Assembly: GCA_021809755.1 (NCBI GenBank) | Contig: JAJZJZ010000008.1 | Location: 1-40,175, forward strand | From: Thermoplasmata archaeon | GTDB lineage: Archaea > Thermoplasmatota > Thermoplasmata > Thermoplasmatales > Thermoplasmataceae | DNA: 40,175 nt | Direction of reading: 5' to 3' | In this document: one piece after another, positions 1 to 40,175 of the stretch | Position numbering within the stretch: the first letter of the stretch is position 1 | Layout: each line of letters begins with the position of its first letter | Notes under the pieces: generated by a model | Database searches by the model: none | What the model was told of the DNA's origin: nothing | Seen by the model: only the letters and a program-made list of their open reading frames with translations | Program-made: the position numbers and the translations under genes

Positions 1-81
1 GTCGAAATCGATTACTTTTTTAACCTTACCTTTATCTACAAAATAGGATCTGAAGGATCCAATAATGGTGCCTTGATATGA
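1..81 (+). CDS. 3' end of an upstream gene, product unknown (partial)
   Basis: Frame 1 is open from the window edge and stops at TGA 79-81, giving 26 residues that end in GSNNGALI. The stop overlaps the ATG of the next gene in an ATGA arrangement, the coupling used repeatedly elsewhere in this window, so this is probably the tail of a co-transcribed gene. The fragment is too short to assign a family. Given its neighbour, an ETF or redox partner would make sense, but the residues do not match an ETF C-terminus that I recognise. Confidence 0.45.
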   Translation, partial: VEIDYFFNLTFIYKIGSEGSNNGALI

Positions 82-2090
82 ATTTAGTTTCGATTCTAGT
101 GCTGGCAGGTATACTCATTGCTGTGTTCGCTTTCTTTTATAAACTGTATGAAATCCTATGGGATGCATTAAAAATTCCGTTGAAAAAGCCTCGCATGAAG
201 CTTGATCTTGGGAGAAGGATCTACATACTCATAAGAAATGTCTTCCTTCAAGCGAAGCTCTTTAAAGACCCTTTTGCGGGAATAATGCATGCACTTATGT
301 TTTGGGGATTTATAGTTTTTGGAGCATATTCAGTTGACTTCTTCTATGTTACCATATTTGGTCATCAGCTATTTTCTCCAGGTATACTCACTGATATCAT
401 CTTCTTCACCGTTAATATATTTGCAGCCATAGTAATTGCAGATGTTATCTATGCTGCCGTGAGGAGATGGGGGCTTAAGATAAAGAGATATCAAGGATTC
501 AACGGTTTTGAAGCGGCCTTTATATTAGTTCTCATAGGGCTTCTCATGGTCACTTACTTCATAATGTCAATTCTTGACATGCAGGGGCTCCTGAGTGGAT
601 ATACGTTTGTAGTTCGATCCGGAGCACCCCATTATTTGGAACCTTTTTCATATGCTCTGGCTTCGGTTATTCCTAAGGCACCGTCTTCATATGTATATTA
701 CATCTTCTGGTCAGCCTTCTGGATTCATGCACTGGATTTCATGGTATTTCTTATTTATATACCCAGATCAAAGCACCTTCACCTCTTTGCAGCTCCCTTT
801 AATGTACTCTTTTCAACAGGTACTCAGGCAACACCTCTCCCAATAGATTTTGAGAAAGAAACAAGATTTGGTGCGACAGACATCAGGGATTTCACATGGA
901 AGGATTACTTCGATTTCTATTCTTGTACAGAATGCGGCAGGTGCACAGATAACTGTCCTGCAAACATGACCGGGAAGACACTTTCACCAAGAGATATCAT
1001 CTGGGACATAAGAGAAACCGTTATGGCACAGGGCAAGGAATATAGGAAGAACAAGGGAAATCCAGATGAAGTCTTCAAGACGGTCATAGGAGATCCCATA
1101 TTGGAAAAAGACCTTTGGTCATGCACCACATGCATGGCATGTGTTGAGCAGTGCCCAGTAATGATTGATCATGTGCCTAAAATAATAGATATGAGAAGAT
1201 CACTTGTTCTGAATCAGGGTAAGGCCCCTAAGGAATCCCTTGATCTTTTCAGAAATATTGAATCTTATGCGAGCCCCTATGCAATAGACCCTTCAACGAG
1301 GGGAGACTGGGCAGAAAATCTTGAAGTTGTTGACCTCTCAAAGAACCCAGATGCAAATTATGATGTTCTGTATTGGGTTGGATGTGTTGCATCCTATGAT
1401 CGCAGGAATCAGGATATAGCAAAATCTGTCACAAAGATACTTAAAAAAGCAGGGGTTAAATTTGCCATTCTAGGTAGCATGGAGAAATGCACGGGTGATC
1501 CGGCAAGGAGAACCGGAAATGAGTATTTAGCAGATATGATGATTAAACAGAATGTGGAAACATTCAAGGAAAAGAAGATTCACAAGGTCATAACTGCCTG
1601 TCCACACTGCTTTAATTCATTGAAAAATGAATACAAGGAATATGGTGTTGAACTTGAGGTCTATCATCACTCTGAATACATTAACAGGCTCATCAGTGAT
1701 AAGAAGATAAGCGTAAAGGCATTAACCTCAGATTCCAGTGAGAAGTATACATACCATGATTCCTGTTATCTTGGGAGATACAACAAGATATACGATGCTC
1801 CCAGAGAGATTATCGGATCATTCACAGAAAACTTTGAGGAGATGGAGAAAAACAAAAGCAAGGCTCTCTGTTGTGGTGCCGGCGGAGGCAGACTATGGAT
1901 GCAGGAGACTGAAGGTACAATGGTTTCCCATAAACGTATAGAGATGGCAGATAAGATTAATGCCTCAACAGTTGTCACTGCATGTCCATACTGTATGACC
2001 ATGCTAGACGACGCAAGAAAAACAACAAACAGGGAAGATAAGATGAACATTCAGGATTTAAGTGAAGTTATTGCCAAACGTCTGGATTAG
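78..2090 (+). CDS. Membrane HdrD-like Fe-S/heme oxidoreductase (ETF:quinone oxidoreductase-like)
   Basis: This 670-aa protein fuses a five-helix membrane part (about residues 3-230) to a cytoplasmic Fe-S part. Helices near 65-90 and 205-230 carry His71 (IMHALMFWGF) and His217 (FWIHALDF), suited to heme b ligation as in NarI-like subunits. Two [4Fe-4S] ferredoxin motifs follow (Cys283/286/289/293 and Cys349/352/355/359), then two CCG (DUF224/HdrD) domains. The second has the canonical CCG at Cys598-Cys599 (ALCCGAGGG); the first is degenerate (KCTGD). Membrane-fused HdrD-like proteins of this layout are known as ETF:menaquinone oxidoreductases, moving electrons from acyl-CoA dehydrogenase/ETF to quinone. 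That assignment is inferred because no etfAB is visible here. The ATG overlaps the stop of the upstream gene. Confidence 0.8.
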   Translation: MNLVSILVLAGILIAVFAFFYKLYEILWDALKIPLKKPRMKLDLGRRIYILIRNVFLQAKLFKDPFAGIMHALMFWGFIVFGAYSVDFFYVTIFGHQLFSPGILTDIIFFTVNIFAAIVIADVIYAAVRRWGLKIKRYQGFNGFEAAFILVLIGLLMVTYFIMSILDMQGLLSGYTFVVRSGAPHYLEPFSYALASVIPKAPSSYVYYIFWSAFWIHALDFMVFLIYIPRSKHLHLFAAPFNVLFSTGTQATPLPIDFEKETRFGATDIRDFTWKDYFDFYSCTECGRCTDNCPANMTGKTLSPRDIIWDIRETVMAQGKEYRKNKGNPDEVFKTVIGDPILEKDLWSCTTCMACVEQCPVMIDHVPKIIDMRRSLVLNQGKAPKESLDLFRNIESYASPYAIDPSTRGDWAENLEVVDLSKNPDANYDVLYWVGCVASYDRRNQDIAKSVTKILKKAGVKFAILGSMEKCTGDPARRTGNEYLADMMIKQNVETFKEKKIHKVITACPHCFNSLKNEYKEYGVELEVYHHSEYINRLISDKKISVKALTSDSSEKYTYHDSCYLGRYNKIYDAPREIIGSFTENFEEMEKNKSKALCCGAGGGRLWMQETEGTMVSHKRIEMADKINASTVVTACPYCMTMLDDARKTTNREDKMNIQDLSEVIAKRLD

Positions 2091-2175
2091 ATTCATTCTT
2101 AATCCTTTCATTACATAATTGCACAAACTTTTATTTAAACAAAAATTTCCTAAGGATTTTTTGATAGATTAATTC

Positions 2176-2514
2176 CTATTGGAATTCATGAAGTATTAAG
2201 TAATGATCGAGAATCCTGTTTATTTCATCCAGATCAGAACCAATGGGAATTCCAAGCATCTTAAGTTCTGCCATATATGATTTAACAACTATGGAGTTCT
2301 TGTGAGTATTCATGAATTTTTCATGAACATCATAGTTAATCGCAGCTAGCTGTGAGTGGATATTTGATACAACTTCTAGATTATCCATATATTGTTTGTG
2401 CTCTTCCATCAGCAACCTTACCAATTCTTTGTATTCTCCCTCGTTTTCCATGAGTTCCATTTTTTCATCCTCACTTATGAATACTATATTTTGAAGTTTT
2501 CCCATATCAATCAT
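2176..2514 (-). CDS. Hypothetical 112-aa helical protein
   Basis: The product is an acidic, mostly alpha-helical protein with no recognised motif, signal peptide or membrane segment. It contains heptad-like stretches around residues 25-60 and ends in a Leu/His-rich helix. Its ATG (2514-2512) overlaps the TGA of the preceding small gene (ATGA), so the two are almost certainly co-translated and may interact. An alternative start is Met4. It converges on the membrane oxidoreductase gene. Function unknown. Confidence 0.6.
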   Translation of the reverse strand: MIDMGKLQNIVFISEDEKMELMENEGEYKELVRLLMEEHKQYMDNLEVVSNIHSQLAAINYDVHEKFMNTHKNSIVVKSYMAELKMLGIPIGSDLDEINRILDHYLILHEFQ

Positions 2515-2738
2515 CTTTCTGCCCCCCTATAAACCGAGTCTCCAGCTAAATTCTTTAGCCTCTTGAGCCATGCCTCTGAGATTTCATAATCGGTCTTTAT
2601 ACCATTCAAAATGTTCCTATTGTGGATGACAGACTGTTTTAGCTCTTCTATGGTATTTTCCATCTCCTCATTCATCTTCCTGAGGGTCTCTGTTCTTGAT
2701 ACTAATTTCCTATGGAGATTTTCGTTCACAATAACCAT
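2511..2738 (-). CDS. Hypothetical 75-aa coiled-coil protein
   Basis: The protein is short and highly charged; residues about 10-60 form a predicted coiled coil (repeated Leu/Ile/Met spacing with many Glu, Lys and Asn). I use ATG 2738 instead of the TTG at 2750, because an AT-rich TATA-like element (about 2757-2765, minus strand) lies roughly 26 bp upstream of this ATG, as at other genes here. It overlaps the next gene by 4 nt (ATGA), forming a two-gene operon divergent from the gene at 2820. The pair resembles small helical partner proteins, but no function can be assigned. Confidence 0.55.
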   Translation of the reverse strand: MVIVNENLHRKLVSRTETLRKMNEEMENTIEELKQSVIHNRNILNGIKTDYEISEAWLKRLKNLAGDSVYRGAER

Positions 2739-2790
2739 ACCAAATTGCAATATATTAATTTTGAAATCATGCAGAATTGTGTTACAAAAC

Positions 2791-2797
2791 CTTATTA
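2791..2797 (+). promoter_or_regulatory. TATA-like element for the 2820 gene
   Basis: The sequence CTTATTA is centred about 26 bp upstream of ATG 2820, predicting a leaderless transcript. This spacing recurs at many genes in the window. Confidence 0.4.
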
Positions 2798-2819
2798 GGG
2801 TAATTTAAAATATAAATGC

Positions 2820-3737
2820 ATGCTTATTGAAGAATGGGATAATACTCCCTTTATTACATGTAAACTTATCATGAAAGAGAATTCACAACCATTTAATTTT
2901 GCTGTTACAGCCAAGATAAATGCAATGGGTCAACTAGATCAGGATAAGAATCTAATTAGATTCTCTATACCAAAACGGAGTAATCCAGATAGAGGGTTTC
3001 AAATATTTCTTACAGCCACAGAAAGTGTTGAAGCAAATGATTACTGGATTATGGAATTCAAGAAGGAATCATATGTTGAACCCTTAATTGAAGTTATGAA
3101 TATACCGTCAGTATATTTTAACAGCATTAAGATGAATGGAAACGAAATAGAACTCCGGTTCTCCTTCCATGAATCAAGATTAAAAGACGTTTCAGATTTT
3201 ATTTTAAAGGCCGCGTCTGAAAATCATGATATATCTGTGCTGGATATAGGCCGGAGAGATTCGTTATTCAATATAGTGCAGGAGATCAACGACAAGAACG
3301 AGATTTATTTGGTAAGTTTAATCAGCAGACCTCCTGAGAGAGTGCTAAATATAGGAGATGCTTCAGTAAGAACAAAATGGATCAGATTAATCAAATCAGT
3401 GGTTTCAGGGAAGATCAATGGAATAATACACATTCTTGGTGGAGAGATAAACCCAAATGAATCCAATTTTATACCCATAGATGTAAAGGAGAGGATATAT
3501 CAAGCGGAAACTGAAAATAAAATAATAAAGGATATTGAACAAGAATCGAGAAAGAACGGATTGGATTATCTTTTAAGGATAAACAGATTTGATGGTGAAT
3601 TCTGGGTTGCGGAATATTACATACTAAAAGAGGATACAAAAACAATGCTCGGCATAATTTCAGATATAATAGAAAAAAATGAGGATTGGAACCTTATTCT
3701 GAGAGATTTTGTTCCATTTTCTAAAATAATTACCTGA
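2820..3737 (+). CDS. Unknown 305-aa protein, distant paralogue of the 34897-35823 product
   Basis: I do not recognise a named family. The protein has no membrane segment and looks like a two-domain alpha/beta fold. Residues about 98-195 align with residues about 100-200 of the 308-aa protein at 34897: both have an IPSV motif, a hydrophobic strand ending in F-S/H, a helix, a short 'S-I/V-LxxG' strand, and later a KWIR motif (SVRTKWIRLI versus MEYKWIRKI). This looks like the ligand- or signal-binding part of archaeal regulators related to HTH_10/bacterio-opsin-activator proteins, but no helix-turn-helix is evident in either. The ATG at 2820 fits a leaderless mRNA. It converges on ilvE with an 11-bp gap. 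Confidence 0.65.
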   Translation: MLIEEWDNTPFITCKLIMKENSQPFNFAVTAKINAMGQLDQDKNLIRFSIPKRSNPDRGFQIFLTATESVEANDYWIMEFKKESYVEPLIEVMNIPSVYFNSIKMNGNEIELRFSFHESRLKDVSDFILKAASENHDISVLDIGRRDSLFNIVQEINDKNEIYLVSLISRPPERVLNIGDASVRTKWIRLIKSVVSGKINGIIHILGGEINPNESNFIPIDVKERIYQAETENKIIKDIEQESRKNGLDYLLRINRFDGEFWVAEYYILKEDTKTMLGIISDIIEKNEDWNLILRDFVPFSKIIT

Positions 3738-3748
3738 GTTTAAACCTG

Positions 3749-4660
3749 CTACTTTACTGGCGTAAGCCATTTTGAATATTTACTATCCTTTCCCTGAACA
3801 ATATTGAAGAATTTATCCCTTATCTTCGATGTAATAGGACCAACTTTTCCGTTTCCAATATCTAATCCATCTACATTGAGAATCGGTGTAATTTCAGCAG
3901 CTGTTCCGCAGAAGAAAAGTTCATCTGCAACATAAATTTCCTCACGGTGAACATATCTTTCAGTTGTGTGGATACCCATATCATTTACCACTTCCAGAAG
4001 GGACATTCTTGTTATTCCAAGGAGAATGGAACTGTCTTCTCCTGGCGTTATTAGTTTACCGTCCCTTACAAGGAATATATTTTCTCCGGGCCCTTCTGCG
4101 ACCATTCCGTTCCTGTCAAGAATTATGGCCTCGTCAAACCCGCTTCTCCTGGCTTCCTTCATTGCAAGCACAGAGTTGAGATAATTACCGCTCCCTTTTG
4201 CCTGAGTTGGCAACGAAGAGGAATCAAACCTTCTAAGCGATGATATTTTGCATCTTAAACCGGCATCAGCGTTTGAGAAATATTTCCCAAATTCGAATGC
4301 TCCAACAAACACACTAATTTTCTTTCCGTATGTTGAAACTCCAACTTTGGAGTCATCGTAAAATGCAAAAGGTCGGATGTAAGCACTTTTTAGATGATTC
4401 TCTCTTACAGTTTCAATAATTGCCTCCTTTATCTGTTCCCTGGTAAATCCAAGATCCATCATATATATCTTGGCGGTCTTCATGAAACGATTAACATGCT
4501 CATCTAATCTGAATATCGCAGGACCTTCCGGGGTCTCATATGCCCTTATGCCTTCAAAAATCCCACTTCCATATTGAAGTGAGTGGGTCATAATTGGAAC
4601 ATTTGCTTCTGAATATGGGATCAGTTTTCCGTTAAGCCAGCACTTCTGATTTTCTGCCAT
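3749..4660 (-). CDS. ilvE: Branched-chain amino acid aminotransferase
   Basis: A class IV PLP-dependent aminotransferase that interconverts Val/Leu/Ile and their 2-oxoacids with 2-oxoglutarate/glutamate in the cytoplasm. Visible signatures are the N-terminal WLNGKLIP, YGSGIFEGIRAYE, the PLP lysine in TQAKGSGNY (Lys155 from this start), the strongly conserved EGPGENIF and the C-terminal CGTAAEITPI. Length (303 aa) is normal. I prefer ATG 4660 to the in-frame ATG two codons upstream (4666), because a TATA element (4680-4689) is centred about 26 bp from 4660, predicting a leaderless mRNA. It lies divergently next to the lipA/2-oxoacid dehydrogenase operon, whose branched-chain oxoacid substrates it could supply. 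Confidence 0.93.
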   Translation of the reverse strand: MAENQKCWLNGKLIPYSEANVPIMTHSLQYGSGIFEGIRAYETPEGPAIFRLDEHVNRFMKTAKIYMMDLGFTREQIKEAIIETVRENHLKSAYIRPFAFYDDSKVGVSTYGKKISVFVGAFEFGKYFSNADAGLRCKISSLRRFDSSSLPTQAKGSGNYLNSVLAMKEARRSGFDEAIILDRNGMVAEGPGENIFLVRDGKLITPGEDSSILLGITRMSLLEVVNDMGIHTTERYVHREEIYVADELFFCGTAAEITPILNVDGLDIGNGKVGPITSKIRDKFFNIVQGKDSKYSKWLTPVK

Positions 4661-4679
4661 GAACATTTATTGTTGAAAG

Positions 4680-4689
4680 TTATTTATTC
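4680..4689 (-). promoter_or_regulatory. TATA element of ilvE
   Basis: On the minus strand the sequence reads GGAATAAATAA, a purine-rich BRE followed by a TATA box. Its centre lies about 26 bp before ATG 4660, favouring that start over 4666. Confidence 0.5.
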
Positions 4690-4777
4690 CTTTGCCATTA
4701 AAACTAAGGTTTATTAATGAGGTTACAGCCATTGATCTCTTTCATCCGGCATATAAAGAACAGCACCACATCGATAA

Positions 4778-4787
4778 TTTAGTATAT
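4778..4787 (+). promoter_or_regulatory. TATA element of the lipA-OADHC-lipB operon
   Basis: TTTAGTATAT is centred about 25 bp upstream of GTG 4808, so transcription should begin at or next to the GTG, giving a leaderless operon mRNA. No other convincing promoter is seen before lipB, because the downstream genes overlap or are within 15 nt. Confidence 0.5.
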
Positions 4788-4807
4788 GGATTAATTATAT
4801 ATGTTAC

Positions 4808-5662
4808 GTGAAGCCAGGCTACGTTAAGGTTAATATTCCCTCAGGGGAAAATTATATTTCCATTAAGCATAATCTTATGGAAAAAAACCTTCATACGGTT
4901 TGTCAGGAAGCACGATGCCCCAATATAGCCGAATGTTGGGATTCAGGCACAGCTACATTCATGATACTTGGAAGCAATTGCTCAAGAGGTTGCCGATTCT
5001 GCTCGGTAACACATGGTGGAATGCTGCCTGTTGATCCAGATGAACCTGCAAAGATAAGAGATTCTGTTATTGCAATGAATCTAAAATACGCAGTTATTAC
5101 ATCTGTTGACCGTGATGATCTTCCAGATCAGGGTTCCGTTCATTATTCCAAAGTTATCAATGAGATCAGGATGTCAGGGGTTCTCGTGGAGGCACTCATA
5201 CCAGATTTTTCAGGTAATGAAGAGCTGTTGGAGAATATTTTACAATCTAATCCAGATGTTCTGGCACACAATGTGGAAACTGTAAGAAGATTGACTCCAA
5301 AGATTAGAGATCATAGAGCTAACTATGAGCAATCTTTAAAAGTGTTGAAATATTTCAAGGAGAGAAATAACACGCTTATAACAAAATCATCCATAATGCT
5401 CGGACATGGAGAGTTGGATCATGAGGTTGAGGAAACAATGGATGATTTAAGGGGTGTGGGTGTGGATATTTTAACCATCGGTCAATATCTGAGACCATCA
5501 AAGAAACAGATAGAAGTTACTGAATACTGTTCAATGGAGAGATTCAAGATGTTTGAGAAGATAGGGTACGAAAAAGGGTTCTCCTTTGTGGCTTCAGGGC
5601 CGCTTGTGAGAACATCATATAAAGCTGCAGAAGCCTGGGCTTCCAGGAGGTTGATTAAATGA
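4808..5662 (+). CDS. lipA: Lipoyl synthase (radical SAM)
   Basis: LipA inserts two sulfurs into octanoyl groups attached to E2-type lipoyl domains. Both clusters are visible: the auxiliary [4Fe-4S] ligands Cys32/37/43 (CX4CX5C) and the radical-SAM ligands Cys58/62/65 (CX3CX2C). The C-terminus has the conserved RTSY serine motif that ligates the auxiliary cluster. Length (284 aa) is normal. The start is GTG 4808, supported by the TATA spacing; the nearby ATG at 4801 is out of frame. The stop overlaps the E1alpha start by 4 nt (ATGA), so sulfur insertion is translationally coupled to the enzyme it modifies. Confidence 0.95.
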   Translation: MKPGYVKVNIPSGENYISIKHNLMEKNLHTVCQEARCPNIAECWDSGTATFMILGSNCSRGCRFCSVTHGGMLPVDPDEPAKIRDSVIAMNLKYAVITSVDRDDLPDQGSVHYSKVINEIRMSGVLVEALIPDFSGNEELLENILQSNPDVLAHNVETVRRLTPKIRDHRANYEQSLKVLKYFKERNNTLITKSSIMLGHGELDHEVEETMDDLRGVGVDILTIGQYLRPSKKQIEVTEYCSMERFKMFEKIGYEKGFSFVASGPLVRTSYKAAEAWASRRLIK

Positions 5663-6672
5663 CAGAAGTTTTTAATGGTCAGGAAGAAAAAGATGTATTC
5701 TTGAGAGCGTATAGTTCGATGATACTTTCAAGAATGTTCGATAAAAAGATAGTAACAGCCCAGCGTCAGGGAAGGGTCGGGTTTTATACTCCAACTATTG
5801 GCCAGGAGGCTACCCAGGTTGGAGTTTCCATGGCTTTGAATCCAGATGATCTCGTTTACGAATATTACAGAGATGTGCCTTTCATGATTCACAGGGGGGT
5901 TCCAGTAGAAGTTCTCCTTGATCAGATAATGGGAAACAGCGAAGATTCAGCCAAGGGAAGACAAATGCCTTCGCATTACAACGCCAAGGATCATAATTTT
6001 ATGTCGGTTCAGAGCCCTGTTGCCACTAACCTTCCTCTTGCCGTGGGGGCAGCCTATGCCATTAAACATAGAAAGGAGAATAGAGTGGTTGTAACAACTT
6101 TTGGAGATGGTTCAACTTCTACACCTGATTTCCATGCTGCCATGAATCTGGCTTCTGTTTATGATCTTCCTGTGATATTTCTCTGTGAGAATAATCAGTG
6201 GGCAATATCTCTTCCAGTTGAAAAACAAACCAAGGTTGAGATATGGAAAAAAGCCGAGGCCTATGGTGCTTATGGTGTCAAGGTAGACGGGAATGATTTC
6301 CTTGAGACGTTTAAAGTAGCGAAGGACGCCGTTGACAGAGCGCGATCCGGTAAGGGTCCGGTGTTAATTGAAGCCATCAGCTACAGAATCGGACCACACT
6401 CAACGTCCGATGATCCTTCAAAATACAGAGCAGAAGGAATCACTGAGGGAAGTGAACAAGATCCAATCGTGATAGCTGAAAAGAGGTTAAAAGACCTTGG
6501 ATATATCACTGATGAGATTATAGACAGGATGAAATCTGAGGCTAAGAGGATAGTTGACCAGAAATTCGATGAAAGGGAGAAGATTCCACCACCGAAACCA
6601 GAGACCATGTATGATGATGTTTATAAAGAAATGACTTGGATGGTCAAGGAAGAAAAGGGTGAAGCTCTTTGA
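5659..6672 (+). CDS. 2-oxoacid dehydrogenase E1 component, alpha subunit
   Basis: This is the alpha half of the thiamine-diphosphate decarboxylase (E1) of a pyruvate / branched-chain 2-oxoacid dehydrogenase complex. The ThDP-binding motif runs from GDG at residues 149-151 to NN at 178-179. The ordered phosphorylation-loop region YRIGPHSTSDDPSKYR is conserved, and the segment GQEATQVGV is typical of the family. Length (337 aa) is normal. It overlaps lipA by 4 nt and E1beta by 4 nt. Neighbouring ilvE and the Thermoplasma precedent favour branched-chain 2-oxoacids as substrates, but pyruvate cannot be excluded from sequence alone. Confidence 0.93.
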   Translation: MTEVFNGQEEKDVFLRAYSSMILSRMFDKKIVTAQRQGRVGFYTPTIGQEATQVGVSMALNPDDLVYEYYRDVPFMIHRGVPVEVLLDQIMGNSEDSAKGRQMPSHYNAKDHNFMSVQSPVATNLPLAVGAAYAIKHRKENRVVVTTFGDGSTSTPDFHAAMNLASVYDLPVIFLCENNQWAISLPVEKQTKVEIWKKAEAYGAYGVKVDGNDFLETFKVAKDAVDRARSGKGPVLIEAISYRIGPHSTSDDPSKYRAEGITEGSEQDPIVIAEKRLKDLGYITDEIIDRMKSEAKRIVDQKFDEREKIPPPKPETMYDDVYKEMTWMVKEEKGEAL

Positions 6673-7643
6673 GTTCAAAGCAGCTAAACATGGTTCAGGC
6701 AATAAATTCCACACTTGATTATGCTTTGTCAAAAAACAATGACGTGGTTCTCTTAGGGGAGGATATTGGAAGAGATGGTGGTGTATTCAGAGTAACTGAA
6801 GGCTTGCAGGCAAAGTACGGATCTGATAGAGTAATAGATACACCTCTTGTTGAGCTTGGCATAGTGGGAATGTCTATAGGAATGGCATTAAACGGCATGA
6901 AACCAATACCTGAGATTCAGTTTCAGGATTTCATATTCACGGCTTTCGATCAACTTGTTAACCAGGCAGCCAAATTAAGATATAGATCTGGGGGACAATT
7001 TAACGTTCCTATGATTTTAAGAACACCTTATGGTGGTGGCATAAAAGGAGGTCTGTATCACTCACAAAGCGGAGAGGCTTACTTCGCACACACTGCCGGT
7101 CTAACTGTCATCTCACCATCAAATCCATACGATGCAAAGGGGCTGTTTATGTCTGCCCTTGAGTATGAGGATCCAATAATATTTCTTGAACCAAAGAAGC
7201 TCTATAGATCAGTGAAGATGGATGTTCCTGACGAGGAGTATAAGGTTCCCATTGGAAAAGCTTCCATTGTCAGAGAGGGAAATGATCTCACGATTGTTAC
7301 ATATGGATCAATGGTTCCTGTTGTAAGTGCAGCTATTGAGAAGAATAAGGTCGATGCAGAAATTATAGATCTGAGAACAATAATGCCATATGATGGATCG
7401 ACAATACTCCAATCCGTAAAGAAAACTGGTAGGGTAATGATTGTTCATGAAGCTCCAAGGACCTTGGGTATGGGAGCAGAGATATCAGCATTTCTTGCAG
7501 AGAGGGCTATTGACTATCTCATGGGGCCAATATTGAGAGTTACGGGTCCAGATACACCTTTCCCGTACAGACTTGAAGATTATTATCTTCCAAATGAAAG
7601 AAAGATAATGAAGGCTGTTGGCAAATTAAAGGAGTTTAGATAA
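6669..7643 (+). CDS. 2-oxoacid dehydrogenase E1 component, beta subunit
   Basis: The beta half of the E1 heterotetramer completes the ThDP site and the binding surface for E2. Family signatures are VLLGEDIGRDGGVFRVTEGL near the N-terminus, the catalytic Glu-bearing PLVELGIVG, EIQFQDF, the PYGGGIKGGLYHSQ loop, and the C-terminal GPDTPFPY. The predicted start is TTG 6669, inside the TTGA overlap with the E1alpha stop. An ATG at 6690 is a possible alternative, but it would lose residues normally present before the QAIN segment. The next gene starts 2 nt downstream. Confidence 0.93.
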   Translation: MSSKQLNMVQAINSTLDYALSKNNDVVLLGEDIGRDGGVFRVTEGLQAKYGSDRVIDTPLVELGIVGMSIGMALNGMKPIPEIQFQDFIFTAFDQLVNQAAKLRYRSGGQFNVPMILRTPYGGGIKGGLYHSQSGEAYFAHTAGLTVISPSNPYDAKGLFMSALEYEDPIIFLEPKKLYRSVKMDVPDEEYKVPIGKASIVREGNDLTIVTYGSMVPVVSAAIEKNKVDAEIIDLRTIMPYDGSTILQSVKKTGRVMIVHEAPRTLGMGAEISAFLAERAIDYLMGPILRVTGPDTPFPYRLEDYYLPNERKIMKAVGKLKEFR

Positions 7644-7645
7644 TT

Positions 7646-8992
7646 ATGGTTTATGAATTCAAGCTTCCTGATATTGGAGAAGGAGTTAGTGAAGGGGAAA
7701 TCGTAAAGTGGCATGTAAAGGAAGGAGATGTCCTAAAGAAAGATCAGGAAATGGTCGAGGTCATGACCGATAAAGTCACGGTAAACATACCTTCACCAAC
7801 CGAAGGTAAGGTATTGAAAATTATTTATAAGGACGGAGAGATTGTACAAGTAGGGAAAACAATAATTGAAATCGACGGGGAAGGCCCTCTTGTACAGGAG
7901 GTAAAGGCAGAAACAGCATCCCCGGAAACAGAAATAAAAGAGGAAGATGATATGGTCGAAAATGAGAATAATTCAGCGGATCAGGATGGAGAGAGAAAAG
8001 TTGTAGCTTCGCCGACTATCAGGAGAATAGCCAGAGAGAGAAATATTGATCTTGATAATGTTGTGCCGACGGGGCCGAATGGCAGGGTAACCTTAGAAGA
8101 CCTTGACAAAGCAGAGGCTGAGCAAAAGAAGAAAGAGGAGGAGAAAGCACAGGCAGCAGCTGCTCCCACACCTCAGGCCGCAACTCCAGAGCCACAGGCT
8201 TCCCATGTTGAAGAATCAAAGGCACCGGCTCCAGCACCAACCGAACATATAGTCCATAGGGTATCTGAAGAGAGCCCGTCACCCAAGGTAGAGGTACAAA
8301 CTATCAAACCGTTGGCGGAAGATCAGATTATTGAGCTTAAGGGGCTTCGCAGAATCATATTTGAGAAGATGACAAAATCAAAAAGCATCATTCCGCATTT
8401 CACAGTTGGCGAGGAAGTGGATCTCACAGAACTTAGTGCCATAATAAGCAATCTTAAGGAAAAGGAAATAAAGATTTCCTATACTCCGTTCTTCATAAAG
8501 GCAGTTACAGTTGCTTTGAGAGAATTCCCAAAACTGAATTCCATTTATGACGACGCAAATAAAAGATATGTTATGAAGAGCTCTTACAATATTGGAACTG
8601 CCATTGATACTCCCGATGGTTTGACCGTAGGCGTTTTGAAATCAGCAGACAGGAAATCCGTTGAACAGATTGCAAAGGAGATATCGGAAATAGCTAAGAG
8701 AGCAAGGGAGAACAAGATGACACTCTCAGATGTTCAGGATTCAACCTTTACAGTTTCAAATGTGGGTAGCATAGGTGGGTTGTTCTCAACTCCAATAATT
8801 AACTATCCGGAAGTTGCAATCCTTGGTGTCCACAGAGTGGTCAAGAGATTGAATATTGACGGTGAGGAGAGGGATATGATGTATATCACACTCTCATGCG
8901 ATCATAGATTAATAGACGGAGCAGACGCAGCGAGATTTATAATGAGATTGAAGGGGTTCCTTGAGGATCCAACTTCTTTTCTTATTAAATAG
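7646..8992 (+). CDS. 2-oxoacid dehydrogenase E2, dihydrolipoyl acyltransferase
   Basis: The E2 core transfers the acyl group from E1 to CoA. Domains in order are one lipoyl domain (residues 1-80, lipoyl-lysine in the MTDKVTV turn at Lys43), a peripheral-subunit-binding domain (about 112-150, SPTIRRIARERNID and GPNGRVTLEDL), Ala/Pro/Glu-rich linkers (about 155-215), and the catalytic domain (about 225-448) with the HXXXD active site in SCDHRLIDGAD (His420). The single lipoyl domain and 448-aa length match archaeal and Gram-positive branched-chain or pyruvate E2 proteins. It sits 2 nt after E1beta and 15 nt before E3. Its lipoyl lysine is the presumed target of LipA and LipB in the same operon. 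Confidence 0.95.
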   Translation: MVYEFKLPDIGEGVSEGEIVKWHVKEGDVLKKDQEMVEVMTDKVTVNIPSPTEGKVLKIIYKDGEIVQVGKTIIEIDGEGPLVQEVKAETASPETEIKEEDDMVENENNSADQDGERKVVASPTIRRIARERNIDLDNVVPTGPNGRVTLEDLDKAEAEQKKKEEEKAQAAAAPTPQAATPEPQASHVEESKAPAPAPTEHIVHRVSEESPSPKVEVQTIKPLAEDQIIELKGLRRIIFEKMTKSKSIIPHFTVGEEVDLTELSAIISNLKEKEIKISYTPFFIKAVTVALREFPKLNSIYDDANKRYVMKSSYNIGTAIDTPDGLTVGVLKSADRKSVEQIAKEISEIAKRARENKMTLSDVQDSTFTVSNVGSIGGLFSTPIINYPEVAILGVHRVVKRLNIDGEERDMMYITLSCDHRLIDGADAARFIMRLKGFLEDPTSFLIK

Positions 8993-9007
8993 AGAGGAAA
9001 TGCATAA

Positions 9008-10327
9008 ATGAAATATGACGCAATAGTAATAGGAGCCGGACCAGGAGGATATGCAACTGCTATCAGGCTTGGACAGAAAGGAAAAGCTGTCTTGATGATT
9101 GAGAAAGATAAGGTTGGCGGAGAATGCCTTAATTACGGATGCATTCCTTCCAAATCACTCATTGAACTTGCAAGCAGTGTGAACTTTCTCAAGACTATGC
9201 CTGGTGTGCGATTGAATTATAATATTGATATGGCTGCCTGGCAAAACTGGAAATGGTCAATGATTAACAGGCTAACTTCAGGGATTGAGACCTTATGCAT
9301 TGCATACAAGATTAGAATAGTTAAGGGCAACGCAATGATTCTGGACAAAAATCACGTTCAGGTAGGTGTGGAAACATACCAGTGTGATCATCTTGTAATA
9401 GCAACAGGTTCTTCACCTGTTAAACTGGACAAATTCAACGATGTTCTTTACAACAAAGAAATCCTTGATGTTAAAGCAATTCCGAAAGAACTTATTGTCA
9501 TAGGCGGAGGATATATTGGTATAGAATTGGGAACAGCTTTTGCTAAGCTGGGTTCAATGGTTACAATCATAGAAGTGCTACCAAATATTTTGAATGGAGT
9601 GGATCCGGAGCTCATTAAGCCTGTGGATCGCAGATTAAAGGATCTTGGAATTAGAGTAATGACCTCAGCAAAGGTTGCCGGTGTTGACAAGAGAGATCGT
9701 TACTATGTAAAGATGGAATCAGGTGCAAATCTCACAGCCGATCTCGTTCTTTTAACTGCAGGGAGAAAGCCAAATATTGAAGGTTTTGGTCTTGAAACAT
9801 TGAAACTTGAAATGGAAAATGGCTTCATAAAAACTGACAAACGAAAGATGACCAGCGAGACAAATGTATGGGCTGTAGGAGATGTTTCAGGAATGCCAAT
9901 GCTGGCACATAAGGCATTCTATGAGGGCGGTATTGTTGCAAATAATATATCTGGAATCAACAGTCAGGTAGACTACTATGCAATGCCCTATGTTATATAT
10001 TCAGATCCTGAAGTAGCTTATACAGGTAAAAAATCAGAAAATGCAACTAAATTCCCCATTGCAGCAAATGGAAGAGCTCAGGGAATGAACTCAAGCCTTG
10101 GTCATACATCTATTTATTACGACAAGGATGGTACAGTTGTAGGAGCAGGGTTTGCTGCACCACATGCATCCGAATTAATAAGCGAGATTTCACTGGCCAT
10201 TGAATCCGGGCTTACTGTAGAAGATCTTGGATCTACTATTCATCCGCACCCAACCATATCCGAAGCAGTAAAGGAGTCTGCAGAGATAGCCTATGATAAA
10301 CCACTCCACTTCAAACCTAACCGCTGA
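9008..10327 (+). CDS. lpdA: Dihydrolipoamide dehydrogenase (E3)
   Basis: This FAD enzyme reoxidises dihydrolipoyl groups with NAD+. It shows the N-terminal GAGPGGY dinucleotide motif, the redox disulfide Cys40/Cys45 in GGECLNYGCIPSK, a second GGGYIGIELG NAD motif, an AVGD FAD motif, and the C-terminal HPHPTISE with the catalytic His-Glu pair. At 439 aa it is shorter than most E3 proteins (about 460-475). The interface domain has lost part of the helix after AYTG, where only a few residues separate it from FPIAANGRA. The essential residues remain, so it should be active. Confidence 0.94.
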   Translation: MKYDAIVIGAGPGGYATAIRLGQKGKAVLMIEKDKVGGECLNYGCIPSKSLIELASSVNFLKTMPGVRLNYNIDMAAWQNWKWSMINRLTSGIETLCIAYKIRIVKGNAMILDKNHVQVGVETYQCDHLVIATGSSPVKLDKFNDVLYNKEILDVKAIPKELIVIGGGYIGIELGTAFAKLGSMVTIIEVLPNILNGVDPELIKPVDRRLKDLGIRVMTSAKVAGVDKRDRYYVKMESGANLTADLVLLTAGRKPNIEGFGLETLKLEMENGFIKTDKRKMTSETNVWAVGDVSGMPMLAHKAFYEGGIVANNISGINSQVDYYAMPYVIYSDPEVAYTGKKSENATKFPIAANGRAQGMNSSLGHTSIYYDKDGTVVGAGFAAPHASELISEISLAIESGLTVEDLGSTIHPHPTISEAVKESAEIAYDKPLHFKPNR

Positions 10328-10967
10328 TCTTGGGATCATCGGGTTTGAAGAGTCCCTGGAAATTCAACACCGATTGAGGGAATTAAGGGAGCAGGATCTC
10401 ATAGGAGATATTATTTTATTTCTTGAACATCCATCAGTATACACCGTGGGTCGACATCCGGACCCAAAAAACTTCCCCTTTATAGATGTTATAAGAACAG
10501 AAAGGGGTGGTGATGTTACATATCATGGCCCGGGACAACTTGTCATATACCCGATCATGAAAATTGGCACCCCTGAGAAGGTGGACGTGAGAAAGTATGT
10601 GAACATGATTCAAGAAATAATTATAAAATCAATTGAATCGCTTGGATTTCATTGTCATCTTGGAGATGAGCCTGGCATCTGGGTTTACGATTCGCCGGAT
10701 GGAGATAGAAAGGTAGCTTCCCTGGGAATGGCCATTGTAAGAGGGGTTGCCTTTCATGGGATATCGATAAATTTAACTGCAGAAGTTTTGGAAGGATTTT
10801 CAAGAATCAATCCATGTGGAATGGATCCTCATGTTATGGGATTTCTTGGCATAAGCAGAGATAAGATGATTAATGCCGTGTTAAAAAATTTCTTAGGAGA
10901 TAGTAAATTTGAAAAAAGTTTATCAAGAGAACAATTCTTCAAATTCTATGAGACCGTTAAAAGTTAG
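10293..10967 (+). CDS. lipB: Octanoyl-[acyl-carrier protein]:protein octanoyltransferase
   Basis: LipB attaches octanoate to the lipoyl lysine, which LipA then converts to lipoate. Diagnostic motifs are TERGGDVTYHGPGQLVIYP, the catalytic lysine in RKVASLGMAIVRG (Lys140), FHGISINL, and the catalytic cysteine in INPCGM (Cys175). The 224-aa length is normal. The only plausible start is ATG 10293, since no in-frame start codon occurs before the conserved core, so the gene overlaps lpdA by 35 nt, the largest overlap in this operon. Alternative: a lipoate ligase; this is disfavoured by the Lys/Cys pair and the LipB-specific HGPGQ motif. Confidence 0.92.
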   Translation: MINHSTSNLTADLGIIGFEESLEIQHRLRELREQDLIGDIILFLEHPSVYTVGRHPDPKNFPFIDVIRTERGGDVTYHGPGQLVIYPIMKIGTPEKVDVRKYVNMIQEIIIKSIESLGFHCHLGDEPGIWVYDSPDGDRKVASLGMAIVRGVAFHGISINLTAEVLEGFSRINPCGMDPHVMGFLGISRDKMINAVLKNFLGDSKFEKSLSREQFFKFYETVKS

Positions 10968-10993
10968 TGAATAAATTTTTGAGTGAGTTATGT

Positions 10994-11425
10994 TCAATTG
11001 AGCCTTCCCAGTTTTAGAACAGCTCTTTGGAATTCCAAGAGTTTTTCTTCTTCCCTGTCTGGAGTTGAGATTATTCTTCCTTCCGTTATTTCCAACTGAG
11101 TCTCCTTTTCCTCTCTTATTCCTTTATGTAAACCCATTACTGTAAAGACAACAGATGCAGCTTCCTTCAGGTCTGATTCAGATGGAATTGAATCGTATAT
11201 TCCTTCCTCTTCCCCCATCTTCTTTGCATAATATTCATATTTAACTGAATATTTTTTATCATCCAGTTTATATTCAACAGAGTTAGAAGATTTTGAAGCG
11301 TTGTGCACAAGTATTCCCAGGACCTCTCCTGAAAGCAATCTTACTTCAGGCACGGGGATTTTATCTCTCATTGGGTCCTTACCATCTTTCTCTTTGTTGT
11401 CAGTCATATTGCACCCATACTTCAA
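10994..11425 (-). CDS. Hypothetical 143-aa protein
   Basis: A soluble, acidic alpha/beta protein without recognised motifs. The N-terminal 20 residues are Lys/Asp-rich and probably disordered, followed by a beta-rich region (VRLLSGEVLGILVHN and later YSVKYEYYAKKM) and a helical C-terminus. The start may be ATG 11425 or ATG 11407; a weak TATA-like run (about 11434-11445) would fit initiation near 11414 and so slightly favours 11407. It converges on lipB (26-bp gap) and is divergent from the zinc-ribbon gene at 11495. Function unknown. Confidence 0.6.
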   Translation of the reverse strand: MKYGCNMTDNKEKDGKDPMRDKIPVPEVRLLSGEVLGILVHNASKSSNSVEYKLDDKKYSVKYEYYAKKMGEEEGIYDSIPSESDLKEAASVVFTVMGLHKGIREEKETQLEITEGRIISTPDREEEKLLEFQRAVLKLGRLN

Positions 11426-11466
11426 TGCATCAGACTTAAAAAAACTACCCCTGAGAAATGAACATC

Positions 11467-11474
11467 TTTATAAT
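11467..11474 (+). promoter_or_regulatory. TATA element of the zinc-ribbon / methyltransferase operon
   Basis: TTTATAAT is centred about 25 bp before ATG 11495, consistent with a leaderless transcript covering the two overlapping genes that follow. Confidence 0.5.
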
Positions 11475-11494
11475 GTAAACTGCAATTTTATTCA

Positions 11495-12169
11495 ATGGCA
11501 AATAAGATCTGTCCTTCCTGTGGTTATCCAAATACAAAAAGGGCAAAGAAGTGCTTAAGTTGCGGTTACGACTTTGAAACCGGTTCAACCCCCGGGGGAA
11601 CCCTGCAAGGAAGTTCAACAAGTGGACAGTTATCTTCACCCGCAAATGCTGCAGTTCAGAAACGTCCAAACGATGCACCGGTAAGGGGGGATGCCTTCAC
11701 TGGTGAGGTTCCAGTGGCAGAATTCGGTTCCAGATTATGGCCAAGTCTTGTGGGAATGATTGCAATTCTTCTGGTTGTAATGGGTTACCCGATTTATATT
11801 ACCGTAACAACTGGAAATTACTCATACTTAACTGGTTATCTACCTTACCTTCTGATTTACATAGTGCTTATTGGTATCTCCTTAGGAAGAAGAGCCAGTT
11901 CAGGAAGATTGTTCATTTATGAAAACGGTTTTAGAACCAAAAAAGGTGCTCTTGACCTTTCCTTTGATTACTCAGATATAGAAGGAATGAATCCCATAAC
12001 TGGATCAAGGGGAACCCAGGTCCTTGTCATAAAATTGAAAGATGGAAGAAGGATGAGTTTCCCAAACTACAGATTACGTTCAAAGAACATGACTCTGGAA
12101 TCATGGTTCAGCAGTAAGATTCCCCCAGCACAAACCAATGATTCATCAACCGGGTCTTCGCCACAATGA
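11495..12169 (+). CDS. Zinc-ribbon membrane protein with PH-like C-terminal domain
   Basis: The protein begins with a zinc ribbon (Cys6/9 and Cys20/23, CPSC...CLSC). A Ser/Thr/Gly-rich linker (about 28-70) is followed by two hydrophobic helices (about 82-102 and 108-128), and then a beta-rich domain (about 135-212: FIYENGF, DYSDIEGM, VLVIKLKDGRR) that resembles the PH-like/bPH domains found after helix pairs. It would be membrane-anchored with the ribbon and PH-like domain in the cytoplasm. It is translationally coupled (ATGA overlap) to a DNA methyltransferase, an unusual pairing. Its role is unknown; envelope sensing or a defence accessory role are both only guesses. Confidence 0.7.
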   Translation: MANKICPSCGYPNTKRAKKCLSCGYDFETGSTPGGTLQGSSTSGQLSSPANAAVQKRPNDAPVRGDAFTGEVPVAEFGSRLWPSLVGMIAILLVVMGYPIYITVTTGNYSYLTGYLPYLLIYIVLIGISLGRRASSGRLFIYENGFRTKKGALDLSFDYSDIEGMNPITGSRGTQVLVIKLKDGRRMSFPNYRLRSKNMTLESWFSSKIPPAQTNDSSTGSSPQ

Positions 12170-13194
12170 ATAAAGAGAAAATTGAGGAGGGCAATTTAGA
12201 GCAAATTATTAGAGAGATCGCAGCTCTTCAAACTCTTGAAGAAATAAAGGAAGAGCTTGCAAAGAATACCAAATTTTTTGCGAACAACGGATACTTTGTG
12301 GAAAAAATCCTTCAAAGCAAAGGCGTGGAAAGAGCAAAATATTATCTTGACAGGCTATTAGATAGTTTAACGGAAATAAAGACAAATGGCGTGAATGATA
12401 TAAATCTGAATCGCTGGACGGATTACCATGATATCCTCACAGACAGCCTGTGGAACTTTGAGAAGAGAGACCGTAGCGGAAATCACTTAGGTTGGTATTG
12501 GGGAAACTTTGTGCCACAAATACCCAGACAGCTCATATTGAGATATACCAAAAAAAATGATTGGGTTCTTGATCCGTTTATGGGAAGCGGCACAACATTA
12601 ATTGAATGTAAGATGCAGGGTAGAAATGCTCTGGGAATCGAACTTAATCGGGATATTGTGACAAAAGCAAAAGAAAGGATTGAATCCCAAAAATCCAGCG
12701 AAAATGTTCAGGTTTTGATAGAATGTGCGGACAGCACCTCGTCTGATTTCTCTAAATTAATTGATCAAACTAATTTTCCGGGGTTTCAACTGGCAATTCT
12801 TCATCCGCCTTATCATGATATCATACGTTTTTCAGACAATAAAGCGGACCTTTCCAATGCATTAGACACTGAAAGTTTTATTTCCTCCCTGAAGAAAGTT
12901 ATCACGAACTCAAAAAAGGTTCTGCGGCCTAATGGAATCATGGCCATTGTAATTGGTGATAAATACTCAGATTCAAAACTTGAACCCCTTGGCTTTCTGG
13001 TGATGAATGCAGCAGTTGAAGATGGACTGATTCTAAAGAGTATCGTGGTAAAGAATTATGATAACACAAAAGGCAAGAGAAATCAGGAGAATTTATGGAG
13101 ATATCGTGCACTTGTGGGAGGATTCTACATCTTCAAGCATGAATACATATTTATCTTTCAGAACAGTTTAGAAAGAAAAATTAAGAAGAAATAA
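12166..13194 (+). CDS. DNA methyltransferase (N4/N6 amino-MTase, permuted motif order)
   Basis: A SAM-dependent amino-methyltransferase of the N6_N4_Mtase type. The SAM-binding motif DPFMGSGTTLIE lies at residues 136-147 with the following GRNALGIELN, and the catalytic motif IV is HPPY at 213-216 instead of DPPY/SPPY. Here the SAM motif precedes motif IV, the reverse of the usual beta-class order in this family. The preceding GNFVPQIPRQLI segment (residues 113-124) is the target-proximal motif normally just before the FxGxG. About 100 N-terminal helical residues are not recognised. Base and sequence specificity cannot be told; an RNA target is also possible. It overlaps the zinc-ribbon gene by 4 nt. 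Confidence 0.8.
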   Translation: MNKEKIEEGNLEQIIREIAALQTLEEIKEELAKNTKFFANNGYFVEKILQSKGVERAKYYLDRLLDSLTEIKTNGVNDINLNRWTDYHDILTDSLWNFEKRDRSGNHLGWYWGNFVPQIPRQLILRYTKKNDWVLDPFMGSGTTLIECKMQGRNALGIELNRDIVTKAKERIESQKSSENVQVLIECADSTSSDFSKLIDQTNFPGFQLAILHPPYHDIIRFSDNKADLSNALDTESFISSLKKVITNSKKVLRPNGIMAIVIGDKYSDSKLEPLGFLVMNAAVEDGLILKSIVVKNYDNTKGKRNQENLWRYRALVGGFYIFKHEYIFIFQNSLERKIKKK

Positions 13195-13213
13195 GTGGCT
13201 TTCCTTCAAAATC

Positions 13214-13222
13214 CTTTAATTG
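13214..13222 (+). promoter_or_regulatory. TATA-like element of the Dam-type methyltransferase gene
   Basis: CTTTAATTG is centred about 25 bp before GTG 13242, supporting that GTG over the in-frame ATG at 13254. Confidence 0.4.
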
Positions 13223-13241
13223 CTTTTTATCATGTCTCTTT

Positions 13242-14057
13242 GTGTTATCACCAATGCTGAAGTGGGCAGGAGGCAAGAGAAGCTTGCTTCCTTCCATAAT
13301 GGATAAAATTCCAGATAATTTCAATAAATACATGGAGCCATTTGTTGGAGGGGGTGCTATGTTCTTTGAACTAAGGAATAGAGGTCTTATTACCAGCGCA
13401 ATCCTTTCCGATCTTAATTTAGACCTTATTTCCTTGTATACCATAATAAGAGATAGACCAGGAGAGCTCATAGAGTCAATTGAAAATATAGATTATAAAA
13501 ACAACAAAGAAGATTTCAATGCTGCAAGAGATGAGTTTAACTCTGACCCAACACCTGTGAGAAAAGCAGCATTGATGATGTATCTTAACCGTCACTGCTT
13601 CAATGGCCTTTACAGGGTAAATTTGTCTGGTAAATTCAATGTTCCTTTTGGGAGATACAATAATCCCAATATTCCAAGCAATGACCAGATAATGGAGGTG
13701 TCTGGAGCGCTTAAGGGTGTTGAATTGAGATACAGTGATTTTGAGACCGTAATGAGAGAGGCTAAAAAAGGAGATTTTATATACCTGGATCCACCATATC
13801 AGCCAATTTCGGAAACGTCTCATTTTACGTCCTATAGTTCAGGAGGGTTCGGCGACAAAGAACAGAGAAGACTGGCAAAAACATTCAGGGATGCTGCTAA
13901 AGCAGGGGTATTCTTAATGCTTAGCAATTCTAATTCTCCTTTCATCATGGAACTTTATTCTGATTTTAACATTTCAAATATATTAGCTGCGAGAAATATT
14001 AACTCCAATGGTAAGGGAAGGGGCAAAATAAATGAAGTTTTGATAACTAATTATTGA
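13242..14057 (+). CDS. Dam-type adenine-N6 DNA methyltransferase (D12 class)
   Basis: The protein is an alpha-class (D12/Dam/DpnIIA-like) methyltransferase that transfers a methyl group from SAM to adenine N6. Signatures are the N-terminal LKWAGGKRSLL (motif X), EPFVGGGAMFFEL (motif I), NRHCFNGLYRVN...FNVPFGRY (family-specific target-recognition region) and DPPY at 183-186 (motif IV). Length (271 aa) is normal. GTG 13242 is chosen on TATA spacing; the ATG at 13254 would still retain motif X. Homology to Dam/DpnII suggests GATC or a related site, but this is not proven. A probable endonuclease gene follows 300 bp downstream, suggesting a type II restriction-modification system. Confidence 0.92.
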   Translation: MLSPMLKWAGGKRSLLPSIMDKIPDNFNKYMEPFVGGGAMFFELRNRGLITSAILSDLNLDLISLYTIIRDRPGELIESIENIDYKNNKEDFNAARDEFNSDPTPVRKAALMMYLNRHCFNGLYRVNLSGKFNVPFGRYNNPNIPSNDQIMEVSGALKGVELRYSDFETVMREAKKGDFIYLDPPYQPISETSHFTSYSSGGFGDKEQRRLAKTFRDAAKAGVFLMLSNSNSPFIMELYSDFNISNILAARNINSNGKGRGKINEVLITNY

Positions 14058-14361
14058 GATATAAATATTTTTTAGACCGTAAATTCCAATGTTTGTTGCT
14101 ATATATGGCCTTTTACACTTTATATCTTATACACCTTAATTGAACATAGCAAATATGTTTCCTTTTAATAGAAGTCCAAACTTTTTTCCTCTGAGACGAA
14201 ATTAGTAGCATGGCCTGACGTAGTTGAATATAAAACTAAATTGATCCATCCAACTTACCCTTATATCCGCTTTCCCGTGTAAGTGGATACCTCTCATGCA
14301 GTAATTCCTTATCTTTTTTGTCTGTACAATAATTAATTTTCTAGCTTGTCCTATCTTTAAT
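14058..14361 (+). other. AT-rich intergenic region between methyltransferase and putative endonuclease
   Basis: I see no coding region here on either strand. It is visibly richer in A+T than the flanking genes. It holds an imperfect inverted repeat (14248-14288) and, near 14331-14340, an AATTAATTTT stretch about 26 bp before ATG 14362 that can serve as the promoter of the endonuclease gene. Confidence 0.5.
14248..14288. repeat. Inverted repeat upstream of the putative endonuclease gene
   Basis: The arms ATCCAACTTAC (14248-14258) and GTAAGTGGAT (14279-14288) can form a 10-bp stem with one bulged A and a 20-nt loop. It lies about 75 bp upstream of the endonuclease start. It could be an RNA hairpin or a regulator-binding dyad of the restriction system. 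Confidence 0.4.
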
Positions 14362-14880
14362 ATGGCAAGAAATAATGATATAATAGAGCTGATTAATAAA
14401 ATTTTTCGAGATGAGATATTGACTCGAAAATGTTTTAAGAACACTTGCGCAGATGAATATAAAGAAAGTTGGATAAATAAAGTAAAAGGTGAGCTGGGAG
14501 AAAAGTATAGCAAAGAAGGGATGAGTCGTTATACAACTAATTATTTACAAGAGAAGATGCAGAAGGAATTTGTTGAGAAGAGCATCATTAGTGAAAGGAA
14601 GATTGATGGATCTCAACTTTCCTTTGATATTTGGAATGTTGAAGAGCGAACAGCGTTCGAAATTTGTCTTGGAGCCATTAAAAATGAATTTGAAAAAGAT
14701 GTTCTTAAAGCGTTATTAGATTATGATACAATTAAATTAGTAGTCTTCTTAAGAGAGTATAGAACAGGGAAGGGAAATACCATATATGGAATAAAATGGT
14801 TTGACCATCCCGCTCAAAAGGCAATTATAGAACGTGCAAAAATATTCAAATTGGATATTCAACCGGTTTCATTGATATGA
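14362..14880 (+). CDS. Probable type II restriction endonuclease
   Basis: A 172-aa protein located directly after a Dam-type methyltransferase. The middle resembles a PD-(D/E)XK nuclease core: a hydrophobic strand with an acidic residue (LSFDIW, Asp89), a hairpin, then a strand AFEICLG (Glu100), followed by an amphipathic helix NEFEKDVLKALLD and a core strand KLVVFL. The usual lysine two residues after the glutamate is replaced by Cys102, so a lysine or acid from elsewhere (Lys107, for example) must serve if the enzyme is active. The restriction assignment rests on the gene context and this fold-level pattern, not on a recognised family. ATG 14362 suits the TATA spacing. Base composition is more AT-rich than in the core genes, suggesting transfer. 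Confidence 0.55.
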   Translation: MARNNDIIELINKIFRDEILTRKCFKNTCADEYKESWINKVKGELGEKYSKEGMSRYTTNYLQEKMQKEFVEKSIISERKIDGSQLSFDIWNVEERTAFEICLGAIKNEFEKDVLKALLDYDTIKLVVFLREYRTGKGNTIYGIKWFDHPAQKAIIERAKIFKLDIQPVSLI

Positions 14881-15037
14881 ATTTGCATGTTTTGATAGGA
14901 AAATATATTGTATCGACATCAGAATACGATTTACGAGAATCTATTGGGCTTTAAACACAACCAATATTTCGAAAATTGAAAGAGAAATTGTAAGGGAATA
15001 TTTTCCACCTAAAATGAAAAATTGCTCCATAAAATAA
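14877..15037 (+). pseudogene. Possible frameshifted remnant of a short gene
   Basis: An ATG at 14877 overlaps the stop of the preceding gene (ATGA) and opens 25 codons before a TAA. A second frame takes over at about 14940-14945 and runs to TAA 15035-15037. Joined, the two segments give a natural-looking, helical 54-55 residue sequence (DLRESI | YWALNTTNISKIEREIVREYF). This pattern suggests a single frameshift in a gene once coupled to the endonuclease. No family is recognised, and two chance open stretches are possible. Confidence 0.25.
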
Positions 15038-15218
15038 GCAGTTACAGTTATTGATATAATAATTTGTTGGTTTGTTTTTTAATCTTTATAGATAAGATAA
15101 TGAAAGTTTTCGTTACTTTCATACGGACCTATCTTGACAAAATAGTGACCTTCTTTTATTCTATAGGTTTAAGAAAGTGGTTTCAAAAGAAATGTCAACT
15201 CTGGTTTTATTTATGAGA
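15038..15218. other. Intergenic region with no recognised gene
   Basis: The sequence is AT-rich and without a supportable coding region. It lies between the putative remnant and the 3' end of tRNA-Pro. Several T-rich runs (for example near 15068-15082 and 15155-15165) could terminate transcription from either side. Confidence 0.4.
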
Positions 15219-15291
15219 TGGGGCTGCCCGGATTTGGACCGGAGTCTCAGGCTCCCAAAGCCCGTAGGATACCAAGCTACCCCACAGCCCC
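15219..15291 (-). tRNA. tRNA-Pro (anticodon TGG)
   Basis: Read on the minus strand, a complete cloverleaf can be drawn: acceptor GGGGCTG/CAGCCCC with discriminator A, a D arm containing AGCTTGGT, the anticodon stem CGGGC/GCCTG around loop TTTGGGA (anticodon TGG), and the T arm TCCGG/CCGGG around TCCAAAT. There is no intron and no encoded CCA. Its 3' end faces the methyltransferase/endonuclease cluster, a common position for integrated islands. Confidence 0.95.
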
Positions 15292-15430
15292 ATTTAACGC
15301 CATAGAGTAAGAAGCAATAAAAATTTAACCATTTGTTAGCCATAATTTACCCACGGTTTAGAAATTTCTTTACTCCTTTTACAATTTCTTGGTTTCTATA
15401 ACTCTTTTAATTTGTTTTGCATATGGGTAT

Positions 15431-16609
15431 ATGCCTGAGAAGACCGATCTAACGTTCAAATTTCTTGAGGTTTCAAGGGCATCCAGAAGTATCGCACTGA
15501 GCTTCTCTGCAATATCTTATCCACTATATCTGTTTGTTCTTGGCTATAACATAGTGACCATTGGATTCTTTGCATTCTTCTTGATTCTTTTTACAGTATT
15601 TCAGACAATATTAATGGGCATCATTGGAGACAGGTTTGGATACAGATATTCCTTAATTATTTCTGAACTTTTTCCAATTTTTGCAATGCTAACATTGTTT
15701 TTAACTACACAACCCATATTGATAGAATTAACAGTTATAGGTGGAATTGGAGGCGGTCCGGGAGCTATAAGAGGTGCCTTCTCACCGGGAACAACTGCTC
15801 TAATTGGGAACAATTGGCCAAATACTAATGAAAGGGTAAAGAAGATCAGCATTATAACAACCATAGGAAGTCTTTTCTCTGTATTTGGTGGAGGTCTTGT
15901 TATTGGACAGGGATTTCTTTCTCATTCAGTTGGAACAATATATTCTTATAGGCTTCTTTTTGGGATTTCTGCTATCCTTATGATCATTTCCCTAATATCC
16001 CTAATATTTGTCTCGGAAAGAAAGAGGGAAATGAAAAAACATGGGCTAATCCAGAAAGGTTCTAGGAGGTTTCTTGGAAAGGTAATTCTGTCAAACAGCA
16101 TAAACGGAGCAGGAATTGGGCTCTCAATGGCAATAATATCAGCATGGTTCCATGTTGCCTTTGGAGTATCTACATTTCTTTTGGGAATAATGTTCACCGG
16201 TTCCTATATAGCCACTGCAATTGGATCATACCTTTCTGTAAAGACAGCAAATAGGATGAAGAACCCTGCGAAGGTTGGTGCATATGCAAGAATGTTACAA
16301 GGTCTTCTCATGATCCCTCTGGCCCTTTCACCCTTCTTCTTCATTGCAGCAATTCTCTATGTGGGAAGGATGACAGTGGCAGGCTATGGTACACCGTCTA
16401 GGAGCACAATAAATATTTCAGAGTTGAAGGAGGGTGACCTTGGTGCTGGTACAAGCCTACAGGCCACTGCTGGTAGATTGTCCCAACTAACATCTGGAGG
16501 TTCAGGGATTCTCACTGATCTTTTTATTCCCCTACCCCTTGTTATTGGAGGTAGCATACAGTTTGCTGCAGGTATCCTGTACTTGAAACTCTTCGGAGGA
16601 AAAAAGTAA
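15431..16609 (+). CDS. MFS transporter
   Basis: A 392-aa major facilitator superfamily permease with about 12 hydrophobic helices split 6+6. A typical loop 2-3 signature is present (MGIIGDRFGYRYSL, variant of GxxxDRxGRR). A basic cytoplasmic loop (ERKREMKKHG, near residue 205) separates the halves. A longer frame begins at TTG 15389, but ATG 15431 is better: a TATA-like CTTTTAATT is centred about 25 bp upstream, and the extension would add an unusual hydrophobic N-terminus. The substrate cannot be deduced. It is followed after 33 nt by the flavoprotein gene, which appears to have its own promoter. Confidence 0.85.
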   Translation: MPEKTDLTFKFLEVSRASRSIALSFSAISYPLYLFVLGYNIVTIGFFAFFLILFTVFQTILMGIIGDRFGYRYSLIISELFPIFAMLTLFLTTQPILIELTVIGGIGGGPGAIRGAFSPGTTALIGNNWPNTNERVKKISIITTIGSLFSVFGGGLVIGQGFLSHSVGTIYSYRLLFGISAILMIISLISLIFVSERKREMKKHGLIQKGSRRFLGKVILSNSINGAGIGLSMAIISAWFHVAFGVSTFLLGIMFTGSYIATAIGSYLSVKTANRMKNPAKVGAYARMLQGLLMIPLALSPFFFIAAILYVGRMTVAGYGTPSRSTINISELKEGDLGAGTSLQATAGRLSQLTSGGSGILTDLFIPLPLVIGGSIQFAAGILYLKLFGGKK

Positions 16610-16614
16610 GTTTT

Positions 16615-16623
16615 CTTAAATAT
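16615..16623 (+). promoter_or_regulatory. TATA element of the Old Yellow Enzyme-type gene
   Basis: CTTAAATAT is centred about 25 bp upstream of ATG 16643, predicting a leaderless transcript that begins just after the MFS gene. Confidence 0.45.
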
Positions 16624-16642
16624 TAATGGGCAATAATGCGTC

Positions 16643-18301
16643 ATGAAGAGTTTAACCGGGGAACATATTGGAGAAACATGGATTAAAAACAGATTTGTAA
16701 TGGCACCCATGATTTCAAATCTCGCTGATCCAAGCGGAGTCACCAATGACAACCACATATCTTATCTGGAAGAAAGGGCACTTGGAGGGTTTGGACTCAT
16801 AATAACAGAATATTCTTACGTTTTTATGGACTCTGCCAAAGGATCAAGAAATGAGATGGTAATTGGTGTTTCCGATCATATACCAAAACTGAAAAGACTC
16901 ACAGAGAGTATTCACCGGCATCAGTCAAAGGTTTTTCTCCAGATATTTCATGCTGGGGGAAAGGCCTTATCACCCAATAATGAAAGAATTATTGCCCCTT
17001 CAGCAGTGGATTATATGGGTCATAAACCCTCAGAGATGACAGAGGAGGATATGGAACAGGTTAGAAAAGCCTTTGAGTCCGCGGCAAGGATAGCCAGAAT
17101 AGCCAATTTTGACGGTATTGAAATCCATGGAGCACATGGATATCTGATCCAGGAATTTCTTTCTCCAGCATTGAATATGAGATCGGACAGATATGGTGGT
17201 TCGTTTGAAAGAAGTCTCACGTTTCCTCAGGAGATTGTAAACCTCACACGCGATTCGTCAGGAATTCCAGTGGGAATAAGGCTCAGCCTCTATGAGGATG
17301 ACCCCGATGGATATGATGCTTCATATGGATTGAAGATTGCCGAATCTCTTGAAAATATAGACTATGTGCATTTTTCTGCAGGAAGGTTTGCTCCTCCAGG
17401 GTCTTCAGCTTCATTCTATTCCGATGAGAAGCATATTCTGAAGAAACTTCCAAGAAGACCAAAGATCAAAACAATGATCGTTGGATCAATGACAACTCCC
17501 GAATCAGTGGAAGAGGCATTGAGGACAGTAGATTTTGTCGCTCTTGGAAGGCCTGCGCTTGCTGACCCATTCTTCCCCTCAAAGATGTTGAACGGAAACA
17601 GAGCAATAAGGCCGTGCATTAGATGCAATCAGGCCTGTAGAGATCTATCATATGGAGAAGTGAGGTGTACAGTAAATACAAGAACGGGCTTTGAACTGAC
17701 GAGGAGACAATTCACAGGATTGAGAGGTGAAATCACCATTGCTGGAGGTGGGATTTCAGGACTGGAAGCTGCCCTGAAAGCTAGGGAAAGTGGTTTAAAA
17801 GTTACAATCTATGAAAAGGAAGCGAATATTGGGGGAGATCTTAGAAAGATAACTGATCCTTTTAAGAAGATAGAATTTAACAGATTGTTGACTTATTATG
17901 AGAAAGAGATAAAGAGATTAGGAATTGATTTGAGACTTTCCACTGAAGCAAAGAAGGCAGATATTTTTGCCATTCCACAAGTAAATTATAAAGATCTTCC
18001 AGATTCTGCAGAGATCGTTATGGATTCAAATATATACAAACATCAGGATCAGGCGCTTACCATGGCAGATCACTGCAAGATTATTATGACGGAAAGAAGT
18101 CTTGACAGCATAGATAGGAACAGACAAGTAGCGTATAGAAAAATTGCAGAAAGTAAGGGCATAAAATTTGTAAAGGAACTTAGCCTGGATTTCAACGTAA
18201 AGAACTATACAAGGAACCAGTATGACATAAAATCTGCTATGGAACAGGGAATTTCAAAACTGGAATCCTTCATAATCGGGAATCTCCCAGAGTTAAGCTA
18301 G
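16643..18301 (+). CDS. Old Yellow Enzyme-type NADH:flavin oxidoreductase (2,4-dienoyl-CoA reductase family)
   Basis: The N-terminal TIM barrel (about 1-320) carries FMN/substrate motifs: ENRFVMAPM-like KNRFVMAPM, HAGGKA, EIHGAHGYLIQEFLSPALNMRSD and YGGSFERS. A [4Fe-4S] motif follows at Cys325/328/332/342, and then an FAD-type motif AGGGISGLEAALKA (about 366-380). Two-domain members (2,4-dienoyl-CoA reductase, trimethylamine dehydrogenase, enoate reductase) are usually about 640-670 aa. This one has 552, and its C-terminal part lacks the second GxGxxG nucleotide-binding motif, so electron entry may differ. The substrate is probably an enoate or dienoyl-CoA, not determinable here. The 3' end overlaps the convergent kptA by 9 nt. 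Confidence 0.88.
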   Translation: MKSLTGEHIGETWIKNRFVMAPMISNLADPSGVTNDNHISYLEERALGGFGLIITEYSYVFMDSAKGSRNEMVIGVSDHIPKLKRLTESIHRHQSKVFLQIFHAGGKALSPNNERIIAPSAVDYMGHKPSEMTEEDMEQVRKAFESAARIARIANFDGIEIHGAHGYLIQEFLSPALNMRSDRYGGSFERSLTFPQEIVNLTRDSSGIPVGIRLSLYEDDPDGYDASYGLKIAESLENIDYVHFSAGRFAPPGSSASFYSDEKHILKKLPRRPKIKTMIVGSMTTPESVEEALRTVDFVALGRPALADPFFPSKMLNGNRAIRPCIRCNQACRDLSYGEVRCTVNTRTGFELTRRQFTGLRGEITIAGGGISGLEAALKARESGLKVTIYEKEANIGGDLRKITDPFKKIEFNRLLTYYEKEIKRLGIDLRLSTEAKKADIFAIPQVNYKDLPDSAEIVMDSNIYKHQDQALTMADHCKIIMTERSLDSIDRNRQVAYRKIAESKGIKFVKELSLDFNVKNYTRNQYDIKSAMEQGISKLESFIIGNLPELS

Positions 18302-19039
18302 GTCCTGCTGATCACGGGCCCTTACTTCCCTCTTCATCTTGACCCTCTTAATATCTTCCTGTTCATCCTCTGTGAGTTCCACTTCTTCGACCTCAGATTT
18401 TTTGAGGAATTCCGGAGAAATTTCCTTACACAGATATACCTCGTGAGATGCTCTGTATATCTTTCCTCCAGATTCGATGTATTTTTCTGTATCCACGTCA
18501 AGAATCAGTGGGTTATCCACATGAAATAGACCAGAAACATACGCTTTCCTGTATGTGGATGAAAGGTGAACGTACGTCTTGTCGGATGGACTTATTCCGG
18601 TTTCCATAATGAACTCGTATTCTTCGGGTGTGGTTTGGTAATAGACAATTTCAGGTATGTTTTCAACTGGAAGATCGGAAAGATCAACCGGAATCGTATG
18701 ACCATATGTTGCCCTGATCTCATCCCTTTCATTAACCTCGTACCTCTGTCTGTGGTCCGTTTTAGCTAGGGCGATTATATGATATGGGGTTATCCAGCCG
18801 TATCTCCTTCTCTGGGTTCTTATTGCAGGAACGATTGTGTAAATCCTAACCCATCCGTGCGGGTCCATCCTTACTCCATAATTTTCAGGAAAATGTCTCA
18901 GCATCCCTGCCAGGATTCTACTAACTCCTTCAATTTCATCCGGGTGCATCAACCCCCTGCCTTCGTCACCGCAAACAGGGCAGATTTCCCCCCTGAATGG
19001 CCCATGTTCTCTGCATGATCTTAGATCCTGATCTTCCAA
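18293..19039 (-). CDS. kptA: RNA 2'-phosphotransferase Tpt1/KptA
   Basis: This enzyme removes a 2'-phosphate from RNA using NAD+, giving ADP-ribose 1'',2''-cyclic phosphate. The family pattern is visible: SRILAGMLRHFPENYG with the catalytic Arg48-His49, GWVRI, the NERDEIRATYGHTIPV core (Arg109) and VHLSSTYRKAY. The usual YHGT motif reads YYQT (133-136), an unusual change. The N-terminal C-x2-H/C-x2-C arrangement (Cys9, His12, Cys20, Cys23) is zinc-ribbon-like, as in many archaeal members. The start is TTG 19039, immediately after the prs stop; Met31 is an alternative but would remove the ribbon. The C-terminal 35 residues are highly charged. Co-transcribed with prs. Confidence 0.85.
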   Translation of the reverse strand: MEDQDLRSCREHGPFRGEICPVCGDEGRGLMHPDEIEGVSRILAGMLRHFPENYGVRMDPHGWVRIYTIVPAIRTQRRRYGWITPYHIIALAKTDHRQRYEVNERDEIRATYGHTIPVDLSDLPVENIPEIVYYQTTPEEYEFIMETGISPSDKTYVHLSSTYRKAYVSGLFHVDNPLILDVDTEKYIESGGKIYRASHEVYLCKEISPEFLKKSEVEEVELTEDEQEDIKRVKMKREVRARDQQDLA

Positions 19040-19897
19040 CTATGCCACCTCACTTATTATCTCTTCAATGGAATCTGATATCTTTACTTTGCTGTATCTC
19101 GAATAGATGGTATCCGTAACTACCAGTTCATCGCACATACCTGCAATATCATCGCCGGAATTGTTTATGAATATTCCATGAATCGCACCGACATAAATTC
19201 TATTGGCCCCCATTTCCCTGAGCAGTTTTATGGATTTTTTTATTGTTCCGCCAGTGGATATTATGTCGTCAATTAAGAGTATATTTTTCCCCCTTACATC
19301 AAATCTAGCTTCTGAATAACTTACGGTTATTGAATCGATGCGTTTCTTGTCCAGATGCCTTGAATCAACATTCAATATTTCCCCGGCCTCTCTGGCTATT
19401 TCCATAGCACCATCATCTGGCGCAACTATTAGGCCGATGTCCATATGTGAAAAATATTTTGCAATGTGTTTTACCATGCTGATGACAACAAATTTCTTTT
19501 TACTGTATTTCTTTGTTGAATTATCGTGAATGTTTATTGTTATTATTTCATCGGAATATTCAGAGAGCATATGTGTGAAAACCTTTGATGATATTGCCTC
19601 TCCCGGTTTATAGATCATATGCTGCCTGGCATAACCGAAATAAGGCAGGAATGCAATAATCTTTGATGCGCCGTTTTCTTTGAGGGCATTGAGCAGAAGC
19701 ATGAATTCCAGTGCTTCTCCGTCTTCTCTTGTGTTTCCAATTGCCATTACCTCCTGCCCCTCTACAGATTCCACAACCCTGACATAGAGTTCCCCATCTG
19801 GGAACCTCTTGACCTCAGTCATTATGAGATGAAAATCAGATTTGTCACAAATTTCTATTGCAGTATTGAGACAGTTCTTTGTTGAAACTATAAACAT
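19040..19897 (-). CDS. prs: Ribose-phosphate pyrophosphokinase
   Basis: PRPP synthetase makes PRPP from ribose 5-phosphate and ATP for nucleotide, histidine and tryptophan synthesis. The 285-aa archaeal form shows FPDGELYVR, the ATP-loop PYFGYARQHMIYKPGEAISSK, the VAPDDGAMEIA metal/substrate segment and the PRPP-binding loop LLIDDIISTGGTI. A TATA element at 19916-19925 is centred about 24-26 bp before ATG 19897, predicting a leaderless mRNA. kptA begins with no gap after its stop, so the two form an operon; both concern ribose-phosphate chemistry, but a functional tie is only inference. Confidence 0.94.
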   Translation of the reverse strand: MFIVSTKNCLNTAIEICDKSDFHLIMTEVKRFPDGELYVRVVESVEGQEVMAIGNTREDGEALEFMLLLNALKENGASKIIAFLPYFGYARQHMIYKPGEAISSKVFTHMLSEYSDEIITINIHDNSTKKYSKKKFVVISMVKHIAKYFSHMDIGLIVAPDDGAMEIAREAGEILNVDSRHLDKKRIDSITVSYSEARFDVRGKNILLIDDIISTGGTIKKSIKLLREMGANRIYVGAIHGIFINNSGDDIAGMCDELVVTDTIYSRYSKVKISDSIEEIISEVA

Positions 19898-19915
19898 TAA
19901 AAAGCCAATTACTTA

Positions 19916-19925
19916 AATTTATAAA
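19916..19925 (-). promoter_or_regulatory. TATA element of prs-kptA
   Basis: On the minus strand the box reads TTTATAAATT and is about 24-26 bp from ATG 19897, fitting initiation at the start codon. Confidence 0.5.
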
Positions 19926-19937
19926 ATGATTGGTAAT

Positions 19938-19952
19938 TGACAACACTTGTCA
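19938..19952. repeat. Perfect 6-bp dyad upstream of prs
   Basis: TGACAA-CAC-TTGTCA is a perfect inverted repeat just upstream of the prs TATA box and downstream of the enoyl-CoA hydratase stop. It could be an operator for prs or a small 3' hairpin; chance occurrence is possible. Confidence 0.3.
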
Positions 19953-20008
19953 GATTAAGATTGGTTCTTTTTCCTCACGCCATGGATTCTAGGTGATTTC
20001 GAAGTTAC

Positions 20009-20776
20009 TTATCGCTTCAAAAACTTGTCGATCCTCTTCATTGTTTCTGGAGATGTGAATAGATCTGCGAACCCCTCTGATTCTCTTTTAAGTGCATCTT
20101 CAACAGTAAGGTTCTGAGATTCGTATACAAGCCTCTTACAGGTTGATATGGTTTCTTCAGGCATTCCAGCTATATTTTCCGCAATTTCCTGTGCCTTTGA
20201 GAAGAGCTCTTCATCTCTAAAAACCAAGTCCACAAGACCCCAATTCATCGCATGTTCGGCCGTTATGATCTGACCTGTAAGCATCAGGTATAGTGCTCTT
20301 CCTCGCCCAACGAGTTTAGGTAGGATTACATTTCCTCCCGCTCCTGCGTTTATACCTATCTTAATCTCTGGCTGTCCTATTTTTGCAGACGATCCCGCAA
20401 TTCTAATGTCTGCAGATTCTGCTATTTCAAGACCTCCGCCCAAGGAGTAACCATGAAGAAGTGCAATAACTGGTTTCTTCATGGAGTTCATTGTGAGCAC
20501 CACTCTGTTCATGCTGTTTCTAAATTCCATTGCTTTAATCCGATTTCCTGTTTCGAATTTACTCAAATCGGCTCCTGAAGAATAATTATCCCCCTCTCCC
20601 CTGAGAATCACCACCTTTGTCTGAGAATCACTGTCCGCTTTTTCCAGTTCCTGGGCAAGCAAATCAGCCATCCTTTCTGAGATTGAGTTTAGTCTCTTTG
20701 GGTTGCTTAAGATTAGCCATGTGATCTTCCCGTTCTGTAATTTTAAGATCGTTCCTCCCGATTCTTCATTGTTCAT
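20009..20776 (-). CDS. Enoyl-CoA hydratase/isomerase (crotonase family)
   Basis: A 255-aa crotonase-fold protein for hydration or isomerisation of enoyl-CoA in fatty-acid or branched-chain amino-acid breakdown. The oxyanion-hole segment SSGADLSKF and the second helix motif HGYSLGGGLEIAESADIRIA are present. Both catalytic glutamates of true hydratases appear (in GGGLE and in IGQPEIKIG), followed by GINAGAGGNVILPKLVG. It overlaps the upstream Lrp-family regulator by 4 nt (ATGA), suggesting that the regulator controls an amino-acid or acyl-CoA pathway including this enzyme. Confidence 0.92.
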   Translation of the reverse strand: MNNEESGGTILKLQNGKITWLILSNPKRLNSISERMADLLAQELEKADSDSQTKVVILRGEGDNYSSGADLSKFETGNRIKAMEFRNSMNRVVLTMNSMKKPVIALLHGYSLGGGLEIAESADIRIAGSSAKIGQPEIKIGINAGAGGNVILPKLVGRGRALYLMLTGQIITAEHAMNWGLVDLVFRDEELFSKAQEIAENIAGMPEETISTCKRLVYESQNLTVEDALKRESEGFADLFTSPETMKRIDKFLKR

Positions 20777-21222
20777 AAGATAAGCTCCTGATTTTCAATG
20801 GATTCAAAAACATTAAGTGTTGCTGTTCTGGCTATACCATCCATCTCTCTAAGTTTTTCAAGAACTATTTTTCCAAGGTCCCTTGTTGACTTTACCCGTG
20901 CCTTTATTAGCATATCCCATTCGCCGGCAATGATATGAACCTCGGCAACTCCCTGAATTTTTGATATGTCCGATGCAAGCTGCCGTTGGGATATACCTCC
21001 CTTTGGATCAAATGAAGCGAGAATGAAAGCAGTAACATCATAACCAAGAAGGTGGTAATTTGGTATAGCTGAAAATCCCCTGATGATGTCATCCTTCTTC
21101 ATCCTCTCAATTCGTTCATGCACAGTTATTCTTGGGATATTGAGCTCCCTGGAAATATCAGAGACCTTGTCACGTCCGTTTATGAAAAGATATTTTAGAA
21201 TCTCTCTGTCCTTAGAGTCCAT
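20773..21222 (-). CDS. Lrp/AsnC family transcriptional regulator
   Basis: A 149-aa protein with an N-terminal winged helix-turn-helix (residues about 1-55: DREILKYL, DISRELNIPRITVHERIERMKK) and a C-terminal RAM/ligand-binding domain (about 65-140: VTAFILASF, VAEVHIIAGEWDMLIKARV). Such regulators sense amino acids or related small molecules. ATG 21222 is preferred to a TTG at 21231, because a TATA element at 21243-21253 is about 26 bp upstream of it. The gene is coupled to the enoyl-CoA hydratase downstream and is divergent from a small cysteine-rich protein whose promoter lies only about 25 bp away, so autoregulation could affect both. Confidence 0.92.
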   Translation of the reverse strand: MDSKDREILKYLFINGRDKVSDISRELNIPRITVHERIERMKKDDIIRGFSAIPNYHLLGYDVTAFILASFDPKGGISQRQLASDISKIQGVAEVHIIAGEWDMLIKARVKSTRDLGKIVLEKLREMDGIARTATLNVFESIENQELIL

Positions 21223-21242
21223 GAATACCAATCTTCATGCGT

Positions 21243-21253
21243 CATATTTATTT
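21243..21253 (-). promoter_or_regulatory. TATA element of the Lrp-family gene
   Basis: The minus strand reads AAATAAATATG, centred about 26 bp from ATG 21222, supporting that start and a leaderless mRNA. Confidence 0.45.
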
Positions 21254-21270
21254 GTCGCAATTTTCTAAAA

Positions 21271-21279
21271 AATTATAAT
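21271..21279 (+). promoter_or_regulatory. TATA element of the CWC-type gene
   Basis: AATTATAAT is centred about 28 bp upstream of ATG 21303 and lies back to back with the Lrp promoter, forming a compact divergent promoter. Confidence 0.45.
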
Positions 21280-21302
21280 CGCAGAACAGATTCATAATAA
21301 AT

Positions 21303-21467
21303 ATGACTCACAAAATTTGCGGGAATTGTGGAGAGCAGTTTGAGTGCTGTAGTTCAATTCCATGTTGGTGCACCTTCAAAGCAGTTTCAAGTGAGAAATT
21401 ACAATGGTTAAAAAATAACTTTAGTGATTGTGTTTGTGAAACCTGCCTTAATGATAGCTCATCATAA
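21303..21467 (+). CDS. Small cysteine-rich CWC-type protein (54 aa)
   Basis: ATG 21303 to TAA 21467 encodes 54 residues with nine or more cysteines: C6-x2-C9-G, FECC (15-16), CWC (21-23) and a C-terminal CVCETCL (43-48). This is the pattern of the short 'cysteine-rich CWC' family, thought to be metal-binding proteins of unknown role, mostly known from bacteria. A TATA box sits at the leaderless distance, and T-rich sequence after the gene (about 21530-21538) can end transcription. It is divergent from the Lrp-family regulator. Confidence 0.72.
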   Translation: MTHKICGNCGEQFECCSSIPCWCTFKAVSSEKLQWLKNNFSDCVCETCLNDSSS

Positions 21468-21570
21468 TAATGTGAAATTCAATAAAAATCATTACTTTTC
21501 GCATATTTTTCGGGATGTGATGATCTGCTCTTTTTTTATTATTTCATCCCTTTAATAACCTTTGCAAACA

Positions 21571-21580
21571 CTTTTAAATA
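21571..21580 (+). promoter_or_regulatory. TATA element of the A-type ATPase operon
   Basis: CTTTTAAATA is preceded by an A-rich BRE-like AAACA and centred about 35 bp before ATG 21611. It predicts a very short leader of roughly 10 nt containing GAGGAAAG, which can act as a ribosome-binding site, unlike the leaderless genes elsewhere here. Confidence 0.5.
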
Positions 21581-21610
21581 AGTAAGGATAATTAGCCTTG
21601 AGGAAAGTTA

Positions 21611-21847
21611 ATGGTAGCGATTACAGGTTCAACTTATCCCTTGGTAGCCATTGCCGCAGCAATAGCAATCATGGGGGGTCTTATAGGTACGGGAATGGCA
21701 CAGCAGGGAATAGGCGCTGCTGGAATGGGAATAATAGCTGAGAAACCAGAGAAGTTTGGTCAGGTTCTCTTCTTCTTTGTTATTCCAGAGACGCTATGGA
21801 TCATAGGATTGGTTCTGGGTATAGTATTACTGCTCGGAATTCTGTGA
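21611..21847 (+). CDS. atpK: A-type ATP synthase subunit K (proteolipid, c ring)
   Basis: This 78-aa two-helix hairpin forms the rotating membrane ring. Helix 1 (about 9-37) is Gly/Ala-rich (GGLIGTGMAQQGIGAAGMG). The polar loop AEKPEKF precedes helix 2, which carries the ion-binding carboxylate Glu60 in FVIPETLWI. There is one hairpin, not a duplicated one. It is the first gene of the operon, unusual in that subunits H and I, often first in methanogens, are last here. Subunit E follows after 8 nt. Confidence 0.93.
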   Translation: MVAITGSTYPLVAIAAAIAIMGGLIGTGMAQQGIGAAGMGIIAEKPEKFGQVLFFFVIPETLWIIGLVLGIVLLLGIL

Positions 21848-21855
21848 AGGTTTAA

Positions 21856-22425
21856 ATGGCCCTTAAAGAAATTCTGGCTGATATAGAAAAAAACAGAGAA
21901 GAACGCCTTGCTTATATTAGGAGTCAGTGTGCTGGAGAACTGGATAATATAGCCAAGTTATCAACGGAGGAATTAAAGACCCTGCAGGATGATTTCAATG
22001 CAAGGTTAATCTCCGATATTGATGTGAACAGAAGAAGAGAGCATGATTCCATTAATATGGAAAAGAATTCCATAATCCTGAATAGAAAAACAGAAATTGT
22101 CAATATTCTCATGGAGCACCTTGCTTCAAAGCTTGAAGAATTAAAGAAAGGAAAGGAATATGAGGATATACTTTCCGATTCGTTGATAATAGCAGAGAAA
22201 GAACTGGGCAGAGATTTTATTGTCAATTGCTCTCCCGAAGACTTTGAGTTTTTAAAAGGGAAAAAAAAGGAAATAAATATGAAGAAAGACCCATCCATAA
22301 AAATGGGTATCATATGTTATTCAGCAAATGCTGAAAAGATTATTGATTTCAGGATAGACAGGCTATTTAAAGAGATAAAACCAGAGTTAGAAGCCAGAAT
22401 ACTTGAAAATATTGGTGCAAACTGA
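21856..22425 (+). CDS. atpE: A-type ATP synthase subunit E (peripheral stalk)
   Basis: The 189-aa product has a long N-terminal alpha-helical half (about 1-95) rich in Glu, Lys and Arg that pairs with subunit H in the peripheral stalk. The C-terminal alpha/beta head (about 100-189, with DFIVNCSPEDFEF and the closing RLFKEIKPELEARIL) binds subunits A and B. Its TGA shares one base with the ATG of subunit C (TGATG), so the two are translationally coupled. Confidence 0.9.
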   Translation: MALKEILADIEKNREERLAYIRSQCAGELDNIAKLSTEELKTLQDDFNARLISDIDVNRRREHDSINMEKNSIILNRKTEIVNILMEHLASKLEELKKGKEYEDILSDSLIIAEKELGRDFIVNCSPEDFEFLKGKKKEINMKKDPSIKMGIICYSANAEKIIDFRIDRLFKEIKPELEARILENIGAN

Positions 22426-23489
22426 TGGAAATTTCCTTTGCCGGCAATTATGGCAGAAGCAGACTTATAAAGACAGAGCTTCTCAACAGTGAACAGATCA
22501 ACAGGCTTAGCGATGCTCCTAATTTTGAAGAAATTACAAGAATCCTAAATGAAACTTCATTCAAGAAGGATATAGTTGAACTTTTCAATACATATGAAGG
22601 TAAGAATCTTGTGGAAATTGCTTCTAACAGGAGAATGATCGAGATCATTGTAAGGCTGGCAGAAGGGACCCCTCCCTCAGCAAGACCCTTTATCACGGCT
22701 TATTTATCAAGATGGGATATTGAGAGTATAAAATCTCTACTTACGGCTAAATTTCTCAACAGATCCATATTCGAATCTGATATATTCATTGTAAACGATA
22801 AGAAGGTGCCAATTGGGATGAGAACCTCTCTCCTCACCAAGGAAGATTACAACATTATGTCGGAGGAAGGTGATATTGAGTCGATTTCCAAATACCTGGT
22901 GAAGATGGGTTATGGAATTGAAATGCTCAAATATATGGATAATTTCAGAAAAACCGGAGATATTTCCATATTGCTTTATTCCCTTGATATAATGCATTAT
23001 GAAAGATTGATGAACTCAATAAAATTTTTTAGAGGGGATGAAGGGGCAATAATGCGTTATTTTCAAGCAAGGGTTGATGAAAGAAACATTATGATTTTGA
23101 TGAAGGGGCATTACCTTAAGCTCCCCTTTGATTTACTCCTACCGGGGTTGATACCCTTTGGTAACATAAAAATCGGAAGACTTGAGGAATTCTTTAATCA
23201 GCTTACAGGCAATCCGGATCATATAAAGGTGATTGAAGACCTGCTCTCTGTGGGTATTGAAAGGGAGCAGAATACAAAGATGAGTATGCCCATGCTAGAG
23301 CAGAAAATACAGGGATCAATACTTAAAAAATATCTTGATTTGCTTTCGACACAGAGCAATTCTCTGGGTTCCATATTTTCTGTAATGCTTAGGGCTGAAA
23401 ATGAAAGGGATAATGTTAGGAAGATAGTAAATGGAAAGGTTTATGGACTTGAACCTGCAAAGATAAGGGAACTATTGATAATGGTGTGA
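22425..23489 (+). CDS. atpC: A-type ATP synthase subunit C
   Basis: This 354-aa, almost entirely alpha-helical protein is homologous to V-ATPase subunit d. It links the central stalk to the K ring. Family features visible include the N-terminal NYGRSRLIKTELL, the central YLSRWDIESIKSLL (the W-D-xxxI/xxxLL motif repeated as ERNIMILMKGHYL later) and helical repeats throughout. It lies between E and F, with F starting 1 nt after its stop. Confidence 0.9.
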   Translation: MEISFAGNYGRSRLIKTELLNSEQINRLSDAPNFEEITRILNETSFKKDIVELFNTYEGKNLVEIASNRRMIEIIVRLAEGTPPSARPFITAYLSRWDIESIKSLLTAKFLNRSIFESDIFIVNDKKVPIGMRTSLLTKEDYNIMSEEGDIESISKYLVKMGYGIEMLKYMDNFRKTGDISILLYSLDIMHYERLMNSIKFFRGDEGAIMRYFQARVDERNIMILMKGHYLKLPFDLLLPGLIPFGNIKIGRLEEFFNQLTGNPDHIKVIEDLLSVGIEREQNTKMSMPMLEQKIQGSILKKYLDLLSTQSNSLGSIFSVMLRAENERDNVRKIVNGKVYGLEPAKIRELLIMV

Positions 23490-23490
23490 A

Positions 23491-23817
23491 ATGATAAAGG
23501 AAAGCGGAAAGGGAAGAATTGCGGTTATAGGAGAGAGAAACATATCACTTGGCTTTAAGCTAATAGGAATTTCGGATTCCTATGATGAAGAGGGCCAGGC
23601 GGGAATTAAAGTGCTTCTGGACCTTATGAATTCCAAGGAGTATTCAATGATTCTTGTCTCCGAATCGTTTAAGGAGCACATGGACAGAAAACTTCTTTCT
23701 ACGGTGGAGACCTCAACAAATCCTCTTATCATGTTTATTCCTCTTCCTGGGATCAGGAAAGAAGAGTCTCTATCCGAGCTTGCAAAAAGAGTATTGGGGA
23801 TCGATTTAAACAGGTGA
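23491..23817 (+). CDS. atpF: A-type ATP synthase subunit F
   Basis: A 108-aa central-stalk subunit with a small alpha/beta CheY-like fold. The N-terminal strand [18 protein letters not shown] is typical of the family, as are the central [14 protein letters not shown] and the C-terminal [10 protein letters not shown] followed by a helix. It is 1 nt after subunit C and 4 nt before subunit A. Confidence 0.9.
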
Positions 23818-23821
23818 AATT

Positions 23822-25576
23822 ATGGGAGTAATTATTAGGGTATCAGGACCAGTGGTAATTGCAGAAGGAATAGAAAATCAGAGAATGTATGATGTAGTAA
23901 AGGTAGGCCAGATGGGTCTTGTTGGGGAAATAATCAAGATCTCTGGAAATGAGGCCACGGTTCAGGTTTATGAGGATACCACTGGGATAAGACCTGGTGA
24001 GCCTGTGGAATCCACAGGAAAACCTTTATCAGTTGAACTAGGGCCTGGCTTGCTTAAATCCATATATGATGGTATACAGAGACCACTGGATGTCATAAGA
24101 GAAAAGACGGGAGATTTCATAATGAGAGGATATACGGCACCTCCACTGGATCAGGACAAAAAATGGGATTTCAAAGCAACCGTATCCAAGGGCACAAAGG
24201 TTGGTCAGGGCGATATAATTGGTGAAGTGCAGGAGACCTCACTTATTCTTCACAAAATAATGGTTCCATTAGGAATGTCAGGAGAGATTACAGAAATTTC
24301 ATCAGGATCATTCAACATAACAGAAACTATTGCTAAATTGAAAACTGACTCTGGTATTGTAGATTTGAGATTAAAGCAGGAATGGCCTGTCAGGGTCTCA
24401 AGAAGAGTTCAAAACAAACTTCCACCACAGATACCTCTGATTACAGGGCAGAGAGTTATAGACAGCTTATTCCCAGTGGCAAAGGGAGGAACCGTTGCTG
24501 TTCCAGGCCCATTTGGTAGTGGAAAAACAGTCGTCCAGCATCAGCTTTCAAAATGGGCTGACAGTGATATTGTGGTATATGTTGGATGCGGAGAAAGAGG
24601 AAATGAGATGACTGAGATCCTCACGACCTTTCCAGAGCTTCAGGACCCAAAGAGCGGAAAACCTCTCATGGAAAGAACCATACTGATTGCAAACACCTCC
24701 AATATGCCCGTGGCTGCAAGAGAAGCAAGCATTTACACAGGCATTACCATTGCGGAGTATTACAGAGATATGGGATACGGTATAGCACTAATGGCTGACA
24801 GTACATCCAGATGGGCTGAGGCTCTCAGAGAAATTTCCGGGAGACTTGAAGAAATGCCCGGTGAAGAGGGATATCCTGCATATCTTGGAAGAAGGCTTTC
24901 AGAATTTTATGAAAGATCCGGGAATTCAAGGGTATTTGGGTTGCCTGAGAGGATCGGATCAATCACAATAGTTGGGGCGGTTTCACCCCCGGGAGGAGAT
25001 ATCTCGGAACCGGTATCACAGAATACGTTGAGGGTTACAAGGGTGTTCTGGGCACTAGATGCTTCCCTTGCATCAAGAAGACATTTCCCTTCAATAAACT
25101 GGCTTAACAGCTATTCACTATATCAGAATGAGCTTCTGCCATGGTTTTCAAAAAACGTCTCTGAAAACTGGCCGCAGATATATAAAAATTCAATGGCAAT
25201 CCTGCAGAAGGAGGCTGAATTGCAGGAGGTTGTGCAGCTTGTGGGTTACGATGCTCTTCCTGACAGGGAAAAGGTTGTCCTTGACACTGCCAGAATGATA
25301 AGGGAAGATTTCCTCCAGCAGAGTGCCTTTGACGAAATAGATCAATACTGTTCAATGAATAAGCAGTTCCTGATGCTCCAGAGTATACTGTATCTTGGGG
25401 ATATGGAAGACCAGGCAGTTTCTAAAGGAGCTCAGATGGCAACTCTACAGAAGATGAAATGCAGAAACCTTATCTCAAGGATGAAAGAGGTAAGAGATCC
25501 TGATTTCCAGAAATATCATGATGAGATGAAAGAGAGCATTGCTCAGGAAGTTAAGAAAGTCTTGGAGAGTGTGTAA
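23822..25576 (+). CDS. atpA: A-type ATP synthase catalytic subunit A
   Basis: The 584-aa catalytic subunit contains the P-loop GPFGSGKTV (about 228-236), the catalytic GERGNEMTE, the long non-homologous insertion typical of A subunits (about 110-200), [27 protein letters not shown] and the C-terminal helical bundle. Length is that of an intein-free protein. An intein is documented in the A subunit of Thermoplasma species; here the P-loop region is uninterrupted. It is 4 nt after F and 1 nt before B. Confidence 0.97.
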
Positions 25577-25577
25577 T

Positions 25578-26960
25578 ATGGTTAAAGTAGGCTACAGAAG
25601 CATTAAGGAGATCAGCGGACCATTACTTTTTGTGGAGGGTATTAGCAATGCAGGTTACAATGAAATGGTATCCATTGAGACGCCAGACGGCCAAATTAGA
25701 TCAGGTCAGGTTCTTGATACTCGTAAAGGCATGGCGGTCGTACAGGTCTTCGGACCAACAACAGGTATAGACAATAAGAATACAGTCGTTCGTTTTACTG
25801 GAGAAGCTTCCAGAATATCTGTTTCAGATTCAATCCTTGGGAGAATCTTCAATGGTCTTGGAGAACCTATTGATCAGGGACCGGCTATTGTATCAAAGGA
25901 GAAACTTGAGATTGTCGGTAGTTCAATGAACCCCTATTCAAGGGAAGAACCTTCAGAATTCATTCAGACCGGTATTTCAACAATTGACGGAATGAACACT
26001 TTGGTTAGAGGACAGAAACTCCCCATATTCTCAGGTTCCGGTCTTTCACACAATATGCTGGCTGCGCAGATTGCCAGACAGGCAAAGGTTATTGGCAAGG
26101 ATGAGGGGTTTGCCGTCATATTTGGGGCAATGGGAATAACCAGCGAGGAGGCAAATTATTTCATAAATGAGTTTAGAAACACGGGAGCCCTTTCAAGGGC
26201 TGCAATTTACCTTAATCTATCCTCCGATCCATCCATGGAAAGAATAATACTTCCAAGGGTGGCTTTGACGGCTGCAGAATTTCTGGCATATCACAGTGAA
26301 TACCACGTCCTTGTAATTCTTACGGATATGACCAACTACTGCGAAGCCCTGAGGGAAATTTCTTCTGCAAGGGAAGAGGTTCCCGGAAGGAGAGGTTTTC
26401 CAGGATACATGTATACCGATCTAAGCATGATTTATGAGAGAGCCGGGAAGATAAGGGGAAGAAACGGCTCCATTACACAGATTCCAATCCTTACCATGCC
26501 GGGTGACGACATTACCAATCCTATCCCTGATTTGACCGGCTATATAACAGAAGGTCAGATTGTTATGAGCAGAGATCTCCAGAGAAAAGGCATATATCCG
26601 CCTGTTGACGTTCTTCCATCACTTTCAAGACTTATGAATCAGGGAATCGGTAAAGGAAGAACAAGAGAGGATCACAGAGGGGTTGCTGATCAGTTATATT
26701 CGGCCTATGCAAATGGTAAAGACCTTAGATCACTCAGCGCAATTGTAGGAGAAGAATCACTGGGAGCCAATGATCGATTATATCTCAAGTTTGCCGAGGA
26801 GTTCGAGAAAAGGTATGTTGCTCAGGGTCTCAATGAGGATAGAACCATAGAGGCTACTCTAGGAATAAGTTATGATCTTCTCTCAGAATTGCCTGAGGAG
26901 GATATGAAGAGACTCAAGAGGGAACATATCTCAAAATACGGTAAATGGAAGAGTAACTAA
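25578..26960 (+). CDS. atpB: A-type ATP synthase regulatory subunit B
   Basis: The 460-aa non-catalytic nucleotide-binding subunit begins [18 protein letters not shown] and includes [36 protein letters not shown] (the degenerate P-loop without the GKT of subunit A) and [21 protein letters not shown]. The frame is open upstream to ATG 25539, but that extension lies inside atpA and adds a basic segment foreign to the family. ATG 25578, preceded by GGAGAG, is the start. Subunit D follows after 1 nt. Confidence 0.96.
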
Positions 26961-26961
26961 A

Positions 26962-27597
26962 ATGCCATCAATGGAAATCAGACCGACAAGGATTGAACTC
27001 ATCAAGCTGAGGAAGAGGATCAAGCTCTCAAAGAGGGGTCTGGATCTTCTGAAAATGAAAAGATCAGCCCTTGTTATGGAATTTCTCAAACTTGCTGCTG
27101 AGATCAGAGGTTTAAGGGAAAACCTCAGAAAAGATGTGGAAGAGGCCCTGAACTCAATGATCAATGCAGAAATTGCATCTGGAATGATGACCATTGAACG
27201 TATAGCATACATGTCGGGAGAATCAAATGTTGGGATCAAACCTAAAAATGTAATGGGTGTGAGAATTCCAGTTCTTAATATCGATTACGAAAAGGCCGTC
27301 CTCTCTGAGCAGTATCGTGCCCTTTCTGTTCCAATTCCAGTGGATGAGGCAATTTCAAAATTTGAGAAATTATTCAAATCGCTCATAAATGTTGCAGAAA
27401 AAGAAAACTCAATGAGGAGACTACTCCATGAAATTGACAGGACAAAAAGAAGATCAAACGCCATTGAAAACATCCTGATTCCAAATCTTAATGCCCAGGC
27501 GAAATACATTAGAATGCGCCTTGATGAAATGGAGAGAGATACATTCACAACATTGAAGATTGTGAAAAAGAAAATAACCTCGGGTGATATTGATTAA
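26962..27597 (+). CDS. atpD: A-type ATP synthase subunit D (central rotor)
   Basis: A 211-aa protein of two long antiparallel helices (about 5-75 and 125-205) forming the rotor shaft inside the A3B3 head. The N-terminal RPTRIELIKLRKRIKLSKRG and the C-terminal ARRTKRRSNAIENILIP-like segment DRTKRRSNAIENILIPNL are diagnostic. It ends 13 nt before an extra 45-codon membrane-peptide ORF. Confidence 0.93.
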   Translation: MPSMEIRPTRIELIKLRKRIKLSKRGLDLLKMKRSALVMEFLKLAAEIRGLRENLRKDVEEALNSMINAEIASGMMTIERIAYMSGESNVGIKPKNVMGVRIPVLNIDYEKAVLSEQYRALSVPIPVDEAISKFEKLFKSLINVAEKENSMRRLLHEIDRTKRRSNAIENILIPNLNAQAKYIRMRLDEMERDTFTTLKIVKKKITSGDID

Positions 27598-27610
27598 CGT
27601 TAATGGTATC

Positions 27611-27748
27611 ATGAAAAAGAGAAGTTATTCAGGCCCACTCAATGAGTCCCAGATAAGATTCATGAGATACAGGCTTATCCTTCTGGCAGTAAGGGTTTCA
27701 GTAGTAATACTTGCCATTGCACTGGTGGTGATAATATATGGTAAATGA
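27611..27748 (+). CDS. 45-aa single-helix membrane protein inside the ATPase operon
   Basis: ATG 27611 to TGA 27748 lies 13 nt after atpD and overlaps the start of the next gene (ATG 27738) by 11 nt, so it is in phase with operon architecture. The product has a basic N-terminus (MKKRSYSG), a polar stretch, then a hydrophobic helix of about 22 residues (from RLILLAV to VVIIYG) ending in Lys. I know of no assigned subunit at this position. It could be an accessory or assembly subunit of the Ao sector, comparable in size to small V-ATPase membrane subunits; that is inference. A chance ORF is unlikely, given its exact packing between genes and the membrane-protein composition. Confidence 0.65.
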   Translation: MKKRSYSGPLNESQIRFMRYRLILLAVRVSVVILAIALVVIIYGK

Positions 27749-28061
27749 AATTGAGGAACTTAAAGCCATAAAAGAGGCTGAAGAGAGGAGCAGGAAGCAG
27801 ATTGCTGATGAAGAGCTGAAGTGCAGGGATGCCATTAATGCTGCCAAGAAAGACAGAGAAGAAAAGCTGAAGTCACTAACCGCAAAGATGGCCATTGAAA
27901 GAAATGAAAAGGTGATCTCCCTTAAGACAGAGATGGATAAGATAAGGGAAAAGGAGATAAAAAAGACGAAAGCGGAAACCTCAGCAATGAAATTTAAGGG
28001 CACTGATGATGAACTTTACGAATATGCCACTGAAAGGTTAAAAGAAATCATAAGGGAATAG
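27738..28061 (+). CDS. atpH: A-type ATP synthase subunit H (peripheral-stalk coiled coil)
   Basis: The 107-aa, highly charged protein is nearly one continuous coiled coil (about 1-85), as expected for the H/G stalk subunit that pairs with E and connects it to subunit I. A short C-terminal segment (DDELYEYATERLKEII) follows. In many euryarchaea this gene is first in the operon next to subunit I; here it is next to I but at the operon end. The overlap with the 45-aa ORF suggests translational coupling. Confidence 0.82.
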   Translation: MVNEIEELKAIKEAEERSRKQIADEELKCRDAINAAKKDREEKLKSLTAKMAIERNEKVISLKTEMDKIREKEIKKTKAETSAMKFKGTDDELYEYATERLKEIIRE

Positions 28062-28065
28062 ATCT

Positions 28066-30009
28066 ATGTTTAAGCCTACGGAAATGAGCAGGGTAATGAT
28101 AATCGTCTCAAGGTCAAGGAAAGACGAAGTGCTGACTCTGTTCCATGATCTCAGGACAATACAGTTTGAAGATATCTCCCAAGAATTCAAGGTTCAGTTT
28201 AATGGAGTTTCCTCTGACGAGAGAAAGGATGAGATATTCAATCTGCTGAACAGGTTCAGGAATTATCTATCTGCGCTTCCTCCAGCCCCGATTCAAAAAA
28301 AGGCACTTTTCAGCAATCCGGATGATGTTATCAGGGCTGCGAAAGAGATAGATATTGACACCGAGATGAACTTTGCAAGACGACGTCTGGAGGACCTAAA
28401 CACAGATCTGAAGGATATCAATAACAGGTTAACCGTCGCCAGAAGGCTGGAGCCTCTTGGCCTTGACCTTGAAATTTTCAATAATTCTGTCATATCTTCA
28501 TATATCATAGAGAAGAAGTCACAGAGTCTGGAAGGAGAGTTGAGATCAGTTTTAAAGGAGCCATTTATCATAAACATCAATGAGCTTTATCTTGCAGTCT
28601 CGGTTCTGAAGGATGATGAACCTGCCCTTGCAAAGATGGTATCTGAACAGGGTTTGCAAATGGTTCATATCCCTTCAATGGAGGGTTCTCCTGTTCAATA
28701 TGCCAAAATGCTTGATGAGAGAAAGAAGACTGTAACTACTGAGATAGCAGAGGTAAAGGAAGATCTCAAGGAGCTTTCACAAAATTATTATGAAAGGATT
28801 GCCATCATTGCCGAGGCACTGGAGATAGAGGCAAAAAAGCTGGAGCTTCTATCAAAGTTCCCCTCATCAGATTCGATTTTTGCAGCTGAAGGCTGGATTC
28901 CAAGTGATAATATCCCTTCGCTTGAAAGTGAAATTTCAAAATCAACCGAAGGAATGTATATCCTCAAAATCATTGAAACGGAAGAAAAACCTCCAACATT
29001 ACTGAAAAATCCACACAGGTTTAAAGTTTTTGAATTTTTCATAAAGTTCTATTCCCTGCCTCAGGAAACCGAAATAGATCCAACCATTGTTTTTGCTCTG
29101 GCATTTCCAATCTTCTTTGGAATAATGGTGGGAGACTTCGGCTATGGACTCATAATTCTCCTCGGATCGTTATGGGTCATCAGAAGGCTCAATACCCCCG
29201 GCCCCCATGTAAGACTTCCAGGGTCCATTACAAGATTCGTATCCACGATCCTGTCACCATCCCAGATGAAGATTCTGGCTAAGGCTCTGATACCCGGATC
29301 AATAGCCGCAATGATTGCTGGAATCGTCTTTAACTCCTTCTTCGGGTTTACATTCATGCCTGCACAGATCTTTGGATACCACATAACATATTTCAGCCCA
29401 TTGCAATCTGCTGGAAAAATGCTCCTCTTTTCAGGGTACTTCGGCCTGTTCATGATTACCCTTGGATACGTCATGGGAATAATCAATGAATCAAACCATG
29501 GTGAAAAAAAGGGGATAGTGGGAAAAGTTGGATGGCTCATGTTTGTATGGAGCGTTTCCATTTACGGTCTTTCTCTCCTGCATAGGTATAATGTAAGTCT
29601 TATATCCAATCCCTACGCTGCGCTTGATATAGCCATACTTGTCGCTGGAATACTTTTGATCCTTTACGGAGAGGGTGGAAGGGCAGCTGTGGAAATTCCA
29701 TCAATCATAAGCCATGTTCTTTCCTATACAAGGATACTAGGAGTTCTTCTTGCAACAGTTGTTCTTTCTGAACTAGTAGATGGGGTGTTTATTGCCAATT
29801 CTTCCGGTTCAATTCCCCTCATTATTGTTGGCGTAATAGTTCTCATTATAGGTCAGCTCTTTACCCTTATTCTTGCCATCTTTGAACCGGGAATTCAGGG
29901 GGCAAGACTGATTTATGTGGAGTTCTTCTCAAAGTTCTATAGAGGCAATGGAAGGCCATTCATCCCCTTTGGTACAAGCAGGAAATACACAGAAAAAGTT
30001 TACAAATAG
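28066..30009 (+). CDS. atpI: A-type ATP synthase subunit I (membrane stator, a subunit)
   Basis: The 647-aa subunit has a soluble N-terminal half (about 1-325) with two long coiled-coil segments that bind E/H, and a C-terminal membrane half with about seven or eight helices (from FALAFPIFFGIMVGDFGYGLIIL onwards). The essential arginine of the ion half-channel is Arg556 in the HVLSYTRILGVLLA helix. It closes the operon and converges on the gene at 30014 with a 4-bp gap. Confidence 0.95.
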   Translation: MFKPTEMSRVMIIVSRSRKDEVLTLFHDLRTIQFEDISQEFKVQFNGVSSDERKDEIFNLLNRFRNYLSALPPAPIQKKALFSNPDDVIRAAKEIDIDTEMNFARRRLEDLNTDLKDINNRLTVARRLEPLGLDLEIFNNSVISSYIIEKKSQSLEGELRSVLKEPFIININELYLAVSVLKDDEPALAKMVSEQGLQMVHIPSMEGSPVQYAKMLDERKKTVTTEIAEVKEDLKELSQNYYERIAIIAEALEIEAKKLELLSKFPSSDSIFAAEGWIPSDNIPSLESEISKSTEGMYILKIIETEEKPPTLLKNPHRFKVFEFFIKFYSLPQETEIDPTIVFALAFPIFFGIMVGDFGYGLIILLGSLWVIRRLNTPGPHVRLPGSITRFVSTILSPSQMKILAKALIPGSIAAMIAGIVFNSFFGFTFMPAQIFGYHITYFSPLQSAGKMLLFSGYFGLFMITLGYVMGIINESNHGEKKGIVGKVGWLMFVWSVSIYGLSLLHRYNVSLISNPYAALDIAILVAGILLILYGEGGRAAVEIPSIISHVLSYTRILGVLLATVVLSELVDGVFIANSSGSIPLIIVGVIVLIIGQLFTLILAIFEPGIQGARLIYVEFFSKFYRGNGRPFIPFGTSRKYTEKVYK

Positions 30010-30013
30010 CTGC

Positions 30014-30646
30014 TCAAATCAACCTTTCATCTTCCGGAATTCTAATAAAATTCATGAGCATTGATGGATCAGCACTGAACCTTTTCCTTACAACGGCAAA
30101 CTTCTTTCCTTTAATGGGTTTTAGCTTGATTTTTGATTCCCTTTCAGCTCTCCGGTAAATGCCTTTTATCTGGAATTTCAAGTTTCTCAGATCTGCATTG
30201 CCACTGTTTAAATGTAGTCTGTTGAGAACTGCATAACCCCTGTTGTTCTTATTCATTATGACTATCTCATAACCTATTTCTGAGTTTTCAGTTGCAGAGG
30301 CAATCATGGATATATTCTGCAGAAGTGCAGGGTAATAGAAGATTCCTGAACTTTTCTTTATTTTCAGACGGTATACTGCCATAATTGACTGTTCCTGAAG
30401 AAGAGGATTTTCAATTGGATCGGTTCTGCATGGGTACAATCTTGTGAAGAATGATTCCAGCATTTGCATTGATCCCTCACTGCTGCTGCAGATGTAAAAT
30501 GTGATTTTATCCCGGCTGCTCTTTATAAGAAATCTGTTTATCTCATTTTTTTCAGGTATCATAAGGTATGACATTGCTCTGTACCTGAACAGGTCGGTCT
30601 TTGGATAATGTTGCGTGAACGTTATCTTCTTCCAGCTCTCTATCAC
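30014..30646 (-). CDS. Unknown 210-aa protein
   Basis: I do not recognise the family. The protein is soluble, alternating beta strands and helices (FRYRAMSYLMIPEKNEI, DKITFYICSSSEGSM, ESFFTRLYPCRTDP), and basic near the C-terminus (RRAERESKIKLKPIKGKKF). The layout weakly resembles the N-terminal domain of HerA/VirB4-like ATPases without the motor domain; this is speculative. The start is GTG 30646, 9 nt after the aminotransferase stop, so the two genes form an operon. A longer form is excluded by the upstream gene. Confidence 0.6.
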   Translation of the reverse strand: MIESWKKITFTQHYPKTDLFRYRAMSYLMIPEKNEINRFLIKSSRDKITFYICSSSEGSMQMLESFFTRLYPCRTDPIENPLLQEQSIMAVYRLKIKKSSGIFYYPALLQNISMIASATENSEIGYEIVIMNKNNRGYAVLNRLHLNSGNADLRNLKFQIKGIYRRAERESKIKLKPIKGKKFAVVRKRFSADPSMLMNFIRIPEDERLI

Positions 30647-30655
30647 AAATACACC

Positions 30656-31696
30656 CTAAAGATATTTTGAAATGTCTTCCAGGGCAGATTTCAATTCTTC
30701 TTCCCTTCCGGTTATGCACAATCTGAAGCCATTTTTCAACCCAAAATAAACACCAGGCGTCAGAAGGATCTTTTCCTTTTCCATGATTTCTGATGATAGT
30801 TCATACCCATCTTTGTTTGTGTAGATAAAACAAAAAGAGGCATTTCCTGGATCGGTGGCTTTGATGCCGTATTTCTTTGCAAATGATCTTATCTGTTCAC
30901 GATTTCTTTCTATTCGTCCCTTTGCCTTTTCTATGAAATGCTCCCTGTTTTTCAGAATCTGATTCCCTATCCACAATGAATACATTGGAAGCGAACCAGA
31001 GGTGATCATCTTCAGTGCCTGTATTCTCCTTGCAACATCCTTCTTAGCCATTATCCATCCAAGTCTGAGTGCCCCGGCACCATAAAATTTTGTTGCCGTA
31101 ACGGATGTGATAATTTCCGGATGATCGCTAAACATGGTATAAGCTTCCTTATTGAAGGAAAAATCCCTGAATGCCTCATCTACGAAGAGCTTTTCCGGAC
31201 TATCTTCAATTACCATTCTGATTCCATCGCTAATAGCTGCACTACCGGTTGGGTTGTTTGGATTTGATATGAGAACATGATCTGTTGCTTTGTTGAATTC
31301 CTGCTGGATCTCCTCACCGTTAACAAGAATGGTTTTTGTCCCTATTGAATGCGGTGCACGGAACATTGGCTCATATTCTGGAACTGGTATTAGCGCCCTC
31401 CCCAATGGATTTCTAAAATAAAGAGCTGCAAGAAATATTGCCTCTGAACCGCCGGTGGTAAATACAATTTCATCTTTCTTAACGCCGTAAAGATCAGAAA
31501 TTGTTTCCCTGAGTTTCGAATCAACTGAACCTGCATCATCCATGAATTTACTAAAGCTTGTTTCAATACCAAAATCATGAGGATTATATTCGCTCATTCC
31601 ACTTAGAGCCAGGTTTATCCTGCATTTTTTTGAATTTGAAATAATCCAGTTAAAAATATTTTGGGTGAAATCAGGTTCTTTGTATTCAATTACCAT
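30656..31696 (-). CDS. Class I/II PLP-dependent aminotransferase
   Basis: A 346-aa fold-type I aminotransferase, probably acting on amino acids, histidinol-phosphate or related substrates. Signatures are TTGGSEAIFLA (cofactor phosphate contact), NPNNPTG at 145-151, Asp173 in FVDEAFRDF, the PLP-lysine Lys203 in TATKFYGAG and Arg211 in LRLGW, plus a C-terminal substrate-carboxylate Arg in FRLCITG. The compact length resembles HisC/threonine-phosphate decarboxylase-type enzymes; the substrate cannot be chosen from sequence. It is upstream of the unknown 210-aa gene. Confidence 0.85.
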   Translation of the reverse strand: MVIEYKEPDFTQNIFNWIISNSKKCRINLALSGMSEYNPHDFGIETSFSKFMDDAGSVDSKLRETISDLYGVKKDEIVFTTGGSEAIFLAALYFRNPLGRALIPVPEYEPMFRAPHSIGTKTILVNGEEIQQEFNKATDHVLISNPNNPTGSAAISDGIRMVIEDSPEKLFVDEAFRDFSFNKEAYTMFSDHPEIITSVTATKFYGAGALRLGWIMAKKDVARRIQALKMITSGSLPMYSLWIGNQILKNREHFIEKAKGRIERNREQIRSFAKKYGIKATDPGNASFCFIYTNKDGYELSSEIMEKEKILLTPGVYFGLKNGFRLCITGREEELKSALEDISKYL

Positions 31697-31734
31697 TTAA
31701 TCATATTACAACAAGAAAAAAAAGGTATTGGTGT

Positions 31735-32379
31735 TTATTGGACGATGAATGAACCAGTCATCCATCCGGGAGTTACCATTGCTCCTCCCCATCCACTTGC
31801 ACCTGAACCACAGTCTGCTTCACACTGCCATGTGAAATATCCTGCTCCCTGTGTGGTAAATGTTGTATAAACTGTTGATTCATATGGGCTTGGCACATTT
31901 AGTATTTCCTGATTGTTCTTGTTGAAGAGAGTGAATGTGTGTGCAATGGATACTGCTGATACTTGATGGGTATATGATCCAACGGTACTGCTCTGGTTGG
32001 TAACATGTGCATTGGTCTGATTCACTATTAATTCCATGTTGTTTTGTGTGCCCATTACATTGAGATATTGAGATGGGGCTGTTGCATTTCCATTATCATA
32101 ATCTATTATGGTAAGGTGGATTGTTGCATATGAAGGCACATAAATATTGGCCGAACTTACAAGCTGGTTCCCCTCGAGGACATAATATCTAGGCTGAGAT
32201 GTTATGCTTGAGTTATAATAGTTCTGGTGCGTTATTACAATCGTAAGGTTGTAGCTCGAAGTTGAAGCACTGGGTGCAGCTGTGTTGTGCCCTGCATTTC
32301 CCACAACATACATTCCTGCACCAAATACAAGGAATGTCGCGATTATAATTGCCATAAACATCTGGTCTGAAACTTTCAT
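31735..32379 (-). CDS. Membrane-anchored cupredoxin, CuA-like (COX2-related)
   Basis: One N-terminal helix (about 8-27) anchors a 185-residue extracytoplasmic domain rich in Asn, Ser, Thr and Tyr, normal for an acidophile surface protein. The C-terminus has the cupredoxin/COX2 layout: His147 (IAHTFTL), a beta region, then Cys186-x3-Cys190 in FTWQCEADCGSG. In a canonical CuA site the second His is 4 residues and the Met 7 residues after the second Cys; here they are Ala194 and Trp197, with Met201 and Met207 further on. The copper centre is therefore altered or lost. A TATA-like element lies at 32405-32414. No oxidase subunit I is nearby. Alternative: a sulfocyanin-like blue copper protein. Confidence 0.7.
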   Translation of the reverse strand: MKVSDQMFMAIIIATFLVFGAGMYVVGNAGHNTAAPSASTSSYNLTIVITHQNYYNSSITSQPRYYVLEGNQLVSSANIYVPSYATIHLTIIDYDNGNATAPSQYLNVMGTQNNMELIVNQTNAHVTNQSSTVGSYTHQVSAVSIAHTFTLFNKNNQEILNVPSPYESTVYTTFTTQGAGYFTWQCEADCGSGASGWGGAMVTPGWMTGSFIVQ

Positions 32380-32404
32380 TTTATCACAATTAATAATCTC
32401 AAAA

Positions 32405-32414
32405 AAATATATAT
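32405..32414 (-). promoter_or_regulatory. TATA element of the cupredoxin gene
   Basis: The minus strand reads ATATATATTT, centred about 30 bp before ATG 32379, leaving a leader of only a few nucleotides. Confidence 0.4.
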
Positions 32415-32440
32415 GGTGTTACCCTTAATTGTTAGGGTTA

Positions 32441-33400
32441 TTAATTCATAATCTGTTGTAATGATTCCTGTACCGCCTTTATTACCGCCTCATCGCTGCT
32501 ATATCGGTTCTTCCAGCCCATTGCTGTCATCTTATCTGTGGAGAGAAATGCATGTTTTATATCTCCCTTCCATCCTCTTCCTTCAGGACCGCCTGTAAAC
32601 TTCATTGGTATGCCTTTTAAACCCATCTGCTCAATTACGGTTTCTGCAATCTTCCTCACTGAAGTGACTTCTGAATTTCCCAGGTTTACTATGTCAGTCT
32701 TTTTTGTTTCGTTGAAGATGTGGATCATTGCGTTCACGCAATCGTCGACGTGGATGTATGACTTACTCTGCGTTCCGTCCCCAAGTATTTCCAGCTCCTT
32801 GTTATTCTTTTTAAGCTTATTGATAAAATCAAAGATTACTCCATGGGTTGAGTTTCTTCCCACTACGTTTGCAAACCTGAATATTGAGGCTTTAATGCCA
32901 TGGTAATGTGAATATGAAGATATGAAGCCCTCGCAGGCAAGTTTGGAAGCCCCGTAAGATGAAATTGGAAGGCATGGGCCAAATGTTTCAGGTGTCGGAA
33001 GGATTTCGGTATCTCCTGTCACTGCGGAGGTTGATGCAAATATCATTTCCTTTACGCCTTTTTCTTTCATGAATTCAAGGAGATTGAACGTTCCAATGAC
33101 ATTCGTGTCAAGGGAAAATTTATGGTCAACTGCCCCCTGCCTTACATCAGAATCTGCGGCAAGATGAATTACCATATCAAATTCTCCCATACCATGAAAG
33201 GATTCTGCTTTTCTAAGGTCTTTCTTTATCAATTTGACCTTCCCTGCCTTTATAAGATCTGATAGAAATTCTTCTTTACCCCCTGAAAGATTGTCAATAA
33301 TTGTTATTTCATTTCCATCATATATCTTTCTGATGAAATTAGAACCTATGAAGCCGCAACCTCCCGTAAAGAGAATTTTCTTTCCTGTGATCTTGTCCAT
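32441..33400 (-). CDS. NAD-dependent nucleotide-sugar epimerase/dehydratase
   Basis: A 319-aa extended short-chain dehydrogenase (GalE/UDP-glucose 4-epimerase-like). The NAD+ motif GGCGFIGS (13-20), HLAADSDVR, the catalytic serine region FASTSAVTGD, and the Tyr149-x3-Lys153 pair in YGASK are intact, as is RFANVVGRNSTHGVI. It probably makes activated sugars for surface glycans. A TATA-like TTAAATT (33424-33430) is about 26 bp from ATG 33400, predicting a leaderless mRNA. Confidence 0.9.
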   Translation of the reverse strand: MDKITGKKILFTGGCGFIGSNFIRKIYDGNEITIIDNLSGGKEEFLSDLIKAGKVKLIKKDLRKAESFHGMGEFDMVIHLAADSDVRQGAVDHKFSLDTNVIGTFNLLEFMKEKGVKEMIFASTSAVTGDTEILPTPETFGPCLPISSYGASKLACEGFISSYSHYHGIKASIFRFANVVGRNSTHGVIFDFINKLKKNNKELEILGDGTQSKSYIHVDDCVNAMIHIFNETKKTDIVNLGNSEVTSVRKIAETVIEQMGLKGIPMKFTGGPEGRGWKGDIKHAFLSTDKMTAMGWKNRYSSDEAVIKAVQESLQQIMN

Positions 33401-33532
33401 ACCGTGTTATGTAATACCTTACTTTAAATTTTGTATAATGTGATATTTAACTACCCTGCTTTGCACGTTAAGCCTTATCATATTTTCTGCGCTATGTTAA
33501 TTTGTTTAGATTGTTTCCAATATCTGACATTC

Positions 33533-33555
33533 CCTCCATCCCAAGGGATTGGAGG
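33533..33555 (-). repeat. Right-end hairpin of the tnpB element (likely omegaRNA 3' stem)
   Basis: The arms CCTCCA and TGGAGG enclose an inner stem CCC/GGG with a two-base loop and a single bulge. The hairpin starts 8 nt after the tnpB stop, where the guide RNA (omegaRNA) scaffold of TnpB elements normally ends. The guide would then correspond to sequence below about 33530. Confidence 0.65.
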
Positions 33556-33563
33556 TTCCTGAT

Positions 33564-34721
33564 TCATTGAGTGACAACTCGTAGACCTCCTTTTGAGAGT
33601 TCCGCTGCTGTAGCACTTTCCACAGGCGTAAATTCGGAAATGCCCTTCCCTACCTTTATCAATCCGATTTTACGGATATTTATTGCTGCATTCAGATCGC
33701 GGTCCATTGCAAGACCACACACATTGCAGTGGTATGTGCGATCCGACAGTCTCAGATCGTGTTTTATGTTTCCACATTTCGAGCAGATCTTCGATGATGG
33801 TTTATATCTGCCTATCTTAATGAGATCGGCATCTCTCCATTCCATCTTGTATGTGAGCAGCTGCTTGAACTGGTACCATCCCTGATCTGTTATGCTCTTT
33901 GCAAGATGGTGATTTCTCTGCATTCCCTGTATATTCAGGTCTTCAATAATCACAGTACCATAATGCTTGGCTATCGCCGTCGATACCTTATGATTGAAGT
34001 CTGTTCTTGCATCTTTGATCTTCTGATGTACTTTCTGCACTTTCACTATCTGCTTCTTTCTGTTTTTAGATCCTTTCTTCTTCCTTGATAACCTCCGCTG
34101 TTCTCTTTTTAATTTTTTCTCTGTATTCCTCAATGCATTCAACGGTTCAACCTGCAATCTATCCGATGTGGTGAGGAATGCCTTGATACCCATGTCAATT
34201 CCGATTGTGCCTTTACCTTTAGGCAATTCTTCTTCTATTTCATAGGGGATTGATGCATAGTACCGATCAACATCTCTCGTTATGACAACCTGCTTTGCTG
34301 TCTCAGGAATGGGTGATTTGTCCCTGAATTTTATCTCTTTTTTAAACTTCGGAATATATATGCCCTCTTCATCAAATGAAAAGTGCTGTGGCACAATGAA
34401 ATACTGGTTATCCTTCTTTGATCTGAAGTTTGGATAATCAGTATTGCGCTTGAAGAATGACTTGAACGATGTGTCGAGTTTCATCAAAACCTGCTGAAGT
34501 GATTGTGAATTTACTTCATTAAGCCACTCATATTCGCTCTTCAGATTCTTCAGATCATTTATCATATGAAAACCAGATATGGAGTTTCCACCGTCATGGT
34601 ATTCATGGCTCTTCGTCTCAAGAAAGTGATTCCAGATGAATCTGGTTGAACCAAAATGCTTCTCGATCAGCACTTTCTGATCTTCATCCGGATATATTCT
34701 AATCTTAAGAGTTTTAAGCAT
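33564..34721 (-). CDS. tnpB: TnpB RNA-guided nuclease (IS200/IS605 OrfB)
   Basis: The 385-aa protein belongs to the TnpB family, ancestors of Cas12. The N-terminal wedge/REC part starts KTLKIRIYPDEDQ. The RuvC core has all three catalytic acids: Asp176 in GIDMGIKAF, Glu260 in VIIEDLNIQGM, and Asp342 in DRDLNAAINI. The zinc finger Cys313/316/332/335 is complete. Full length and intact residues suggest an active enzyme that nicks or cleaves DNA using an omegaRNA made from the 3' end of its own element. No neighbouring tnpA is present. Confidence 0.95.
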   Translation of the reverse strand: MLKTLKIRIYPDEDQKVLIEKHFGSTRFIWNHFLETKSHEYHDGGNSISGFHMINDLKNLKSEYEWLNEVNSQSLQQVLMKLDTSFKSFFKRNTDYPNFRSKKDNQYFIVPQHFSFDEEGIYIPKFKKEIKFRDKSPIPETAKQVVITRDVDRYYASIPYEIEEELPKGKGTIGIDMGIKAFLTTSDRLQVEPLNALRNTEKKLKREQRRLSRKKKGSKNRKKQIVKVQKVHQKIKDARTDFNHKVSTAIAKHYGTVIIEDLNIQGMQRNHHLAKSITDQGWYQFKQLLTYKMEWRDADLIKIGRYKPSSKICSKCGNIKHDLRLSDRTYHCNVCGLAMDRDLNAAINIRKIGLIKVGKGISEFTPVESATAAELSKGGLRVVTQ

Positions 34722-34776
34722 CTATATGAAATCATATAGTTACATACACATCTTTCATTGAGGCGAGTCCGTGTAT

Positions 34777-34797
34777 CTCCGTGCCAAGGCATCGGAG
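34777..34797 (-). repeat. Left-end hairpin of the tnpB element
   Basis: The arms CTCCG and CGGAG enclose an inner TGCC/GGCA stem with a two-base loop and one bulged base. It has the same geometry as the right-end hairpin and lies 55 bp upstream of the tnpB start. It differs from the right end at four positions that form two compensated base pairs. Confidence 0.7.
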
Positions 34798-34896
34798 TTT
34801 TAAAGCTTCCTTCCAACTCGTAACAACATTATAAATATAAAAAGATATATAAAGACATAATTGAAGGACAAAGTCTTTTAATCTAAATAAAAATGT

Positions 34897-35823
34897 GTGA
34901 ATGTGCTCGTAAAGGAAATGGATGGAATGCCAGATATGGAATGTGAGGCAACAATTGCAAGCGAATTAAAAGTCTTCAGGAGCCTATCTGATCTTATGGA
35001 TCATGTGCCTTCGTTTCTGTATCTTGATAAGAATGGCATCTCCATAAGTTATTTTGTTGATAAAAAAGAAGTAAAATCAATCAGGAATCTTGAGATATTC
35101 AGCAGGGAATTCCAGTGCAGAACCTCTGGGGATTTATACTATATTGTAAATAAAGAAGTGGGAATGCCATCCATTGAGAATTACGAAAAACTGCTTGCTA
35201 TACCATCAGTGGTACTGAATTATAAATATCTTCATGATGGGATGCATCACATTATATTCAATTTCTCAAGGAAAGATCTGGAAAGATTTTCAGCACTGAT
35301 ACTGGAACTGAAGGAGCGAATGCCAGGATTCAGTATAGCATACCTGGGTGAAAATAGGGGAATTTCCAGAACACTGGATATTATGAAGAAAGTTCCTGGT
35401 CTCTACTACTCCAGTATTAAATTAGAATACGATCCAAAAAAGCTTGGAGGGATAATGGAGTATAAATGGATCAGAAAGATCAGATATAATACGCCACATA
35501 ACGTAACAGACGCATTTTATAAATTTGAAGATAAAATCCCTAAGATTGATGGCATCAATATGATATCGGAAAAGCACAATCTTGCGCAGTTGAAAACCCA
35601 CGGTGATACTATGCTTGATACTATCGATTATCTGGAACCGGTAATAATGGAGTGCCAAAAAAACGATGATGGAGTTATGTATTTTGATTCCATAGTAATG
35701 ACATCATTTTACACCAATTACCTTAAGAACGTTATGGCAGATGTGAAAACCTTGGGTGTGGGAAATGTTGAGGTAAGAAAAGCCGGTCCCCTTGGAGAAT
35801 TTCTTGGGTACTCCTTTGATTAA
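34897..35823 (+). CDS. Unknown 308-aa protein, distant paralogue of the 2820-3737 product
   Basis: A soluble alpha/beta protein with no recognised family. Residues about 100-200 align with the other unknown protein in this window: IPSV-x2-N, an IIFNFSRKDLERFS segment, FSIAYLGENRGI, and YKWIRKIRY. Such repeats resemble sensor parts of archaeal bacterio-opsin-activator-like regulators, but no DNA-binding domain is visible. GTG 34897 is the longest start; ATG 34918 is possible, and promoter spacing does not clearly decide. It begins about 75 bp beyond the tnpB element and converges on the ZPR1-like gene with an 8-bp gap. Confidence 0.65.
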   Translation: MNVLVKEMDGMPDMECEATIASELKVFRSLSDLMDHVPSFLYLDKNGISISYFVDKKEVKSIRNLEIFSREFQCRTSGDLYYIVNKEVGMPSIENYEKLLAIPSVVLNYKYLHDGMHHIIFNFSRKDLERFSALILELKERMPGFSIAYLGENRGISRTLDIMKKVPGLYYSSIKLEYDPKKLGGIMEYKWIRKIRYNTPHNVTDAFYKFEDKIPKIDGINMISEKHNLAQLKTHGDTMLDTIDYLEPVIMECQKNDDGVMYFDSIVMTSFYTNYLKNVMADVKTLGVGNVEVRKAGPLGEFLGYSFD

Positions 35824-35831
35824 GCAAGAAT

Positions 35832-36395
35832 TCAGGATTCCAACGTGCTCAGGCGATCAATCAGTGCCTTAGAGCTGTTAATCCTGCATTTTCCAGATTT
35901 GTCTTCGAGGATAAGGGTAAAAGATTCTTCTTCTTTTTTGTCTATGGCGTCAAAAAACCTGAATATTTTTTTGAGTTCTTCCTGATCCCCCTCAAAGTCC
36001 TGGATCATGGTGTTGAATCTTTCCCTGATATTATCCAAGAGACCTTCTATTGATACTATTCCCCCCTCTGAATTCTCTCCAGGATATATTTCAGCTGCTA
36101 TTTCCGGAATTAACACTGTTGTTGATGGTGATCTGTAAAGGAGTATGCCAAGATCCTCAGGAGATTGCACATTCATTGTGACTCTTATGGGTTCGCCTGT
36201 GTTGAGCTGGAAAATTTCACTTTCCTTATAGAGACAGTTATGGCACACATAGCTCTGAATATATATTTCCCTCTCATAGGAGATTTCTGTTGTATAATAA
36301 ACCAAAAAAAGTTTGCTTGAACATACTGGACATTCAATGCTTGTTTCCCTTTCAACTGGTACATTTCTCTCTGATTTTTTTTCCTGATCAGTCAT
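35832..36395 (-). CDS. ZPR1-type zinc-finger protein
   Basis: A 187-aa archaeal protein with one ZPR1 module. The zinc finger ligands are Cys22/25 (CPVC) and Cys51/54 (CHNC), separated by a beta hairpin and followed by YKESE. The beta-rich companion domain contains SPEDLGILLYRSPSTTVLIPEIAAEI, typical of ZPR1 (eukaryotic ZPR1 has two such modules and acts in eEF1A folding). The role in archaea is unknown. It overlaps the IPP isomerase gene by 8 nt and is last in that operon. Confidence 0.85.
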   Translation of the reverse strand: MTDQEKKSERNVPVERETSIECPVCSSKLFLVYYTTEISYEREIYIQSYVCHNCLYKESEIFQLNTGEPIRVTMNVQSPEDLGILLYRSPSTTVLIPEIAAEIYPGENSEGGIVSIEGLLDNIRERFNTMIQDFEGDQEELKKIFRFFDAIDKKEEESFTLILEDKSGKCRINSSKALIDRLSTLES

Positions 36396-37434
36396 TGTAT
36401 ACCCAATCCTTCAACTTTCCTGTTATCAATGATCTTGCTTTCTTTAGATCCATTGGTTTTTTTGAACCTGTGAGAAGCATGGCAACTTTCAATTCTCTAA
36501 TCGTCATGCTTATATTTGATTCCAGTTCTTCCATTCCCTTATCTGCACCTGACAGAAATGAGCGGGCAAAGCCACCAATTTGTGCGCCTATACTCAATGC
36601 TTTTGCCAGGTCAAGGCCGTTCCTGAGACCGCCACTACCTATTACCGGAACTTTTCCCCTGCATTCTATTATGGAAGCGGGTGAAGGGATGCCCCAATCC
36701 CAGAATGTGAGCCCGGATCTCATCTTTTCTTTGTCATTCACTTTTTCTGCTCTGTAATATTCAATTGCTGCGAAGGATGTTCCGCCTAAACCCCCAACAT
36801 CTATGGCCTTAACTCCGGAATCTATGAGATTCAATGCGTCTTTGTGCGAAAATCCATTTCCGGTCTCTTTTGCGATAACAGGATAGCTTGCAGCAACCTC
36901 GCTTAGCCTCTTAAGAATCCCCTTTGCGTTTCTATCCCCTTCAGGCTGTACCATCTCCTGAAGAAAATTGAAATGGATGGCAAGGAAATCAGCTTCTATT
37001 AGATTGAAAACCTCATCTATCTGCTTATTCGTGAAAGCTGGCTTCCCCTGTTTGAGCAATTGAGGAGCGCCAATGTTTGCGATCTTCATTGGAACCTTAT
37101 AATCATTTATAACCGAAAAAGTTTCTTCCAGCTCTTTCTTCTCAACTGCGACCCTCATGCTTCCCAGTCCCATTCCAATTCCAAACTTTTCTGCAGCTGC
37201 TGCGAGATTTCTGTTTATTTTTTTCGCCAGTTCTGTGCCGCCTGTCATTGAAGAAATAATCATGGGATAGTTCAGCTTCTTATTGAGGAATACGACCGAC
37301 GTTTTGATTTCATCGAAATCGATCTCTGGAATAGCCCTGTGTACAAGTGTGATATCATCCCAATAGTTATGTGAAGATGTTACTTCTTTCTGCTCCGCTA
37401 TCCTTATGTGCTCTTCCTTCCTGTTTTCAATCAT
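36388..37434 (-). CDS. fni: Type 2 isopentenyl-diphosphate isomerase
   Basis: This FMN- and NADPH-dependent enzyme interconverts IPP and DMAPP for archaeal lipid synthesis. It begins with the typical RKEEHIRIAEQ. Other signatures are PMIISSMTGG, GIGMGLGSMR, the substrate segment NFLQEMVQPEGDR, KETGNGFS, the flavin-binding DVGGLGGTSFAAIE and GSGGLRNGLDLAKALSIGA. Length (348 aa) is normal. The ATG overlaps the stop of the isopentenyl phosphate kinase gene by 4 nt. Confidence 0.95.
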   Translation of the reverse strand: MIENRKEEHIRIAEQKEVTSSHNYWDDITLVHRAIPEIDFDEIKTSVVFLNKKLNYPMIISSMTGGTELAKKINRNLAAAAEKFGIGMGLGSMRVAVEKKELEETFSVINDYKVPMKIANIGAPQLLKQGKPAFTNKQIDEVFNLIEADFLAIHFNFLQEMVQPEGDRNAKGILKRLSEVAASYPVIAKETGNGFSHKDALNLIDSGVKAIDVGGLGGTSFAAIEYYRAEKVNDKEKMRSGLTFWDWGIPSPASIIECRGKVPVIGSGGLRNGLDLAKALSIGAQIGGFARSFLSGADKGMEELESNISMTIRELKVAMLLTGSKKPMDLKKARSLITGKLKDWVYND

Positions 37435-38159
37435 TTAATCACCGAACCATAAAAATTATCATTATGCAGATCGTTAAGCCTTTCCGGAAATAATCCGTTC
37501 ATCATGGAGGTTCGAATTCCAAGTGAGGCTATCTTCTTCATAGCAATGAACTTTCCACCCATGCCACCGGTTACATCGTTGGATATTGCGTTGAAATCCT
37601 GTTGCGTTTTCACTGTTCTCAAGAGTTGGCTTTCAGGATATATTTTTGGGTCCCGATCAAATATACCGTCCACATCTCCCATAAAAATTGCATCTGTCGG
37701 ATTCAATAGGTTGCAAATATCAAACATTATACTGTCACCTGAATATATCTTAACATCATTCCCGTCAATATAAATATCGCCATATAAGACAGGAAGAAAA
37801 CCTGCTTCCACTGATCTAAGAACAGATGAGTAATCAAAGGTGTCCTTTCTCCTGAGATAGAAAGGCGAAAAGCTAATTGGGGCCATTCCCAATTCCAGTA
37901 AAATTTCTGTTATGAGGGCGTTCAGGTTGGCGGTATCACTTTTAACTTTCGAAAGTTGTGTTTCTTTGCCTTTATAAGTTCCTGGAAAGCCACTCTTCTT
38001 GCATAATATGTGACCAAATGAACCCGCTCCATGAACCAGAACAAATGGTTCTCCAAATTTGATTATTTCCCTTAATGCCCTCTCGCTTTCATCCCTTTTA
38101 AATGTCCTGTAACTTGATTTATCTGTTATGAAGCTTCCTCCAAGCTTTATTGCGATCAT
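37431..38159 (-). CDS. ipk: Isopentenyl phosphate kinase
   Basis: An amino-acid-kinase-fold enzyme (242 aa) that phosphorylates isopentenyl phosphate to IPP, the last step of the archaeal modified mevalonate pathways. Diagnostic are the N-terminal IKLGGSFITDK and VHGAGSFGH with the catalytic histidine (His50), which distinguishes this family from other amino-acid kinases; GDVDGIFDRDP and DVTGGMGGK complete the nucleotide site. It is the first gene of a three-gene operon with fni and the ZPR1-like gene. A GTTTAAC TATA-like element near 38184-38190 and a palindrome at 38189-38200 lie upstream. Confidence 0.94.
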   Translation of the reverse strand: MIAIKLGGSFITDKSSYRTFKRDESERALREIIKFGEPFVLVHGAGSFGHILCKKSGFPGTYKGKETQLSKVKSDTANLNALITEILLELGMAPISFSPFYLRRKDTFDYSSVLRSVEAGFLPVLYGDIYIDGNDVKIYSGDSIMFDICNLLNPTDAIFMGDVDGIFDRDPKIYPESQLLRTVKTQQDFNAISNDVTGGMGGKFIAMKKIASLGIRTSMMNGLFPERLNDLHNDNFYGSVIK

Positions 38160-38188
38160 TTACAATACCAATATGGCATTCAGGTTAA

Positions 38189-38200
38189 ACAAATATTTGT
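38189..38200. promoter_or_regulatory. Perfect 12-bp palindrome upstream of the isoprenoid operon
   Basis: ACAAATATTTGT overlaps the upstream edge of the presumed TATA/BRE region of ipk, a position suited to an operator. AT-rich palindromes of this length can also occur by chance. Confidence 0.35.
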
Positions 38201-38315
38201 TAGTGTTGATTTGATTTTCTTTTTTCGTTATTGTTTTGACTGTCAGGTTTGCAATTGTGTAAAAACGATTAATGGTGTATATACAAATAAATATGTAGAG
38301 TAAATACATATATAT

Positions 38316-38327
38316 AGTATATATACT
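38316..38327. promoter_or_regulatory. Perfect palindrome in the promoter of the phosphate-type symporter
   Basis: AGTATATATACT lies 23 bp before ATG 38350, overlapping the likely TATA region (CTAAATAGG, about 38325-38333). It may serve as core promoter, repressor site, or both. Confidence 0.35.
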
Positions 38328-38349
38328 AAATAGGAAATGTTGTTATTTT

Positions 38350-39945
38350 ATGCCGACATTTGCCATAGTGCCGGAAGTCAATTCTGAGGAAAGTGTCTTG
38401 AAAAGCCTTGACGAATCAGGTTTGAACCGACGCCATCTAAAAATGATGCTTGTTGCAGGTATGGGGTTTTTTACTGACGCTTATCTTCTATTTATATTGG
38501 AGGTGGCTATGCCAATACTTGCGTCACCATTGGGATTCAATATTGGTTCGCTTACCAATCATGTATCTTTCCTAGGCTATGAGGTTCGGGAAGACAAGCT
38601 TGTGGAGGGGGCCATAACTTCAGCTGCTCTCTTTGGGGCTTTTGTTGGTGCCGCAGTCCTTGGTAACATATCTGATCGTTTTGGCAGAAGGGCGGTATAT
38701 GGCCTTGAGCTGGGGATTATGATCGCCTTTACTGCGTTATCAGCAGTCTCAATGAATTACTATATTCTTATTGCGTCCAGATTTCTTATGGGAATAGGAG
38801 TTGGTGGAGATTACCCCATAAGCTCCACAATTATGAGTGAATATTCAAGTGCAAAACACCGGGGAAAACTTGTTGCACTAGTATTTTCAATGCAAGGACT
38901 TGGACTCCTTGCCGGCGCCCTTGTAGGGTTGCTTTCCATTACATTCTTTCCATTGCAGTATTCCTGGAGAATAATGCTTGCCATAGGGATAATCCCCGCA
39001 CTTTATGTGGTGAAACTCAGAAGACAGATGCTTGAAACTCCAAGATATGCACTCCAAGTTGAACATGACCAATATGGAGCTGCATCTGCTACTAAGAGGA
39101 TCCTTGGAGCAAAAGATACCCCCTCTGGTGCTGAAATGGCAAAAATAAAGAGAACCGCCCATGGAGAAAGAGGTAGCAATACTAAATACGCGAGCAGTCT
39201 GAACAAATACATTATATTCGTTATTGGAACCTCGATTACCTGGTTCATCTTTGACATGGCTTTCTACGGAACTACCTTAAATAACAGTTTCATTCTAGAA
39301 AATATAGGTTATTCGACAAATGGAGCCATCCATACTGCAGTCTTCAATATTGCAGTTGGAGATGCCATACTGGCTGGACTTTTCGCGGTTCCTGGGTATT
39401 TCATCGCAGTTGCACTGGTTGACAGCATTGGTAGAAAGACGCTCCAGTGGCTGGGTTTTCTGGTTATGGCGTTATCCTATTTCATAACCGGATACTTTTA
39501 TACTTATCTTACCGGTCAGCTTTCCATATTTATTGTCATCTTTGGCCTTTCATATATGTTTGGAAATATAGGTCCAAATACTACAACATTCATATTACCA
39601 ACGGAGTTATTTCCCACAAATATAAGATCTACTGCCCATGGCATTGCTTCTTCCATAGCTAAACTGGGGGCAGGAATATTCACTTTCCTTTTCCTCATAC
39701 TTGGCCAAGTTTTAGGAGATTCTGGGGAATTTTATCTTCTTTCATTAATTTCATTTATAGGTGCCGTTATAACTGCATTCACCATTAGGGAAACCAGAGG
39801 ATTATCCCTTGAGGTCACATCTCTTCCACCAAGCGCTGGAATCATGGGTTTCAGGCAAAAATGGCTCTTACACCAAAGGGGAAACAGTGAAAAGATAAAT
39901 AAAGAAGAAGAACTTTTACCTGAAGGGCCGGTAGATCAGCGGTAG
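38350..39945 (+). CDS. MFS phosphate:H+ symporter-family transporter
   Basis: The 531-aa permease has 12 predicted helices and matches the phosphate:H+ symporter (Pho84/PHS) group: GMGFFTDAYLLFILE in helix 1, SDRFGRRAVYG, GGDYPISSTIMSE, and in the second half NIGPNTTTFILPTELFPTNIRSTAHGI. A charged central loop (about 215-285) separates the halves. Phosphate is the likely substrate, but organic acids are possible in this group. The reading frame runs 21 nt into the tRNA-Ala gene and stops at TAG 39943-39945; there is no earlier in-frame stop, so the last residues (PVDQR) come from tRNA sequence. Confidence 0.9.
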   Translation: MPTFAIVPEVNSEESVLKSLDESGLNRRHLKMMLVAGMGFFTDAYLLFILEVAMPILASPLGFNIGSLTNHVSFLGYEVREDKLVEGAITSAALFGAFVGAAVLGNISDRFGRRAVYGLELGIMIAFTALSAVSMNYYILIASRFLMGIGVGGDYPISSTIMSEYSSAKHRGKLVALVFSMQGLGLLAGALVGLLSITFFPLQYSWRIMLAIGIIPALYVVKLRRQMLETPRYALQVEHDQYGAASATKRILGAKDTPSGAEMAKIKRTAHGERGSNTKYASSLNKYIIFVIGTSITWFIFDMAFYGTTLNNSFILENIGYSTNGAIHTAVFNIAVGDAILAGLFAVPGYFIAVALVDSIGRKTLQWLGFLVMALSYFITGYFYTYLTGQLSIFIVIFGLSYMFGNIGPNTTTFILPTELFPTNIRSTAHGIASSIAKLGAGIFTFLFLILGQVLGDSGEFYLLSLISFIGAVITAFTIRETRGLSLEVTSLPPSAGIMGFRQKWLLHQRGNSEKINKEEELLPEGPVDQR

Positions 39946-39996
39946 ATCGCCTGCTTTGCAAGCAGGAGGCCTCGGGTTCAAATCCCGACCGGTCCA
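39925..39996 (+). tRNA. tRNA-Ala (anticodon TGC)
   Basis: The cloverleaf is complete: acceptor GGGCCGG/CCGGTCC (one G-T pair) with discriminator A, D arm with AGATCAGCGGTAGATC, anticodon stem CCTGC/GCAGG around TTTGCAA (anticodon TGC), and T arm TCGGG/CCCGA around TTCAAAT. There is no intron and no encoded CCA. The first 21 nt overlap the 3' end of the upstream transporter gene, and TTTTGTC follows the tRNA as a likely terminator. Confidence 0.97.
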
Positions 39997-40033
39997 TTTT
40001 GTCTAAATATATTAGTGGATCTTTACATTTATT

Positions 40034-40056
40034 TTAATATGGTCAAACCATATTAA
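40034..40056. repeat. Perfect 10-bp inverted repeat downstream of tRNA-Ala
   Basis: TTAATATGGT and ACCATATTAA are separated by CAA. A hairpin or operator of this perfection is notable next to a tRNA. It lies about 90 bp upstream of the next presumed gene. Confidence 0.5.
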
Positions 40057-40143
40057 CAGGATTGTAGAGAAAATGACTCTCTGCTTCTTCTAGCGAGTTT
40101 AAGTGAGAAGAAGTTATTATAAATGTTTAGGATATGGACATGT

Positions 40144-40175
40144 ATGCAGAGATTGGATCTTCTTAAATTGCTTAT
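40144..40175 (+). CDS. 5' end of a gene cut by the window edge
   Basis: ATG 40144 opens a frame (MQRLDLLKLL) that remains open to the end. A TATA-like TTATTATAAAT (about 40113-40123) is about 26 bp upstream, so a leaderless gene is plausible. An in-frame ATG at 40123 is possible but lies within the TATA element. Product unknown. Confidence 0.35.
   Translation, partial: MQRLDLLKLL

What the first reader, a model, noticed from the sequence alone, without database searches (positions are those of the whole stretch)
33533..34822. Both ends of the tnpB element carry the same two-part module with compensatory base changes
Seen directly on the minus strand: TACGAGTTG occurs outside the left hairpin (34822-34814) and inside the 3' end of tnpB (33583-33575), followed 16 and 19 nt later by a stem-loop of identical geometry (TT loop, bulged A, 5-bp and 4-bp stems). 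The 21-nt hairpin cores differ at four positions, and these form two fully compensated pairs (G-C to A-T and G-C to C-G). Such covariation points to selection on folded RNA or ssDNA. IS605 ends are known to have hairpins recognised by TnpA, and the RE hairpin is part of omegaRNA; an LE that copies an omegaRNA-like end, including an upstream 9-mer, is less usual. It could mean that the LE region is a remnant of a tandem element, is bound by TnpB for autoregulation, or yields a second guide-like RNA.
Basis: partly seen in the sequence, partly recalled or inferred. Interest (0 to 1): 0.75.

Follow-up and report, generated by a model that had tools for sequence, protein, structure and literature searches.

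The report
Matched transposase hairpins flanking archaeal tnpB
The two look-alike hairpins at the ends of this archaeal tnpB gene are best read as the recognition ends of a small single-strand transposon, each carrying the 4-letter guide that matches its own cut site; the shared 9-letter word is probably chance, but the left end belongs to a conserved, unnamed structured end class found in dozens of copies in related archaea.

Summary
In detail: coordinates, the 9-mer TACGAGTTG at both ends, and two 21-nt hairpin cores differing at four positions that form two compensated pairs. The element (33524-34830, minus strand) is a tnpB-only IS200/IS605 (IS1341-type) transposon whose hairpins are IPL and IPR. 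Each end obeys the IS608 guide/cleavage rule: left guide AAAA with cleavage site TTAT, right guide GAAC with TCAG. The fourth-base rule holds in 93 of 105 left ends (shuffled mean 42, maximum 59) and 77 of 92 right ends (shuffled mean 48, maximum 59) of relatives. The 9-mer is in both ends only here among 46 two-ended elements (chance about 0.02). The left end is nevertheless notable. It belongs to a conserved class with a long helix enclosing the guide and hairpin, found in 39 of 117 genomes of the order, up to at least 59 copies per genome. This class precedes several tnpB lineages and omegaRNA-like MITEs, but never a tnpA in the loci checked. A tandem remnant is unlikely. Autoregulation or a second guide RNA from the left end has no positive support, but RNA roles were not tested.

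The parts
33524..34830 (-). whole element, IS1341-type (tnpB-only) IS200/IS605 element, 1307 nt
   Evidence: guide/cleavage code at both ends; orthologous Ta1207-epimerase junction without tnpB in two genomes of the same genus; boundary to the base is inferred because intergenic flanks have diverged
34831..34835 (-). left cleavage site CL, TTTAT (TTAT core); target sequence kept in the left flank; by analogy also the TnpB TAM
   Evidence: 29 nt before GL, as in most type-A left ends; IS608 rule from PMC5934647; TAM role inferred, not tested
34752..34835 (-). type-A left-end module matched by covariance model R1
   Evidence: 75.5 bits, E 1.5e-13; this sequence was one of the 39 used to build the model, so it matches by construction
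34814..34822 (-). 9-mer TACGAGTTG, left copy; consensus of the class here is TTAGGAGTTTG
   Evidence: chance about 0.02 and not shared by relatives
34806..34815 (-). 5' strand of the helix that encloses guide and hairpin (partly decayed here: 6 of 10 pairs)
   Evidence: 88% of cells paired across 39 copies; change on both sides at cols 25/76 in 9
34758..34767 (-). 3' strand of the enclosing helix
34798..34801 (-). left guide GL, AAAA
   Evidence: position directly 5' of IPL as in IS608; complementary rule tested
34777..34797 (-). left hairpin IPL, extrahelical A at 34792, TT loop
   Evidence: aligned in A1
33564..34721 (-). tnpB, 385 aa, with HTH, OrfB_IS605 and TNB zinc-finger domains; D/E/D motifs present
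   Evidence: Pfam; ISDra2 TnpB structures E 1.1e-55
33524..33655 (-). probable omegaRNA scaffold (3' part of tnpB plus right end); 5' limit approximate
   Evidence: MITE copies keep the corresponding segment without the ORF; sub-threshold RAGATH-18 match at 33556-33626; inference
33575..33583 (-). 9-mer TACGAGTTG, right copy, inside the conserved tnpB 3' end (GLRVxT)
33555..33558 (-). right guide GR, GAAC
33534..33554 (-). right hairpin IPR, extrahelical A, TT loop
33524..33527 (-). right cleavage site CR, TCAG; bases below 33524 would be the omegaRNA guide
   Evidence: GR4-CR4 complementarity 77/92 in relatives

Best explanation
The two modules are the left and right ends of a single-strand (peel-and-paste) transposon of the IS200/IS605 family. 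On the tnpB strand each end folds into an imperfect hairpin with an extrahelical A that a Y1 (HUH) transposase TnpA would bind. The four bases just 5' of each hairpin (AAAA left, GAAC right) pair with that end's own cleavage site (TTAT left, TCAG right) and so set the cuts. Both hairpins look alike because one TnpA must read both. The element has no tnpA, so it would be moved by a TnpA acting in trans. The left end belongs to a Thermoplasmatales class in which a second helix encloses the guide and hairpin. The shared 9-mer is most likely coincidence. Shown: hairpins, guide/cleavage complementarity across relatives, covarying enclosing helix, absence of tnpA in cis. Inferred: TnpA binding, excision, trans mobilisation.
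For: IS608 rule (GL AAAG/CL TTAC, GR GAAT/CR TCAA, guide at the 5' foot of each hairpin): PMC5934647. Right ends: fourth guide base complementary to fourth cleavage base in 77/92 (shuffled mean 47.8, max 59), C with G 17/21 and G with C 58/65. Left ends: 93/105 (mean 41.9, max 59); in type B alone 40/45 (mean 16.8, max 28): G with TTAC 19/19, T with TTAA 16/19, A with TTAT 5/5. Relatives with tnpA in cis share the plan: a TTAN cleavage site, GAAAN guide and hairpin. Junction without the element in two same-genus genomes. Own left and right hairpins more alike than cross pairs. In G058 the hairpin core of type-A tnpB ends is identical to that of the genome's only tnpA element. Identical near-terminal palindromes and trans mobilisation are described for archaeal IS605 elements, PATEs and other IS605 elements (PMC3119063; PMC7290912).
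Against: No Y1 transposase gene in the host assembly (86% complete), and G059 has many type-A ends with only a tnpA fragment, so the mobilising enzyme is not identified. Within type A alone the guide test is weak (53/60; shuffles reach 55) because nearly all are AAAA/TTAT; the support comes from type B and from both pooled. Shuffles ignore relatedness of copies. Own-genome hairpin match holds for G057 and G058 but not for most others.
Confidence: 0.9

Rival explanations
1. The left end is a functional RNA: a structured 5' leader of the tnpB/omegaRNA transcript, with a TATA box (TTTAT|A) formed where the target site meets the element, controlling expression or serving as an extra part of the guide RNA. 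This could hold in addition to the transposase reading.
For: Enclosing helix with covariation and near-invariant internal loops; present also in omegaRNA-like MITEs without ORF; TTTATA at most junctions.
Against: The conserved hairpin and guide are explained by TnpA recognition; TTAT is explained by the guide; no transcript data; no Rfam match at the left end.
Confidence: 0.2
2. The left end is a degenerate copy of the right end (tandem or remnant element).
For: Shared 9-mer and 17/21 identical hairpin core.
Against: No right-end motif (CAGGAA, GGATGTCA) at the left end; the left end is a member of its own class in 39/117 genomes; its guide fits a left cleavage site; 9-mer not shared by relatives.
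Confidence: 0.03
3. The left hairpin is bound by TnpB-omegaRNA for autoregulation, or gives a second guide-like RNA.
For: Only the resemblance of the two hairpins.
Against: The same left-end class precedes a very different tnpB (25-35% identity) and ORF-less elements, so it does not track one TnpB. Left ends in relatives with the same right-end type can be of the other class.
Confidence: 0.05

Closest known systems
IS608 (Helicobacter pylori), IS200/IS605 family
   Same: imperfect hairpins near both ends on one strand, tetranucleotide guide at the 5' foot, cleavage sites TTAN (left) and TCAN (right), matching bases covary; insertion 3' of the left cleavage site
   Different: no tnpA here; in IS608 a second left-end hairpin lies 3' of IPL (PMC5934647), whereas here a second helix encloses IPL and its guide
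IS1341-type (tnpB-only) archaeal elements and PATEs (Haloquadratum, PMC3119063)
   Same: tnpB without tnpA, near-terminal palindromes alike at both ends, short transposase-free derivatives more numerous than full elements, and an unidentified mobilising TnpA
   Different: left-end class and host order; many of the short forms here keep an omegaRNA-like body
ISDra2 TnpB / OMEGA
   Same: TnpB homologous over 360 residues with D/E/D motifs; right end expected to be the 3' part of omegaRNA
   Different: omegaRNA and nuclease activity not shown for this element

Membership tests
IS200/IS605 transposon ends | subterminal imperfect palindromes at both ends on one strand, with an extrahelical base | tested here: met
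IS200/IS605 transposon ends | guide tetranucleotide at hairpin foot complementary to own cleavage site (IS608 rule) | tested here: met
   window AAAA/TTAT and GAAC/TCAG; relatives 93/105 and 77/92
IS200/IS605 transposon ends | insertion 3' of CL without target duplication | tested here: inconclusive
   element absent at the orthologous junction in L122 and L123, but flanks too diverged to fix the base
IS200/IS605 transposon ends | ends bound and cleaved by a Y1 TnpA | not testable with these tools
   needs a biochemical assay
Autonomous IS605 element | Y1 TnpA gene in the element | tested here: not met
   none in the element or in the 86%-complete genome; therefore filed as the tnpB-only IS1341 type
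IS1341-type element | tnpB (OrfB_IS605 + TNB) as only gene between IS605-type ends | tested here: met
TnpB RNA-guided nuclease (OMEGA) | RuvC D/E/D residues and zinc finger | tested here: met
   homologous to PDB TnpB sequences, E 1.1e-55 for ISDra2; motifs read in the translation
TnpB RNA-guided nuclease (OMEGA) | omegaRNA overlapping the 3' end of tnpB and the right end | tested here: inconclusive
   sub-threshold RAGATH-18 hit; conserved MITE bodies
   alignment A1 against right ends

The most novel reading that the evidence does not exclude
The type-A left end is a dual-use module: as ssDNA a TnpA site, and as RNA a structured 5' leader driven by a TATA box completed by the target (TTTAT|A), so that any insertion switches on its own tnpB or omegaRNA; tnpA-free elements of several TnpB lineages share it and are spread by one TnpA in trans.
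Probability: 0.18. Interest if true: 0.65.

Novelty: new variant of a known kind. Interest (0 to 1): 0.42.

Why it matters
It turns a puzzling two-ended resemblance into a testable, largely known mechanism and predicts exact cut sites and the TnpB TAM. It also describes a left-end structural class without an Rfam entry that links several TnpB lineages and many ORF-less omegaRNA-like elements in Thermoplasmatales, in genomes where the mobilising transposase is often not evident. That is the same open question raised for Haloquadratum IS605 elements and PATEs (PMC3119063).

Tried and rejected
RNAalifold on A1 gave no consensus structure; the structure was instead named from one copy (L118) and counted, which favours it on the paired percentage. 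Single-sequence folds were mixed: the window left end z -1.4, L118 z -4.6, L099 z -0.6. A pairing GGAGTTT/AAAACTCC inside the left end was rejected because it fails in G051 copies. I first thought the R1 matches at tnpA loci L139, L128 and L145 showed tnpA with a type-A left end; reading them showed these are the other left-end class or a third form, and no tnpA lies near any type-A left end examined. The 20-nt inverted match 33520-33539 / 34918-34937 was rejected: the second arm is native Ta1207 coding sequence, largely kept in relatives without the element. Some automatic extractions were wrong: L029, L030 and L090 took coding sequence, and two guides (L187, L190) slipped and were set to AAAA.

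Full report
1. Observation. All stated coordinates and sequences are right. The two hairpin cores are 17/21 identical and the four differences form two compensated pairs. This compensation follows automatically once both ends form stems; what carries information is that the ends resemble each other.

2. The gene. The minus-strand ORF 34721-33564 is TnpB: HTH_OrfB_IS605, OrfB_IS605 and TNB domains, and homologous over residues 3-363 to ISDra2 TnpB structures, E 1.1e-55. The catalytic motifs IGIDMGIK, IIEDLN and DRDLNAA and the CxxC...CxxC finger are present. There is no tnpA in the element, and none was found in the host assembly, which is 86% complete.

3. It is an insertion. The neighbouring Ta1207 and epimerase genes lie side by side in two other genomes of the genus, without tnpB. 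The intergenic flanks have diverged too far to read the junction base by base, but the left flank aligns to about 34843 in L123 and the right flank from about 33502.

4. Ends of relatives. Ends of about 90 related loci were compared. Right ends share GAAnCAGGAAn-hairpin-GGATGTCA or a close variant. Left ends fall into at least two classes. Type B has TTAN, a short linker, AGC(AA or Gn)GAAAn, hairpin, GATGAA, GC. It is found on the tnpA-bearing elements and on most tnpB relatives at 64-70% identity. Type A includes the window: TTTAT, then a consensus GTTAGGAGTTTGAGGGAAGCAGTAAAA, hairpin, GATACACGGACTTCCCTCAA.

5. The guide code. In IS608 the four bases at the 5' foot of each hairpin pair with the cleavage site (GL AAAG/CL TTAC; GR GAAT/CR TCAA; PMC5934647). 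The window gives AAAA/TTAT and GAAC/TCAG. Across relatives the fourth guide base is complementary to the fourth cleavage base in 77 of 92 right ends (shuffled mean 47.8, maximum 59) and 93 of 105 left ends (mean 41.9, maximum 59). Type B alone gives 40 of 45 (mean 16.8, maximum 28); type A alone is uninformative (53 of 60, maximum 55) because it hardly varies. Variation includes G with TTAC, T with TTAA, A with TTAT, C with TCAG and G with TCAC. A further right-end type, CAAG with TGAC, also fits by eye. Related copies are not independent, but the matching changes recur at both ends and in several lineages. This is the strongest evidence that the hairpins are transposase sites.

6. The enclosing helix. 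In type A a 10-bp helix encloses the guide and hairpin: 88% of its cells pair, and column pair 25/76 is AU in 16, GC in 9 and GU in 3. The whole structure has 81.4% paired cells, against 37-56% when slid by 1-3 columns. In type B a shorter helix occupies the same place: AA on the 5' side goes with TT on the 3' side, a single A with T, followed by GC/GC. So the guide sits in an internal loop. For IS608, ISDra2 and IS605 the second left-end hairpin is described as lying 3' of IPL (PMC5934647). In the window the type-A helix is partly decayed (6 of 10 pairs); a predicted alternative joins CGAGT at 34820 with ACTCG downstream.

7. Distribution. Model R1 finds type A in 30 of 77 family genomes and 39 of 117 genomes of the order, in three families. 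Copy numbers reach at least 59 (G058), 47 (G060), 38 (G059) and 20 (G057). From memory, the size of G057 equals that of the Thermoplasma acidophilum genome. The window's genome has one copy and the three other genomes of its genus have none. Type A heads full tnpB genes of the window, G058, G057, G035 and G050 groups. It also heads a distant tnpB (25-35% identity: L092, L114, L219), short ORF-less elements with the omegaRNA-like 3' part of tnpB, and longer ORF-less elements whose last 96 nt match the 3' end of the distant tnpB element. No tnpA was found next to any type-A left end examined. In G058 the hairpin core of type-A copies is identical to that of the genome's only tnpA element; G057 is close; most others are not. 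Trans mobilisation is therefore plausible but not shown.

8. The 9-mer. The type-A consensus is TTAGGAGTTTG. The right-end consensus in this tnpB branch is CTACGAGTTGCC, part of the conserved C-terminal coding sequence. Only the window has the exact 9-mer at both ends among 46 elements. Chance is about 0.02, and own matches are no longer than cross matches. One relative, L024, shares TAAGAGTT between its ends; this is noted but is a single case.

9. Conclusion. Ordinary in kind: left and right ends of a tnpB-only IS200/IS605 element obeying the IS608 code. Less ordinary: a conserved left-end class without tnpA, shared between TnpB lineages and ORF-less elements. Whether it also acts as RNA is open. 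The claim that this class is undescribed rests on a limited search (no Rfam match; a few open-access papers), so it may be known in papers or databases not held here.

Noticed in passing
L095, L099, L102, L106, L224, L210 downstream of the type-A left end: ORF-less elements of about 400 nt with a conserved, structured-looking body; the last 96 nt equal the 3' end of a distant tnpB element, but about 200 nt upstream of that are shared only among the ORF-less copies. No Rfam hit for the copies scanned (L102, L106). Could be a long omegaRNA or another RNA.
   Followed up: partly
L186-L195 (G057), L197-L211 (G058-G060): Many short type-A elements retain an omegaRNA-like body and right end without tnpB, each with a different flank that would be a guide: a dispersed set of possible guide RNAs served by few TnpBs.
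   Followed up: partly
L058 (G058:C20:120885-124033): Hybrid left end: type-B 5' half (TTAC..GCAAGAAAG) joined to the type-A 3' half (GATACACGGACTTCC), suggesting recombination at the hairpin.
   Followed up: no
L067:841-922 (G058): A type-A left end starts directly at the TCAC end of another element's right end, i.e. tandem or nested insertion.
   Followed up: no
L024 (G068): Broken tnpB relative whose left and right ends share TAAGAGTT, the position homologous to the window's 9-mer, with A in place of C at both ends; single case.
   Followed up: no
window 33520-33539 and 34918-34937: 20-nt inverted match (90%) between the right end with its flank and the 5' part of the Ta1207 gene; the latter is native coding sequence largely kept in relatives without the element, so probably coincidence.
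   Followed up: yes
L092:1144-1227 next to 1255-1567: A type-A element sits immediately beside the archaeal RNase P RNA gene.
   Followed up: no
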